Source: Pseudonocardia sp. C8 (GTDB taxonomy: Bacteria; Actinomycetota; Actinomycetes; Mycobacteriales; Pseudonocardiaceae). Taken from it: a stretch of DNA of 64,000 nt. Position 1 is the stretch's first letter. The number at the start of each line of letters is the position of its first letter. The stretch covers positions 1,911,001-1,975,000 of the forward strand of contig NZ_JACMTR010000002.1 in the NCBI RefSeq assembly GCF_014267175.1, read 5' to 3'. The notes under the pieces were generated by a model. The model was not told the DNA's origin and ran no database searches. It saw only the letters and a program-made list of their open reading frames with translations. The position numbers and the translations under genes were made by a program. Positions 1-64,000 of the stretch are shown in pieces.

Positions 1-104
1 TCTTGGTCCCAGACGCCCAGGTGGGGCGCCCGTCGTGCGGTCGGGGCAGGGATGTCCCGGTCGACACGGCCTACCGTCCGATTTCGTGTGCCGGAGGTGA
101 AGGC

Positions 105-512
105 ATGCCGCTCTCCGAGCACGAGCAGCGCCTGCTCGAACAGATCGAACGGGCCCTCTACCAGGAGGACCCGAAGTTCGCCTCATCGGTGAGTGGCAAG
201 CGGATGAGCAAGCCCGCTCGCCGGCGCCGGATCCAGGGGGCCGTGCTCTTCGTGCTGGGCCTCGTCATGCTCGTGGCCGGGATCCCGTTCCAGGTGCTGT
301 ACCTGGGCGACATCCCGCTGCTCAGCGTCATCGGGTTCCTCGCCATGCTCGGGGGAGCCCTGCTCGCGGTCACCTCGATCGGCGCCCGCGGCAAGGAGGC
401 CGAATCGGCCGAGGGCGGCGCCCCGCCCTCGAAGGACAAATCCGGTGGGGAAAGCGGCGGCTTCACCAACCGGATGGAGGAGCGCTTCCGGCGCCGCTTC
501 GAACAGGAGTGA
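105..512 (+). CDS. DUF3040 family small membrane protein
   Basis: 135 residues. The ATG at 105 is chosen because GGAGGTGA lies just upstream and the conserved family opening PLSEHEQRLLEQIERAL follows at once; the upstream in-frame residues look non-coding. After the short acidic/basic N-terminal helix come a basic stretch (about 33-42) and two predicted membrane helices (about 44-66 and 70-92), then a charged, disordered tail rich in Glu, Gly, Ser and Arg. This is the standard DUF3040 layout in actinobacteria; the function is unknown. A TACCGT hexamer at 72-77 is a possible -10 box. The gene ends at a strong hairpin and is not in an operon with the leftward genes that follow. Confidence 0.85.
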   Translation: MPLSEHEQRLLEQIERALYQEDPKFASSVSGKRMSKPARRRRIQGAVLFVLGLVMLVAGIPFQVLYLGDIPLLSVIGFLAMLGGALLAVTSIGARGKEAESAEGGAPPSKDKSGGESGGFTNRMEERFRRRFEQE

Positions 513-545
513 CGCGGCGGCCGGCGGGCTGCCCACCTGACGCCC

Positions 546-578
546 GGCGGGGCGGGACAACACATGTCCCGCCCCGCC
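546..578 (+). terminator. Rho-independent-like hairpin after the DUF3040 gene
   Basis: A perfect 14-bp stem (546-559 with 565-578) closes a five-base loop ACACA. It starts about 35 bases after the stop codon. There is no U-run, as is usual for actinobacterial terminators. Confidence 0.75.
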
Positions 579-643
579 GTCGTGTGCCGTGAGGCCGGCC
601 GGCACCTCGCGGGACCGGTGCACGCTCCCGCCCCCGGATCCGC

Positions 644-829
644 GCGAGGCGCACGGTTCGGCCCGGTCGGGGCGTCATCGTGCGGGGTCGTTGGCGCCCA
701 GCGCGGTGACGTGCGCGGTTTGGCCCTCGGCGGGGCGCGATCGTGCGGGTCGACGGGGCGCCGTTCGGTGAGGTGGACGGTTTCGCCCCGGGCGGGGCGG
801 GAGCGTGCGGGTCGCCGACGGGGCCGGGG
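644..829. repeat. Three tandem 62-bp hairpin-type repeats
   Basis: Related units begin at 644, 706 and 768, exactly 62 bases apart. Each has a CGGTTTGGCCC-like left half, a G-rich right half (CGGCGGGGCG) and a GCGTGCGGGTCG-like end, so each can fold on itself. The segment just before (about 619-637) looks like the same element in reverse orientation. The same period and core recur at 24269-24640, and similar hairpins at 40446-40808. No gene is supported between 513 and 916. Confidence 0.7.
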
Positions 830-874
830 CCCTGGCCCGACCCTGGCGGGCGGCGCGAGCCAGGAGGCGCGGTC

Positions 875-926
875 GCGCCCGTGAGTGGTTCGGAGGGCCA
901 GAGCCCTCCGAACCACTCACGGGCGC
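875..926. terminator. 24-bp stem hairpin spanning the stop codon of the transglutaminase gene
   Basis: Positions 875-898 pair perfectly with 903-926 around the four-base loop 899-902. The stop codon of the leftward transglutaminase gene (917-919) lies inside the right arm. The structure is symmetrical, so it could end transcription in both directions between the leftward operon and the repeats to its left. Confidence 0.75.
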
Positions 927-3208
927 TCTGCGCCGCTCGGCTCCGCCCCCGACCGATCCCGGCGCACCTGCTCGGGCACCACGGAGGGCGGCAGGACCTT
1001 CGCCCGCAGCGACGACCCACCGGCGGCGATCGCCGACCGGACCTCGTCGACGAGGCCGTCCAGCAGCCCCGGCCCGGGCAGCAGGTCGCCGTACCAGCTC
1101 GCCTCCACCCGCGCGGCCAGCTCGTGTACCGCCTCCGCCGGCCGCCCGGTGAGGCCGTGCGCCTCGACGATCCGCGCCGCCGCGGTGCGCACGGTGTCCC
1201 CGGGCGGCACCGGGACCCCGTGGTCCCGGGACGCGGCCAGCACCTCGTCCCACGCGGCCGTCGCCGCCCCCTCGCCGCCGGCCCGGGCCAGGCCGGCCCG
1301 GCGGACGTACTGGCGGCGGCGCCACCAGCGGGGGAACAGGGCGGCCAGCAGGAGGCCCACCAGCGCCAGCACACCGGCACCGGCGGCGAGCCACCACGAC
1401 GAGCCGAGCCCGGCCGTGTCCCCGGGCTGCTCACCCGGGGGCGGGGGCGGCGGGGTCTCGCCGCCACCCCCGGCGGGCGGCGGGGGCGCGGCGGTCGGCT
1501 CCGGGGCCGGCGGCTGCTCCCGGGCCGGGGAGCCGCCCTCCTCCTGCCGGGCCTGCTGGACGTATCCCGGGTCGAGGGTGCGGCCGTCGGCCAGCGGGGT
1601 CGGGTCGAAGCTCATCCAGCCGTAGTCGGGGAACCACGCCTCGACCCAGGCGTGCGCGTCCTCGGTCGTGACGACGCGGCCGGAGCCGTCGTCGTCGCCC
1701 GCGGTGAAGCCGACCGCCACCCGCGCGGGCACGCCGACCGCGCGGAGCATCACGGCCATCGCGGAGGCGTACTGCTCGCAGTACCCGGTCCGGCCGCGGG
1801 TCAGGAAGTCGGCGAGCGCGTCGCCGCTGCCGCCGGGGGCGGTCGCGAGGCTGTAGGTGAACGGCGAGCCGGGCCCGGTGAAGTGGTTCTGCAGCGCCAT
1901 CGCACGGTCGAACGGCGTCCGGGCCCCCGCGGTGACCTCGCGCGCGATCCGCGCCACCCGCGGATCGACGCCGGCGGTGTCGAGGTAGGCGCGGTCCACC
2001 GTGACCGGTCCGGACGCGGCGCGCAGCTGGTCCGCGGACGGCTCGGGCACGCGCATCGCCTGCGTCCAGCCGTCCTCCTCGCGGGGGCGCTCGCTGTAGG
2101 CGATGCCGCCCGACGGGTCGTAGGCCCAGCTCTCCGACGCCACCCCGATCGCGGTCGGGTCGCCGAACACCGGCAGCCAGTAGTCGCGGAAGCCCAGGTT
2201 CTCGACCTGCACGGTCTGCGGGGTCGCCGGCCCGGCCGTCGACGGCGGCAGCGGACCGGTCAGCGGCACGCCCGGTGCGGGCCGCCCGGCCTTCCAGCCC
2301 TCCTGCGGCACGTAGGACTGCAGTGTCAGCGCGCGCAGGTAGGTCGCCCGCTGCAGGCCCCGCACCCGGAACAGCTCCCGCGGCTCGCTGCGGGTCAGCT
2401 GGCCGCGCAGCGACGTGAACGGGTTCAGCCCGATGGAGCCGTCCGCACCGCCGCCGGCCCCACCGGTGGCGTCGAAGCGGCCCGCGGTGCCGACGGCCGT
2501 GGCCGCCGTCCCGACCAGCAACGCCCCCACCACGGCGACGGCGACGACCGCGCCCCCGGCCGGCCCCTGCCGCAGCCGTTCGGGCCGCAGGAGCAGCAGC
2601 ACGCCGAACCCGGCTGCCGCCGCGACCAGCGACCACCACGGCAGCAGGTCGGAGTGCAGCGCGGTCGGCACCGCGAACACCACGAGCAGCGGCACCCCGG
2701 CCGCGGCCGGCGCGGCGACGGTCACGGCCAGCCCGAACACCGCGACCGCGAGGGTCCCGAAGCCGAGGGTGACCAGCAGCAGGATCTCCGGCGACGCGGG
2801 GACCGGCGGCACCCCGGTGTCGATCTGCTGCCCGGCCCCGCGGAGCAGCGCGGCGAGCTCGCCCAGCGCCTCCGGGCCGGGCAGCACCCCGGCCACCCCG
2901 CCCCCGGTGAACCAGCCGGTGACCAGCACCAGCAGCGCGGCGAGCTGGCCGGGTGCGGCCAGCCACGGACGCACCCGGTCGAGCAGGCCGCCGGTCACGA
3001 CCACGACCGTCACCGCGACGGCCGCGTGCCACACCCAGGCGGCCCCCTGGACGACCGCGCCGGTCGCCGCCCCGGCCAGCAGCACCGCGATCCCGCACGC
3101 CAGCGGCGCGAGCACGACCGTCCAGCGGGGAGCGCCCGGCGGGCGGCCGGACGGGGGCGTGGCCGGCGTCGGCGGGACGGCGGCCGGCTGCCGGGTGGAC
3201 GCGGTCAC
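917..3208 (-). CDS. Membrane transglutaminase-like protein, TgpA/DUF3488 type
   Basis: 763 residues from a GTG at 3208 that overlaps the upstream stop as GTGA, implying translational coupling. The N-terminal third is strongly hydrophobic, with several membrane helices as in TgpA/DUF3488 proteins. The middle holds a transglutaminase core: Cys477 in GYCEQYASAM, His519 in EDAHAWVEAW and Asp near 535 in SFDPT form the expected Cys-His-Asp triad. A Pro/Gly-rich linker, one more membrane helix and a cytoplasmic DUF4129-like tail follow. Genes of this type are commonly found with moxR and DUF58 genes, as here. The substrate is unknown; cross-linking or proteolysis of envelope proteins is a family-based inference. 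Confidence 0.88.
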   Translation of the reverse strand: MTASTRQPAAVPPTPATPPSGRPPGAPRWTVVLAPLACGIAVLLAGAATGAVVQGAAWVWHAAVAVTVVVVTGGLLDRVRPWLAAPGQLAALLVLVTGWFTGGGVAGVLPGPEALGELAALLRGAGQQIDTGVPPVPASPEILLLVTLGFGTLAVAVFGLAVTVAAPAAAGVPLLVVFAVPTALHSDLLPWWSLVAAAAGFGVLLLLRPERLRQGPAGGAVVAVAVVGALLVGTAATAVGTAGRFDATGGAGGGADGSIGLNPFTSLRGQLTRSEPRELFRVRGLQRATYLRALTLQSYVPQEGWKAGRPAPGVPLTGPLPPSTAGPATPQTVQVENLGFRDYWLPVFGDPTAIGVASESWAYDPSGGIAYSERPREEDGWTQAMRVPEPSADQLRAASGPVTVDRAYLDTAGVDPRVARIAREVTAGARTPFDRAMALQNHFTGPGSPFTYSLATAPGGSGDALADFLTRGRTGYCEQYASAMAVMLRAVGVPARVAVGFTAGDDDGSGRVVTTEDAHAWVEAWFPDYGWMSFDPTPLADGRTLDPGYVQQARQEEGGSPAREQPPAPEPTAAPPPPAGGGGETPPPPPPGEQPGDTAGLGSSWWLAAGAGVLALVGLLLAALFPRWWRRRQYVRRAGLARAGGEGAATAAWDEVLAASRDHGVPVPPGDTVRTAAARIVEAHGLTGRPAEAVHELAARVEASWYGDLLPGPGLLDGLVDEVRSAIAAGGSSLRAKVLPPSVVPEQVRRDRSGAEPSGAERP

Positions 3209-4686
3209 CGGCCCGCCCCCGCCGACGTGGGCACGCCGCACGCCTCGGCCCAGGCGTGCTGCACGCTGGTCCCGGCGCTCACGACGGTCGCCTGCCAGCC
3301 GGCCCGGCGCAGCAGCGTCGCGGTGGCCGCGGCCGGGCGGCCCGGCGACGTGCCGGCGGCCCAGCCGTCGACGTCGAGCAGGATCGCGTGCCCGCCCCGC
3401 GGCCACGCCGCGATCAGCGCCGTCACGTCCTGCGGAGCGGCCGCCCCGAGGACGGCCAGCACGCCGTCGGACGACGCCGTGCCCGGCTCGGGCACCCCGG
3501 CCCCGCCGAGCCCGGCGGTGGCCGACGGCCGGAGCACGGCCAGCGCCTCCAGCCGTCGTGGCACCTGGTCCTCCTCGCTGCCGCCGCCGGCGTCCGGGCC
3601 GTCGTCGAGCGGCTCCCCGGACTCGTCGACCAGGGTGACGGCCTCGCCGCGGCGGATCAGGTGGACGGCGACGCTCGCGATGAACTCCACCGCCCACTCG
3701 AGGCTGGAGCCGGCGCCGTGCCCGCGGTGCGCGCCGGCCCGGCGGTCCAGCAGCAGCGTCACCCCGGTCGGGTCCGGGCGGTCGTCGAGCCGGACCATCA
3801 GCTCGTCGCGGCGCGCGCTGGACCGCCAGTGCACCCGGCGCAGCTCGTCACCCTGCCGGTAGGGCCGGATCAGGACGTCGGGGGTGCCGCCGCCGGGCCG
3901 GCTGCCGCCCTCCGCGCCGCGACCGGCGGCGGTGGAGGCGAGCGACGGGCGTCCGGTGAGCGGGGTGGTGCGCGGCAGCACCAGCCAGCGGTCGGCGGGC
4001 AGCAGGTCGTGCCGGAACTCGGCGAGGCCGAGCGCGTCGGTGCCGCGCCCGCGCAGCGGGCCGATCCGGTACGCGCCGCGCACCACGGGCCGCAGCGGGT
4101 AGCCGACCCGGGCGCCGCGGCGGCCGAGCCGGTGCACCGTGAACCGGGGCGGGTAGCGGTCCGACGGGCCCGCGGAGTCGGGCACGTGGTCGGCGATCCG
4201 CAGCGCACCCAGCAGCGAGCCGCCCGCGATCCGCAGCAGCACCGTGCCGGACGTGCCGGCCTCGATCCGGGCCGGCTCGAGGGCCCGCTCGACGTGCAGT
4301 GTCCGCCGCGACCGGAGCGCGACGACCAGCGCCAGCAGCGGCAGCAGCACGACGAACGCGCCGATCCGGACCAGGTCGCGCTCGTCGAGGGCGACCGCGC
4401 AGACGACCATCGCCAGCCCGCCGGCGAGCAGGCACCGGCCGCGGACGGTCAGCCCGGCGCGGCGTTCCTTCCGGGCGGCTGCGGTGGGAGCCAGCGGGGC
4501 GGCGCCGGACCCGGCCGGCGTGCGTCCGAGCGACGCCGGGGCGGTCCCGGAGCGTCCGGGACCCGCCGGGTCGGTCCCGGTCCCGGCAGGTGACGCGGGC
4601 CCGCCCGGCCCGTCCGCGGAACCGGGGACCGGCGGGCGGCGCGGCGGCCGGGCACCGGGGTCGCGGGAACCGGCGGGCGCCGTCAC
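3205..4686 (-). CDS. DUF58 domain protein of the MoxR cluster
   Basis: 493 residues from a GTG at 4686, one base after the moxR stop codon. A Pro/Gly-rich N-terminus is followed by two adjacent membrane helices. The DUF58 signature lies in the second half: DVLIRPYRQGDELRRVHW followed by the SSAR motif, then a von Willebrand A-like fold. DUF58 proteins are thought to act with MoxR AAA+ ATPases in assembling or maturing envelope complexes. The gene sits between moxR and the transglutaminase gene with coupled overlaps on both sides, so the three are probably made together. Confidence 0.87.
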   Translation of the reverse strand: MTAPAGSRDPGARPPRRPPVPGSADGPGGPASPAGTGTDPAGPGRSGTAPASLGRTPAGSGAAPLAPTAAARKERRAGLTVRGRCLLAGGLAMVVCAVALDERDLVRIGAFVVLLPLLALVVALRSRRTLHVERALEPARIEAGTSGTVLLRIAGGSLLGALRIADHVPDSAGPSDRYPPRFTVHRLGRRGARVGYPLRPVVRGAYRIGPLRGRGTDALGLAEFRHDLLPADRWLVLPRTTPLTGRPSLASTAAGRGAEGGSRPGGGTPDVLIRPYRQGDELRRVHWRSSARRDELMVRLDDRPDPTGVTLLLDRRAGAHRGHGAGSSLEWAVEFIASVAVHLIRRGEAVTLVDESGEPLDDGPDAGGGSEEDQVPRRLEALAVLRPSATAGLGGAGVPEPGTASSDGVLAVLGAAAPQDVTALIAAWPRGGHAILLDVDGWAAGTSPGRPAAATATLLRRAGWQATVVSAGTSVQHAWAEACGVPTSAGAGR

Positions 4687-4687
4687 G

Positions 4688-5752
4688 TCAACTCCGCGGC
4701 GGGGACGGCACCGCGACCCGGCCGACGGCGGTCCGCACCAGGTCGGCGGCCGACCGGCGGGCGGCCACGCCCTCCGGCCCGAGCAGCAGGCGGTGCGCGA
4801 GGACCGGGACGGCGACGGCCTGCACGTCGTCGGGGACGACGTAGCCGCGGCCGGCCGTGACCGCCCACGCCCGGGCGGCCCGTAGCAGGTGCAGCGTCGC
4901 GCGCGGCGACGCACCGAGCCGCACCTCGCTCAGCCGGCGGGTCGCGCCGACGATCTCGACGCAGTAGCGCCGCACCTCGGGGGCGGTGTGCAGGCCCCGG
5001 GTCGTGGCGGCCATCGCGCGCAGGGTGCGCAGGTCGGTGACCGGTCGCATCCGGTCGAGCGGCTCGGTGGCCCCGTGCTCGTCGAGCATCGCGAGCTCGG
5101 CGGCCGGGTCCGGGTAGCCGACGCTGATCCGGATCGTGAACCGGTCCCGCTGCGCCTCGGGCAGCGGGTAGGTGCCGTCCATCTCGACGGGGTTCTGGGT
5201 GGCGACGACCATGAACGGGTCGCCCAGGTGGTAGGTGCCGCCGTCGACGGTCACCTGGTGCTCGGCCATGCACTCCAGCAGCGCGGACTGGGTCTTCGGC
5301 GAGGCCCGGTTGATCTCGTCGGCGATCACCACGTTGGCGAACACCGGGCCGGGCCGGAACTCGAACTCCGCGGTCTGCCGGTTGTAGACCGATGTGCCGG
5401 TGATGTCGCCGGGCAGCAGGTCCGGGGTGAACTGGATCCGGCTGACGGCGCCGTCGACGGCCCGGGCGAGCGCCTTGGCGAGCGAGGTCTTGCCGACACC
5501 GGGAACGTCCTCGACCAGGAGGTGCCCCTCCGAGAGCATCGCGACGAGCGCGAGCCGCACCGCGTCCGGTTTCCCGACGATGATCCGCTGCACCGCGGCG
5601 GCGACCCGGCCGGCGACCTCGGCGACCGCGCCGGCGTCCATCGGCTCGGCCGCGTAGCCCGGGGTGGCCCCGCTCGACTCCGGGCGGCGCGGGGATCCGG
5701 CCGGCGACGGCGCCGGCGGCACGGACGGCGCAGAGGGTGCGCTCGACGACAA
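4688..5752 (-). CDS. MoxR-family AAA+ ATPase
   Basis: 354 residues from a TTG at 5752, chosen because GAGGAG lies six bases upstream and the length is then typical of MoxR. An ATG at 5641 is the alternative. The sequence shows Walker A (DVPGVGKTS, about residues 82-90), Walker B (VVIADEINRA), the sensor-1 region (VVATQNPVEMDGTYPLPEAQ, 20 residues) and the arginine region DRF. MoxR ATPases act as chaperones for protein complexes, usually with DUF58/vWA partners, which follow directly. A TTGACA at 5791-5796 on this strand is a perfect -35 hexamer, but I see no matching -10, so the promoter is unresolved. The gene diverges from mraZ. Confidence 0.9.
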   Translation of the reverse strand: MSSSAPSAPSVPPAPSPAGSPRRPESSGATPGYAAEPMDAGAVAEVAGRVAAAVQRIIVGKPDAVRLALVAMLSEGHLLVEDVPGVGKTSLAKALARAVDGAVSRIQFTPDLLPGDITGTSVYNRQTAEFEFRPGPVFANVVIADEINRASPKTQSALLECMAEHQVTVDGGTYHLGDPFMVVATQNPVEMDGTYPLPEAQRDRFTIRISVGYPDPAAELAMLDEHGATEPLDRMRPVTDLRTLRAMAATTRGLHTAPEVRRYCVEIVGATRRLSEVRLGASPRATLHLLRAARAWAVTAGRGYVVPDDVQAVAVPVLAHRLLLGPEGVAARRSAADLVRTAVGRVAVPSPPRS

Positions 5753-6315
5753 ACGGGCCTCCTCGGGTGGTGGCGCGGGCGTCCTCAGTCTGTCAAACGC
5801 CGCCCGGCCGCCCTCGGGTGCCGCCGTTTCGCCTGCCCCGTCCGGGTCATCCGCTCGGTGCTCAGCGGCAAGCGGCGCGCTGCTTCGCTCGCCCGTCGCG
5901 ACGCCCGGCTTTCCCGCCGACGTGCAGCCCACGGTCGTCGGGAGATCGACAATTCGCGCTCAGGTGCATCTCGGCGGGGGAGCGGGCCGGTCCCGGCGCC
6001 ACACACCGGCCGCCGGCGCACACCCCCGGCCGCCGGCGTCCCACACCCCGCCACTGCCACCCCCCACTTCCCGCCACCGGCGCTCCCCACGGCCACCCAC
6101 CGCGTCCTCCACCTCGCCCCACCCCGCTGCCCCTGCTCCCCGGAAATCCGCCCTGACCAGCGGTGATCGTCCACGCTCCACGAGTGGGCGATCGGCACGC
6201 GCCGATCCGTCCGACGTCCCGCGTCCGGGTGGCACGCCGACGCCCCCCACCGTGACCCACCGCCGTCTACCTGCGGAAACGTTCGGTGAACAGGCCACGT
6301 TGGACCCGTGTCGGG
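5753..6315. other. Intergenic region between moxR and the mraZ promoter
   Basis: About 560 bases separating divergent genes. The middle (about 6000-6130) is strikingly C-rich on this strand, with runs of CCCC and CACC. Open frames exist on both strands, but none has a Shine-Dalgarno site, a recognisable domain or plausible composition. I see no RNA gene. It probably carries the leftward moxR promoter at its left end. Confidence 0.5.
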
Positions 6316-6343
6316 TTGACGGTGGGTGGCTGTGGGGTAGTGT
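6316..6343 (+). promoter_or_regulatory. Main dcw promoter (Pmra), sigma-70/SigA type
   Basis: TTGACG (6316-6321) and TAGTGT (6338-6343) are separated by 16 bases, close to the actinobacterial SigA consensus. Transcription would start near 6350, about 40 bases before mraZ. The promoter overlaps the MraZ boxes. Confidence 0.7.
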
Positions 6344-6357
6344 GGTGATCGCTGGGG
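6323..6357 (+). promoter_or_regulatory. MraZ operator: four TGGGN direct repeats
   Basis: TGGGT (6323), TGGGG (6333), TGGTG (6343) and TGGGG (6353) occur every 10 bases with exact 5-base spacers, the geometry known for MraZ binding in E. coli and other bacteria. Three are perfect TGGG and one is TGGT. The sites run from the spacer across the -10 box into the start of the transcript, so bound MraZ should repress its own operon. Confidence 0.8.
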
Positions 6358-6388
6358 CGAACAGGGGCTCCAGGTGGAGGTGGGGCAG

Positions 6389-6820
6389 GTGTTCCTCGGC
6401 ACCTACACCCCGAAGCTGGACGACAAGGGGCGGCTCACGCTGCCTGCGAAATTCCGCGACGAGTTGCGAGGCGGCTGCATGATCACGAAAGGGCAGGACC
6501 ACTGCCTCTACGTGTTCACCCGTGACGCCTTCACCGAGATGGCGCGCAAGATCGCCGCGGCCCCGCTGACGAACGAGTCGGCGCGGGTGTTCCAGCGGAA
6601 CCTCTTCTCGGGCACCGACGAGCAGAACCCCGACGGGCAGGGCCGGATCGCGATCACGTCCGAGCTGCGCCGGTACGCGGGACTGACCAAGGACTGCGTG
6701 GTGATCGGCGCGTTCACGCGCGCCGAGATCTGGGACGCGCAGGCCTGGCAGGAGTACCAGGAGCGGCACGAGGACGAGTTCGCCAAGGCCCAGGAGGAGG
6801 TTCTGCCCGGGCTGTTCTGA
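6389..6820 (+). CDS. mraZ: MraZ, transcriptional regulator of the dcw cluster
   Basis: 143 residues from the GTG at 6389. GGAGG lies eight bases upstream, and this start gives the family's usual N-terminus ([18 protein letters not shown]). Two tandem SpoVT/AbrB-like swapped-hairpin domains are visible, with the conserved DxKGR motif near residue 13 (DDKGRL) and its second copy DGQGRIAI. MraZ forms a ring that binds spaced TGGG boxes and represses the division cluster; such boxes stand immediately upstream. It is the first gene of the cluster, separated from rsmH by about 350 bases. Confidence 0.95.
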
Positions 6821-7168
6821 CCCCCGCTGGCGGGTGGGGGGACGAGCGGCGCACGACACGGGCGGCGCCACCGTCGCCGTCCCGACCCGGGTGCCGTGAT
6901 CGCCCGGCCCTGGCACACCTTCCCCGGTGCCAGGTCCGGTCGGCACGGTCCCCGGGTGGGGGCGGCGCCGGGACCATCCCGACTGGGGAGTTCGGATGGC
7001 GTGGTGAAGCCCGGGCGTCTTCGGACGTGCAGCGGATCGGTTGTGGGAGCCGGTGACGCGGCACGGCCACGGACATGTCCTCCCCGGTTCCGGCCCTGCG
7101 GGGCCGGGACCGGGAGCGGGCGGCAGGGGCGGACCACGGGGAACGGACGGCGGCACCGGGGGGTGGAC
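6821..7168. other. Untranslated gap between mraZ and rsmH
   Basis: About 348 bases without a supported gene. Just after the mraZ stop a GC-rich inverted repeat (about 6823-6840, CCCCCGC with GCGGGTGGGGG) could cause partial termination. No clear promoter was seen before rsmH, so rsmH is probably transcribed from Pmra by read-through. Confidence 0.45.
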
Positions 7169-8176
7169 GTGGAGCACGACGAGCGGACCCCCGCCGAGCG
7201 TCACACCCCCGTCCTCCTCGACCGGGTCTCCGAGCTCCTCGCGCCCGCGCTGGCCGATCGGCCCGCGGTCTACGTGGACGCCACCCTCGGCATGGGCGGC
7301 CACGCCGCGGCGCTGCTCGCCGCGCATCCCCGGCTCACGGTCGTCGGGCTCGACCGCGACCCGCAGGCCCTGGAGCTGGCGGGGCGCCGGCTCACGGCGT
7401 ACGCCGACCGGCTGCACCGGGTGCACGCCGTCTACGACCGGATCGGTGAGGCGCTCGCCGGGACCGGGGTGGGTCCCGCCGACGGGATCCTGTTCGACCT
7501 CGGTGTCTCCTCGCTACAGCTCGACGAGACCGCCCGCGGCTTCTCCTACGCGCGCGACGCCGACCTCGACATGCGGATGGACCCGACCACCGGGCCGACC
7601 GCCGCCGACGTCCTCAACACCTACTCCGCGCCCGAGCTGCGCCGGATCCTGCGCGACTACGGCGAGGAGCGGTTCGCCGGGCAGATCGCCAACGCGATCG
7701 TCCGGACCCGGGAGAAGACCCCGTTCACCCGCAGCGCGGAGCTGGTCGAGCTGCTCTACGGGGTCGTCCCGGCCGCGTCCCGGCGGACCGGCGGGCACCC
7801 GGCCAAGCGGACCTTCCAGGCGCTGCGGATCGAGGTCAATGCCGAGCTGGACGTGCTGCGGGCCGCGCTGCCCGCCGCGCTCGACGCGCTGGCCCCGGGC
7901 GGCCGGATCGTCGTCCTGTCCTACCACTCGCTGGAGGACCGGATCACCAAGCGCGCGCTCGCCGAGCGCACCCGCTCCCGGACGCCGGTGGACCTCCCGG
8001 TCGAGCTCCCCGGGCACGGGCCGGAGTTCCGGTCGCTGACCCGGGGTGCGGAGACGGCGTCCGAGGAGGAGATCGCACGCAACCCGCGGGCCGCCCCGGT
8101 GCGGCTGCGGGCCGCCGAGCGGATCGCCGGCGGAACGAGCAGTACGAGCACGGCGGAGAGGCAGGAACGGCGATGA
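7169..8176 (+). CDS. rsmH: 16S rRNA (cytosine-1402-N4)-methyltransferase RsmH
   Basis: 335 residues from GTG 7169; a GTG six bases earlier is the alternative. The G-run at about 7158-7163 serves as ribosome site for 7169. Domain signs are the opening [15 protein letters not shown], the SAM-binding [15 protein letters not shown], the [12 protein letters not shown] motif and the C-terminal [13 protein letters not shown]. RsmH methylates N4 of C1402 in the decoding centre together with RsmI. It is the standard second gene of dcw clusters and overlaps the next gene by ATGA. Confidence 0.95.
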
Positions 8177-9015
8177 GCACACCCGTCATCGAGCGCCCGG
8201 GGACACCGGGCGGTGGCCGGCCGCGTCCGCAGACCCGCCGGGTGGCGGCCCCGCCGCGGATCCCGGCACAGCGGGCCCCGCGCCGCGCCTCGGAGCCACG
8301 CCGCCGTCCGGTGGCCCGCGAGCACGCCGGCCGCGCGAAGTTCGTGCTGGTCGTGATGGTGCTGCTCGCCGTGGGCCTGGTCGCCACGCTGTGGTTGTCG
8401 ACGGCGGCGGCCGCCGACTCGTACGCCCTGCAGGAGGCCCGCCAGCGGACGGGGGCGCTCACCGAGCAGTCCGAGGCGCTCCGCAAGGAGGTCACGGTCC
8501 TGGAGAGCCCGGCCTCGCTGGCCCAGCGGGCCGCCGCGCAGGGCATGGTCCCGGTCGCCGACCCGGCCCGCCTGGTGGTCGCGCCGGACGGGCGGGTCGA
8601 CGTCGTCGGGGAGCCGAAGGCCGCCGAGGCCACCGCGGCGCCGATGGTGCTGGTCCCGGGCGGCCCGGTACCGCCGTCCGGTCCGGCCGGCACGTCGGAC
8701 CCGGCGGCCGACGGTGGGGACGCCGCGGCCGCCGAGGGTGCCGAGCCGGGCGCCCCGCCGGCCGGGCAGCAACCGGCCGGACAGCCCGGCCAGCCGGGCG
8801 GGCACGCCGGTCAGGCCGATCAGGGCGGTCGGTCCCCGCAGGCCGGCGACACCGGACCGGCGGACCCGCAGGCCGGGCCGGCGGACCCGCAGGCCGGACC
8901 GGCCGACCGCCGGGCCGCGGGTGACCAGCCGGGCGAGCAGACCGGGGCGCAGGGCGAGCCCACGCAGGAGGGCGTCGAGCGCGAGGTCCCGGCCGGCGTG
9001 GCGGGCGGGCGCTGA
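8173..9015 (+). CDS. ftsL: FtsL-like septum protein with extended Pro/Gly-rich tail
   Basis: 280 residues, ATGA overlap with rsmH and a one-base overlap with ftsI. The protein is a bitopic division protein by position and layout: a basic cytoplasmic N-terminus (1-55), one membrane helix (about 56-80), then a short coiled coil (about 84-122, with [18 protein letters not shown]). FtsL-type proteins join FtsQ and FtsB to activate FtsWI. The last 130 or so residues are unusual: a disordered Gly/Pro/Gln/Ala tail with tandem GPADPQA heptads near 230-250. Sequence similarity in FtsL is weak in general, so the name rests mainly on synteny and topology. Confidence 0.8.
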
Positions 9016-10850
9016 TGGCCTACGCCCCGCCCCGGCCGAGGCGCCCCGGCGGCCCGCCGGGGACCGGGCGGCGGCCCCGCCGCCGGTCCCCGGCCGACGA
9101 GCCCCGGTTCCGCCTGCGGCTGGCCTGGGTGCTGCTCGCCGGGCTGCTGCTGCTCGCCGGCGCCAAGCTCGTCGTCGTCCAGACCGTGCAGGCCGGGTCG
9201 CTCACCGCCGACTCGGAGAAGCAGCGCGCCAGCCGCATCGTCATCCCGGCCGAACGCGGCTCGATCACCGACCGGGACGGCAACGTCCTCGCGTTCTCCA
9301 CCGAGTCGAAGGCGCTGGTCACGAACCCGCGACTGATCAACCAGACCAAGGGCGCCGAGGCCGTCGCGTACAAGAACGCGATGGCCGACGAGGTCGCCCG
9401 GGTCACCGGCAGCGACCCCGAGGAGCTCCGGCGCGGGCTCGCTGCCGACCGCGGCTACGTCGTCCTGGCCACGGCCGTCGACCCGGGCCCGGCGCGGGCG
9501 CTGCGCGAGCGGTTCCCGGAGATCGCCGAGGAGAGCCGGGAGGCCCGCCAGTACCCGGGCGGGACGCTGGCGTCCAACATCATCGGTGCGGCCACCTGGA
9601 GCGCGGACGCGCAGAAGCTCGTCGGCCGGATCGGCCTGGAGTCCTCCGACGACGACCTGCTCGCCGGCCGCGACGGCTTCCAGATCGCCGACACCGCCGA
9701 GGGCAGCCGCACCATCATCCCCGGCAGCGTGCGGTCCGAGCAGCCCGCGGTGTCCGGATCGGACGTCGCGCTGACCATCGACTCCGACCTGCAGTTCCAG
9801 GTCCAGCGGATGCTCGCGGACTACGCGGCGAAATCGGGCGCGCGCAGCGGCTCGGCGGTCGTGCTCGACCGGGCCACCGGCGAGGTGCGGGCGCTGGCGG
9901 ACAACACCTCGTTCGACCCGGCCCACCTGCTCACCGCGGACCCGAAGTCGCTGGGGAACAAGGCCGTCACCACGCCGTTCGAACCGGGATCGGTGAACAA
10001 GGTGGTCACGATGGCCGCCGCGCTGGAGGCCGGCGCCGCCCGGCCGGAGGACGTGCTGGAGGTCCCCGGGCAGATCACCGTCGCGGACCGGACGATCAAG
10101 GACGCGTGGGCGCACGGCCTCGACCGCTACACCCTCACCGGGGTCCTGGCGAAGTCGTCGAACGTGGGCACGCTCATGACCGCGCAGAAGGTCGGGGAGA
10201 ACGCGTTCTCCGACATGCTCTCCCGGATGGGGATCGGCCAGCGGACCGGGATCGGGCTGCCGGGCGAGAGCGCCGGCACCGTGCCTCCGCGGGCCACCTG
10301 GTCGGGCTCGACGTTCGGCAACCTGCCGATCGGGCAGGGCCTGTCGATGACCGTGCTGCAGATGGCCGGGATGTACCAGGCCGTGGCGAACGACGGCGTC
10401 CGGATCCCGCCCCGGGTGGTCGCGGCCACCACCGGGCCGGACGGCGTCCGGGTCCCGGCCGAGCGTCCCGAGCCGGTCCGGGTGATGTCCCCGCAGACCG
10501 CGCAGACCCTGCGCACCATGCTCACCGCCGTCACCCAGGACGCCGACGGCCAGGCCGGGACCGGCCCGGCCGCCGCCGTGCCCGGGTACGAGGTCGCCGG
10601 TAAGACCGGGACCGCACAGCAGGTCGACCCGGAGTGCGGCTGCTACTCGCGGTCCCAGTACTGGATCACCTTCGCCGGGATGCTCCCGGCGCAGGACCCG
10701 CGGTTCGTCGTCGGGATCATGCTGGACGCCCCGAAGGCCGGGACCAGCGCGGCCCCGCTGTTCCACGACATCGCCTCGTACCTGGCGCAGCGGGACGGCA
10801 TCCCGGTGCAGACCCAGCCGGCCCGGGTGCAGACGCTCCAGATCGAGTGA
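9015..10850 (+). CDS. ftsI: FtsI (PBP3), septal peptidoglycan transpeptidase
   Basis: 611 residues. A basic N-terminus and one membrane helix (LLAGLLLLAGAKLVVVQTV) anchor the protein. A PBP dimer domain (RGSITDRDGNVLA opening) is followed by the transpeptidase with all three class B motifs: Ser326-Val-Asn-Lys329, Ser381-Ser382-Asn383 and Lys530-Thr-Gly. It cross-links septal peptidoglycan in the periplasm as partner of FtsW, encoded downstream. The start overlaps the ftsL stop by one base. The protein is a target of beta-lactams. Confidence 0.96.
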   Translation: MAYAPPRPRRPGGPPGTGRRPRRRSPADEPRFRLRLAWVLLAGLLLLAGAKLVVVQTVQAGSLTADSEKQRASRIVIPAERGSITDRDGNVLAFSTESKALVTNPRLINQTKGAEAVAYKNAMADEVARVTGSDPEELRRGLAADRGYVVLATAVDPGPARALRERFPEIAEESREARQYPGGTLASNIIGAATWSADAQKLVGRIGLESSDDDLLAGRDGFQIADTAEGSRTIIPGSVRSEQPAVSGSDVALTIDSDLQFQVQRMLADYAAKSGARSGSAVVLDRATGEVRALADNTSFDPAHLLTADPKSLGNKAVTTPFEPGSVNKVVTMAAALEAGAARPEDVLEVPGQITVADRTIKDAWAHGLDRYTLTGVLAKSSNVGTLMTAQKVGENAFSDMLSRMGIGQRTGIGLPGESAGTVPPRATWSGSTFGNLPIGQGLSMTVLQMAGMYQAVANDGVRIPPRVVAATTGPDGVRVPAERPEPVRVMSPQTAQTLRTMLTAVTQDADGQAGTGPAAAVPGYEVAGKTGTAQQVDPECGCYSRSQYWITFAGMLPAQDPRFVVGIMLDAPKAGTSAAPLFHDIASYLAQRDGIPVQTQPARVQTLQIE

Positions 10851-10857
10851 GCCCGCG

Positions 10858-10873
10858 GCCGGTGATCACCGGC
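10858..10873. other. Small palindrome after ftsI
   Basis: GCCGGTGATCACCGGC is a perfect 16-base palindrome eight bases after the ftsI stop. With GATC as loop the stem is only 6 bp, so at best it is a weak terminator; a protein-binding site is equally possible. Confidence 0.35.
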
Positions 10874-10994
10874 GTGCGTCCGGCGGTCGGCGGCACCGCT
10901 CACCCGTCCGGGGCAGGCCGGTCGCGGCGCGACGGCCCCCGGCCGGCCCGCCCACCGGCGGCCGCCCTGCGCCGGATGGCCCTGTCCGGCACGT

Positions 10995-11103
10995 CGTACG
11001 GCCGTACGGTGACGTCCGTCCCGCCGCCCGTCGCGACCGTGCCCGTGAGCGGTCGCGCACCGGAGGTGCCGACCCCGGACGGCCCTGCACCGATCGGTAA
11101 CCT
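10995..11103 (+). promoter_or_regulatory. Possible murE promoter region with CGTACGGCCGTACG palindrome
   Basis: A 14-base palindrome (10995-11008) lies in the 261-base ftsI-murE gap. TAACCT (11098-11103) stands eight bases before the murE GTG, the spacing of a leaderless actinobacterial promoter. No good -35 hexamer is visible. This could be an internal promoter of the cluster; the palindrome could be an operator. Both are inferences. Confidence 0.4.
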
Positions 11104-11111
11104 CCCGCCCT

Positions 11112-12758
11112 GTGCCCGACGTCCACGCAGCGTCCGACGCCCGTGCCGAGGCGGGGGCGGCACCGGTGACCGGTGACCAGCTCCCGGACCGGCCGGCGAC
11201 CGTCCGCCCGGTCGACGTCGCCCTGCTCGCCCGAGTCGCGGGGGCCGAGCTGAACCCGCGCACCGCCGGTGCCGGGCCCGGCCCGCTGCTCGACCCGGCC
11301 ACCGGCCCGCACGCCGTCACCGGGGCCACGCTGCGGGCCGCGTCGATCCGGTCCGGGGACCTGTTCGCCGCGCTGCCCGGGACCCGCGCGCACGGCGCCG
11401 ACTTCGCGGCCCAGGCGATCGCCGGCGGTGCCGCCGCGGTGTTCACCGACCCGGACGGCGCCGAGCGGCCGGAGATCCGGCACTCCCGGCTGCCGGTGCT
11501 GGTCCACCCGCACCCGCGCGAGGTCCTCGGCCCGGTCTCGGCGGCGGTCTACGGCGAGCCGACCGCCCGGCTGCGCGTGCTCGGCGTCACCGGCACCTCC
11601 GGCAAGACGACCGTCGGGCACCTCCTGGAGGCCGGCCTGACCGCGGCCGGGCGGGCCACCGGCCTGCTCGGCACCGTCCGCACCCGGGTGCAGGTGCCCG
11701 GCCACCCGCCGCGCGCGCTGCCCAGCGCGTTCACCACCCCGGAGGCACCCGACCTGCAGGCGCTGTTCGCGGTGATGGTGGAGGCCGGGGTCACCGACGT
11801 GGCGATGGAGGTGTCCAGCCACGCGCTGGCACTCGGCCGGGTTGGCGGGTCCCGGTTCGCCGTCGGGGCGTTCACCAACCTCTCCCAGGACCACCTGGAC
11901 TTCCACCCGACGATGGCGGACTACTTCGAGGCCAAGGCCCGGCTGTTCGACGGCCGCGAGGCCGCCCGGCACGGCGTCGTGTGCGTCGACGACGAGTGGG
12001 GCCGCCAGCTGGCCGGCCGCCGGCCGGACGCGGTCACCGTCAGCTCGGACCCGGGCAACACCTACGCCACCTGGACGGTGCGCGACCTCGCCGCCCACCC
12101 GGACGGCACCCAGACCTTCACCGCGATCGGCCCGCAGGGGCTGGCCCAGCCGGTGACCCTGGCCCTGCCCGGCCGCTACAACATCGCGAACGCGCTGGTG
12201 GCGCTGGCCTGCCTGGACGCGGACGGGATCCCGCCCGCGGTCGCCGCCGAGGGCTTCGCCCGGCTGTCGGTGCCGGGGAGGATGCAGCGGGTGGACGCCG
12301 GGCAGCCCTGGCTGGCCGTCGTCGACTACGCGCACAAGCCCGCCGCCGTCGCCGCCCTGCTGGACGCGCTGCGCGCCCAGCTCCGCCCGCACGCGCGGGT
12401 GATCACGGTGCTGGGCTGCGGCGGGGACCGCGACACCGGCAAGCGCCCGCTGATGGGTGCGGCCGCCGCGATCCGCTCGGACCTGCTGGTGATCACCGAC
12501 GACAACCCGCGCAGCGAGGAGCCGGCCTCCATCCGCACGGCGATGCTGGAGGGTGCGATGCACGAGCCTGCCCGCGGTGACGTGATCGAGATCGGCGACC
12601 GGCGCAGCGCGATCACCTACGCGGTGCGCTCGGCGCGCCCCGGCGACGCGGTGGTGATCGCCGGCAAGGGCCACGAGACCGGTCAGGAGGTGCACGGGGT
12701 CAAGTACCCGTTCGACGACGCGGACGAGCTGGTCACGGCGATCCGGGCGGCCTCATGA
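11112..12758 (+). CDS. murE: MurE, UDP-MurNAc-L-Ala-D-Glu:meso-diaminopimelate ligase
   Basis: 548 residues from GTG 11112, which has no Shine-Dalgarno site but a TAACCT eight bases upstream; a GTG at about 11166 is an alternative start. Mur ligase landmarks are present: ATP loop GVTGTSGKTTVGH, VAMEVSSHAL, NLSQDHLDFH, and the C-terminal DDNPRSE. The DNPR motif marks meso-diaminopimelate as substrate, in keeping with an actinobacterium of wall type IV. It acts in the cytosol, adding the third residue of the stem peptide. An N-terminal leader of about 35 residues is longer than usual. Confidence 0.95.
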   Translation: MPDVHAASDARAEAGAAPVTGDQLPDRPATVRPVDVALLARVAGAELNPRTAGAGPGPLLDPATGPHAVTGATLRAASIRSGDLFAALPGTRAHGADFAAQAIAGGAAAVFTDPDGAERPEIRHSRLPVLVHPHPREVLGPVSAAVYGEPTARLRVLGVTGTSGKTTVGHLLEAGLTAAGRATGLLGTVRTRVQVPGHPPRALPSAFTTPEAPDLQALFAVMVEAGVTDVAMEVSSHALALGRVGGSRFAVGAFTNLSQDHLDFHPTMADYFEAKARLFDGREAARHGVVCVDDEWGRQLAGRRPDAVTVSSDPGNTYATWTVRDLAAHPDGTQTFTAIGPQGLAQPVTLALPGRYNIANALVALACLDADGIPPAVAAEGFARLSVPGRMQRVDAGQPWLAVVDYAHKPAAVAALLDALRAQLRPHARVITVLGCGGDRDTGKRPLMGAAAAIRSDLLVITDDNPRSEEPASIRTAMLEGAMHEPARGDVIEIGDRRSAITYAVRSARPGDAVVIAGKGHETGQEVHGVKYPFDDADELVTAIRAAS

Positions 12759-12810
12759 CGGAGAGCGGCAGGACGGGAGGACGGACGGAACCGGTGGAGG
12801 CGTTCGGGCG

Positions 12811-14262
12811 ATGATCGAGATGACGCTGGCCGAGGTCGCGACCGTGACCGGCGGCACGCTGCACCGGATCACGGAGGCGGAGGCCGAGGCCACGGCGGTG
12901 ACCGCCGTCGAGTTCGACTCGCGCCGGGTCGGCCCGGGCGGGCTGTTCCTCGCGCTGCCGGGGGAGCGGGCCGACGGCCACGACTTCGCCGCCGGCGCGG
13001 TCACCCGCGGCGCGGCGGCGGTGCTGGCCGGCCGGCCGGTCGACGCGCCCGCGGTGATCGCGCCGCCGGTCGAGGCGCGCGACGCCGGTACCTACCTGGG
13101 CGCGGTCGACCCGGACGGGCACGGCGCCGCCGTGCTCGCCGCGCTGGGCCGGCTGACCCGGCACGTGCTGGGCGCGCTGCCCGGGCTGGCCGTCGTCGGG
13201 ATCACCGGCAGCGCCGGCAAGACCTCCACCAAGGACCTGGTGGCCGCGGTGCTGGCACCGCTGGGCCGCACGGTCGCACCCCCCGAGTCGTTCAACAACG
13301 AGCTCGGCACCCCGTACACGGCGCTGCGGGCGGACGCGACGACCCGGCACCTCGTGCTGGAGTTCTCCGCCCGCGGTGCCGGGCACATCGCCGCGCTGTG
13401 CGCGGTCGCGCCGCCGCGGATCGGGGTGGTGCTCAACGTCGGGTCGGCGCACCTGGGCGAGTTCGGCTCCCGCGCCGGGATCGCCGCCGCGAAGGGTGAG
13501 CTGGTCGAGGCGCTGCCGCCGGGGGACCTGCCCGGCGAGCGGGGCGGGGTGGCCGTCCTCAACGCCGACGACGACCTGGTCGCCGCGATGGCCACCCGCA
13601 CCCCGGCCCGGGTGGTGACGTTCGGCCGGTCGGCGGGCGCCGACGTCCGTGCCGAGGAGGTCCGCACGGACGCAGGGCGCGCGTCGTTCCGCCTGGTCAC
13701 CCCGGCCGGGGAGGCGGACGTCGCGCTGCAGCTGGTCGGCGAGCACCAGATCTCGAACGCGCTCGCCGCGGCCGCCGTCGCGCTGGAGCTCGGCGCCACA
13801 CCGGGGCAGGTCGCGGCCGCGCTGTCGGCGGCCGTGCCGGCGTCCCGCTGGCGGATGGAGGTCACCGAGCGCCCGGACGGCGTCACGATCGTCAACGACG
13901 CCTACAACGCCAACCCCGAGGCGATGGCCGCCGCGATCTCCGCGCTGTCCGCGCTGGCCGGGCCGGACCGCCGCGCCTGGGCCGTGCTCGGCCCGATGGC
14001 CGAGATCGGCGACGGTGCCGCGGACGCGCACGCCGCGGCCACCGGCCGGGCCCGCGCCGCCGGGGTCGAGCGGGTGGTCGCCGTCGGTGCCCCCGAGTAC
14101 GGGCCGGACGCCGAGCACGTCGACGACGTCGGCGCCGCACTGGACCTGCTGCGCGCCGAGCTCGGCGCCGGCGACGTCGTGCTGGTCAAGGCCTCCCGCA
14201 GCGCCGGCCTGGAGCGGGTCGCGGCCGGGCTGCTGCAGAGCGAAGGGCTGGTCCGCCGGTGA
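12811..14262 (+). CDS. murF: MurF, UDP-MurNAc-tripeptide:D-Ala-D-Ala ligase
   Basis: 483 residues from ATG 12811, with GGAGG ten bases upstream. The ATP-binding loop reads [21 protein letters not shown], the [11 protein letters not shown] region and [12 protein letters not shown] are typical of MurF. It adds D-Ala-D-Ala to complete the pentapeptide in the cytosol. It follows murE after 52 bases and overlaps mraY by GTGA. Confidence 0.96.
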
Positions 14263-15329
14263 GGGGCGTCTTCCTGGCCGCGGGTATGGCGCTCGCGGTG
14301 TCCATCCTGCTCACGCCGTACCTGATCCGGTTCTTCGCCAAGCAGGGCTTCGGGCAGGAGATCCGCGAGGAGGGCCCGCAGAGCCACCAGTCGAAGCGGG
14401 GCACCCCGACCATGGGCGGGGTGGCGATCCTGGTCGCCATCTGGGTCGGCTACCTGGGCTCGCACGGGTTCACCCAGGAACCGATCACCGCGTCGGCGCT
14501 GCTCGTGCTGTTCCTGACGACCGCGCTGGGGCTGGTCGGGTTCCTCGACGACTTCCTCAAGATCCGCCGCCAGCGCAACCTGGGCCTCAACAAGACCTCG
14601 AAGATCGTCGGGCAGGTGCTCACGGCGACGATCTTCGGGATCCTCGCGGTCCGGTTCGCGAACGAGCGCAACCTGACCCCCGCCTCGGAGAGCCTGTCGT
14701 TCGTGCGGGACATCACCGTGCTGAGCTTCGGCGTCGTCGGGTTCGTGCTGCTGTGCAACCTGATCGTCGCGGCCTGGTCGAACGCGGTGAACCTCACCGA
14801 CGGCCTCGACGGGCTCGCCGCCGGCACCGCGGCGATGGTGCTGGGCACCTACGTGATCATCGCGTTCTGGCAGTTCCGCAACAGCTGCGGCGTCGCCGCG
14901 TCGGCCGGCTGCTACGAGGTCCGCGACCCGCTGGACATCGGCCTGGTCGCCGCGGCCGCGATGGGCGGCTGCATCGGCTTCCTGTGGTGGAACGCCGCCC
15001 CGGCCCGGATCTTCATGGGCGACACCGGCTCGCTGGCCCTGGGCGGGCTGCTGGCCGGCCTGTCCATGGTGACCCGCACCGAGCTGCTGCTCGTCGTGAT
15101 CGGCGGCGTGTTCGTGGTCGAGGCGCTGTCGGTGTCGCTGCAGATCGTGGTGTTCCGCACGGCCCGGCGACGGCTGTTCCGGATGGCGCCGTTCCACCAC
15201 CACTTCGAGCTCGCCGGCTGGGCCGAGACCACGGTCATCATCCGGTTCTGGCTGCTCGCGGCGATCTGCGCGGCGCTCGGGCTGGGGATCTTCTACAGCG
15301 AGTGGCTCGCGGCCTCGGGATCGGCGTGA
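14259..15329 (+). CDS. mraY: MraY, phospho-MurNAc-pentapeptide translocase
   Basis: 356 residues from GTG 14259, GTGA overlap with murF. Ten or so membrane helices are predicted. Family motifs are GTPTMGG near residue 49, [10 protein letters not shown] with the catalytic aspartates, [22 protein letters not shown] and the histidine loop PFHHHFE. It transfers phospho-MurNAc-pentapeptide to undecaprenyl phosphate, making lipid I at the inner face of the membrane. The length is normal. Confidence 0.97.
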
Positions 15330-16774
15330 CCCCGGCGGCCGGGTCCGTGACGGACCACCCGGTGCTGGTGGCCGGCGCCGGGATCTCCGGGCTGGCCGCC
15401 GCGGTCGCGCTGCGCGACACCGGGGCGACGGTGTACGTCTCGGACGACGCGCCGGCCGCGCTGGACGCGCTGCCGGACGGCGTCCGGGCCTGGCGCTCCG
15501 AGGGGCTGCCGGACGGTGTCGGCACGGTCGTCACGTCCCCGGGCCGCCGCCCCGACCACCCCCTGGTCGCCCGGGCGGCCGCCGCGGGCGCCGAGGTGAT
15601 CGGCGAGCCGGAGCTGGCCTGGCGGCTCGGTGCCCGCCGCGCCGTCCCGCCCGTCTGGCTGGTCGTCACCGGCACCAACGGCAAGACGACGACCACCGAG
15701 ATGCTCGCCGCGATCCTGCGCACCGCGGGGCTGTCCTCGATCGCCTGCGGGAACATCGGCCATCCGGTGGTGTCGGCGGTGGCCGAGGGCCACGACGTCC
15801 TCGCGGTCGAGCTGTCCAGCTTCCAGCTGCACTGGTCGCCGTCGGTCCGGCCGGCGGCCGGTGTCGTGCTCAACGTCGCCGACGACCACCTCGACTGGCA
15901 CGGCGGGCCGGCCGGCTACGCGGCGGCCAAGGCGCGCGCCCTGGTCGGGGACGTCGCCGTCGCCGGGGTGGACGACCCGGTCGCGGCCCGGCTGCTGGCC
16001 GCGGCACCGGCCCCGCGGCGGGTCGGGGTCACCCTGGGCGTGCCGGGGCCGGACCAGCTCGGCGTCGACGGCGGGATGCTGGTCGACCGCGCGTTCGGCG
16101 GGGGAGAGCTCGTGGCGGCGGACGCCGTCGTCCCGCCCGGGCCACCCGGGATCACCGACGCGCTCGCCGCCGCCGCGCTGGCCCGCGCGCACGGTGTCGC
16201 GGCCGCCCACATCGGGGCGGCGCTGTCGGCGTTCACCCCGGGGCCGCACCGCAGCGCACCCGCGGGGGAGCTCGACGGCGTCCGCTACCTGGACGACTCG
16301 AAGGCCACCAACCCGCACGCCGCCGATGCGTCCCTGGCCGCGATCGCCGCCCGGTATCCCGGCGCGCGGGCGGTCTGGGTGGTCGGCGGGCTCCTCAAGG
16401 GGGTCGCCCCGGACACGCTCGGCGAGCTGGCCGCCGCGCACGCGTCCCGGCTGGCCGGCGTCGTCGTCATCGGGACGGACCGGGAACCGATCGTCGAGGC
16501 GCTGGTCCGACACGCCCCCGGCCTCCCGGTCGAGGAGGTCCGACCGGGTGACCATGACGGTATGGCGCCCCCTGACCAGCAGGACCCCGGCCCCACCGAC
16601 CCGATGCCCGAGGCGGTGCGCCGCGCGGCGGCGCTCGCCCGGCCGGGTGACGTCGTGCTCCTGGCCCCCGCGGCCGCCTCGATGGACCAGTTCCGGGACT
16701 ACGCCCACCGCGGCGACGCGTTCGCGGCGGCGGTCGCCGGTCTCGCGGCGACCCGTACCGGGGGAACCCGGTGA
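15326..16774 (+). CDS. murD: MurD, UDP-MurNAc-L-Ala:D-glutamate ligase
   Basis: 482 residues from GTG 15326, again a GTGA overlap. A Rossmann-like N-terminus ([17 protein letters not shown]), ATP loop [24 protein letters not shown], and [13 protein letters not shown] are diagnostic of MurD. The late part shows [15 protein letters not shown] and [12 protein letters not shown]. It adds D-glutamate to UDP-MurNAc-L-Ala. A Pro/Asp/Gln-rich loop of about 20 residues before the last helix region (around 16560-16600) is longer than in E. coli. It overlaps ftsW by GTGA. Confidence 0.95.
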
Positions 16775-18045
16775 GCCCGGCCGCCCCGGCCGCGCGGACG
16801 GCCGCGGCCGGCGTCCAGGGCGGGGTGCGCCGGCTGCGGCGCTGGCTGCGCAGGCCGCTCACCTCGCTGCACCTGATCCTCGGGGTGTTCGGGCTGCTGA
16901 CCCTGTTCGGGCTGGTCATGGTGCTGTCGGCGTCGGCGGTGTCGGCCGGCTCGTCGTACTCGGTGTTCACCCGGCAGCTGATGTTCTGCGGGGTCGGCCT
17001 GGTGCTGTTCTACATCGGGGTGCGGGTGCCGCCGCGGCGGCTGCGCGCCGCGGCGCCGGTGCTGCTCATCATCGGGCTCGTCGCGCTGGTCGCGGTGCTG
17101 ATCCCCGGCATCGGTGTGGTCCGTGGCGGTGCCCGGTCCTGGTTCGCGTTCGGTCCGGTGTCCCTGCAGCCCTCCGAGGGCGTGAAGATCGCGCTGACGC
17201 TGTGGGGCGCGCACGTCCTCGTCGCCCGGCGCGCGGTGATGCACCGCTGGAAGCACGCGCTGAACCCGGTCGTCCCGGTCACGCTGCTGATCTTCACGTT
17301 GCTGGTGCTGGAGCCCGACCTCGGCATGACGATCTCGATCGGGATCGTCATGCTCGCGCTCCTGTACTTCGGCGGTGCCCCGATGAAGCTGCTCGCGCTG
17401 ATCGCCGTCGGCGGGCTCGCGGGCGCGGTGCTGCTCGGCCTGACCGCCGGGTACCGGGCGAGCCGGATCACCGCGTTCCTGTCACCGGCCACCTCCGACC
17501 CGCTCGGCCCCGCTTACCAGGCGACGCAGGCGCTGTACGCCCTGGCCGACGGCGGCCTGTTCGGCGTCGGCCTCGGCCAGGGGCGGGCGAAGTGGGACTA
17601 CCTGCCCAACGCACACAACGACTTCATCTTCGCGATCATCGGTGAGGAGCTGGGCTTCGTCGGCGCGTTCGCCGTGCTGGCGCTGTTCGCCACGCTCGCC
17701 TACACCGGGATGCGGATCGCGGCCCGCAACACCGATCCGTGGCTCCGCATCGTGGTCGCGACGTCGACGACGGGCCTGGTCGTCCAGGCCTCGATCAACA
17801 TCGGGTACGTCGTGGGGCTGCTGCCGGTGACCGGGCTGCAGCTCCCGCTGATCTCCTCCGGCGGCACGTCGCTGGTGGTGACCATGTTCCTGTTCGGGCT
17901 GCTCACGAGTGCGGCCCGGCACGAGCCGGAGGCGATCGCCGCACTCCGGAAGGACGGGCAGGGCCGCGTGGCGAAGCTGCTGCGGCTCCCGCTGCCGGAG
18001 CCCTACCGGGCACCGGGACCGGCGTCGCGGTGGGCGGCGCGCTGA
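16771..18045 (+). CDS. ftsW: FtsW, septal SEDS glycan polymerase
   Basis: 424 residues from GTG 16771 (GTGA overlap with murD). Ten membrane helices are predicted after a basic N-terminus. SEDS signatures include ARSWFAFGPVSLQPSE, PDLGMTISIG, NAHNDFIFAIIGEELGF and PLISSGGTSLV. FtsW polymerises lipid II into glycan strands at the septum with FtsI. Mycobacterial FtsW has a C-terminal tail; here the tail is short and basic/proline-containing. Confidence 0.96.
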   Translation: MSPAAPAARTAAAGVQGGVRRLRRWLRRPLTSLHLILGVFGLLTLFGLVMVLSASAVSAGSSYSVFTRQLMFCGVGLVLFYIGVRVPPRRLRAAAPVLLIIGLVALVAVLIPGIGVVRGGARSWFAFGPVSLQPSEGVKIALTLWGAHVLVARRAVMHRWKHALNPVVPVTLLIFTLLVLEPDLGMTISIGIVMLALLYFGGAPMKLLALIAVGGLAGAVLLGLTAGYRASRITAFLSPATSDPLGPAYQATQALYALADGGLFGVGLGQGRAKWDYLPNAHNDFIFAIIGEELGFVGAFAVLALFATLAYTGMRIAARNTDPWLRIVVATSTTGLVVQASINIGYVVGLLPVTGLQLPLISSGGTSLVVTMFLFGLLTSAARHEPEAIAALRKDGQGRVAKLLRLPLPEPYRAPGPASRWAAR

Positions 18046-18052
18046 GACCTGA

Positions 18053-18070
18053 GGTCCCCGCACGGGGACC
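18053..18070 (+). terminator. Small hairpin between ftsW and murG
   Basis: GGTCCCC (18053-18059) pairs with GGGGACC (18064-18070) around GCAC. It lies eight bases after the ftsW stop and 33 before the murG start, in an otherwise tightly overlapped operon. It may attenuate or process the transcript; a full terminator is unlikely. Confidence 0.4.
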
Positions 18071-18103
18071 GGACGCAGTCGACGACGCAAGGGGCACACG
18101 AGC

Positions 18104-21100
18104 GTGACGGGCACGGATCAGACCGGTGGCACGGGCGACGGCGGCACGGACCGGGACGGCCGTTCCGCCGGACCGGGCGCGACCGGCGGTTCCGGGCGGC
18201 CGACCATGGGCGGGGGCCGCCCGGGGTCCGAGCGGTCCGCGGTCGAGCCGGAGGGCGTCGTCTTCGGGTCCGGTGAGCCGCAGGCGGACCGGCCGTCCTG
18301 GCCGGGGCCGGACGACCGCACGGCCGGGCCGGGGGACACCGCCGGTGACCCGGGGGCGCCCGGAGCGCCTGGAGCGCCCGAGACCGAGGCGCTCCCCGGC
18401 GCCGGCCCGGCCGGCCCGCGGGGTCCGCAACGCCTGCCCGGTACCGGGTGGAACCCGTACGCGCACGGGGGTCCCGGCGGTGTGCCCCGGGAGGGGGCCG
18501 GGCCGGACGGTGCCGGGCCGAACGGCCGGCCCCGGAACGGGTCCGCGCCCAACGGTCGGTCGCGCAACGGTGCTGTGCCGAACGGGAGTGGTGCGCCGAA
18601 CGGGAGTGGTGCGCCGAACGGGGGTGCTGCGCCGAACGGGGTGAACGGGCATCCGCGCAACGGGGCGCCGCGGGACGGGGCCGTCGGCGGTGACGATCGC
18701 GTGACACCGCCGGGCGGCGGCCCGCGCGCCGCGTCCGGCCCTCCCGGTGCGGCACCCGGGGGCGCCGAGGGTCCGTCCGGGCCCCCGCCCGGCGCTCCCA
18801 CCGGTCGCGCCCCGCACGGCGGCGCGGGGACCGGGCCGGGAGGACCACCCGCCGGCCCGCGGCCGCGCCCCGGGCAGCCCGCCGGTCCGACTCCGCCGGG
18901 CGCCATGCCGCCCGGGGGGTTGTTCACGCCCGCCGGCCCACGGCATCCGGGGCCCGGGACGCCCGACCGCCCCGGGAACCCGGCGGGTGAGCCCGGGCCG
19001 CCGGAGGGCCGGGGGCCCGGGCGCCCGGAGTCCGCGGGGGAGGTTCCCGGGAACGGTGCCCCGGCCGCCGACGCTACGCGTGGTGGCGGGGCGGGCCGGG
19101 ACTCCGGGAACGGTGGTGACCCGGCGGGCCGGGACTCCGGGAACGGTCGTGGCGCGGCGGGCGGTGACCAGTCGAACACCGGGCCGACGCCCACCGTTCC
19201 GGCCGACACCGGCCCGACGCGCGCCGTTCGCGCGGACACCGGTCCGACGCGCGCTGTTCGCACGGACACCGGCCCGACGAGCACCGTTCCGACGGACACC
19301 GGCCCCCTGCACGCCCCGACGTCGAGCCGTGGTGCGCAGAACCCGGCTGCGGCGCCCGGCCACCCGCAGCCCGGCGACCCCGCACACGACCGGGCACACG
19401 GCGACCCGGTACACCGTGGCCCGGCACACAGTGGCCGGACGGACGCCGGCTCGCGGCACCCCGCGGGTGTTTTCGCGACGGGGCCGCAGGCCCCGGCCGG
19501 CTCCGCGCTCTTCACACCCGGCACTGCGCCCGGCCCGCGCCCCGCGTCCGATCCGCGCCCCGCTTCCGGTCCGGGCGTCGAGTCCGACCCGCCCGCCGGG
19601 TTGGGTCCGGGCGCCGCGTCCGGTCCGCGCCCCGCCTCCGGCCCGGGCGCCGTGCCCGACCCCGGCACGTCCGGCGGGCCGGGAGGGCCGCAGGCCGCCC
19701 AGGGGCCGGGCGTGCAGGGGCCGGCCGCGCAGGGAGGGCGCGGGCAGCCGCGCCGCGGCGTGTCGCAGGCGGGTGGTGGCCCGCAGGGTGCTGGCTCCGC
19801 GGCCGGTGGTCCGCCGGCCGCACACCCGGCGCCGGCCGGTCCTCCGGCCGCACACCCGCACCCCGCGCCGATGCCACCCGGCCGGCCGGGCCTCCGTGCC
19901 CCGCAGCAGACCCGTGCGGGCGGACCGGGAGCGTCCGGGCCAGGTCCGTACGGCCCGGGCCGGCCCGGGGACCCGCAGCAGCCGGTGCCGCCACACACGC
20001 AGCACCAGGCCCCCCAGCACCAGGCCCCCCAGCACCAGGCCTCGAACGATTCCGGTGGCCCCGGCCGGCCCGCTCCCGGCGCCGACGGAACCCGGGCGTT
20101 CCCGCCCGCCACGACCCGCCCGGCCGGCGAGCCGGGCCGCGCGCCCGTGCCGGGTGCGCTGTCGGTCGTCGTCGCCGGCGGTGGCTCGGCCGGGCACATC
20201 GAACCGGCGCTCGCCGTCGCCGACGCGGTCCGCCGGCTCGTCCCCGGCGCCCGGGTCACCGCGCTCGGCACCGAGCGCGGCCTGGACACCCAGCTGATCC
20301 CGGCGCGCGGCTACCCGCTCGAGCTGATCCCGCCGGTGCCGTTGCCCCGCAAACCGTCCGCCGACCTGCTGAAGCTGCCGGGCAACGTCCGCGGTGCCGT
20401 CAGGCGGGTCCGGGAGGTGCTCGAGTCGGTGGAGGCAGACGTCGTCGTCGGCTTCGGCGGGTTCGTCTCGCTGCCGGCCTACCTCGGTGCCCGCGGCCGG
20501 GTGCCGATCGTCGTGCACGAGGCCAACGCCCGCGCCGGGCTGGCCAACAAGGTCGGTGCGCGGTTCGCCGCCGCCGTCGCCACCGCGGTGCCCGGGACCG
20601 GGCTCCCGCACGAGGAGGTCGTCGGGATGCCGCTGCGGCGCTCGATCACCACCCTCGACCGGGCCGCGCTGCGTCCCGAGGCGCGGACGTACTTCAACCT
20701 GCCCCCGCACGGGCCGGTCCTGCTGGTGTTCGGCGGATCGCAGGGCGCGCGCACGCTGAACCGGGCCGTCGCCGAGGCGCTGCCCGCTCTGAGCGAGCGC
20801 GGGATCGCGGTGCTGCACGCGTACGGCCGTAGCGGCACCCCCGCGGACCCGCGGCCCGGGTACGTCCCGACGCCCTACATCGACCGGATGGACCTGGCGT
20901 ACGCGGCGGCCGACGTCGTCCTCGGTCGCTCCGGGATGACCACCGTCGCCGAGCTGACCGCGGTCGGGCTGCCCGCCGTCTACGTCCCGCTGCCGCACGG
21001 CAACGGCGAGCAGGCGCTCAACGCGCGCCCGGTCGTGGAGGGCGGCGGCGGCATCCTGGTGCCGGACGAGGAGATGAACGGCGAACGCGCGATCGCCGAG

Positions 21101-21223
21101 CTGATGCCGATTCTCACCGACCCGGACCTGGCGCTCGCGATGGGCCGCCGGGCCAGGGCGGCCGGGCACGGCGAGGCCGACGAGAAGCTCGCCCGGATCG
21201 TGATGGAGGTGGCGGGGCGGTGA
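18104..21223 (+). CDS. murG: MurG with a very long low-complexity N-terminal extension
   Basis: 1039 residues from GTG 18104, with AAGGGG nine bases upstream. The catalytic part begins near residue 686: glycine loop VVVAGGGSAGH (688-698), VGFGGFVSLPAY, HEANARAGLANK, VFGGSQGARTLN and RSGMTTVAELTAVGLP, a normal two-domain GT28 enzyme that adds GlcNAc to lipid I to give lipid II. The first 680 or so residues are Gly/Pro/Ala/Arg-rich and disordered, with internal repeats such as APNGSG, DTGPTRAVR decapeptides and QHQAP pentapeptides. The frame is open throughout. The main alternative is that translation of the enzyme starts at GTG 20147 (about 358 residues, normal MurG length), but no ribosome site is visible there. 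It overlaps murC by GTGA. Confidence 0.85.
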   Translation: MTGTDQTGGTGDGGTDRDGRSAGPGATGGSGRPTMGGGRPGSERSAVEPEGVVFGSGEPQADRPSWPGPDDRTAGPGDTAGDPGAPGAPGAPETEALPGAGPAGPRGPQRLPGTGWNPYAHGGPGGVPREGAGPDGAGPNGRPRNGSAPNGRSRNGAVPNGSGAPNGSGAPNGGAAPNGVNGHPRNGAPRDGAVGGDDRVTPPGGGPRAASGPPGAAPGGAEGPSGPPPGAPTGRAPHGGAGTGPGGPPAGPRPRPGQPAGPTPPGAMPPGGLFTPAGPRHPGPGTPDRPGNPAGEPGPPEGRGPGRPESAGEVPGNGAPAADATRGGGAGRDSGNGGDPAGRDSGNGRGAAGGDQSNTGPTPTVPADTGPTRAVRADTGPTRAVRTDTGPTSTVPTDTGPLHAPTSSRGAQNPAAAPGHPQPGDPAHDRAHGDPVHRGPAHSGRTDAGSRHPAGVFATGPQAPAGSALFTPGTAPGPRPASDPRPASGPGVESDPPAGLGPGAASGPRPASGPGAVPDPGTSGGPGGPQAAQGPGVQGPAAQGGRGQPRRGVSQAGGGPQGAGSAAGGPPAAHPAPAGPPAAHPHPAPMPPGRPGLRAPQQTRAGGPGASGPGPYGPGRPGDPQQPVPPHTQHQAPQHQAPQHQASNDSGGPGRPAPGADGTRAFPPATTRPAGEPGRAPVPGALSVVVAGGGSAGHIEPALAVADAVRRLVPGARVTALGTERGLDTQLIPARGYPLELIPPVPLPRKPSADLLKLPGNVRGAVRRVREVLESVEADVVVGFGGFVSLPAYLGARGRVPIVVHEANARAGLANKVGARFAAAVATAVPGTGLPHEEVVGMPLRRSITTLDRAALRPEARTYFNLPPHGPVLLVFGGSQGARTLNRAVAEALPALSERGIAVLHAYGRSGTPADPRPGYVPTPYIDRMDLAYAAADVVLGRSGMTTVAELTAVGLPAVYVPLPHGNGEQALNARPVVEGGGGILVPDEEMNGERAIAELMPILTDPDLALAMGRRARAAGHGEADEKLARIVMEVAGR

Positions 21224-22638
21224 CCGTCCTCGGCACGCACGTGCACCTGGTCGGGATCGGCGGTGCCGGGATGAGCGGCATCGCGCGGATCCTGCTGGCC
21301 CGCGGCGTCACCGTCTCGGGTTCCGACGCCCGCGAGTCGCGCACGGTCACCGCGCTGCGCGCCCTCGGTGCCCGGGTGGAGGTCGGGCACGACGCCGCCC
21401 ACCTGCAGGTGGCGGGGGAGGACCCGCCGGTCGTCGTCGTCTCCACCGCCATCCGGGACACCAACCCGGAGCTGGCGGAGGCCCGGGCCCGCGGGCTCGA
21501 CGTCGTCCACCGGGCCACCGCGCTCGCGGCCCTCACCGAGGGACGGCAGCTGATCACCGTTGCCGGGACGCACGGCAAGACCTCGACGACGTCGATGGTC
21601 ACCGTCGCGCTGCAGCACGCCGGCGCCGACCCGTCGTTCGCGATCGGCGGGGACCTGTCGGTCTCGGGCAGCGGGGCCCATCACGGGAGCGGCGACGTGT
21701 TCGTCGTCGAGGCCGACGAGAGCGACGGCTCCTTCACCGCGTTCGCGCCGTCGATCGCGATCGTCACCAACGTCGAGCCCGACCACCTCGACCACCACGG
21801 TGACGAGGCCGCGTACCGCGCCGTGTTCGAACGGTTCCTGGACCGGCTGGTGCCCGGCGCGACACTGATCACCTGCGCCGACGACCCCGGCGCCGAGGAC
21901 GTCGCCGTCCACGCCGAGCGGGCCGGGACGGCGGTGTGGCGTTACGGCCGCACCGCCACCGGCGCGCGCGACGCCCGGCTGCTGCAGTTCGCCCCGGACG
22001 GCACCGGCTCCCGCATCCGGTTCCGGTGGGACGGCACCGAGCACGAGCTCGTCCTCGCCGTGCCGGGGGAGCACATGGCGCTGAACGCGCTCGGGGCGTT
22101 CCTGGCCGGGATCGCCGCCGGGCAGGACGCCACCCTGATGCTCGAGGGCCTCGCCGGGTTCGGCGGCGTCCAGCGCCGGTTCGAGTTCAAGGGCCGGGTC
22201 CGCGGCGTCTCGGTCTACGACGACTACGCCCACCATCCCACCGAGGTCGCTGCCACCCTGCGGGCGGCCCGCGAGGCCGCGCCGGTCGTGCACGGCCGCC
22301 GGGGACGGGTGCTGGTCGCCTTCCAGCCGCACCTCTACTCCCGGACGCGGCTGTTCGCGCGCGAGTTCGGCGCGTCGCTGTCGCTGGCGGACGAGGTGAT
22401 GGTGCTCGACGTCTACGGTGCGCGGGAGGACCCCGAACCCGGAGTCGGGCCGACGATGATCACCGACGAGGTTCGCCTGCCGGCCGGGCGGGTGCACCGC
22501 GCACCGTCCTGGGAGCAGACGCCCGCGGCGATCGCGGCGCTCGCCGCCGACGGCGACACGGTGATCACCATGGGCGCAGGCGACGTCACCGCGCTCGGCC
22601 CGGAGATCCTCCGCGAGCTCGCGGGGGGCGGGGACTGA
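21220..22638 (+). CDS. murC: MurC, UDP-MurNAc:L-alanine ligase
   Basis: 472 residues from GTG 21220 (GTGA overlap with murG). The N-terminal HLVGIGGAGMSGIARIL nucleotide fold, ATP loop VAGTHGKTSTTSMV, EADESDGSF, NVEPDHLDHH and YDDYAHHPTEV are all typical of MurC. It adds L-alanine to UDP-MurNAc, the first step of stem-peptide assembly. murB, which often follows murC elsewhere, is not in this cluster. Confidence 0.97.
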   Translation: MTVLGTHVHLVGIGGAGMSGIARILLARGVTVSGSDARESRTVTALRALGARVEVGHDAAHLQVAGEDPPVVVVSTAIRDTNPELAEARARGLDVVHRATALAALTEGRQLITVAGTHGKTSTTSMVTVALQHAGADPSFAIGGDLSVSGSGAHHGSGDVFVVEADESDGSFTAFAPSIAIVTNVEPDHLDHHGDEAAYRAVFERFLDRLVPGATLITCADDPGAEDVAVHAERAGTAVWRYGRTATGARDARLLQFAPDGTGSRIRFRWDGTEHELVLAVPGEHMALNALGAFLAGIAAGQDATLMLEGLAGFGGVQRRFEFKGRVRGVSVYDDYAHHPTEVAATLRAAREAAPVVHGRRGRVLVAFQPHLYSRTRLFAREFGASLSLADEVMVLDVYGAREDPEPGVGPTMITDEVRLPAGRVHRAPSWEQTPAAIAALAADGDTVITMGAGDVTALGPEILRELAGGGD

Positions 22639-22683
22639 TCCGGGCATGACCGGCCCGGCGCAGCACACGGACGGGGGCGTGCG

Positions 22684-23811
22684 ATGAGCAGCGACGACGG
22701 CGAGGGCGGGCACCCGGCCGGCGGGGGCCGCCGCACTCCCGAGCAGGAGCGGCGCGCCGCGGAGCGCGCCCGGCGGATCCGCGAGCGCCGGGCGGCCGAA
22801 CGGGCGCGCGGTGGTGCGGCGGAGCGGGCGCGGGGTGGCACGGCCGAGCGAGCGGGCGGTGATGCGGCCGAGCGAGCGAGCGGCGGCGCGGCCGAGCGGA
22901 CCGGCGGTGGAACGGCCGAGCGAGCGGGCGGTGAAGCGGCCGAGCGGACGCGCGGCGGCGCGGCCGAGCGAGTGGGTGGCGGTGGTGTCGAACGGTCGGG
23001 CAGTGGCGCGGCCGCGCGGTCGGGTGGTGGCGCCGCCGAACGGTCGGGTGGCGGCGCGGCCGCCGTCCGGGAACGCACCGCTGCCCGGTCAGCCCAGCGT
23101 GCGCGCAGCCGGGACCCGCGCTACCGGCGGCGCCGGGCGGTCGCGCTGCTCGCGACGGTCGTCGTCGTGCTGCTGGGGGTGTCCGCCGCCGGCTGGTGGG
23201 CGCTGGGCCGGTTCGGCCCTGGCGTCGCGTCGGTCGAGGTCACCGGTGCCCGGCAGATCCCGGTCTCCGATGTCGAGGACGCCGCCGCCGTCGAGCCCGG
23301 CACGCCGCTCGCGGCCGTCGACACCGACGGCGTCACTGCTCGGGTGGCCGCGATCCCCGGCGTGGCCGCGGTCGAGGTCGGGCGGTCCTGGCCGGACACG
23401 CTCACCGTCGCCGTCACCGAGCGGACCCCGGTCGCCCTGGCCGACACGCCGACCGGCCCGCAGCTGGTCGACCCCGCCGGGGTCGCCTACCGGGCCGCGC
23501 CGCCGGACGCCCGGGTGCCCCGCCTGCAGCTGCCGCGGGTCGCCCCCGACGATCCGGCGACCCTCGCCGCCGTCGCGGTGCTGCAGGCGTTGCCCCCCGG
23601 TGTCCGTGACCAGGTGCAGACGCTGTCCCTCGGTGCGGGCGGCACCACCTTCGAGCTGGGCCTCACCGACGACCGCCGGGTGCTGTGGGGTCCCTGGGCC
23701 GACACTGCCGCGACCCCGCAGCGGGCCGCCGTGCTCGGACCGCTCCTCAGCCGGGAGGGCGCGGTCTACGACGTGTCCAGTCCCGCCCTGGTCACGGTCC
23801 GCCCCCGCTGA
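22684..23811 (+). CDS. ftsQ: FtsQ, divisome scaffold with octapeptide-repeat cytoplasmic domain
   Basis: 375 residues from ATG 22684. The N-terminal 150 residues are cytoplasmic and very unusual: eleven consecutive octapeptides of the form AER-x-x-GG-x fill residues 38-125. One membrane helix follows (about 151-175, ALLATVVVVLLGVSAAGWWAL), then a POTRA domain (about 178-250, starting SVEVTGARQIPVSDVE) and the FtsQ beta domain with VTERTPVALAD. FtsQ links the inner divisome to FtsL/B and FtsWI at the septum. It is the last gene before the repeat-filled gap upstream of ftsZ. Confidence 0.93.
   Translation: MSSDDGEGGHPAGGGRRTPEQERRAAERARRIRERRAAERARGGAAERARGGTAERAGGDAAERASGGAAERTGGGTAERAGGEAAERTRGGAAERVGGGGVERSGSGAAARSGGGAAERSGGGAAAVRERTAARSAQRARSRDPRYRRRRAVALLATVVVVLLGVSAAGWWALGRFGPGVASVEVTGARQIPVSDVEDAAAVEPGTPLAAVDTDGVTARVAAIPGVAAVEVGRSWPDTLTVAVTERTPVALADTPTGPQLVDPAGVAYRAAPPDARVPRLQLPRVAPDDPATLAAVAVLQALPPGVRDQVQTLSLGAGGTTFELGLTDDRRVLWGPWADTAATPQRAAVLGPLLSREGAVYDVSSPALVTVRPR
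22795..23058 (+). repeat. 24-bp in-frame tandem repeat in ftsQ (11 units)
   Basis: Eleven 24-base units, each coding an octapeptide starting Ala/Val-Glu/Ala-Arg. The units differ at several positions, so the array has aged rather than arisen just now. It lies wholly in the cytoplasmic tail of FtsQ. Confidence 0.9.
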
Positions 23812-23832
23812 GGGAGACCGCCGCCCGCGGTC

Positions 23833-24101
23833 GCGTTCCGCGGAACGCACCGCCGTGGTGCGCCATGACCGGTCGGCCCGGTGCGGTCGCTCGCGGTCGC
23901 GTTCCGCGGAACGCGCTGCGGCGTGCGATGGGCACGCCCGGTGCGGCCTCCCATGGGTGCGTTCCGCGGAACGCACCCATGGGAGGCCATGACCGGTACG
24001 GCCGGTGCGGTCGCTCGCGGTCGCGTTCCGCGAGACGTCCCGCGGCGAGATGCCGGACCGGCGCCCGGTGCGCCTGCCCACGGGCGCGTTCCGCGGAACG
24101 C
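23833..24101. repeat. Array of five GCGTTCCGCGGAACGC palindromes between ftsQ and ftsZ
   Basis: The 16-base palindrome occurs at 23833, 23899, 23959 and 24086, with a degenerate copy at 24023. Spacing is 60-66 bases, and flanking sequence (CCGGTGCGG and TCGCTCGCGGTCGC) is also shared, so the repeating unit is about 63 bases. Frames through it on the reverse strand give repetitive Arg-rich peptides, an artefact of the repeats. Function unknown. Confidence 0.88.
23945..23988. repeat. 44-bp perfect palindrome centred on the third array unit
   Basis: Positions 23945-23966 are the exact reverse complement of 23967-23988, with no spacer. The core is the array palindrome; the outer 14 bases on each side (including CCCATGGG) are unique to this copy. 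It could extrude as a cruciform or form a long RNA hairpin. Confidence 0.9.
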
Positions 24102-24268
24102 GTCACGGCGGTGCGTGACGACCGGGCGGCCCGGCGCACGACCCGTCCTGCGGGCGCCGGCCGCGGCGGGCGCAGGTTCGGGGTGTCGGCGTGCGCACAC
24201 CGGTCCTGTGGCGACGTGACGCCCGTGCAGGGCGGACGAGGGATGCCGGTGGGAGGCGCAGGCGGTTC

Positions 24269-24640
24269 GATCATCACGGTGCGGCCCCGCCTTGGGCCGC
24301 AGCGTGCAGATCGAGCGCCCCGCGGGAGTCGATCTGCACGTACACGGCTCGGGCAGGGCGAGAACGCGCGTCCGGATCGCTGCGCCTCGGTGGATCTGCG
24401 CGGTATTGCCCTGGTGGGGGCGGTAGCGTGCGTGTCGAGCGCCAGGCCCCGGTTGATCTGCGCGGTGTTTCCCCGGTGGGGGCGGAAGCGCGCGTCTCGA
24501 GCGCCAGGTCCCGGTCGATCTGCACGATGTTGCCCTGGTGTGTGCGCCTGCGGGCAGCTCGACCGCCTGCCGCGGACCGACCTGCACGCGGGGGCTGGTG
24601 CGCACACGGCGCGTCGCGGCGTTGGCGGACACCGGCCCGG
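24269..24640. repeat. Six tandem 62-bp hairpin repeats upstream of ftsZ
   Basis: Units start at 24269, 24331, 24393, 24455, 24517 and 24579, exactly 62 bases apart. Each opens with GATCTGCACG or a variant and has a self-complementary core. In the first, CGATC pairs with GATCG, CACG with CGTG and GCGGCCC with GGGCCGC around a six-base loop (24268-24313). The last unit is the most degenerate. Open frames across it have no ribosome site and repetitive translation, so I call no gene. Confidence 0.85.
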
Positions 24641-25073
24641 TGCAGCCGCCGGGCTCCACGACGTCATGCAGCCGACACGAACACCTGGGCGCCCGGGCCG
24701 GGCGTGCCAGATGGCAGACCGGGTCGGCGATTTCCCGGAACGAGCATGGGCCGTCCCCGCACGGACACGAGGTCCGGGAGAATCATCCGGACGCCCGTAC
24801 CGTCACCCGTTTCCCACACAACGACGACGTCCGGACGGAGCAGCGCGCCACGGCGCGGCGCTGCGTGCCGGACCCCTTCACGGCGTAGCGTGACCGACCG
24901 GCGACGGTGCGCGAGTCACGTGGCCGTGGACCACGAATCACCCGGGCAGGGTGTTGTCGACGCGCGGCGCGCCTGCTGGACCCGGGCCGGGGAACCGACC
25001 TAGCGTTCGCACGCGAAGGCCCGGGGCACCCGGAGCTGGACCGGACTCCCCGAGCGACTGGAAGGTGCCGCGC
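24641..25073 (+). promoter_or_regulatory. ftsZ upstream region with candidate promoter
   Basis: TAGCGT (25001-25006) with TGGACC (24977-24982) 18 bases upstream is the best promoter candidate; transcription would begin near 25013, about 60 bases before ftsZ. A second TAGCGT lies at 24886-24891 without a good -35. No gene is supported here. Multiple promoters before ftsZ are known in actinobacteria, so a dedicated promoter is plausible. Confidence 0.4.
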
Positions 25074-26516
25074 ATGACGCCCCCGCACAACTACCTGGCC
25101 GTGATCAAGGTCGTCGGCATCGGTGGCGGCGGCGTGAACGCCGTCAACCGCATGATCGAGGTCGGCCTCAAGGGCGTGGAGTTCATCGCGGTGAACACCG
25201 ACGCCCAGGCCCTCCTGATGTCCGACGCCGACGTCAAGCTGGACATCGGACGTGAGCTCACCCGTGGTCTCGGTGCCGGCGCCAATCCCGAGGTCGGCGG
25301 CAAGGCCGCCGAGGACCACGCCGAGGAGATCGAGGAGGTCCTCAAGGGGGCCGACATGGTCTTCGTCACCGCGGGCGAGGGCGGCGGCACGGGCACCGGC
25401 GGTGCGCCGGTCGTCGCGTCGATCGCCCGCAAGCTCGGCGCGCTGACCATCGGTGTCGTCACCCGCCCGTTCACCTTCGAGGGGCGCCGCCGGGCCGGGC
25501 AGGCCGAGGAGGGCATCCAGCAGCTCCGCAACGAGTGCGACACCCTCATCGTCATCCCGAACGACCGGCTGCTGCAGCTCGGTGACGTGGGCGTCTCCCT
25601 GATGGACGCCTTCCGCTCGGCCGACGAGGTGCTGCTCTCCGGTGTCCAGGGCATCACGAACCTCATCACCACACCGGGTCTGATCAACCTGGACTTCGCC
25701 GACGTCAAGTCGGTCATGTCCGGCGCGGGATCGGCCCTGATGGGCATCGGCTCGGCCCGCGGCGAGGGGCGCGCGGTGCAGGCGGCCGAGAAGGCGATCA
25801 ACTCGCCGCTGCTCGAGGCCTCCATGGACGGCGCGCAGGGGGTGCTGCTGTCCATCGCGGGCGGCTCCGACCTCGGCCTGTTCGAGATCCACGAGGCGGC
25901 GTCACTGGTCCAGGAGGCCGCCCACCCCGAGGCCAACATCATCTTCGGAACGGTGATCGACGACTCGCTGGGCGACGAGGTGCGCATCACCGTCATAGCG
26001 GCCGGCTTCGAGGGCGGCACGCCGACCCACAAGAAGCTGGAGCCTGCGGTCTTCCGCCAGGGCACCCAGAAGCCGGCCGAGCCCGCCGCGACGCAGGAGG
26101 GCCAGCAGGGTCAGCAGTTCCCGCAGGGGCAGCAGACCCAGCAGACCCCGCAGGCGACCCAGCAGCAGGCCTCGTACCAGCAGGTCACGCAGGCCCCGCC
26201 GCAGCAGGCCGCGCCGCAGCACCCGCAGGGTCAGCAGGGCGGTTCCGGGTACGGGGCGGCTTCCGCCACGTCCCCGCAGCAGGGCTCGCCGAGCCTGCCC
26301 ACGTCCGTGCCGGCGTCCCCGGAGCGGACCGGCACGCTCCCGCCGTCCCAGCCGTCGGCGCCCGCGCCGCGCCAGCCCGACACCCGCGCCGAGACCACCG
26401 GCAGCGACGGCACCGCAGGCCACACGACGGCGTCCGCGCCGGCCACCGGCGTGTCCCGGCCGGCCGCGGAGCCGGTCGAGGACGAGGTGGACGTCCCGCC
26501 GTTCATGCGCCGGTGA
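25074..26516 (+). CDS. ftsZ: FtsZ, tubulin-like division GTPase
   Basis: 480 residues from ATG 25074, chosen for GGAAGG eight bases upstream and the usual opening [21 protein letters not shown]. The GTPase domain has the tubulin signature [11 protein letters not shown] and the T7 loop [11 protein letters not shown]. Residues from about 320 form a Gln/Pro/Ala/Ser-rich linker, longer than in E. coli, ending in the conserved C-terminal peptide DVPPFMRR that binds SepF and other partners. It assembles the Z ring. The stop overlaps pgeF by GTGA. Confidence 0.98.
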
Positions 26517-27304
26517 CGGCCGGTCCGGTGGCCCCGCCCGGCACGCGGATCCGGCGGGTCACGACGACCCGGGCGGGCGGACGGTCCACCGGCCCGTTCG
26601 CCACGTTCAACCTCTCGCTCGGCGTCGGCGACGACCCGGCGGCGGTCACCGCGAACCGTGCCCGGGTGGTCCGCGAGCTCGGGCTGTCCGGGCTGGTGTT
26701 CCTCCGGCAGGTGCACGGCCGCGACGTCGCCGTGCTCCGCGAGCCTCCCCGTGCGCGGCCGGGCACCGGCGGGGTCGCCCCGGACCTCCCGGACGTCGAC
26801 GCCGTCGTCACCGACGTCCCGCTGCTCGGCATCGCCGTGCTCGCCGCCGACTGCGTGCCGGTGCTGCTCGGCGACCCGCAGGCCGGTGTCGTCGGGGCCG
26901 CGCACGCCGGCCGGGCCGGCGCCGCGTCCGGCGTGCTCGACGCCGTGATCGACGAGATGACCGCGCTCGGCGCGGCCCCCGACCGGCTCGAGGTGCTGCT
27001 CGGGCCCGCGGTCTGCGGGCAGTGCTACGAGGTGCCGGCCGCGATGCGCGACGAGGTCGAGGCCGCCCTCCCGGGCAGCGCGTCGACCACCCGCGCCGGG
27101 ACGCCCGGGCTCGACCTGCGTGCCGGGCTGACCCGGCGGCTCGCCGGCCTCGGCGTCACGAAGGTCGGCACCGACCCGCGCTGCACCATCGAGGATCCCG
27201 ACCTGTACAGCCATCGCCGCGAGAGCCGCTGCGGCCGCCAGGCCGCGATCACCTGGCTGGACCCGGGCGACGGTCGCCGTCCCCCCGCCCGCGCGGCACG
27301 ATGA
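26513..27304 (+). CDS. pgeF: Peptidoglycan editing factor PgeF (YfiH, laccase-like fold)
   Basis: 263 residues from GTG 26513 (GTGA overlap with ftsZ). The family metal site is visible: His68 in RQVHGRD, Cys114 in AADCVPVLL and His131 in [16 protein letters not shown] and [15 protein letters not shown] are also typical. E. coli YfiH removes mis-incorporated L-Ser from peptidoglycan precursors; related proteins have been reported as copper oxidases or purine nucleoside phosphorylases. Its place beside ftsZ favours the wall-related role, but this is inferred. Confidence 0.9.
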
Positions 27305-28053
27305 CCGGTGTGGCCGAGACGAACACCCCCGCACGCACCGCCGAGCTGAAGGAGCGCCTCGCCGCCGTCCGCGAGCGCCTGGACGCGGCGTGCCGCGCCG
27401 CCGGCCGCGACCCGGCCGAGGTCTCCCTGCTGGCCGTGACGAAGACGGTGCCCGCGTCCGACGTGGCCGCCCTCATCGACCTCGGGCTCACCGCGTTCGC
27501 CGAGAACCGGGCCCAGGAGGCGGCGCCGAAGGTGGGCGAGGTGGCCGAGCTCCGCCCCGAGGCCCGGCCGGCCTGGCACTTCGTCGGCGGGCTGCAGCGG
27601 AACAAGGTCCGGACGGTGCTCCCGTGGGTGACGCGGATCGAGTCGGTCGACTCCGCGCGGCTGGCCCGCGCCCTCGACAAGGAGGTCGCGAAGGCCCGCG
27701 ACCGGGGCGAGCGGGACGGGCCGCTGCCGGTGCTCGTCCAGTACAGCGTGGACGGTGACCCCGAGCGCGGCGGCGTGCCCGACGCGGGACTCGACGAGCT
27801 GACCGACCTGGTCACGGAGCTGCCGGGGCTGGACCTGGCCGGGCTGATGGCCGTCGCACCGCTGGGCTGGGAGCCGGAGCGGGCGTTCGCCGCGATCGCA
27901 GGCGCCGCCCGCCGGACCCGGGACCGGCACCCCGGGGCGATCGAGCTCTCGGCCGGCATGAGCGGGGACCTGGAGACGGCCGTCGATCACGGTTCGACCG
28001 TGGTGCGTGTCGGTACGGCTCTTGTGGGGGAACGGCGGATAGCCTCCGAGTAA
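27301..28053 (+). CDS. YggS/PROSC family PLP-binding protein
   Basis: 250 residues from ATG 27301 (ATGA overlap with pgeF). It has the single-domain alanine-racemase barrel fold: LLAVTKTVPASDV holds the PLP lysine, FAENRAQEAAPK and WHFVGGLQRNKVR follow, and the end has LSAGMSGDLETAVDHGSTVVRVG, which binds the phosphate. These proteins control free pyridoxal phosphate and amino-acid balance; they are not racemases. The gene is found next to sepF and yggT in Gram-positive bacteria, as here. Confidence 0.95.
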   Translation: MTGVAETNTPARTAELKERLAAVRERLDAACRAAGRDPAEVSLLAVTKTVPASDVAALIDLGLTAFAENRAQEAAPKVGEVAELRPEARPAWHFVGGLQRNKVRTVLPWVTRIESVDSARLARALDKEVAKARDRGERDGPLPVLVQYSVDGDPERGGVPDAGLDELTDLVTELPGLDLAGLMAVAPLGWEPERAFAAIAGAARRTRDRHPGAIELSAGMSGDLETAVDHGSTVVRVGTALVGERRIASE

Positions 28054-28160
28054 TCGCTGGTCGGTGCGGGAACCGGGCCATCGGCGAGACCGTCGCCAGA
28101 ACGCGGGTGCGCGCCTCGGGTGCGCGTGCGGAGTCGAGCAGTACTGCGAGGGGACAGCGG

Positions 28161-28925
28161 ATGAGCACGATGTACCGGCTGAAGGCCTACTTCGGCATGG
28201 TCCCGGCCGACGAGATGGACTATGTGGACGAACCGGACCGCTACCGGGGCGCCCCCGAGCAGCAGTCCGGCCCGCGTGGTGACCGCTGGTCCGCCGGCGG
28301 AGGGCGCTTCGCCGACCCGGCCGGCTACGACGACGACCGCTACGACGCTCCCGGCGGCTACGACGACGGCTGGGCGGCCCGCACGGCGCGGGAACCGGCC
28401 CGTCCGGCGCGCGCCGTGCGGCAGAATCCCCGCGGTGAGCGGGAGCCGGCGGAGCACCCCGGCGACCGCGGCGCCGCGCCCACACCCATCGGCGGCAGCG
28501 CCGGACCGGCCGTCCGGGGGGCGCTCGCGATGGACCCGGACACCATCCGGAGCCCCTCCCGCGAACCCCAGCGCGAGGAGCGTCCGACCCCCCTCGCGCC
28601 GGCTCCCGCGCCGGTGCCCGAGCAGCGCGACCGGACCGCCGCGGGACCGGCCTCGATCACCACGCTGCACCCCCGCAGCTACACCGAGGCACGCACGATC
28701 GGCGAGCGCTACCGCGAGGGTGTGCCGGTCATCATGAACCTCACGGACCTCGACGACGCGACCGCGAAACGCCTGGTCGACTTCGCCGCCGGCCTGGTCT
28801 TCGCTTTGCGCGGGGGCTTCGACAAGGTCACCAACCGGGTGTTCCTTCTCACCCCCGCGGACGTCGAGGTGTCCGCCGACGACGCACGGCGGCTCGCCGA
28901 GCGCGGAGCTTTCCGCCAGGATTGA
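28161..28925 (+). CDS. sepF: SepF, membrane anchor of the Z ring
   Basis: 254 residues from ATG 28161, after GAGGGGA. The N-terminal amphipathic helix (MSTMYRLKAYFGMVP) binds membrane. Residues about 20-165 are a disordered linker rich in Asp, Pro, Gly and Arg. The DUF552 core fills the C-terminus (ITTLHPRSYTEARTIGERY to the end) with VIMNLTDLDD and VDFAAGLVFALRGG. In actinobacteria without FtsA, SepF is the essential tether of FtsZ; no ftsA is present here. yggT follows three bases after. Confidence 0.96.
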   Translation: MSTMYRLKAYFGMVPADEMDYVDEPDRYRGAPEQQSGPRGDRWSAGGGRFADPAGYDDDRYDAPGGYDDGWAARTAREPARPARAVRQNPRGEREPAEHPGDRGAAPTPIGGSAGPAVRGALAMDPDTIRSPSREPQREERPTPLAPAPAPVPEQRDRTAAGPASITTLHPRSYTEARTIGERYREGVPVIMNLTDLDDATAKRLVDFAAGLVFALRGGFDKVTNRVFLLTPADVEVSADDARRLAERGAFRQD

Positions 28926-28928
28926 GCC

Positions 28929-29225
28929 GTGCCCACCGCCATCGGCTTCCTGATCTATTACGTCCTGTTCTTCTTCTGGCTGCTGCTCGCGGCCCGGATC
29001 GTCGTGGAGACGGTCCGGTCGTTCGCGCGCCAATGGCGCCCGGCCGGCCCGCCCGCGGTGGCACTCGAGGTGGTGTTCACCGTCACCGACCCTCCGGTCA
29101 AGTTGCTGCGGAGAGTGATCCCCGTCGTCCGGATCGGAGGCGTGGGACTGGACCTGTCGATTATGGTGCTGGTGCTGGTGGTGTTCATCGCGATGACCGC
29201 CGTCAGATCACAGCTCCTGGGATGA
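28929..29225 (+). CDS. YggT family membrane protein
   Basis: 98 residues from GTG 28929. Two hydrophobic helices (about 4-27 and 74-94) flank the conserved TDPPVKLLRRVIPVVRIGGVGLD segment, written here as TDPP...LRRVIP...GVGLD. YggT proteins sit between sepF and divIVA in many Gram-positives; roles in osmotic tolerance and envelope function are suggested but not settled. Confidence 0.92.
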   Translation: MPTAIGFLIYYVLFFFWLLLAARIVVETVRSFARQWRPAGPPAVALEVVFTVTDPPVKLLRRVIPVVRIGGVGLDLSIMVLVLVVFIAMTAVRSQLLG

Positions 29226-29272
29226 GCCCCAGTCATCCGGGAGTGCCGCCGAGGACCGCATGAGGTGATCCG

Positions 29273-30154
29273 ATGCCGCTGACGCCCGCCGACGTTCACA
29301 ACGTCGCGTTCAGCAAACCCCCGATCGGGAAGCGGGGATACAACGAGGACGAGGTCGATGCCTTCCTCGATCTGGTCGAGGCCGAGCTGGCCCGGCTGAT
29401 CGGGGAGAACGACGAGCTGCGCGACCAGGTCGCCCAGCTCGAGCAGCGCCTCGGTGACGCCGAGGCCGACCTGGAGGACGCCCGGAGCCAGCCGCAGCAG
29501 GCTCCCGCGCAGACCCAGGCGCTGCAGCAGGCCTCGCCGTCGCCGATGGGCCGCGGAGCCGGTGCGCCGGCCCCGCAGCTGGCCGGTGCCGCCCCCGCCG
29601 ACGCCGACGGTGGTGACCACCACGTGCAGGCGGCGAAGGTCCTGGGCCTCGCCCAGGAGATGGCCGACCGGCTCACGGCCGAGGCCAAGAACGAGGCCGA
29701 CACGATGCTGTCGGACGCCCGGACCAAGTCCGAGCAGCTCCTCTCCGACGCCCGCACCAAGGCGGACGGCCTGGTCAACGACGCGCGCTCGCGCGCCGAG
29801 ACCATGCTCGGCGACGCCCGCACCCGGGCCGAGACGCTGGAGCGCCAGTCGCGCGAGAAGGCATCCGGCCTGGTCAGCGAGGCTGAGCGCAAGCAGAACG
29901 AGATCATGGGTGCCATCCAGCGGGACAAGGGCACGCTCGAGAAGAAGATCGACGAGCTCCGCACCTTCGAGCGCGAGTACCGCACCCGGCTCAAGACCTA
30001 CCTGGAGTCGCAGCTGCGCGACCTGGAAGGACGCGGGTCGGCCGCTCCGTCGGACAGCACCACCAACTCCGGTGGCACCTCCAGCAGCCGGTCGAGCTCG
30101 AACGGCGGCTACGCCGCCTCCGGTTACGGCCAGCGGGCCGACACCGGGAGCTGA
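29273..30154 (+). CDS. wag31: DivIVA/Wag31, polar growth organiser
   Basis: 293 residues. The N-terminal DivIVA domain is clear: [19 protein letters not shown], then [19 protein letters not shown] and a first coiled coil (about 35-75). A Gln/Pro/Ala-rich linker follows (about 76-120), then a long coiled coil (about 125-255) with [20 protein letters not shown] heptad-like repeats, and a Ser/Gly-rich end. In actinobacteria this protein marks curved poles and directs apical wall growth. A 9-bp hairpin ends the division cluster just after it. Confidence 0.96.
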
Positions 30155-30158
30155 CGCC

Positions 30159-30180
30159 TCCGGGCGTGTCGACGCCCGGA
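30159..30180 (+). terminator. Hairpin after wag31
   Basis: TCCGGGCGT (30159-30167) pairs with ACGCCCGGA (30172-30180) around GTCG, four bases after the stop codon. It is a compact terminator for the ftsZ-wag31 operon. Confidence 0.65.
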
Positions 30181-30237
30181 CGACCGACGACGACCGGGTA
30201 GCGGCCGGGTGCCGCTGCCGACCCACGGAGTTCGCCG

Positions 30238-31842
30238 ATGCTGGTGCTGGTCCTGATCCTCGTGGTCATCGCGCTGGTGCTGCTGCTTGCAGGATGGTTC
30301 CTGCACGTGGTGGCACTGGCCTGGGCGTCGGTGGGCATCAGCGTGCTCGCCGGCCTCGCGCTGCTCTACGACTGGTGGCAGACCCGGTCCGCGGTGCGGG
30401 CCGGGGACCGGTCCGCAGCCGCGGGGGCCGGGCCCGGCGAGCCCGGGGCACCGGGTGCCGTGGGCGGCGCGCACGACCGGGCCGGCGCGGAAGCGCACCC
30501 GGGCCCCGACCAGGAACCGGCGACGCAGGTCCTGCCGGTGGTCCGGCCGGGGCAGGCAGGGCCTCCCGGGGCACCGGGAGCGGCGTCGGAGGACACCGCG
30601 AACGCGGCCGACCCGACGATTCGGATGCCGGTGGTCCGGCCGCCCGGCTCAGCGGAGGGACCGCCGAACGCATCTCGATCGAGTGGTTCTTCGTCACCGT
30701 CCGTGACCGATTCCGGGGGTGGAGGAGCCGCGGCCCGAGCCGGTGGTCATCCGGACGAGCCGAGGACCGCCGCCGTGCCCGGAGCGGAGGGCGCGGGTGC
30801 GGCCGCCGGGGAGGGTGCGGGTCGTGGCGGCGACACCGTGCACCCGGGAGCGCCGTCCGGTGCCGGCCGCGCGGACGGTCCGGACGCCCCCGGTTCCGGA
30901 GCCGACGGGTCCGCACCCGGATCGGCCGGGACGGGCCGGCGGGACGCGGTGACCACTGCGACGGCGGTGGGCGCGACCGCGGTGGGCGGGGCGGCCGCCG
31001 CCGCGGCCACCGGTGACCGCCGATCCGGCGAGCAGGCCGGATCGGGTACGGCCGCCGGCGGGAACACGGCCGGTTCCGGTCCGGCAGGTACGGCCCCCGG
31101 CGACCGCCAGGCGGGCTCCGGCCCGGGTGACCGGTCCGGCGAGCGATCGGGCACGACGTCCGGCGGCCCGGCCGGAGCGGCCGACCGGCCGGACACGGCG
31201 GCCACCACGGCCGTCCCCGCGGGGACGGCGACCGGCGCGACCGGGTCCCCGGCCTCCGGCGACGGCGGCGCGACCACCGCGACCGCGACCGGCACGACCG
31301 CCGGGGCCGGTACGCCCCCCGGGGCCACCGGGACCGGCGCGGCTTCCGGGACCGGCTCGGCCACCGGGACCGGTACGGCCTCCGGGACCGGCTCGGCGTC
31401 CGGGACCGATGAGGCGACCCGGGCCGGCGGGACGACCGGGACCGGCGGCGCAGCGACCGGGATCGGCGCGGCCGCCGGCGTGATCGGGACGGGCGCGGCC
31501 ACCGGCGCGATCGGGACCGGCGCGGCCACGACCGCGATGGACACGTCCGCCGCGGACCGGCCCGACGACCGGACCGCGGCCCACCCACCGCCGCCGGCGG
31601 AGGGTGAGGCCCCCGAGGAACCCCGCGACCCCACCGCGGCGAACCTCGTCGCGCGGCTCCCGGACGAGGTGCTGGTCATCGACGAGCACCCCCGCTACCA
31701 CCTGCAGACCTGCTCGTCGCTGTCCGGCCGTCCGGTGATCCCGCTCCCGGTCAGCGAGGCCGTCGAGCTCGGGTTCACCCCGTGCGCCTGGTGCACGCCG
31801 AACCGGGTCCTCGCCGAGCGGCACCCGGCCGAGGTGCGCTGA
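30238..31842 (+). CDS. Two-TM protein with long disordered linker and Ada-like metal-binding C-terminus
   Basis: 534 residues from ATG 30238. Two membrane helices (about 2-22 and 24-46) anchor it; about 400 residues of Ala/Gly/Thr/Pro-rich sequence follow, with short repeats of [10 protein letters not shown] type. The last 65 residues fold differently: [21 protein letters not shown], split here as [10 protein letters not shown] and HPRYHLQTC, then [10 protein letters not shown]. His488, Cys492, Cys516 and Cys519 have the same spacing (x3, x23 against x26, x2) as the zinc site of the Ada N-terminal domain, except that His replaces the methyl-accepting Cys. It is a conserved-looking neighbour of divIVA; function unknown. 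Confidence 0.75.
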
Positions 31843-31844
31843 GC

Positions 31845-31874
31845 CGGCCCGGGCGGCCGTACGCCGCCGGGCCG
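31845..31874 (+). terminator. GC-rich hairpin after the Ada-like membrane protein
   Basis: CGGCCCGGGCGGC (31845-31857) pairs with GCCGCCGGGCCG (31863-31874) with one bulged G and loop CGTAC, starting a few bases after the stop. Confidence 0.6.
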
Positions 31875-31944
31875 CGGGCCCGGATCGGGCGCGTGCCCCG
31901 CCGAGCCGGCCCGGGCCCGGGAATATCCCGGTGCGCGGCCGCGC

Positions 31945-31950
31945 TACCCT
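31945..31950 (+). promoter_or_regulatory. Candidate -10 box of the ileS transcript
   Basis: TACCCT fits the actinobacterial TANNNT -10 pattern and would start transcription near 31957, just before the T-box leader. No convincing -35 is visible. Confidence 0.4.
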
Positions 31951-31956
31951 GGACCC

Positions 31957-32170
31957 ACAGGCGTCGATCCGGCCATCACCGGGGAGCCTCCGGAAGAACG
32001 GCGCCACGGCGCCCAGTAGAACCGGACGGCAGCGGCCCGTCATCGCCGCAGAACGAGCGGCGCGCGTGCCCGGCACGCGCGCAAGCGGGGTGGTACCGCG
32101 GCGCGGCTCACGACGAGCCGTCGTCGTCCCCGTGCGAGAGGCAGTGACCAGAGGCCGCCGCACGAGGAGC
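31957..32170 (+). promoter_or_regulatory. ileS T-box riboswitch, actinobacterial translational type
   Basis: The leader has a very short Stem I with isoleucine specifier ATC (31975-31977) directly before ACCGGGGAGCCTCCGG and the AAGAACGG turn. The T-box proper, GGGGTGGTACCGCGG, lies at 32087-32101 with the TGGT that pairs with the NCCA end of tRNA-Ile. The CGTCGTCCCC that follows completes the antisequestrator region. No transcription terminator follows; instead the 3' part can pair near the ribosome site at 32164-32169. This matches the translational ileS T-boxes known from Mycobacterium, Nocardia and Streptomyces: uncharged tRNA-Ile should raise ileS translation. Confidence 0.9.
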
Positions 32171-32176
32171 CAGCCG

Positions 32177-35100
32177 ATGAGCGACACCGGTTACCCGGAG
32201 GTCCCCGCCCACCCGTCCTTCCCGGCGCTCGAGCGCGACGTGCTCGCGTCGTGGGAGGCCGACGACACCTTCCGTGCCTCGGTCGAGCAGCGCCCGGCCG
32301 GCGAGAACGGCGCCGACGAGTTCGTCTTCTACGACGGCCCGCCCTTCGCCAACGGCCTCCCGCACTACGGTCACCTGCTCACCGGGTACGTGAAGGACGT
32401 CGTCCCGCGCTACCGCACCATGCGCGGCCACCGGGTCGAGCGCCGGTTCGGCTGGGACACCCACGGCCTGCCCGCCGAGGTCGAGACCGAGAACCAGCTC
32501 GGCATCAAGCACAAGTCCGAGATCGACGAGATGGGCGTCGCCGCGTTCAACGAGGCGTGCCGCACCTCGGTGCTGCGCTACACCGGCGAGTGGCGCGACT
32601 ACGTGACCCGCCAGGCCCGCTGGGTCGACTTCGACAACGACTACAAGACGCTCGACCTGGACTACATGGAGTCCGTCATGTGGGCGTTCAAGTCGTTGTG
32701 GGACAAGGGCCTCGTCTACTCGGGCTTCCGCGTCCTCTGGTACTGCTGGCGTTGCGAGACGCCGCTGAGCGCCACCGAGACCAAGATGGACGACGTCTAC
32801 CTCGACCGGCAGGACCCGGCCGTCACCGTGGGGCTCACGCTGCACGTGCCGGGGAACGCGGCCCTCGACGGTGCCCGCGCCCTGGTCTGGACGACGACGC
32901 CGTGGACGCTGCCGTCGAACCTGGCCATGGCCGTGCACCCGGACGTCACCTACGTCGTCGTCGAGGCGGACGGCGAGCGCTGGCTGCTCGCCGAGGCGCG
33001 CGTTCCCGCGTACGCCCGCGAGCTGGGGGACGAGCCGCCGGTCCTGGCCCGGGTCACCGGCTCCGAGCTGCTCGGGCTGGCCTACACGCCGCCGTTCGAC
33101 TTCTTCCCCGGCCGGGCGAACGCCCACCGGATCCTCGCCGCCGACTACGTCACCACCGACGACGGCACCGGCCTGGTGCACATCGCCCCGGCCTTCGGCG
33201 AGGAGGACAAGGAGGTCACCGACGCGGCCGGCATCGAGGTCGTCAACCCGGTCGACGCCCGCGGCGAGTTCACCGTCGAGGTGCCGCCGTACACCGGGAT
33301 GCAGGTGTTCGACGCCAACCCGCAGATCATCCGGGACCTCAAGGACGGCACGGCACCGCACGTGCAGGGCGTGCTGCTGCGGCACGAGACCTACGACCAC
33401 CCGTACCCGCACTGCTGGCGCTGCGGCAACGCCCTGATCCAGCGCGCGGTCGACTCGTGGTTCGTGCGGGTCACGCAGTTCCGGGACCGGATGGTCGAGC
33501 TCAACCAGGAGATCAACTGGACGCCCGCGCACGTCCGGGACGGCCAGTTCGGCAAGTGGCTGGAGGGCGCCCGGGACTGGGGCATCTCCCGCAACCGCTA
33601 CTGGGGCAGCCCGATCCCGGTGTGGCAGTCCGACGACCCGCGCCACCCGCGGACCGACGTCTACGGCTCGCTCGACGAGCTGGAGCGCGACTTCGGCGTG
33701 CGCCCGACCGACCTGCACCGCCCGCACGTCGACGAGCTGACCCGCCCCAACCCGGACGACCCGACCGGGCGCTCCACCATGCGCCGGGTGCCGGAGGTCC
33801 TGGACTGCTGGTTCGAGTCCGGCTCCATGCCGTTCGCCCAGGTGCACTACCCGTTCGAGAACGCGGACTGGTTCGAGCACCACTACCCGGGCGACTTCAT
33901 CGTCGAGTACAACGGCCAGACCCGCGGCTGGTTCTACACGCTGCACGTGCTGGCCACCGCGCTGTTCGACCGGCCCGCGTTCCGCAACTGCTCCGCGCAC
34001 GGCATCGTGCTCGGCGACGACGGCGCGAAGATGTCGAAGTCGCGCAAGAACTACCCGGACGTCAACGACGTCTTCGACCGCGACGGCTCGGACGCCATGC
34101 GCTGGTTCCTCATGGCCAGCCCGATCCTGCGCGGCGGGAACCTCGTCGTCACCGAGCAGGGCATCCGGGAAGGCGTGCGGCAGGCGATCCTGCCGCTGTG
34201 GAACACCTGGTACTTCCTGTCGCTCTACGCCGGCGGGGAGCGCGGCACGTTCCGCACCGACTCACCCCACGTGCTCGACCGCTACGTGCTCGCCAAGACC
34301 GCCGACCTCGTCGACGGGGTCACCGCCGCGATGGACGTCTACGACATCGCCGGGGCCTGCGAGCGGATCCGCGAGCACGCCGAGACGCTGACCAACTGGT
34401 ACGTCCGCCGGTCCCGCGAGCGGTTCTGGGCGACCGGCTCCGCCGACGCCGAGGCCGCGCGCCGCGACGCCGTCGACACCCTGCACACCGTGCTGGAGGT
34501 GACCTGCCGGGTCGCGGCGCCGCTGCTGCCGCTCACCACGGAGGCGATCTGGCGCGGCCTGACCGGCGGCCGCTCGGTGCACCTCGCGGACTGGCCGGGC
34601 GGATCCGATCCGTCCGTGTCGCGGCAGCAGGCCGGCGCGGGCCTGCCGCACGACGCCGGGCTGGTCGCGGGCATGGACCGCATCCGGCAGGTCGCCTCGG
34701 CGGCGCTGTCGCTGCGGAAGTCGGCGAGGATCCGGGTCCGCCAGCCGCTGCCCGGGCTCACCGTCGCCGCCGCGGACGCGGCCGCGCTGGAGCCGTTCAC
34801 CGACCTGCTGCGCGACGAGGTGAACGTCCGCGCCGTCGAGCTGACCGACGACGTCGCCACGCACGGCCGGTTCGAGATCGCGGTCAACGCCCGGGTCGCC
34901 GGGCCGCGGCTTGGCTCCGACGTGCAGAAATGCATCCGCGCGGTGAAGAACGGGGAGTGGAGCCAGGAGGCCGACGGGACCGTGGTCGCCGCCGGGATCA
35001 CCCTGCAGGAGGGCGAGTTCACCGAGAAGCTCGTCGCCGCCGACCCGGAGCACACGGCCGCGCTGCCGGGCAACGCCGGGCTGGTCGTGCTGGACACCAC

Positions 35101-35386
35101 GGTCACGCCGGAGCTGGCCGCGGAGGGCACCGCGCGGGACGTCGTGCGCGTCGTCCAGCAGGCCCGCCGCGAGGCCGGCCTCGCCGTGGCCGACCGGATC
35201 GCGCTGACCGTGGACGGCCCGGACGCGGTGCTCGACGCGGTGCGGACGCACGAGGCGTTCGTGGCCGGCGAGGTGCTCGCGACCGCGGTGTCCTACGGCC
35301 CCGCGAACGACGGTGCCGCCACCGGCCAGGTCGTGGCGCCCGACGGTGCCACCGTGGAGCTCGCCGCGGCCGTCGCCCGGACCTGA
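32177..35386 (+). CDS. ileS: Isoleucyl-tRNA synthetase, eukaryote-like (IleS2) type
   Basis: 1069 residues from ATG 32177; GAGGAG lies seven bases upstream and the frame upstream is the T-box leader. The class I signatures are HYGH (63-66, in [12 protein letters not shown]) and KMSKS (618-622). The editing domain lies between them, with [15 protein letters not shown] and the [20 protein letters not shown] region. PHYGH in place of PWGH or PHIGH, the [12 protein letters not shown] stretch and the long C-terminus fit the eukaryote/archaea-like class, which is typical for mycobacteria and related genera and is known to be naturally less sensitive to mupirocin. The gene is controlled by the T-box and ends at a nested hairpin. 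Confidence 0.96.
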
Positions 35387-35393
35387 CCCACCC

Positions 35394-35447
35394 GTGATCG
35401 ACGGTCCGGCACGGGAACCGGCCGGACCGTGCCCGACCGTCGATCAC
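35394..35447 (+). terminator. Nested hairpin terminator after ileS
   Basis: A 13-bp stem (35394-35406 with 35435-35447), a C-C mismatch, then a 7-bp stem (35408-35414 with 35427-35433) close a 12-base loop. It begins eight bases after the ileS stop. Its GATC-containing ends resemble the intergenic hairpin repeats elsewhere in the window. Confidence 0.8.
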
Positions 35448-35486
35448 CGGGGGTGAGCCGGACGCGGCGGCCGGGGCCGGTCCGAC

Positions 35487-35492
35487 TACCCT
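35487..35492 (+). promoter_or_regulatory. Probable leaderless promoter of the methyltransferase gene
   Basis: TACCCT stands six bases before ATG 35499 and no Shine-Dalgarno site is present, so the transcript probably begins at or next to the start codon. The -35 region is not recognisable. Confidence 0.5.
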
Positions 35493-35498
35493 CGGCGC

Positions 35499-36299
35499 AT
35501 GGGAGACGCGGCACGGCGGTGGCGGGAGCGCCAGTCCGCGCGCGGGCTCCCCGAGCACATCCTCCGCGCCGCGCCGGCCGACCCGTGGACGCACGACCCG
35601 GCGGACTTCGCGCCGCCGGTGACCCCGGCCGACACCCCGTCCCGTACGGCCGCCCGCGCACTGGCCGAGCGGGCCGCGGCCTGGGGCTGCGGCGGGGCGT
35701 CGCTGCTCGACGTCGGCTGCGGTGGCGGGGACGCCGCGTTCGCCGCCGCCTGGCCGGAGCCGTCCCCGGTCGCCCGGATCGTCGGCGTCGACCGGCAGGC
35801 CGACATGCTGGCGGTGTTCGCCGCCACCGCGCGCGAGCGGGGCATCCCGCACACGACCGTGCCCGGGACCTGGCCCGAGGCCGCGGCCGACGCGGGGCGG
35901 CACGACGTCGTCGTCTGCCACCACGTGCTGCACAACGTGGTCGACCTGCCGCCGTTCCTGCGCGCGCTCACCGCGGCCGCCCGCCCGGCCGGCGGCGTCG
36001 TGGTCGAGATGCTGCCCGAGCACCCGATGGCGTGGCTGGACCCGCTGTGGGCCCGGTTCCACGACCTGCACCGGCCGGCGAGCGCCACCGCCGACGACGC
36101 CGTCGCCGTGCTGCGCGAGGAGCTCGGCATCACCCCCGAGGTGCACCGCTGGGAACGCGCGCCGCGGCTCCCGCACGGGCCCGCGTGGGTGGCCCGGCGG
36201 TTGTGCCTGTCCGACGACCGGGTGCCGGAGGTCGAGGCGGCGCTGGCGGGGATCCCGCCGCGCCGGACCGACGCCGTCACCCTCGTCTGGTCGCCGTAG
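35499..36299 (+). CDS. SAM-dependent methyltransferase, substrate unknown
   Basis: 266 residues. A class I Rossmann methyltransferase is clear from motif I LLDVGCGGGDAAFA (about residues 68-81), the acidic motif II IVGVDRQADML and the post-motif VVVCHHVLHNVVDLPPFL. The closest general class is methyltransferase type 11/12 (SAM-dependent, small molecule). The N-terminal 55 residues are Arg/Pro-rich. It stands between ileS and an antiporter gene 15 bases downstream, which gives no hint of the substrate. Confidence 0.85.
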   Translation: MGDAARRWRERQSARGLPEHILRAAPADPWTHDPADFAPPVTPADTPSRTAARALAERAAAWGCGGASLLDVGCGGGDAAFAAAWPEPSPVARIVGVDRQADMLAVFAATARERGIPHTTVPGTWPEAAADAGRHDVVVCHHVLHNVVDLPPFLRALTAAARPAGGVVVEMLPEHPMAWLDPLWARFHDLHRPASATADDAVAVLREELGITPEVHRWERAPRLPHGPAWVARRLCLSDDRVPEVEAALAGIPPRRTDAVTLVWSP

Positions 36300-36314
36300 A
36301 GCCGGGGCCCGGCG

Positions 36315-37796
36315 ATGAGCCTCGAGATGGTGCTCGGCGTGACCGCCGGGGTGCTGCTGCTCGCCGTCGTCGCGGTGCGCGTGTCGGTGCGCCTGGGGAT
36401 GCCGTCGCTGCTGCTCTACCTCGCGATCGGGCTGCTGCTGGGGAACACGCTGCCCGGGTTCTCGCCGCCCGGCGCCGACCTCACCGAGACGCTCGGGCTG
36501 GCCGCGCTCGTGCTCATCCTCGTCGAGGGCGGCCTCACGACCCGCTGGTCGTCGGTCCGGCCCGCGCTGCGGCTCGGGATGCTGCTGTCCACGCTGTCGG
36601 TGCTGGTGTCGATCGCCGTGGCCGGCGGGCTGCTGCACCTGCTGCTGGGCCTCGAGTGGCGCACCGCGCTGCTGTGGGGTGCGGTGCTGTCCTCGACCGA
36701 CGCGGCCGCGGTGTTCAGCGTGCTGCGCGGTGTCGCCGTGCCCCGCCGGCTGGCCGGGACCCTGGAACTCGAGTCCGGCATGAACGACGCGCCGGTGGTG
36801 ATCGCCGTCGTCGTGCTGGCCGGGACGGACCCGATCGGCTGGACGACGCCGCTGCTCGTGATCTACGAGCTGGCCGCGGGCGCGGCGATCGGGGTGCTGC
36901 TCGGGCTCGCCGGGGCGTGGGCGCTGCGCCGGGCCGCGCTGCCCGCCACCGGGCTGTACCCGCTGGCCGCGATCGCGGTCTGCCTGCTCGCGTACGCGGC
37001 CGGGCAGGGCGTGCACGCCTCCGGGCTGCTCGCCACCTACTGCGCCGCGCTGGCCCTGGGCAACGCGCGGCTGCCGCACCGCGGCGGCGTCGTGTCGTTC
37101 GCCGAGGGCACCGGCTGGATCGCCCAGATCGGGCTGTTCGTGATGCTCGGTCTCTACGTCGACGTGCAGCGGCTGCCGGCGGCGATCGTCCCGGCCGTGC
37201 TCTGCTCGCTGGTCGTGCTGCTCGCCGCCCGCCCGGTGTCGGTGCTGGCGGCCGCGCTGCCGTGCCGGATCCCGCTGCGCGAGCAGGCGTTCCTGTCCTG
37301 GGCGGGCCTGCGCGGCGCGGTGCCCATCGTGCTCGCGCTGATCGCGTTCACCGAGGGCGGCGCGGACCACCAGCTGCTGGTGGACGTCGTGTTCATCCTG
37401 GTGGTGGTCCTGACCCTGGTGCAGGGCACGACGCTGCCGTGGGTGGCGCGGCTGCTCGGGGTCGTGTCGCGGACCGACACCCGCGCGGTCGAGGTCGACG
37501 CCGCCCCGCTGGACGAGGTCGACGCCGAGCTCCTGCAGGTCCGGGTGCCGCACGGGTCCCGGCTGCACGGCGTCTACCTGCGGGAGCTGCGGTTGCCGGC
37601 GGGGGCGACGGTCAGCCTCGTCGTCCGGGAGTCCGAGGCGTTCTCCCCGGAGGGCGGCACCCGGCTGCGGGAGGGTGACCAGTTCCTCGTCGTCACGACG
37701 CGCGAGGTCCGGGACGCGGCCGAGCAACGGATCCGGGACGTCGACCGCGGCGGCAAGCTGGTCCGCTGGCACTCCGGCGGGGACCGCTCGTCATAA
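36315..37796 (+). CDS. CPA1-type cation/proton antiporter with C-terminal RCK_C domain
   Basis: 493 residues from ATG 36315. Some twelve membrane helices include the CPA1 features VLSSTDAAAVFSVLRG and LELESGMNDAPVVI (the ND pair of the ion site) and AGLRGAVPIVLALIAF. From about residue 400 the protein is soluble: LLQVRVPHGSRLHGVYLRELRLP and LREGDQFLVVTT resemble a TrkA-C (RCK_C) ligand-binding domain, as in NhaP2/CvrA potassium/proton antiporters. The ion (K+ or Na+) cannot be told from the sequence. It follows the methyltransferase after 15 bases. Confidence 0.88.
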   Translation: MSLEMVLGVTAGVLLLAVVAVRVSVRLGMPSLLLYLAIGLLLGNTLPGFSPPGADLTETLGLAALVLILVEGGLTTRWSSVRPALRLGMLLSTLSVLVSIAVAGGLLHLLLGLEWRTALLWGAVLSSTDAAAVFSVLRGVAVPRRLAGTLELESGMNDAPVVIAVVVLAGTDPIGWTTPLLVIYELAAGAAIGVLLGLAGAWALRRAALPATGLYPLAAIAVCLLAYAAGQGVHASGLLATYCAALALGNARLPHRGGVVSFAEGTGWIAQIGLFVMLGLYVDVQRLPAAIVPAVLCSLVVLLAARPVSVLAAALPCRIPLREQAFLSWAGLRGAVPIVLALIAFTEGGADHQLLVDVVFILVVVLTLVQGTTLPWVARLLGVVSRTDTRAVEVDAAPLDEVDAELLQVRVPHGSRLHGVYLRELRLPAGATVSLVVRESEAFSPEGGTRLREGDQFLVVTTREVRDAAEQRIRDVDRGGKLVRWHSGGDRSS

Positions 37797-37797
37797 T
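37792..37797 (+). promoter_or_regulatory. Probable leaderless promoter of lspA
   Basis: CATAAT is five of six to the TATAAT consensus and ends seven bases before GTG 37805; no ribosome site precedes the GTG. It overlaps the stop codon of the antiporter gene. Confidence 0.55.
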
Positions 37798-37804
37798 CGG
37801 GCGT

Positions 37805-38359
37805 GTGAGTGCCGATCCCCCCGCCAGCGAGACACCCGTCGATCCCGCCGTCCGGCGGCGCGGGACGGTCCTGCTGGCCGGGATCGCCGGCACCGTGCTC
37901 GTCCTCGACCTGGTCACGAAGATCGCCGCCGTCGCGCTGCTGGAGCACCGCGCACCGGTCGCGGTGATCGACGGGTTCTTCTGGCTGACGTTGCTGCGCA
38001 ACCCGGGCGCCGCCTGGTCGATGGCCACCGGGTACACCTGGATCCTGACCGTCGTCGCCGTGGTCGTCGTGGGCGTGATCGTCCGGATCGCGCGCCGGCT
38101 CGCCTCCACCGGCTGGGCGGTCGGGCTCGGTCTCGTGCTCGGCGGCGCGCTGGGCAACCTGATCGACCGGTTGTTCCGTGCGCCCGGCCCCATGCGCGGG
38201 CACGTCGTCGACATGCTCGCGGTGTTCGCGCCGGACGGCAGCGCGTTCCCGGTGTTCAACCTCGCCGACTCGGGCATCGTGTGCGGCGGGATCCTGCTGG
38301 TGCTGATGGCGCTGCGCGGGGTCGAGATCGACGGCACGCGGGGGTCGGACCATGGGTGA
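37805..38359 (+). CDS. lspA: Lipoprotein signal peptidase (signal peptidase II)
   Basis: 184 residues from GTG 37805. Four membrane helices are predicted. The aspartic protease pair is present: Asp121 in GNLIDRLFR and Asp155 in [15 protein letters not shown] and the VVDMLAV segment are also typical. It cleaves signal peptides of diacylglyceryl prolipoproteins in the membrane. rluD overlaps it by eight bases, a linkage seen in many bacteria. Confidence 0.96.
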
Positions 38360-39284
38360 GCTGCGGAGCATGCCCGTCCCCGATGGGCTCGACGGCATGC
38401 GGATCGACGCCGGGCTGGCCCGGCTGCTCGGGCTGTCCCGGACGGTCGTGGCCGGGCTCGCCGAGGACGGCCGGATCCAGGTGGACGGCCGGGACGCCGG
38501 CAAGTCCGACCGGCTGCCCGGCGGTGCCTGGCTGGAGATCGAGCTGCCCGACCCGGCGGGGCCTGCCGTGATCGAGGGCCCGGCCGAGGTCGTCGCGGGG
38601 CTGGACGTGCTGCACGAGGACGACGACCTCGTCGTCGTCGACAAGCCGGTCGGCGTGGCCGCGCACCCCTCGCCGGGCTGGGCCGGGCCGACCGTCACCG
38701 GCGGGCTCGCCGCGCTCGGCACCCGGCTGTCGACCTCGGGCGCCGCGGAACGGCAGGGCATCGTGCACCGGCTCGACGTCGGCACCACCGGTGTCATGGT
38801 CGTCGCGAAGTCGGAGCACGCGTACACGCTGCTCAAGCGGGCGTTCAAGGAACGCACCGTCGACAAGCGCTACCATGCCGTCGTGCAGGGGCACCCGGAC
38901 CCGTCGTCGGGCACGATCGACGCGCCCATCGACCGGCACCCGCGCCACGACTACCGGTTCGCGGTGCTCCAGGGCGGCAAGCCGAGCGTCACCCACTACG
39001 ACACGGTCGAGGCGTTCCGCTCGGCGAGCCTGCTCGACGTGCACCTGGAGACCGGGCGCACCCACCAGATCCGGGTGCACTTCTCCGCGCTGCGCCACCC
39101 CTGCGTCGGGGACCTGACCTACGGTGCGGACCCGGTGCTGGCCCGGCGGCTGCGGCTCGACCGGCAGTGGCTGCACGCCCGCAGCCTCGGCTTCGCGCAC
39201 CCGGCCGACGGCCGGTACGTCGAGTTCACCAGTCCGTACCCGGACGACCTGGCCGCGGCGCTCGAGGCGCTGCGGGACCCGTGA
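38352..39284 (+). CDS. RluD-family large-subunit rRNA pseudouridine synthase
   Basis: 310 residues from ATG 38352. An N-terminal S4 RNA-binding domain ([21 protein letters not shown], within residues 15-70) precedes the pseudouridine synthase domain with [12 protein letters not shown] and the catalytic HRLDVGTTG (Asp142). [18 protein letters not shown] is the typical late motif. RluD enzymes modify helix 69 of 23S rRNA; the exact uridines here are inferred from family. Confidence 0.94.
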
Positions 39285-40033
39285 CCGGACTGGGCACCCG
39301 CGGCCTGTGGGTGGTCGTGGCGGTGCTGGCCGTCGTGTGCGCCGGGGCGGTGTGGGCGGCCGGGTCCGGCCCCGCCCCCGGACCGGCGACCGCGACCGGG
39401 TCGGTGCGGCTCGGTCCCGACCCCGGGCAGGACGTCGGGGCCTACCTCGTCGGGCTGCCCGGCCGGCTGCCGCCGCCGGGGGAGCGGGTGCCGGCGCTGG
39501 TGCAGTTCGCGCGCCCGCTGGACGTGGCCGCTGCGGCCGGGGCGGTCGTACCGACAGGCCCGGCCGGCCCGGGGCCGGGCCGCGTCGAGACCGCGGTGTT
39601 CCGGGTGCCGCTGGACCGGGTGCAGACCGCGCTCCGGTTCGAACCGGTCACCGGCACCGGGGACCCGGTCGCGGCCCTCGGGGTCGCCCGGGAGCGGGCC
39701 GCGTTCGGCGCCGAGGCCGACGCGGACCGCGCCGCCCGTGCCGTCGCCGCGGCGACCAACCCCGAGGCCCGCGACGCGCTGGCCCGCCGGGCCGCCGTCG
39801 CCGCCGCCGAACGACGCGCGCTGGCCGACCCGGCCTGTGCCTGCGTGATCGCCGTGGTGGTCACCGCCGACCGGGCCGGGCTGGAGGCGCTGTCCGCCCG
39901 CGCCGACGTCCGCGCCGTCCACGCCGCACCGCCCGGCACCACCGTCCCGGAGCTCGCCCTCTCCCCGTTGCTCCCCGAACAGTCCACGGCTGCGACCCCG
40001 CCGCCCGACGACGGCCCGGTCCCCACCGGCTGA
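39281..40033 (+). CDS. Small secreted or membrane-anchored protein of unknown function
   Basis: 250 residues from GTG 39281 (GTGA overlap with rluD). One hydrophobic N-terminal segment (about residues 8-27) is a signal anchor or signal peptide. The rest is Ala/Val/Pro-rich, with one CxC pair ([10 protein letters not shown]) and a possible coiled stretch of Ala/Glu/Arg residues (about 135-185). A repeated theme of [12 protein letters not shown] and [18 protein letters not shown] suggests an export-linked sensor-like fold, but I recognise no family. The operon position after rluD suggests co-expression only. Confidence 0.65.
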
Positions 40034-40060
40034 CGCCCCACGCCGCACCGACCGGGCGCC

Positions 40061-40240
40061 GCGCCACTCCGCGTGCCGTCGCATCGACTGCGTGGTGCGC
40101 CACTCCGCATGCCGTCGCATCGACTGCGTGGTGCGCCACTCCGCGTGCCGTCGCATAGACCGCGTGCCGCGCCACTCCGCGTGCCGTCGCATCGACCGCG
40201 GGCCGCGCCACCCCGCGCGTGCTGCACCCGCGTGCCGCAG
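40061..40240. repeat. 36-bp tandem repeat, five units
   Basis: Units beginning GCGCCACTCCGCGTGCCGTC start at 40061, 40097, 40133, 40169 and 40205. The first four are nearly identical; the fifth is diverged. There are no unique spacers between units, so it is a minisatellite and not a CRISPR array. It begins 28 bases after the preceding gene. Confidence 0.9.
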
Positions 40241-40290
40241 CGCCGTGTGTCGCCGCACCAACCGCGTGCCGCCCCCCCCGCGTATCGCCA

Positions 40291-40418
40291 CCTCACACCG
40301 CATGACGCTGCCTCACACCCGGCGACGCCGCCTCACACCCGGCGACGCCGCCTCACACCCGGCGACGCCGCCTCACACCCGTTGCAGCGGGGGTGCGGTG
40401 GAGCGAAGGGGTGTGAGG
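40291..40418. repeat. 20-bp tandem repeat (five units) ending in a hairpin
   Basis: Units CCTCACACCCGGCGACGCCG start every 20 bases from 40291 to 40371; the first and last are diverged in the second half. The last CCTCACACCC (40371-40380) is the exact complement of GGGTGTGAGG at 40409-40418, so the array ends in a 10-bp stem that could end transcription from the left. Confidence 0.88.
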
Positions 40419-40445
40419 ACGCTGATCGGCGGCGGCTCCTCCGGC

Positions 40446-40808
40446 GATCAGCGCGTTCCCGCCCGATCCGGGGCGGGAACGTGCAGGTGATCTGTGCGGT
40501 TGCCGGCGAGCGGCACCTTCTCGCCCTCGTGCGGGCGCGAACGTGAAGCTCAGTATGGCCGGACGGGTCGACCGGCACGGTTTCGCCGCCGCGGCGGCCG
40601 GAACGTGCTGATCGATATCGGGTCACGTGTCGATCAGCACGATCCGGCCCCTCTGGGGCGAGGTCGTGCTGATCGACGGCTGGTCGTCGGGCGGGAGCAC
40701 GGTGATCACCACGGTTCTGCCGTCCCCGGGGCGCGACCGTGCTGATCGATAACTGAACCGGTCGACGATCAGCACGATCCCGCCCTCTCGGGCGACACCG
40801 TGCCGACC
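40446..40808. repeat. Cluster of GATC-bounded hairpin repeats
   Basis: Several long inverted repeats of one design. At 40454-40481 an 11-bp stem CGTTCCCGCCC closes the loop GATCCG. At 40631-40675 CGATCAGCACGA pairs with TCGTGCTGATCG around an inner GCCCC-TCT-GGGGC stem. At 40704-40748 GATCACCACGGT pairs with ACCGTGCTGATC with one mismatch. At 40767-40808 GATCAGCACG and CGCCC-TCTC-GGGCG recur. A weaker unit starts at 40570, 62 bases before the 40632 unit. The design matches the 62-bp repeats at 24269 and 644. Confidence 0.85.
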
Positions 40809-40959
40809 AGCCCAGCCGCGCCTGGGCCGGGGCACGGCCGACGAGCCGACGCCCGGGATCCGATCGACAGCGGTCACCCGCACCAGGCACTTGGCGGGAC
40901 GACCCGCGCGGCCGAGCGGTAGGGCGAACCCGCCGAACGCGCCGAACGCCTCCCTGGGC

Positions 40960-41300
40960 GTGGCGACCACGCGCACCACGACCACGCGCACCACGACCGC
41001 GAGCGCGGGGGACCGCATGCGCCGGGGCCGCGTGCACCACGACCGCGAGCGCCGGGGCCGCGTGCACCACGACCGGGAGCGCGGGGCCGCGTGTGCCGGG
41101 GCCGCGTGCACCACGACCGCGGGCGCCGGGGCCGCGTGCACCACGACCGCGGGCGCGGGGACCGCGAGTGCCGGGGCCACGCGCACCACGACCGCGAGCG
41201 CCGAGGCCAGCGCACCACGACTGCGCGCACCACCGACCGCGCGCACCACCGACCGCAGGCACCACCGACCACGCGCACCACCGACCACGTGCGCCGAGAC
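40960..41300. repeat. 30/45-bp and 16-bp minisatellites upstream of dnaE
   Basis: CACCACGACCGCG-type units spaced mostly 30 or 45 bases run from about 40960 to 41215, with GGGGCCGCGTG between them. They pass into four 16-bp units CGCACCACCGACCGCG to about 41290. Translations in every frame are repetitive Arg/Pro/Thr peptides without a start signal, so no gene is called. The stretch 40809-40959 holds nothing recognisable. Confidence 0.85.
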
Positions 41301-41706
41301 CCTGTCCGCGACCGGCCGCCGTCGCGTCGTCCCGCGGGGACCCACCACGACCGGGTCGCGCCCCGGTGCGCGGTGCCTCCCCGCCCGTCCTCCCGGGCCG
41401 CGACACGCCGCGGCCGGGCGGCGCGCCCGTGAGCAGGATCGACACGCCGAGCCCGATCACCACGCGGCGCCGTCTCCGTAACCGTCGGACCCCGCGGCTA
41501 GTCTGGGGACCTCACCGATCCGGTCGGCCCGGCCTCGCGGCGGGACCCCACCGGCACCTCGCGCGGGCCCCGCCGGGCCACGCCGGGCCGTCCCCCGCGT
41601 GCGGCGGACCGCGGTCGGTGGGGAGCACGGCAGCGCGCGTCCCGCCACGCGCGCGACGAGGACGTCCGCGCCGCCCCAGGGCGCGGGAGAGGAGCGCGAC
41701 ACACCG
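41301..41706 (+). promoter_or_regulatory. dnaE upstream region with candidate -10 box
   Basis: TAGTCT (41499-41504) is the best -10 candidate and would give a leader of about 195 bases; the -35 is unclear. GGAGAGGAG (41687-41695) is the ribosome site. No gene is supported in this stretch. Confidence 0.45.
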
Positions 41707-44700
41707 ATGGCCAGCGGGGCAGGCTCCTTCGTCCATCTGCACACCCACACCGAGTTCTCGATGCTCGACGGGGCGGCCCGCCTGGACGACCTGTTCGCCG
41801 AGGCGACCAAGTACGAGATGCCCGCGATCGCGATGACCGACCACGGGAACGTCTACGGCGCGTTCGAGTTCTGGCGCAAGGCGAAGTCCGCGGGCATCAA
41901 GCCGATCATCGGCATGGAGGGCTACCTCGCGCCCGGCTCCCGGCACGAGCGCAAGCGCACCGCGCTGGGCAACGGCAGCGAGAACAACCCCGACCTCATG
42001 TACACCCACATGACGCTGCTGGCCGAGAACACCGAGGGGATGCACAACCTCTTCCGGCTGTCGTCGCTGGCCAGCCTCGAGGGGTACTACTACAAGCCGC
42101 GCATGGACCGCGAGCTGCTCGAGCAGTACGGCAAGGGCCTCATCGCGACGACCGGCTGCCCGTCCGGGGAGGTCGCCCGCCTGCTCCAGCAGGACGACTT
42201 CGAGGGCGCCTGCCAGGCCGCGTCGGACTACCGGGACATCTTCGGCAGGGACAACTTCTTCTGCGAGTTGATGGACCACGGGATCGAGATCGAGAAGCGG
42301 GTCCAGGAGGACCTGTTCGCGCTGAAGAAGCGCCTCGACCTGCCCGGGCTCGCCACGAACGACCTGCACTACACCTACCCGGACGACACCAAGGCGCACG
42401 AGGTGCTGCTCTGCGTCCAGACCGGGAAGACGCTCGCCGACCCGAACCGCTTCAAGTTCGACGCGCAGGACTTCTACCTCAAGTCCGCCACCGAGATGCG
42501 CGAGCTCTGGGACCCCATCCACCCGGAGGCCTGCGACAACACCCTCTGGGTCGCCGAGCGCTGCAACATCGACTTCGCCACCGGCCAGGACCTGCAGCCC
42601 AAGGCTCCGGTGCCCGAGGGGGAGACCGAGGAGTCCTGGCTGATCAAGGAGGTCGAGCGGGGCCTGCACAAGCGGTTCCCGAACGGCGTCACCGAGCAGT
42701 ACCGCCGCCAGGCCGAGTACGAGGTCGGCGTCATCATCAAGATGGGCTACCCCGGCTACTTCCTGGTGACCGCGGACCTCATCCAGCACGCCAAGTCGGT
42801 CGGCATCCGGTGCGGCCCCGGCCGCGGCTCGGCGGCCGGCTCGCTGGTCGCCTACGTCCTCGGGATCACCGACCTCGACCCGATCCGGCACAAGCTGATC
42901 TTCGAGCGGTTCCTCAACCCGGACCGCGTGTCCATGCCCGACATCGACATGGACTTCGACGAGCGCCGGCGCGGCGAGATGATCCGCTACGTCACCGAGA
43001 AGTACGGCGAGGACCGGATCGCCCAGATCATCACCTACTCCACGATCAAGGCGAAGGCCGCGATCAAGGACTCGGCGCGCGTCCTCTACGGGCAGCCCGG
43101 CTACTCGGTCGCCGACCGGATCTCCAAGGCCATGCCGCCCGCAGTCATGGGCAAGGACATCCCGCTGTCCGGGATCTTCGACCCGTCGCACAAGAGGTAC
43201 TCCGAGGCCACCGAGGTCCGCGCGCTCTACGAGGCCGACCCGCAGGTCAAGGAGATCGTCGACACCGCCCGGGGCCTGGAGGGCCTCAAGCGGCAGTGGG
43301 GCGTGCACGCCGCCGGCGTGATCATGTCGAGCACGCCGCTGATCGACGTCATCCCGATCCAGCGCCGCGAGTCCGACGGCGCGATCATCACGCAGTTCGA
43401 CATGGGCGTCTGCGAGACCATCGGTCTCCTCAAGATGGACTTCCTGGGGCTGCGCAACCTCACGATCCTCGACGACGCCCTCGAGAACATCACGCTCAAC
43501 GGCAAGCCCGAGGTCGACCTCGACCACGTCGAGCTGGACGACCCGAAGACCTACGAGCTGCTCTCCCGCGGCGACACGCTCGGCGTGTTCCAGCTGGACG
43601 GCGGCCCGATGCGGGACCTGCTGCGCCGGATGGCGCCGTCCGAGTTCGAGCACATCTCCGCGGTCGGCGCGCTGTACCGGCCCGGCCCGATGGGTGCGAA
43701 CGCGCACAACGACTACGCCGACCGCAAGAACGGCCGCCAGGAGATCACGCCGATCCACCCGGAGCTGGCCGAGCCGCTGCGCGACGTCCTGGGGGAGACG
43801 TTCGGTCTGATCGTCTACCAGGAACAGGTCATGGCGATCGCGCAGAAGCTGGCCGGCTACTCGCTCGGCCAGGCGGACCTGCTCCGCCGCGCGATGGGCA
43901 AGAAGAAGAAGGAGATCCTGGACAAGGAGTACGTCACCTTCGCCGGCGGGATGAAGGAGAACGGCTACTCCGAGGACGCGATCAAGACCCTCTGGGACAT
44001 CCTCCTCCCGTTCTCCGACTACGCGTTCAACCGCGCGCACTCCGCCGCGTACGGCGTCGTGTCGTACTGGACGGCCTACCTCAAGGCCAACTACCCGGCC
44101 GAGTACATGGCGGCCGTGCTGACCAGCGTCCGCGACGACAAGGACAAGGCCGCCGTCTACCTGGCCGAGTGCCGGCGCATGGGCATCACGGTGCTCCCAC
44201 CGGACGTCAACGACTCGGTCCGCAACTTCGCCCCGGTCGGGGACGACATCCGGTTCGGTCTCGGCGGCATCCGCAACGTCGGGCACAACGTCGTCGACGC
44301 GATCGTCGCCGCGCGCCGGGAGAAGGGCGCCTTCGCCGACTTCTCCGACTTCCTGCGCAAGGTCGACGCGGTGGTCTGCAACAAGAAGGTCGTCGAGTCG
44401 CTGATCAAGGCGGGCGCGTTCGACTCGCTGGGTCACTCCCGCAAGGGCCTGCTGCTGGTGCACGCCGACGCGATCGACGCGGTGATGAGCACCAAGAAGG
44501 CCGCCTCGATGGGCCAGTTCGACCTGTTCGGGTCGATGGACTCCGGGGGCGGTGACGGCGGCGGGGACGACGCGCTCGGCGGGATCTTCGACGTCAAGGT
44601 GCCCGAGGAGGAGTGGGACGCCAAGCACAAGCTCGCCGTCGAGCGGGAGATGCTGGGCCTCTACGTGTCCGGGCACCCGCTCGAAGGCCTGGAACAGGCG

Positions 44701-45249
44701 CTGGCCGCGAAGGCCGACACCTCGATCGCCGACATCGTCGAGGGCTCGGTCGCCGAGGGCGCGCAGGTCACCGTCGGCGGCATCCTCGCCAACGTCAACC
44801 GCCGGGTGAACAAGAACGGCGAGCCGTGGGCGTCGGCCCAGATCGAGGACCTCGCCGGCGGGATCGAGGTGCTGTTCTTCCCGCGGGCCTACCAGGTCGT
44901 CGGCGTCGACGTGGCCGAGGACGCGATCGTGCTGGTCAAGGCCCGGGTCAACAAGCGCGACGACCGGATCTCGCTGATCGCCAACGACCTCGCGGTTCCC
45001 GAGCTCGCCGCCGGCGACGCCGGGCTGCCGATCAAGGTCAGCCTCCGCACCGACCAGTGCACCCCGGAGCGCGTCGCGAAGCTCAAGGAGGTGCTCACCC
45101 ACCACCCGGGCACCTCCGAGGTGCACCTGTCCCTGGTGTACGGCAGCAAGGTCACCGCGCTCCGGCTGGACGACTCGCTGAAGGTCACCCACACCTCGGC
45201 GCTGATGGGTGACCTGAAGGCGCTGCTCGGGCCGGGCTGCCTGGGCTGA
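41707..45249 (+). CDS. dnaE: DNA polymerase III alpha subunit DnaE1 (replicative)
   Basis: 1180 residues from ATG 41707, with GGAGAGGAG eleven bases upstream; the length is typical. The N-terminal PHP domain begins [17 protein letters not shown] and keeps its metal-binding histidines, which in mycobacterial DnaE1 give the proofreading exonuclease. The polymerase active site has [12 protein letters not shown] (Asp412, Asp414) and the upstream [14 protein letters not shown]. The tail has the tandem helix-hairpin-helix and OB-fold region ([18 protein letters not shown]). It is the main chromosomal replicase. It converges with the paaX-type gene 18 bases downstream with no strong terminator between. 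Confidence 0.98.
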
Positions 45250-45267
45250 TCCCGGTACGGGGAACGC

Positions 45268-46149
45268 TCAGCAGGTGGCGGTGAGCGCGGCCCAGGCCGC
45301 GCGGGCCGGGCCGTTCCACCGGGCGTGCAGGGTGCGGAACAGCTCCGCGGCCCGGGCCCCCGCCCACCGCTCCGGCAGCAGCTCGGCGGGCAGCTCCGGG
45401 TCCACGAACGGGAACCGCCGCCAGGCGTGCACCAGCCGGACCTGGCGGGCGAGCACGTCCTCGGGGTCGGGGCGGTCCAGTGCGGGGGCGAACTCCTCGA
45501 GGAACTCCTCGTAGGCCTGCTCGATGCGGTCGAGGTCCCAGGCCTGCGCGACGATGTCGGCCGGCCGCCCGATCGCCCCGTACCGGCCGACGAACGAGGA
45601 GCTCGTCCCGCTCAGGTCGAGCTCGTCGAGCACGGCGGCGACCTCGGGTTCCTTGCCCGGGTCCGGCGACAGCCACACCCCGGGGGCGGGGGAGCCGAGC
45701 CCCGCCCACGCGAGCCGGGTCCGCAGCCGGTGCCGCAGCCGTCGCCGGGACTCCGGGACGGACGCGAGCAGGACCAGCCACCGGCCGTCCCACCCGGTGG
45801 CCGGGGAGCCGAACCCGTAGATCCGGGTGGCGCCCTCGGACAGCAGGCGCTCACCGGCGGGCGTCAGCGACCAGCGGACCCGCCGGCCGTCCCGGTCGGA
45901 GGTCAGCAGGCCCTCGGCGGCGGTGCGGGCCAGCGCCTGGCGGGCCGACTTCGACTCCACCCCGAGCGCGCCGAGCACCTCCAGCAGGGCCCGCGTCCAG
46001 ACCGGCTCCCCGGCCGGCAGCACGAACTCACCCAGCACGGTGAGCAGCAGCGAGCGCGCGGACGCCTGACCGAGGTCGCGGCGGCGCGGCGCCGGCTCGT
46101 CCGGCAGGTCCGGATCGTCGGCGCCGGCGGTGCGGGAAGGGGTGGCCAT
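45268..46149 (-). CDS. PaaX-family transcriptional regulator
   Basis: 293 residues from ATG 46149. The N-terminal winged helix (SARSLLLTVLGEFVLP to LEVLGALGVESKSARQALART), the central PaaX/Cas2-like domain (WDGRWLVLLASVPESRRRLR, LAWAGLGSPAPGVWLSP) and the C-terminal helical part (WRRFPFVDPELPAELLPERW) give the full PaaX layout. PaaX represses phenylacetate catabolism in Proteobacteria, with phenylacetyl-CoA as inducer. No paa genes are nearby, so the target and ligand here are unknown. Actinobacteria often carry several paralogues. Confidence 0.88.
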   Translation of the reverse strand: MATPSRTAGADDPDLPDEPAPRRRDLGQASARSLLLTVLGEFVLPAGEPVWTRALLEVLGALGVESKSARQALARTAAEGLLTSDRDGRRVRWSLTPAGERLLSEGATRIYGFGSPATGWDGRWLVLLASVPESRRRLRHRLRTRLAWAGLGSPAPGVWLSPDPGKEPEVAAVLDELDLSGTSSSFVGRYGAIGRPADIVAQAWDLDRIEQAYEEFLEEFAPALDRPDPEDVLARQVRLVHAWRRFPFVDPELPAELLPERWAGARAAELFRTLHARWNGPARAAWAALTATC

Positions 46150-46310
46150 GGTCGGACCAGCCTAGATGCCGGTACGGCGGTGCACGTGCGACCGCCCCGG
46201 CCGGACCGGTCCGGCGGGGGTCGCCCCGCCGCCACACCCGATGCGCTCCACGGAGATCCGTTTTCGCCGCGCCGGGAACAACCGGCGGGGTCCGGCTCGT
46301 TGGGCTTCGT

Positions 46311-46685
46311 ATGGCCACCGTGGAACTGACCACCGACAACTTCAACGACGTCGTGGGCGCGCCCGGGGCGACCGTCCTGATCGACTTCTGGGCGTCCTGG
46401 TGCGGACCGTGCAAGCAGTTCGCGCCCGTGTACGACGAGGCGTCGGAGAAGCACCAGGACGTGACCTTCGGCAAGGTCGACACCGAGGCGCAGCAGGAGC
46501 TGGCCGGTGCGTTCGGGATCTCCTCGATCCCGACCGTGATGGCCGTCCGGGACGGTGTCGTGCTCTACTCCGAGCCCGGCGCCCTGCCCGCGGAGGCGCT
46601 CGAGGACCTGATCGGCCAGGTCAAGGCGGTCGACATGGACGAGGTGAAGGCCGCCGTCGCCGAGCAGGAGAAGCAGCAGGGCTGA
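46311..46685 (+). CDS. Thioredoxin
   Basis: 124 residues from ATG 46311. The active site WASWCGPCK (Cys31, Cys34), the cis-proline loop ISSIPTVM and the lengths of the strands fit a classical thioredoxin. The last 18 residues form an extra charged helix (DMDEVKAAVAEQEKQQG). It is a cytosolic disulfide reductant. It stands alone, diverging from the paaX-type gene and closed by a strong terminator. Confidence 0.93.
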   Translation: MATVELTTDNFNDVVGAPGATVLIDFWASWCGPCKQFAPVYDEASEKHQDVTFGKVDTEAQQELAGAFGISSIPTVMAVRDGVVLYSEPGALPAEALEDLIGQVKAVDMDEVKAAVAEQEKQQG

Positions 46686-46713
46686 CTCCCGGCCCACACC
46701 CCCTGACCACCGA

Positions 46714-46746
46714 CCGGCCCCGCACGCCACCGGCGTGCGGGGCCGG
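46714..46746 (+). terminator. Strong hairpin terminator after the thioredoxin gene
   Basis: A perfect 15-bp stem (46714-46728 with 46732-46746) closes a three-base loop ACC. It starts 28 bases after the stop codon. Confidence 0.8.
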
Positions 46747-46829
46747 CCCGTCTCCGACGCGCGATGAGTTCTGCTCTCGAACGCCGTCGGTACGGGGGAG
46801 CGGGAAACGCGACGAGGGAGGGCCCAGCC

Positions 46830-47507
46830 ATGTCTGCCGTCACCATCGACCGGGTCGACGCCGGGCTGACCGCGCTCCGGGCCGCCGCGGGCGAGCGCGG
46901 CATCCCGAAACGCGACCTGTTCGCGCTGGCCAAGGAGACCGCGGAGCTCTCACCGCACGAGGTCGAGGTGCTGCTGGACCGCGACGATCCCGACGCGCGC
47001 GTCGTCGCAGTGAGCATCATGGACTTCCAGGCGCGCCGGCGGCGGCTCGACCCCCGGCGGCGGAGGGAGCTCTTCGAGCTCTACCTCGGCCGCCACGACC
47101 GGATCGACAGCTGGGATCTCGTGGACCGTGCTGCGCCGTACGTGGTCGGTGGGTACCTCGCGGACCGGCCGCGCGACCCGCTCTACCGGCTGGCCGCGTC
47201 GCCGCACTGGTACGAGCGGCGGACCGCGATCGTCGCGACGTACTTCTTCATCCGCCGGGGCGAGCTCGACGACACCTTCGCGATCGGTGACCTCCTCGCG
47301 CACGACCCGCACGACCTCGTCCAGAAGGCAGTCGGCGGGTGGACGCGCGAGGCCGGCAAGCGTGACCGGGGCCGGCTACTGGCGTTCCTGAACCGGCACG
47401 CCGTCACCATGCCGCGGGTCGCGCTGCGGTACGCCGTCGAGCATCTCGAACCGGAGCTGCGCCAGCATTACCTCGGGCTCGCCCGTGGCGCCGCCGAGCC
47501 CCGCTGA
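46830..47507 (+). CDS. AlkD-like DNA alkylation repair (HEAT repeat) protein
   Basis: 225 residues from ATG 46830, preceded by GAGGG; an ATG at 46764 in the same frame would add 22 residues of non-conserved sequence. The all-helical pattern has the AlkD-family landmarks DSWDLVDRAAPYVVGGYL and HWYERRTAIVATYFFIRRGE, followed by QKAVGGWTREAGKRD and the terminal helices. AlkD glycosylases excise bulky cationic N3/N7 alkyl bases without flipping them. Whether this member is active is not known. Confidence 0.82.
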   Translation: MSAVTIDRVDAGLTALRAAAGERGIPKRDLFALAKETAELSPHEVEVLLDRDDPDARVVAVSIMDFQARRRRLDPRRRRELFELYLGRHDRIDSWDLVDRAAPYVVGGYLADRPRDPLYRLAASPHWYERRTAIVATYFFIRRGELDDTFAIGDLLAHDPHDLVQKAVGGWTREAGKRDRGRLLAFLNRHAVTMPRVALRYAVEHLEPELRQHYLGLARGAAEPR

Positions 47508-47654
47508 CCGCTCCCGGGCCGGCCGCGCGCACGGCCTCGCCGCACCTGCTCCCTGGCGTTGCGGGCGTTGGGAGTTCTCGCCGCCCGGCTGAACGTGGGC
47601 CGTCGTCGTCCCCTGGTGCACGGCGTAGGAGGCGGGTACGGCAGGCTGCACGCC
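47508..47654. other. Short gap before the MazF-like gene
   Basis: 147 bases. No antitoxin-sized reading frame with a ribosome site was found on either strand, which matters for judging the next gene as an orphan. Confidence 0.4.
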
Positions 47655-48170
47655 ATGGCGATCAACTGGGGCCCGGTCCTGCGCAAGGCCGCCGACCTGG
47701 CGATGCAGCTGCTGAAGGACACGAAGGAGCCGCAGCGGCGGTCCACCGCACCGCCCCGCGGCGCCCCGGCCGGCGGGGTCCGCACCGCGCCCACCGGGGA
47801 CCGCGCCCGGGAGATCGTCTACGCGCCCGAGCCGGACGGCGCCGCCGACCCGGGCGAGATCGTCTGGACCTGGGTCCCCTACGAGGAGGATCCGAACCAG
47901 GGCAAGGACCGGCCGCTGCTCGTCGTCGGGCGCTCCGGCACGGACCTGCTCGGCCTCATGCTGTCCAGCCAGGCCCACCGGGCCGACGACCCGAACTGGG
48001 TCGGCGTCGGCTCCGGGCCCTGGGACCGCACGGGCCGGGCCTCCTACCTGCGGCTGGACCGGGTGCTGGAGGTGGACGAGCACGGGATCCGCCGCGAGGG
48101 CGCGGTGCTGGACCGCCCGCAGTTCGACCGGGTCGCCGAGCAGCTGCGGTCGCGCTACGGCTGGCGCTGA
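47655..48170 (+). CDS. PemK/MazF-like protein without adjacent antitoxin
   Basis: 171 residues from ATG 47655 (MAINWGPVLRKAADLAMQLL). The N-terminal helix and a linker of about 35 residues precede the PemK/MazF-like barrel, seen in PGEIVWTWVPYEEDPNQGKDR (quoted in part), PLLVVGRSG and the LRLDRVLEVDEHGIRREG strands. Classical MazF toxins are endoribonucleases of 110-120 residues paired with a small antitoxin; this protein is longer and has no antitoxin upstream or downstream. It may be one of the actinobacterial solitary members with a non-toxin role. Confidence 0.75.
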   Translation: MAINWGPVLRKAADLAMQLLKDTKEPQRRSTAPPRGAPAGGVRTAPTGDRAREIVYAPEPDGAADPGEIVWTWVPYEEDPNQGKDRPLLVVGRSGTDLLGLMLSSQAHRADDPNWVGVGSGPWDRTGRASYLRLDRVLEVDEHGIRREGAVLDRPQFDRVAEQLRSRYGWR

Positions 48171-48194
48171 CGGCGCGGGTGCGATCATGGCGGC

Positions 48195-48794
48195 ATGCCA
48201 CGGGCAAGCCGCAAGGACGACGTGCTCCGCGCCGCGGAGAAGGTGTTCGCCGAGCACGGGTACGAACGCGCGACCATGCGGCTCATCGCCGACGAGGCCG
48301 GGGTCCGGCTCCCGCTGGTCGTCTACCATTTCGAGACGAAACTGAACCTGTACCGGTCGGTGTTCGAGGCCCACCAGTACCTCAACGAGCAGCGGCTCGA
48401 GCGACTGCGCGCGGTCGACCTGGACGCGCCCGACGCCCTCGACGAGATCGTCGCGGCCTTCCTCTCGATCGGCCGGGTCGATCGGGACGACCTGCGCAAG
48501 CAGCGCTACCTCCGGTTGGTGCTGCGTGAAGCGGGCGACCCGCTGTCCGGGGAGCGCGGCATCATCGCGGACCTGTTCGACCCGATGGCGCGCGAGTTCA
48601 TCGCGGCGCTCGAGACCGCCGTCCCGAGCAAGCCGGCGGGGTTCCACCGCTGGGCCTACATCTTCTCGGTCGGCGCGCTGACGATGTCGAACTTCGACGA
48701 CCGCGAGCGTGCGCTTGCCGCCGGGGCATCCAGCGCGGTCGACCGCATCGACTTCCTCCAGGACTACATCGTCGCCGCACTGCGGCACGGCTGA
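48195..48794 (+). CDS. TetR-family transcriptional regulator
   Basis: 199 residues from ATG 48195. The N-terminal helix-turn-helix is typical: VLRAAEKVFAEHGYERATMR, then IADEAGVRLPLVVYHFETK. The C-terminal part is an all-helical ligand and dimer domain without an assigned class. It lies just upstream of an MFS transporter and two catabolic enzymes, with a 20-base palindrome between it and the transporter, so it probably represses that operon and is induced by its substrate. Confidence 0.9.
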   Translation: MPRASRKDDVLRAAEKVFAEHGYERATMRLIADEAGVRLPLVVYHFETKLNLYRSVFEAHQYLNEQRLERLRAVDLDAPDALDEIVAAFLSIGRVDRDDLRKQRYLRLVLREAGDPLSGERGIIADLFDPMAREFIAALETAVPSKPAGFHRWAYIFSVGALTMSNFDDRERALAAGASSAVDRIDFLQDYIVAALRHG

Positions 48795-48834
48795 GCACGA
48801 CACCGGTGCACCGCAGGCAACCGCTTGCCATCGA

Positions 48835-48854
48835 GACTGAACGTACGGACAGTC
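48835..48854 (+). promoter_or_regulatory. Palindromic TetR-type operator
   Basis: GACTGAACGTACGGACAGTC is palindromic in its outer GACTG/CAGTC and inner CGTACG. It lies 30 bases before the MFS start. A TTGCCA at 48825-48830 could be a -35, which would put the operator over the spacer and -10. Confidence 0.65.
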
Positions 48855-48883
48855 AGGGTTCCCTGGTGGTTCCGGAGGATCCG

Positions 48884-50116
48884 ATGACGCAATCTTCCAC
48901 GTACAAGTGGGTCGTTCTCGTCGGCACGTTCATCATCTACATGAGCGACGCCATGGAGATCGCGATCCTGTCGTTCACCCTGCCCGCCATCTCGCGGGAG
49001 TTCGGGCTGGTCCCGCTCGAGGCGGGGTTCCTGGCGACGGCCACACTGCTCGGCATGGGCGTCAGCGGGCCCGTGATGGGCTGGCTGGCCGACAACCGGG
49101 GCCGGCGGTTCGCACTGATCGTCTGCCTCGGCATGTTCGCCGTGCTCACGGCGGTCGTCTACGTGGTCCCGAACTTCGAGACGTTCCTGGTCCTGCGGTT
49201 CCTGGCCGGGATCGGGCTCGGCGGCGTCTGGAGCATCATCTCGGCCTTCGTGGTCGAGACCTGGCCCGCGCACCAGCGTGCCAAGGCCGTGGCGTTCGTC
49301 CTCGCGTCGTTCCCGATCGGCAGCGCCGTGGCAGCCCAGCTCGCCCGCGCCCTGCTGCCGGACTGGCGGCTGCTGTTCCTCGTCGCGGGGGTCGGAGCGG
49401 TGCTCCCGCTGCTCATCGCGATCGTGGCGCTCCGGGAGTCCGGGGCCTGGCAGGCGAGCCGCGCGGCGGCACCCGCGACCGTGTCGGTCCGGGAGATCTT
49501 CCGGCCCGGCCTGGCCCGCGTGACGATCCTGGCGAGCGGGGTCGCGATCTGCACCTTCGTGGCGTACTACGGGACGACGACCTGGCTTCCGAGCTACCTG
49601 CAGAACGAGCGCGGCCTCGACGGGAGCACCGTCGGCCAGTACATGACCTGGCTCAACCTCGGCATGTTCGTCGGATACCTCGCGTTCGGCTGGGTCGCCG
49701 ACCGGTACGGCAAGAAGCTGGCGCTCACGGCGTCGCTCCTCGGGGCGGGCGTGCTCATGCCGGTGTACGGGCTGGTGACCGACCAGTCGGCGTTGCTGTG
49801 GCTCGGCCCGCTCTACGCGTTCTTCATGACCTTCGCCGGGCTGTTCGGCTCCTACCTGGCCGAGCTCTACCCGACGGCCGTGCGGACGACCGGTGCCGGA
49901 TTCTGCTTCAACCTCGGCCGGGGCATCTCCGCGTTCGCCCCCATGGTCCTCGGCGGGATCGCCGCCGCGGCCTCGCTGGCACTGGGGCTGGTGATCAGCG
50001 GCGGCATCTTCCTGCTCGGTGCGGTACTCATGTTCTTCCTGCCGAAGGCCCCCTCGGACACCCGCGACGCCGACTCCGGCGCCCTGGAAGGGATCACCAG
50101 TGCGACGACTCGTTGA
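48884..50116 (+). CDS. MFS transporter, probably for an aromatic or cyclic acid
   Basis: 410 residues from ATG 48884, GGAGG five bases upstream. Twelve membrane helices; the two MFS loop motifs are GWLADNRGRR and GWVADRYGKK. The first helix has the charged YMSDAMEI, like the DxxD of the aromatic acid:proton symporter group. The substrate is unknown; genes for a cyclase and an FAH-type hydrolase follow in an overlapping operon, which points to uptake of a carboxylic catabolite. Confidence 0.85.
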   Translation: MTQSSTYKWVVLVGTFIIYMSDAMEIAILSFTLPAISREFGLVPLEAGFLATATLLGMGVSGPVMGWLADNRGRRFALIVCLGMFAVLTAVVYVVPNFETFLVLRFLAGIGLGGVWSIISAFVVETWPAHQRAKAVAFVLASFPIGSAVAAQLARALLPDWRLLFLVAGVGAVLPLLIAIVALRESGAWQASRAAAPATVSVREIFRPGLARVTILASGVAICTFVAYYGTTTWLPSYLQNERGLDGSTVGQYMTWLNLGMFVGYLAFGWVADRYGKKLALTASLLGAGVLMPVYGLVTDQSALLWLGPLYAFFMTFAGLFGSYLAELYPTAVRTTGAGFCFNLGRGISAFAPMVLGGIAAAASLALGLVISGGIFLLGAVLMFFLPKAPSDTRDADSGALEGITSATTR

Positions 50117-50882
50117 CATCTCGGTCCCGCTGCAGGGCGGGATCGCCTCCGATCCGCCCGGCCACGAGCCGTCGATCACCTACATCGACCACCAGCAGTC
50201 CACCGCGGACATGCTCCGGTTCTTCCCGGGCGCGACACCGGGCGACCTGCCCGACGGCGAGGGCTGGGCGATCGAGCGGATCGAGGCCACCACCCACACC
50301 GGCACCCACCTCGACGCCCCCTACCACTACGCGTCCACCATGGACGGCGGGCAGCGGGCCATCACGATCGACGAGGTCCCCCTGGAGTGGTGCTTCCAGG
50401 CCGGGGTCAAGCTGGACTTCCGGCACCTCGACGACGGCCACGTCGTGACCCCCGCCGACATCGACGCCGAGCTCGACCGGATCGGGCACCGGTTGCGCCC
50501 GCTGGACATCGTGCTGGTCAACACCCGTGCGGGCGCCCGGTACGGCGAGGACGACTACGTCGCGACCGGCTGCGGGGTCGGCCGTGCGGCCACCCTGCAC
50601 CTGCTGGAGCAGGGGGTCCGGGTGACCGGCACCGACGCCTGGAGCTGGGACGCCCCGTTCCGGTTCACGGCCGAACGCTACGCCCGCGACGGGGACGCCT
50701 CGATCATCTGGGAGGGGCACCGGGCGGGCCGCGAGATCGGCTACTGCCACATCGAGAAGCTGCACAACCTGGAGAGCCTGCCCGCCACCGGGTTCCAGGT
50801 CGCCTGCTTCCCGGTCAAGATCCACGCAGCCTCGGCCGGGTGGACCCGGGCGGTGGCGATCGTCGAGGAGGGAACGGAATGA
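50100..50882 (+). CDS. Cyclase family protein (kynurenine formamidase-like)
   Basis: 260 residues from GTG 50100, which overlaps the end of the transporter by 17 bases; GGAAGGGA is upstream. The metal-binding signature HTGTHLDAPYH occupies residues 66-76 (His66, His70, Asp72, His76). GCGVGRAATLHLL, RVTGTDAWSWD and the closing HAASAGWTRAVAIV segment agree with the cyclase/arylformamidase family, which hydrolyses amides or lactones with a divalent metal. It is unlikely to be tryptophan catabolism, as no other kyn genes are near. Substrate unknown. Confidence 0.85.
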   Translation: MRRLVDISVPLQGGIASDPPGHEPSITYIDHQQSTADMLRFFPGATPGDLPDGEGWAIERIEATTHTGTHLDAPYHYASTMDGGQRAITIDEVPLEWCFQAGVKLDFRHLDDGHVVTPADIDAELDRIGHRLRPLDIVLVNTRAGARYGEDDYVATGCGVGRAATLHLLEQGVRVTGTDAWSWDAPFRFTAERYARDGDASIIWEGHRAGREIGYCHIEKLHNLESLPATGFQVACFPVKIHAASAGWTRAVAIVEEGTE

Positions 50883-51853
50883 GGATCGGGTCACTGGAGC
50901 TGGCGGGCGCCCGCCGGTACGGCCGGGTGACCGGGGACGACCTGGACCTCCTGGCCCCGGGCTGCGACCCGCTCGCCCTGCTGGACCCGGACCGGGCCGG
51001 CGAGCTCGCCTGGGAGGGCCGGGTGCCGTGGGACGGCGCGGGCCGGCTCGCACCGCCGGTCCCGGTGTCCACCGTCCGCGACTTCATCACCTTCGAGCAG
51101 CACACCGCCGGGTCGCTGCGGTCCGTCGTCGGCTCGGCGGAGGTTCCCGAGGCCTGGTTCGAGGCTCCGGCGTTCTACTTCACCAACCCGCACGCGGTGA
51201 TCGGCTCGGGCGAGGACGTCCCGGTCCCGCCCGGGAGCGAGCTGTTCGACGTCGAGCTGGAGGTCGGGATCGTCATCGGGCGGGCCGGGTACAACCTCCC
51301 GGTCGACCGGGCCTGGGACCACATCGCGGGCCTCACCGTGCTGAACGACTGGTCCGCACGCGACCTGCAGCGTGCCGAGATGCGGGTGGGGCTCGGCCCC
51401 GCCAAGGGCAAGGACACCGCGACCACCCTCGGGCCGGTCCTGGTCGGCCTCGACGAGCTCGCGGGGGCGCGGCGCGGTGACCGCTACGACCTCGACATGG
51501 AGGTCACGGTCAACGGGAGCCGGCTCGGCGGGGACTCGCTGGCGAACATGGCCTGGTCGTTCGCCGAGCTCGTGTCCTACGCGAGCCGGGGAACCTGGGT
51601 GCGGCCCGGCGACGTGCTCGGATCGGGCACCTGCGGTGGTGGCTGCCTGGCCGAGCACTGGGGCTGGTCGGGAGACCGGTCCCCGGCTCCGCTGGCCGTC
51701 GGCGACGTCGTCCGGATGACCGTCGAGGGAATCGGGACGATCGAGAACCGGGTCGTCGCGGGGCCGGAGCTGCACCCGGTGCCGGCCGCCCGGCGGGTTC
51801 CGTGGTCGGAGCCACCGGCGCCGCAGCTGCGCCGACGGCCGGCCATCGGCTAG
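50879..51853 (+). CDS. Fumarylacetoacetate hydrolase (FAH) family protein
   Basis: 324 residues from ATG 50879 (ATGA overlap with the cyclase gene). The FAH catalytic fold is seen in FYFTNPHAVIGSGEDVPVP, FDVELEVGIVIGR with the acidic metal ligands, LNDWSARDLQRAEM, and GDVLGSGTCGGGCL. The family hydrolyses C-C bonds in, or isomerises or decarboxylates, beta-dicarbonyl acids. Together with the cyclase, transporter and TetR this forms a catabolic module whose substrate is unknown. Its TAG stop is part of the -10 box of the next transcript. Confidence 0.88.
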   Translation: MRIGSLELAGARRYGRVTGDDLDLLAPGCDPLALLDPDRAGELAWEGRVPWDGAGRLAPPVPVSTVRDFITFEQHTAGSLRSVVGSAEVPEAWFEAPAFYFTNPHAVIGSGEDVPVPPGSELFDVELEVGIVIGRAGYNLPVDRAWDHIAGLTVLNDWSARDLQRAEMRVGLGPAKGKDTATTLGPVLVGLDELAGARRGDRYDLDMEVTVNGSRLGGDSLANMAWSFAELVSYASRGTWVRPGDVLGSGTCGGGCLAEHWGWSGDRSPAPLAVGDVVRMTVEGIGTIENRVVAGPELHPVPAARRVPWSEPPAPQLRRRPAIG

Positions 51854-51856
51854 GCT
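51851..51856 (+). promoter_or_regulatory. -10 box of the ABC-F leader transcript
   Basis: TAGGCT fits TANNNT and puts the transcript start near 51863, four bases before the leader peptide ATG. No strong -35 hexamer is visible. Confidence 0.5.
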
Positions 51857-51866
51857 GACGATCATC

Positions 51867-51878
51867 ATGGAGCTCTGA
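51867..51878 (+). CDS. Leader peptide Met-Glu-Leu of the ABC-F gene
   Basis: A three-codon frame, ATG GAG CTC TGA, lies at the very start of the predicted transcript, followed by a hairpin and then the ABC-F ribosome site. It has no Shine-Dalgarno site and would be read from a nearly leaderless end. Short leader peptides that stall drug-bound ribosomes control several ABC-F and erm genes; this is proposed by analogy. Confidence 0.5.
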   Translation: MEL

Positions 51879-51948
51879 CGACGTACCCGACCGCGGACGC
51901 GGCCCAGGCCCCCGCGGTCTCCCTCTGTTCTCCGGAGGAGACGTCGTC
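51877..51948 (+). promoter_or_regulatory. Attenuator between leader peptide and ABC-F gene
   Basis: GACCGCGG (51889-51896) pairs with CCGCGGTC (51912-51919), followed by TCCCTCTGTTCT (51920-51931), a terminator-like layout. GACGACGT (51877-51884), overlapping the leader stop, is the exact complement of ACGTCGTC (51941-51948) just before the ABC-F start. GGAGGAG at 51934-51940 is the ribosome site. A ribosome held on the leader would block the outer pairing and could free the downstream start. Confidence 0.55.
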
Positions 51949-53649
<1,701 letters not shown>

Positions 53650-53687
53650 CCCCACCGCCCGGCCCGTCGCGGTGGGAAACTGGGCCG

Positions 53688-54194
53688 ATGACCCGCTCTC
53701 CGCCGTCACCGGACGACGGCACCGAGCCGGCCCGCAACGAGAACGAGCTGGAACGGCTGGACCGGCACTGGATCGAGCTGCTGCAGGAGCTGCGGGTCGT
53801 GCAGACCGGCGTGCAGCTGCTGACCGGGCTGCTGCTGACCGTCCCGTTCCAGTGGCGGTTCCCCCAGCTCGACGACTTCCAGCGCGGGCTCTACCTGGTC
53901 GCGGTCTCGCTGTCGGTGTGCGCCACGGCGTCGCTGATCGCGCCGGTGGCGCTGCACCGCGCGCTGTTCCGCCAGCACGCCCGGCCCGCGCTGGTCGACT
54001 CCGGCCAGCGGTTCGCCGTGGCCGGCCTGGGGATCCTCGCGCTGGCCGTCGTCGCGGTCGTCTGGCTGATCTTCGACCTGGTGCTCGGGCGGGAGGGCGC
54101 GCTCCTCGCGGCGGCGCTGGCGTTCCTGCTGTTCGCCGTGCTGTGGACGGTCGGGCCGTGGCGGCGGCGCCGCCGCGCCCGGCGGGAGAGGTGA
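53688..54194 (+). CDS. DUF6328 family four-helix membrane protein
   Basis: 168 residues from ATG 53688; an upstream start at 53607 would overlap the ABC-F gene. After a polar N-terminus comes LERLDRHWIELLQELRVVQTG (the family opening, given in part), then four hydrophobic helices (about 42-60, 68-90, 105-125 and 130-150) and a very basic tail ([10 protein letters not shown]). The family is common in actinobacteria; function unknown. It converges with the next gene. Confidence 0.8.
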   Translation: MTRSPPSPDDGTEPARNENELERLDRHWIELLQELRVVQTGVQLLTGLLLTVPFQWRFPQLDDFQRGLYLVAVSLSVCATASLIAPVALHRALFRQHARPALVDSGQRFAVAGLGILALAVVAVVWLIFDLVLGREGALLAAALAFLLFAVLWTVGPWRRRRRARRER

Positions 54195-54239
54195 GCAAGC
54201 GTGCGCCACCGTCGTGCCGTCACGGGGAGGACGGCGCGG

Positions 54240-54920
54240 TCAGTTCGGGCTGTGCGCGTCCGGGTGGAACGTGCCCTGCGGCGCCGGGACCGCCCGCAGC
54301 CGTCCCAGCAGCCCGGTCTCGCGGGTCAGCAGCCGGCGGACCTCGCGCAGCCGCTGCACCGGGCAGGTCTGCTCCAGCAGGTGCTGGCGGTCGACCAGCG
54401 GCAGCAGGCAGTCCCCGGCCAGCAGGTGCGCGAGCGCGGAGACCGGGGTGTCCTCGTCGGGCTCGGACCAGTCCCCGCTGCGCCAAGCGGTGCGGCAGTA
54501 GCCGCGGTGCGCCGCACGGGCGGCCCGCTCCAGCATCGTGACCAGCCGCGGATCGGTGCCGGGGGCCGCGTCGGGGACGAACTCGACCTCGGCGCACAGG
54601 TACGGGCGGGCGCCGTCGTCGATGTCGAGCACCCGGAACCGGCGCGCACCCCGGGTGACCACGTCGTAGCGGCCGTCGGGCAGCGGCCGGGCGTCGAGCA
54701 GCACCGCGGTGCAGCCGACGGGATACACCCCGTCCGGCCCGGACCGGTCCGGATGGTGTCCCTCGCGGACCGCGACGACCCCGAACTCCTTGCCCGGCAC
54801 GACGCCGGTGAGCAGGTCGGCGGTCAGCCGGCGGTACCGCGGTTCGAAGATGTGCAGGGGGAGCGCGACACCCGGCAGCAGCACCGTCCCCAGCGGGAAC
54901 AGCGGCAGCGTCGCAGGCAC
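54240..54920 (-). CDS. LON N-terminal (substrate-binding) domain protein
   Basis: 226 residues from ATG 54920. The opening LPLFPLGTVLLPGVALPLHIFEPRYR is the LON_substr_bdg signature (quoted over more than one strand: LPLFPLGTVLLPG and LPLHIFEPRYR). A stretch with FGVVAVREG and GCTAVLLDARPLPDGRYDVV follows, then a helical C-terminus. There is no ATPase or protease domain. Stand-alone proteins of this type are widespread, of unclear role. Its start is four bases from the stop of nrtR, so the two are one leftward operon. Confidence 0.9.
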   Translation of the reverse strand: MPATLPLFPLGTVLLPGVALPLHIFEPRYRRLTADLLTGVVPGKEFGVVAVREGHHPDRSGPDGVYPVGCTAVLLDARPLPDGRYDVVTRGARRFRVLDIDDGARPYLCAEVEFVPDAAPGTDPRLVTMLERAARAAHRGYCRTAWRSGDWSEPDEDTPVSALAHLLAGDCLLPLVDRQHLLEQTCPVQRLREVRRLLTRETGLLGRLRAVPAPQGTFHPDAHSPN

Positions 54921-54924
54921 CGGT

Positions 54925-55650
54925 TCACGGTAGTACGACCCCGGTGCTCCCGCCCGGCCGCGACGGGTCCGGCCGGGCCGGGGGCCGCAGCACCGCGAAC
55001 GCGTCCGTCACGCGCAGGGTGCGGTCGGTGAACCGGAACAGCGCCGCGGGACGCCCGCCGGCCCGGCCGGGCGGGGCCGTCTCCCCGGTCGGCTCCAGCA
55101 GGTCGCGGCGAGTCAGGACGCGCTGCAGGTTGGTCGCCGACACCGAGTGGCCGAGCGCGGCCACGTAGTGCTCCCGCAGTGCCGAGATCGTGAACTCCGC
55201 CGGGGCGAGCGCGAAGCCCAGGTTCGTGTAGGACAGCTTGGCGCGCAACCGGTCCCGGGCCGAGTCGACGATCCCGGCGTGGTCGAACGCGGTGGCGGGG
55301 AGCGCGTCGACCGGGTGCCACCGGGTGTCCGCCGGCAGCGCCGGGTCCGCGTCGGACGGGACGAGCCCGAGGAACGCGGTCGCGATCATCCGCGGGCCGG
55401 GCGTGCGGTCCGGGTCGGAGAACACCGACAGCTGCTCCACGTGGGCGATCTCGCGGACGTCGACCTTCTCGGCGAGCTGCCGGCGCACCGAGGTCTCCAC
55501 GTCCTCGCCGGCGGCGAGCCGCCCGCCCGGCAGGGCCCACCGGCCCGCGTCCGGGTCCAGCGCGCGCTCCCAGAGCAGCACCCGCAGCCGCCCGTCCCGG
55601 ATCCCGAGCACGGCGGCGAGCACCTCGTGCAGGACCGGCGGCGACGTCAC
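54925..55650 (-). CDS. nrtR: NrtR-type Nudix-like regulator of NAD synthesis
   Basis: 241 residues from ATG 55650. An N-terminal Nudix fold (WALPGGRLAAGEDVETSVRR, about 38-57) is followed by a C-terminal winged helix (LSYTNLGFALAPAEFTISAL, then YVAALGHSVSATNLQRVLTR and DLLEPTG). The Nudix box is degenerate: the expected REUxEE reads RQLAEK (residues 57-62), so two metal-binding glutamates are lost and hydrolysis is unlikely. NrtR proteins bind ADP-ribose and repress NAD genes. The gene faces away from nadABC across 167 bases that hold a palindrome, which supports the role. Confidence 0.87.
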   Translation of the reverse strand: MTSPPVLHEVLAAVLGIRDGRLRVLLWERALDPDAGRWALPGGRLAAGEDVETSVRRQLAEKVDVREIAHVEQLSVFSDPDRTPGPRMIATAFLGLVPSDADPALPADTRWHPVDALPATAFDHAGIVDSARDRLRAKLSYTNLGFALAPAEFTISALREHYVAALGHSVSATNLQRVLTRRDLLEPTGETAPPGRAGGRPAALFRFTDRTLRVTDAFAVLRPPARPDPSRPGGSTGVVLP

Positions 55651-55758
55651 GGCCGCCAGCGTAGGGGCCTCCCGGCAACCGACCGTGGCGTGACGTCCGG
55701 GTGTCCGTCAGGTGAGGTCCCGGTCACCGTTGTGGTGCCGCCGCCGCATCCCCGGTGC

Positions 55759-55764
55759 TACGAT
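55759..55764 (+). promoter_or_regulatory. -10 box of nadABC
   Basis: TACGAT is a perfect TANNNT; the transcript would start near 55771, about 47 bases before nadA. TGCCGC at 55736-55741 is a weak -35 at 17 bases. Confidence 0.55.
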
Positions 55765-55771
55765 CCCGCAA

Positions 55772-55794
55772 GTTTCCGCTCACTAGGCGAAAAC
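55772..55794 (+). promoter_or_regulatory. Candidate NrtR operator upstream of nadA
   Basis: An imperfect 23-base palindrome with GTTTCCGC on the left and GCGAAAAC on the right, at the predicted transcript start. Position and symmetry suit a repressor; the link to NrtR is inferred from the neighbouring gene. Confidence 0.5.
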
Positions 55795-55817
55795 CCGAGC
55801 GGCCCGGGAGGGCGAGA

Positions 55818-56816
55818 ATGGTGACGACGCTTTCGGCACCCGAGGAGACCGGGGTGGACCCCGGCTGGGCCGACGAGGTGCGCACGCTGGCGCGCGAGCG
55901 CGACGCGGTCCTGCTGGCGCACAACTACCAGCTGCCGGCGATCCAGGACGTCGCCGACCACGTCGGGGACTCCCTGGCCCTGTCCCGGATCGCCGCCGAG
56001 GCGGACGCGTCGACGATCGTGTTCTGCGGCGTGCACTTCATGGCCGAGACCGCGAAGATCCTCAGCCCGGACAAGACCGTGCTGATCCCGGACGCGCGGG
56101 CGGGCTGCTCGCTGGCCGACTCCATCACCGCCGAGCAGCTGCGGGTGTGGAAGGCCGAGCACCCGGGCGCCGTCGTCGTCTCCTACGTCAACACCACCGC
56201 CGCGGTGAAGGCCGAGACCGACGTCTGCTGCACCTCGTCGAACGCGGTCGAGGTCGTCGCCTCGATCCCGCGCGACACCGAGGTGCTGTTCCTGCCCGAC
56301 CAGTTCCTCGGCGCCCACGTCCGCCGGGTCCTCGAGCGGGAGAACATGCACGTCTGGGCCGGCGAGTGCCACGTGCACGCTGGCATCAACGGCCGCCAGC
56401 TCACCGACCAGGCGCGGGCCCACCCGGACGCGGACCTGTTCGTGCACCCCGAGTGCGGCTGCGCGACCTCGGCGCTCTACCTGGCCGGCACCGGCGCCGT
56501 CCCCTCGGACCAGGTCAAGATCCTCTCGACCGGCGGGATGATCGACGCCGCCCGGGCGACCGGCGCGAAGGAGGTGCTGGTCGCGACCGAGGTCGGGATG
56601 CTGCACCAGCTCCGCCGGGCAGCCCCCGAGATCGAGTTCCGGGCCGTGAACGAGCGGGCGTCCTGCCCCTACATGAAGATGATCACCCCGGAGGCGCTGC
56701 TGCGGTCGGTCCGGTTCGGGACCGACGAGGTCCACGTGGATCCCGACCTCGCCGAGCGCGGGCGCGCCGCGGTGCAGCGGATGATCGAGATCGGCAACCC
56801 GGGGAGCGGCGAGTGA
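55818..56816 (+). CDS. nadA: Quinolinate synthase NadA
   Basis: 332 residues from ATG 55818, with GGGAGGG upstream. The three cluster-binding cysteines are Cys97 (ARAGCSLAD), Cys213 (HPECGCA) and Cys283 (ASCPYMKM). [19 protein letters not shown] and [16 protein letters not shown] [14 protein letters not shown] are typical. The 4Fe-4S enzyme joins iminoaspartate and dihydroxyacetone phosphate to quinolinate in de novo NAD synthesis. First gene of nadABC, overlapping nadB by GTGA. Confidence 0.96.
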
Positions 56817-58396
56817 GCTCCGGCTGGGAGGCCGGCGCCGACCTGGTCGTCGTCGGCTCCGGGGTGGCCGGGCTGACCGCCGCGCTGGACGCCGCCGAGG
56901 CCGGGCTGCGGACCGTCGTCGTCACCAAGGACGACGTCGTCGAGGGCGCCACCCGCTGGGCCCAGGGCGGGGTCGCGGTGGTGCTCGGGGACGTCCCCGG
57001 CGACACCCTCGACGCGCACGTCGCCGACACCCTCGCCGCCGGCGGCGGGCTGAACGACCTGCCCGCGGTCGACGCGATCGTCCGCGGCGGGCCGGGCGCG
57101 GTGCGGCGGCTCCGCGAACGGGGCGCGCTGTTCGACGTGCGCGGGACCCGCCTGGACCGGACCCGCGAGGGCGGCCACTCGGCGTACCGGGTGGTGCACG
57201 CCGGGGGGGACGCGACCGGCGCCGAGATCGAACGCACCCTGGTCGCCGCGGCCCGGTCGGCGCAGCTCACCGTGCTCGACGGGCACGTCGCCGTGGACGC
57301 GCTGCGTGACGTCACCGGCCGCGTCACCGGGCTGGCGGTGCTGTCCGCGGACGGCGAACCCGGGGCGCTGCGGGCCCCCGCCGTGCTGCTCGCCACCGGC
57401 GGGTACGGCCTGCTCTACGCCTCCACCACCAACCCCGCGACGGCCACCGGCGACGGGATCGCGCTCGCCCTGCGGGCCGGGGCGACGGCGTCCGACCTGG
57501 AGTTCGTGCAGTTCCACCCGACCGTCCTGCACACCGGGCCGGCCGCCGGGCAGCGGCCGCTGGTGACCGAGGCGGTCCGCGGGGAGGGCGCGGTCCTGCG
57601 CGACCGGAACGGGACCGCGTTCATGGCCGGGGTGCACCCGCGGGCCGACCTCGCCCCGCGCGACGTCGTCGCCGCCGCGATCACCCGGCGCCTGGCCGAG
57701 ACCGGCAGCGACCACGTCCACCTCGACGCGACCGGGATCGACGGGTTCGCGGCACGGTTCCCGACCGTGTACGCGTCCTGCCGCGCGGCCGGGATCGACC
57801 CGGCCACCGACCCGATCCCGGTGACCCCGGCGGCCCACTACGCGTGCGGCGGGGTCGTCGCCGACGTCGACGGCCGGACCGGTGTCCCCGGGCTGTACGC
57901 GGCCGGGGAGGTCGCCCGGACCGGCCTGCACGGGGCGAACCGGCTGGCGTCGAACTCGCTGCTGGAAGGCCTCGTGGTGGGGGAGCGGGTGGTCCGGGCG
58001 GTGCTGGCCGACCGCGCGCTGGCCGCGGTGTCGGCGCCGGCCGAGCCGGCTCCGGCGCTGCCGATCGCCGACCGCGCCGTGGTGCAGCGGGCGATGACCA
58101 CCTGTGCCGGCATCGGCCGGGACGCCACCGGCCTGGCCGCCGCCTCGGACGCGATCGAGTCGGCCACCGTGACCGCGGTGCCGACCGGCCGGGCCGGGGT
58201 GGAGGACGCCGCGCTGACCCTGCTCGCCCAGGCGGTGCTGGCCGCGGCCGGGACCCGGCGGGAGACCCGGGGCTGCCACGTGCGGACCGACTTCCCGGAG
58301 CGCGACGACGTCCACCAGCGGGCGTCGCTGCCGGTGCGGCTCGACGCGGCCGGGCGGCCCGTGGTCGTCGCCGACGCCCTGGTGGGGGCGGCATGA
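56813..58396 (+). CDS. nadB: L-aspartate oxidase NadB
   Basis: 527 residues from GTG 56813. The FAD-binding opening [29 protein letters not shown], the active-site region [39 protein letters not shown] and [18 protein letters not shown] are all present. It oxidises aspartate to iminoaspartate for NadA. The C-terminal helical part is normal. It overlaps nadC by ATGA. Confidence 0.96.
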
Positions 58397-59364
58397 GCGG
58401 CGCTGTCGCCGCCGGCGTCGGCGGGCGCTCCGGGATCGGGATCCCGGACGCCGACGACCTGGCCCGGGTGGTCCGCACGGCCCTCGACGAGGACCTGCGC
58501 TACGGGCCGGACGCGACGACCGCCGCGACCGTGCCCGCGGACGCGGTGGCGGTCGGGTCGTTCACCCCGCGGGCGGACGGGGTGCTGGCCGGGCTGCCGG
58601 CGGCGCTCGCCGTCCTCGACGCGGTGCTCGGCCGCTCCGGGGCCGGCGCGCCCGGTGCGGGTGCGCCCGGGTCCGGTGCGCCCGGGGCCGGTGCGCCCGG
58701 CGGGTACGAGGTGCTCCTGGCCCGCGCGGACGGCGACCTGCTGGTTGCCGGCGAGCCCGCCCTGGTCGTCCGCGCCCCGGTCCGCGGCCTGCTGACCGCC
58801 GAACGCACCGCGCTCAACCTGCTCTGCCACCTGTCCGGGATCGCGACCGCCACCCGGGCCTGGGTGGACGCCGTCGCCGGCACCGGCGCCCGGATCCGCG
58901 ACACCCGCAAGACGATGCCGGGGCTGCGGCTGCTGGAGAAGTACGCCGTCCGCTGCGGCGGCGGGACGAACCACCGGCTCGGGCTCGGCGACGCGGTGCT
59001 GATCAAGGACAACCACGTCGCCGCGGCGGGGTCGGTGGCGGCGGCGCTCGCCGCGGCCCGCACCGCAGCGCCGGACCTGCCGTGCGAGGTGGAGGTCGAC
59101 GGGCTCGACCAGCTCGACGAGGTGCTCGACCTGTCCGCCGAGCTGGTCCTGCTCGACAACTTCACCCCGGACGACACGGCCGCGGCCGTCCGGCGGCGGG
59201 ACGCCGTGGCCGCGGCGACCGGGCACCGCACGCTGCTCGAGTCCTCCGGCGGGCTACGGCTCGCGAACGCCCGGGAGTACGCCGCCACCGGGGTCGACTT
59301 CCTCGCCGTCGGCGGGCTGACCCACTCGGTCACCGCCCTGGACCTGGGGCTCGACCTGAGCTGA
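58393..59364 (+). CDS. nadC: Nicotinate-nucleotide pyrophosphorylase (quinolinate PRTase) NadC
   Basis: 323 residues from ATG 58393. The barrel active site is seen in IRDTRKTMPGLRLLEKYAV, GGGTNHRLGL, LIKDNHVAAAG, CEVEVDGLDQL and LLDNFTPDD. It turns quinolinate and PRPP into nicotinate mononucleotide. A repeat insert of Gly-Ala-Gly-Ala-Pro type (residues 83-102, four pentapeptides) lies in the N-terminal domain; this loop is short in other NadC proteins. Its last 35 bases overlap the 3' end of the convergent next gene. Confidence 0.95.
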   Translation: MSGAVAAGVGGRSGIGIPDADDLARVVRTALDEDLRYGPDATTAATVPADAVAVGSFTPRADGVLAGLPAALAVLDAVLGRSGAGAPGAGAPGSGAPGAGAPGGYEVLLARADGDLLVAGEPALVVRAPVRGLLTAERTALNLLCHLSGIATATRAWVDAVAGTGARIRDTRKTMPGLRLLEKYAVRCGGGTNHRLGLGDAVLIKDNHVAAAGSVAAALAAARTAAPDLPCEVEVDGLDQLDEVLDLSAELVLLDNFTPDDTAAAVRRRDAVAAATGHRTLLESSGGLRLANAREYAATGVDFLAVGGLTHSVTALDLGLDLS

Positions 59365-60655
59365 CCGTGGTCGGTGGCGCCCGCTCCGCCAGCAGCTCGC
59401 CCTGCACCGGGGCCGGGTAGCGGACGGTGAACCGGACATCGCCGAGCAGCTCCCGGATCCGCGCGGCCGCGGCGTCGACCCCGGCGCGGGCCGCGCCGCC
59501 GACGTCGTCGAACAGGCGGGTGACGATCTCCCCGTCGCGGCGCTGCACCCAGCTGCCCGCGATCCGGCCGTCCACCCAGATCGCCGGGCCGCCGTTGCCG
59601 TTCCGGTCGAACAGCAGCGCCCGGTGCTCCGGGGCGAGGTACCAGTCGCGGGCCTTCCAGCCCATCGTCGTCGGGTCCAGGCCGGGCAGCAGCGCCACCG
59701 ACGGGCCGGGATCAGGGACCGGGTCCAGGTCGTCGGGCAGCAGGAACCCGGTACCGCCGCCGTCGAGGGACACTTCGACCGCGCCCGCGTCGGCCAGCGC
59801 GGTGCGGGCGGTCGCGACGGTCCAGCCGGCCCACCACTTGAGGTCGTCGCGGGTCACCGGGCCGAACGACCGCAGGTAGGCGCGGGCCAGCCCGGCGGCG
59901 GCGACCCGGGCGGAGCCGTCCGCGGCGCCCGTGCCACCTGCGCCCCCTGCACCGCCGACCCCCGCGCCGCCGCTCGCGGCGTCGCCACCCACCGTGCCAC
60001 CCCCTGCGGGACCCGGCACCGGCCCGATCCCGCCGGGCACCCACGCCTCGGCCGCCGCCCACCGGTACTGGCCGTTGATCCACGTCCCGGTCGGGCGGGC
60101 CCGCAGCACCCGCCCCTCGAAACCCAGGAGCAGCAGCACCCGCGTGTGCCCGGCCTGGAGGGTGCCCTGGATCGGGACGCCCAGGGCCGCGAGGTCCGGC
60201 AGCGCGGCACCGATCTCGCGCGCGGGGGCCGGCCCCCGCTCGGCGAGCACGTCCAGGACCCGGCCGGCCGCCTCCGCGTACCAGGCCTCCGGGTCGGTGA
60301 CCCCCGCCTCGCGCAGCTGGGCCATCAGGTTGCGCCGCTGCACGGCCGCGACACCGGCGGTCGCGGCGTGGTGCGCCAGTGCCGCGTGCCGGCGGCCGAA
60401 CACCCACAGCGTGCGCCGCATCGCGTGGTGCCGCAGCAGCGTGCGGTCGGTGTACAGCGCGGCGTCCACGGGTTCCAGGGCCGGTGTCACCATCCGGGCC
60501 GCGGCCGAGAGGTACACGGTCACCGGGTCCGTGGAGTGCAGGGCGACGAGGTCGTCGGCGATCGCGACGACGTCGTCGGTGCGGGTGTGCGGGGCGAGCC
60601 GGTGCCGGGTCACCAGCCGGGCCCGGCGTTCGGCATCGCTCACGTGGTGGGTCAC
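59330..60655 (-). CDS. Winged-helix DNA-binding domain protein, HTH_42/AlkZ superfamily
   Basis: 441 residues from GTG 60655. The family pattern is clear: RLVTRHRLAPHT, VVAIADDLVALHSTDPVTVY, LYTDRTLLRHHAMRRTLWVF, and late WVDGRIAGSWVQRRDGEIV. AlkZ/YcaQ enzymes remove interstrand crosslinks and use a QxQ or HxQ motif; the matching place here reads HST, so glycosylase activity is doubtful. A Gly/Ala-rich insert (about residues 220-245) sits mid-protein. It stands alone, convergent with nadC. Confidence 0.8.
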   Translation of the reverse strand: MTHHVSDAERRARLVTRHRLAPHTRTDDVVAIADDLVALHSTDPVTVYLSAAARMVTPALEPVDAALYTDRTLLRHHAMRRTLWVFGRRHAALAHHAATAGVAAVQRRNLMAQLREAGVTDPEAWYAEAAGRVLDVLAERGPAPAREIGAALPDLAALGVPIQGTLQAGHTRVLLLLGFEGRVLRARPTGTWINGQYRWAAAEAWVPGGIGPVPGPAGGGTVGGDAASGGAGVGGAGGAGGTGAADGSARVAAAGLARAYLRSFGPVTRDDLKWWAGWTVATARTALADAGAVEVSLDGGGTGFLLPDDLDPVPDPGPSVALLPGLDPTTMGWKARDWYLAPEHRALLFDRNGNGGPAIWVDGRIAGSWVQRRDGEIVTRLFDDVGGAARAGVDAAAARIRELLGDVRFTVRYPAPVQGELLAERAPPTTVSSGRAPGPGR

Positions 60656-60799
60656 GGGCGGAGCCTGCCACGGGGCCCCGACAACCGGCCGCCGATCCCG
60701 GGCTGTCGACATCGGGCCGCGGACGCCGGCTGCCGGGCGGCGGACATCGCATCTGGACGCCCGGGCCCGCGGCCGGCCGCGTGGTGCCAGACTTCCGCT

Positions 60800-62293
60800 G
60801 TGTTCACCGTCACCCGGCGGCCGCCGGTCCGCCCGGGCCGGCACCGGGCCCCCGTCCCGCGGGCGTCCCGGCTTGCGGCCGCGCTGTTCCCGGCGGGTGC
60901 GGCGGTGCTCGCGGCGGGGGTGTTCCTGCTGGCCCGCGACGCGCTGGTGGACGACGCCTACATCACGCTCACCTACGTGCGGAACCTCGCGTTCCACGGG
61001 CACTGGGGCGTGAACCTCGACGGGATCGCGCACACCGCGACCTCGCCGCTGAACGTGCTGCTGCACGCGGCGGTGACCGTGGTCGTGCGGGACGCGGTCG
61101 TCGCCGCCGGGATCGTGCTCGCCGGCCTCGCCGCGACGATCACCTGGTGGTCGCAGCGGACCGCGGAGCACCTCGGGTGGCCGCGCTGGACGGCGGCGAC
61201 GCCGGCGCTGCTGCTGCTGGTCGACCCGCTGCTGCTGTCGACGGTCGGGCTGGAGACCTACCTGGCGGTGACGCTGACGGTCGGGCTCGCGCACGCCGCC
61301 GTGACCGGGCGGGCGGTGCTCGCCGGCGTGCTGTGCGGGCTGCTGCCCCTGACCCGCCCGGACCTGGTGGTCGTCGCGGCCGTCGCCGCGCTCGGCGTCC
61401 CGGTGCTGCGCAGGCGGTTCGGGACGCTGCTCGGTGCCGCGGCCGCCGTGTCGCTGCCCTGGTACGCGTTCTCCTGGGTCGCGCTCGGCTCGGTCGTGCC
61501 GGACACGGTGCTGTGGAAGGTCGGCGACAGCTGGGGCCGGGACCACGTCACGTTCGCGGACGGCCTGTGGCTCTATCACGACCGCTTCCCGACGGCGACG
61601 CTGCTGAGCGTGATCCCGCCCGCCGCCGGGGTCGTCGGCGGCCTGTGCTGGCTGCTGGGCCGCCGGCGCGGGGCCACCGCCCCGGTCGTGCTGGGGCTGG
61701 GTGCGGCCGCGCACGCGGGCGCGTTCGTCGTGATCGGCACCGCGCCGTACCACTGGTACTACGGGCCCGCGGCCGGCGCGCTGACCGTGCTGGCCGCCTG
61801 GTCGATCGGGGCGGTCGGCGGGCGGGTCACCCGGCCCGTGCTGGGGACGACGGCGGCGGCGCTGGCCGTCGTGTCCGGCGTGGTCGCCGTGCAGCACGGC
61901 ACCCCCTGGACCGTCGCGCCGATCTCCACCAACCGGGCCACCGCCGCCGAGTACGCCGCGATCGCCGCGGGGCTGCACGGCAAGGTGATCAGCCCCGGCG
62001 AGCTGGGCACCCTGGTCTACTTCTGCGCGAACCGGTGCGCGATCGACGACCCGCTCGCCGAGCGGGCCCCGATGCTGGACCGGATCGCCCAGCGCCGGGC
62101 CGGGGCGGGCCCGGTGACGCGCGCGCTGCTGGACCTCAACTACCTGTTCCTCGAGCCCGCGCCCCACCACCGCGGCACGACCCGGCTGGTGTCGCGGCCC
62201 GGCCACCACCGTGACGGTGTGAACGTCGGCACCGCGTGGTCCGGCCCGGAGAACCTGCTCCTGGTCCCGGCGGGCCGAGTACCGGCGGGCTGA
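60800..62293 (+). CDS. GT-C-type polytopic membrane protein, probable glycosyltransferase
   Basis: 497 residues from GTG 60800. After a basic Pro-rich N-terminus there are about nine membrane helices. The first outer loop holds [17 protein letters not shown] and [13 protein letters not shown], which resembles the DDxY and N-G-x-TSPL motifs of actinobacterial GT-C arabinosyl- and mannosyltransferase-like proteins using polyprenyl-phosphate sugars. A soluble C-terminal part (from about 375) follows. The sugar and acceptor are unknown; a role in cell envelope glycan synthesis is inferred. The gene is monocistronic. Confidence 0.7.

Positions 62294-64000
<1,707 letters not shown>

Follow-up and report, generated by a model that had tools for sequence, protein, structure and literature searches.

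MurG makes lipid II and is an essential cell-wall enzyme, usually of about 360-400 residues. Flexible chains lie beside folded domains elsewhere in the divisome, as in the C-terminal linker of FtsZ, which ends in binding peptides, and in the linker of SepF. To our knowledge, there is no settled view of how actinobacteria recruit cytosolic cell-wall enzymes to their growth sites. MurG has been reported to form an oligomeric scaffold on which Mur enzymes assemble (PMC6420597), and another report places mycobacterial MurG in both cytoplasmic and membrane-domain fractions (PMC9878328). The murG gene of Pseudonocardia sp. C8 encodes a protein in which a long low-complexity chain precedes this enzyme, and searches of the open-access literature, judged by titles and abstract openings, brought up no description of such an extension. 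Beyond the original prediction made from this DNA, we find that a single clade gained the long extension, that it carries conserved islands, one of which is seen again in C-terminal tails of MurG from other actinobacteria, and that a hairpin lies in front of it.

In the window (the whole 64-kb stretch of Pseudonocardia sp. C8 DNA that was analysed), the murG frame is open from GTG 18104 to a stop ending at 21223 and encodes 1039 aa, as had been predicted (Table 1). Pfam places GT28 domains at residues 688-826 and 872-1020 and no domain N-terminal to residue 688, in agreement with a predicted enzyme start near residue 686 and an extension of about 680 residues. Both matches exceed their curated cut-offs (PF03033, 108.6 bits against 26.2; PF04101, 106.5 bits against 22), and the gene is the single MurG match in the whole genome. 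It sits in the division and cell-wall cluster, separated from ftsW by 58 nt and overlapping murC by 4 nt (21220-21223). With both GT28 domains, the ftsW-murC placement and a single copy, it resembles MurG (GT28; undecaprenyldiphospho-muramoylpentapeptide beta-N-acetylglucosaminyltransferase) elsewhere, from which it differs by the 681-981 additional N-terminal residues present in nine Pseudonocardia species. We regard its length, outside the usual range, as a departure in size and not as a defining failure as MurG. The ribosome-binding site expected before GTG 18104 was found as AGGGG 9 nt upstream, conserved in all nine.

Table 1. Features of the murG region in window coordinates; counts out of nine refer to the long-form Pseudonocardia genomes.
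Feature	Positions	Strand	Evidence
ftsW, upstream gene, 424 aa	16771..18045	+	Pfam PF01098
Hairpin in the ftsW-murG interval, 7-bp stem and 4-nt loop	18053..18070	+	relatives have a similar one, L033 and L037 a weaker one
Ribosome-binding site AGGGG, 9 nt 5' of GTG	18091..18095	+	sequence; conserved 9/9
murG, full reading frame, 1039 aa	18104..21223	+	
N-terminal extension of MurG, predicted disordered, 681 aa	18104..20146	+	
Island I1, (M/V)TGTDQTGG	18104..18130	+	9/9, pN/pS 0.12
Island I2, RPTMG	18197..18211	+	pattern in 9/9
Island I3, VEPEGVVFG	18242..18268	+	9/9, pN/pS 0.36
Island I4, GPRGPQRLPGTGWNPYAHGG	18413..18472	+	RLP(G/S)TGW(D/N)P in 9/9, pN/pS 0.15
Island I5, GPTPPGAMPPGGLFTPAGPR, contains the LFTP word	18884..18943	+	LFTP 9/9; pN/pS 0.28 for the first six residues
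GVFATGPQ region with second LFTP copy (19508-19519)	19466..19519	+	ATGPQ pattern 7/9; second LFTP in the window only
Island I7, DGTRAFPPATTRPAGE, directly N-terminal to the core	20084..20131	+	9/9, pN/pS 0.26
MurG catalytic core, GT28 N and C domains	20147..21220	+	PF03033, PF04101
murC, downstream gene, 4-nt overlap with murG	21220..22638	+	

MurG matches were found in 60 of 62 Pseudonocardia genomes, and the interval separating the MurG core from the ftsW stop was measured at 41 of these 60 loci (our own and 40 others). It was 2101-3000 nt at nine, 743 nt at one and -10 to 114 nt at the remaining 31. The nine long-form loci are our own and eight with 90-92% core identity to its MurG, including P. 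ammonioxydans (L032), P. parietis (L033) and Pseudonocardia sp. ICBG1293 (L038). Extensions in the nine run from 681 to 981 residues, none being shorter than 681, and the full proteins of the eight relatives from 1051 to 1339 aa. Public collections also contain proteins of this kind, of 1065-1136 residues, one of which (P0006) is named a MurG enzyme by NCBI. A quick tree built from the FtsW and MurG cores places all nine together (SH-aLRT 100, without bootstrap); the next group joins P. endophytica (L039, the 743-nt locus, with about 249 additional MurG residues) to two species with almost no extension (L040 and L041). Because the nine form one clade on this tree, the long form would most simply be a single gain, from a close or overlapping ftsW/murG arrangement, and the P. 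endophytica extension either a remnant or a separate gain. An essential enzyme of some 360 residues thus gained an appendage about twice its own size inside one genus; near relatives lacking it provide a natural before-and-after comparison, in which the named islands could be mutated singly.

Two candidate sources of the extension were rejected. The clade and its nearest relatives have similar, short FtsW tails, which rules these out as donor, and for a plasmid origin a plasmid collection gave no match. Separately, three other Pseudonocardia (L055, L058 and L066) share a short MurG N-terminus, MSEYGTQFLPRMGPG (MSQYGTQYLPRMGAG in L066), that is absent from the other loci of the set.

A single genome is weak evidence for translation, because 13 of 2000 shuffles at its own base composition also keep 681 codons free of stops and antisense frame -1 is open here too. 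Across the nine genomes, the sense frame is open in every one and antisense -1 in six, while none of the remaining four frames is free of stops in any genome. Two comparisons proposed with the original prediction gave concordant results: the eight close relatives have no stop in this frame, and aligned N-termini place the AGGGG-spacer-GTG start, the frame and a (V)TGTD peptide at one position in all nine. Between the three genomes closest to each other (L034, L037 and L038), 97-99% of the bases that align keep the reading phase, codon positions 1/2/3 carry 62/75/134, 70/88/149 and 68/76/143 substitutions, and 49 of 89 gaps in the extension are multiples of three; in distant pairs, where nucleotide alignment fails, the proportion of such gaps is near one third. 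The synonymous/nonsynonymous comparison that had been suggested gave dN/dS of 0.40, 0.51 and 0.43 for the extension in this trio, against 0.13, 0.10 and 0.15 for the core. In the other frames, pN/pS was 1.2-1.9 for +2, +3, -1 and -3 (1.6-1.9 for -1) and 0.46-0.60 for -2, a frame that mirrors the sense wobble positions. Tandem-repeat arrays of the nine extensions have a period divisible by three in 136 of 149 cases.

We consider it scarcely credible that the region is untranslated, or codes on the opposite strand, with MurG beginning at 20147. Such a reading could draw on open antisense frames of 723 and 1088 aa, on G+C that is flat across codon positions (0.84/0.79/0.85) and on synonymous codon choice that is neutral in the sense frame at 0.1 bits, although this is the best of six frames, the other five scoring -58 to -186. 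Yet a start codon stands at 20147 in only five of the nine genomes; the other four have in-frame starts at least 28 codons upstream or a few codons into the core, none preceded by a clear ribosome-binding site by eye. Antisense -1 has the high ratios given above and is stopped in three genomes, and the low-ratio antisense -2 is stopped in all nine. Codon-position G+C and codon choice do not decide much, and since the openness of a single frame decides little as well, the coding case rests on the relatives. By these evolutionary tests, belonging of the extension to the MurG frame and its translation are supported, and a 2-kb untranslated insertion, which had been offered as the alternative, is rejected. 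At the level of sequence comparison, the clade shows a frame kept by selection and a fast-evolving extension whose spacers turn over through in-frame repeat change.

The extension is rich in Gly (24%), Pro (21%), Ala (14%) and Arg (8%), as predicted, with no Lys, Ile or Cys, and its DNA is 82% G+C. A membrane helix is not likely, because the most hydrophobic 19-residue window reaches only 0.57 on the Kyte-Doolittle scale; here too the earlier reading held. Its short repeat families stood in part: there are a 30-nt unit encoding DTGPT (residues 368, 378 and 388), an 18-nt PNG unit (3.6 copies) and a 15-nt QHQA(P) unit (2.8 copies), but the exact APNGSG hexapeptide occurs once and its other copies are degenerate. 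All nine extensions fall on the disordered side of a Uversky plot of hydropathy and charge. AlphaFold2, run with 13 sequences, modelled the extension as coil with no helix or strand before residue 687 and block pLDDT of 27-39; we count this as weak support since the core itself was also modelled poorly. With low hydrophobicity and no predicted fold, the extension is, by these predictions, disordered. Its composition would not favour condensate formation (9 aromatic residues in 681), and the charged fraction is 0.145.

Alignment across species fails for most of the chain, and the background between the islands of Table 1 aligns poorly. Five islands (I1, I3, I4, I5 and I7) pooled over 36 pairs from the nine genomes have a pN/pS of 0.23 at a pS of 0.40, for patterns composed after viewing the sequences. 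These peptides, conserved beyond their flanks and including an LFTP word kept in nine of nine, show that selection maintains several short islands. No island pattern and no LFTP-like word was found in the P. endophytica extension, where by eye a GPVPPNAMAP stretch resembles part of I5. Further copies of I4 and I5 elsewhere in the C8 genome gave weak matches only (best E 0.306 and 0.255). I4 contains LPGTG (LPSTG in L031), the form of a sortase signal; this is probably a coincidence because the extension has no likely membrane helix.

The LFTP word is present in all nine Pseudonocardia extensions, against 0.011 expected from shuffles, and as exact PGSLFTP in that of L036. In the six frames of the window it occurs twice, both times in the MurG extension. 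Searching 5.8 billion proteins with a length limit for long MurG, we scored 7993 candidates and found 236, of which 120 were listed. Among those 120, a low-complexity N-terminal extension of hundreds of residues occurred only in Pseudonocardia (P0004-P0008), once wrong-frame ftsW readings were excluded; P0114, P0118 and P0123 have 65-69 low-complexity N-terminal residues, and many other listed matches carry FtsW or Mur-ligase domains beside MurG. P0009, P0077 and P0109 were not counted as N-extended, their N-terminal parts matching ftsW of other loci in a non-ftsW frame. Low-hydrophobicity tails numbered 44, 10 N-terminal (one being the out-of-frame ftsW reading of P0109) and 34 C-terminal. 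An LFTP-like word was found in 12 of them, namely five Pseudonocardia N-terminal and seven C-terminal tails (six LFTP, and LFTT in P0114). The other 32 lacked one, including 27 of the 34 C-terminal tails, among them those of P0022 and P0032 (more than 400 residues). More generally, Pro/Gln/Gly-rich MurG C-terminal tails of up to 424 residues occur in other actinobacteria (L141, L121, L128, L133, L139, P0014, P0018, P0022 and P0032).

A second search, with one LFTP tail as query, returned 41 proteins; with P0046 added by hand, PGSLFTP was present in 42 of 42, 48-66 residues past the core, in a set biased by its query. Named genomes with this tail include Trebonia kvetii (L141), and the actinobacterial metagenome-assembled genome L121 also has it. 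These C-tailed proteins (the P0029 family and T. kvetii) resemble the long form in bearing a disordered appendage and share PGSLFTP with the L036 extension; they differ in that the tails lie at the opposite end of the protein and measure 124-249 residues in the members examined. As a control for the picking of words, shuffled extensions shared with C-terminal tails a word containing two hydrophobic residues of at least four letters in 519 of 2700 cases, at least five in 112 and at least seven in 5, and in L035 the longest word shared with those tails is VPPGPF, not LFTP. A class-wide search with a 16-residue LFTP query, too coarse for so short a query, gave weak matches in 17 of 394 genomes and no MurG or FtsW match at the 17 loci. 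Separately, LFTP in loci L172, L174, L176 and L177 lies outside MurG, apparently on the strand opposite to the operon. With PGSLFTP recurring in C-tailed MurG, set against four-letter sharing in shuffles and the many C-terminal tails lacking LFTP, we regard PG(G/S)LFTP as a possible docking motif shared with those tails, and the sharing as a real lead, not proven. A bolder reading, which we hold to be rather doubtful, is that two distant actinobacterial groups independently attached one shared docking peptide, PG(S/G)LFTP, to MurG by long disordered chains, each group at a different end of the protein, so that the lipid II synthase would be recruited to a common partner independently of the terminus.

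The ftsW stop and murG start are 55-61 nt apart in the nine genomes, with an inverted repeat in this interval. The first 34 nt of the nine leaders have a summed folding energy of -122.7 kcal/mol, against shuffles of the same base composition (500) that average -92.6 and go no lower than -115.9; three of nine single leaders fall in the lowest 5% of shuffles. In a manually set register, both bases of pairs 2, 4 and 7 vary, and L033 and L037 have one mismatch each; when the whole leader is folded, L031, L033 and L037 adopt another structure. Because the nine genomes are related, we treat conservation of the hairpin as suggestive only.

A large disordered tether on MurG had been predicted, and on the sequence evidence this is the role that we rate most likely, at about an even chance: the extension would act as a long, flexible tether, and its islands would be the sites through which MurG docks to further components of the cell-wall machinery. 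FtsW and FtsQ, suggested earlier as recruits, would be speculative partners. For a chain of 681 residues a polymer formula gives a radius of gyration of about 9.5 nm, so the flexible extension would reach well beyond the MurG core. It could thereby concentrate the enzyme that makes lipid II at growth or division sites, with the islands contacting other proteins of the cell-wall machinery and the LFTP island as the best candidate contact. The gene's own ribosome-binding site and hairpin, in place of the close or overlapping junction of most relatives, would allow translation of MurG to be uncoupled from that of FtsW. Should the LFTP island prove to be a docking site, it would offer a handle for pulling out the MurG partner. 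Counting against tethering and docking, both P. endophytica and the majority of low-hydrophobicity C-terminal MurG tails (27/34) have no LFTP-like word, and the FtsZ and SepF linkers do not follow the clade.

Lineage-specific repeats, unalignable spacers and a dN/dS of 0.40-0.51 over the whole extension, compared with 0.10-0.15 in the core, are also what would be expected of a tolerated appendage: a G+C-rich in-frame insertion, growing and shrinking by repeat slippage, in which selection preserves no more than the reading frame, the start site and enzyme solubility. We think this possible and somewhat unlikely, as islands at a pN/pS of 0.23 are kept in nine species and none of the nine extensions has fallen below 681 residues. 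The same islands count against an account in which the peptide matters little and the new leader, with its hairpin and the long first stretch, determines how much MurG is made or when. Such expression control would fit the 55-61 nt hairpin leader that replaces a close or overlapping junction, and the pairs that change on both sides, but it leaves amino-acid conservation unexplained, and the hairpin itself has a hand-set register, a mismatch in two relatives, few individually significant leaders and a divergent whole-leader fold in three; we judge it improbable. Thr-rich motifs are preferred by PknB-type kinases and bound by FHA proteins, and Thr is present in conserved islands I1, I4, I5 and I7, so that Thr-rich words such as TRAF and DTGPTRAV could form a phosphorylation hub. 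With DTGPTRAV repeats confirmed in the window only, we find this very improbable.

General growth of division-protein linkers in the clade was ruled out in the case of FtsZ and SepF, as the length ranges of genomes inside and outside the clade overlap for both: FtsZ tails of 130-182 residues and SepF spacings of 108-144 residues were measured in 21 of 21 loci. Like the MurG extension, these are flexible chains beside a folded domain; they are present throughout at steady length, whereas the extension belongs to one clade and is far longer. As linkers in the same cluster do not track the clade, no co-evolving partner is in sight. FtsQ in the window (22684-23808) has a cytoplasmic N-tail of about 140 residues built of AERARGG-like repeats; the N-tails of relatives begin at other ATGs, and in the clade 73-163 residues precede the same point, with starts uncertain. 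The gene after divIVA (30238-31839), which has no Pfam match, encodes two hydrophobic stretches at its N-terminal end, a low-complexity spacer of about 404 residues and a conserved Cys-containing C-terminal part. Of 21 Pseudonocardia loci examined, 15 have both of its ends, separated by 255-454 residues.
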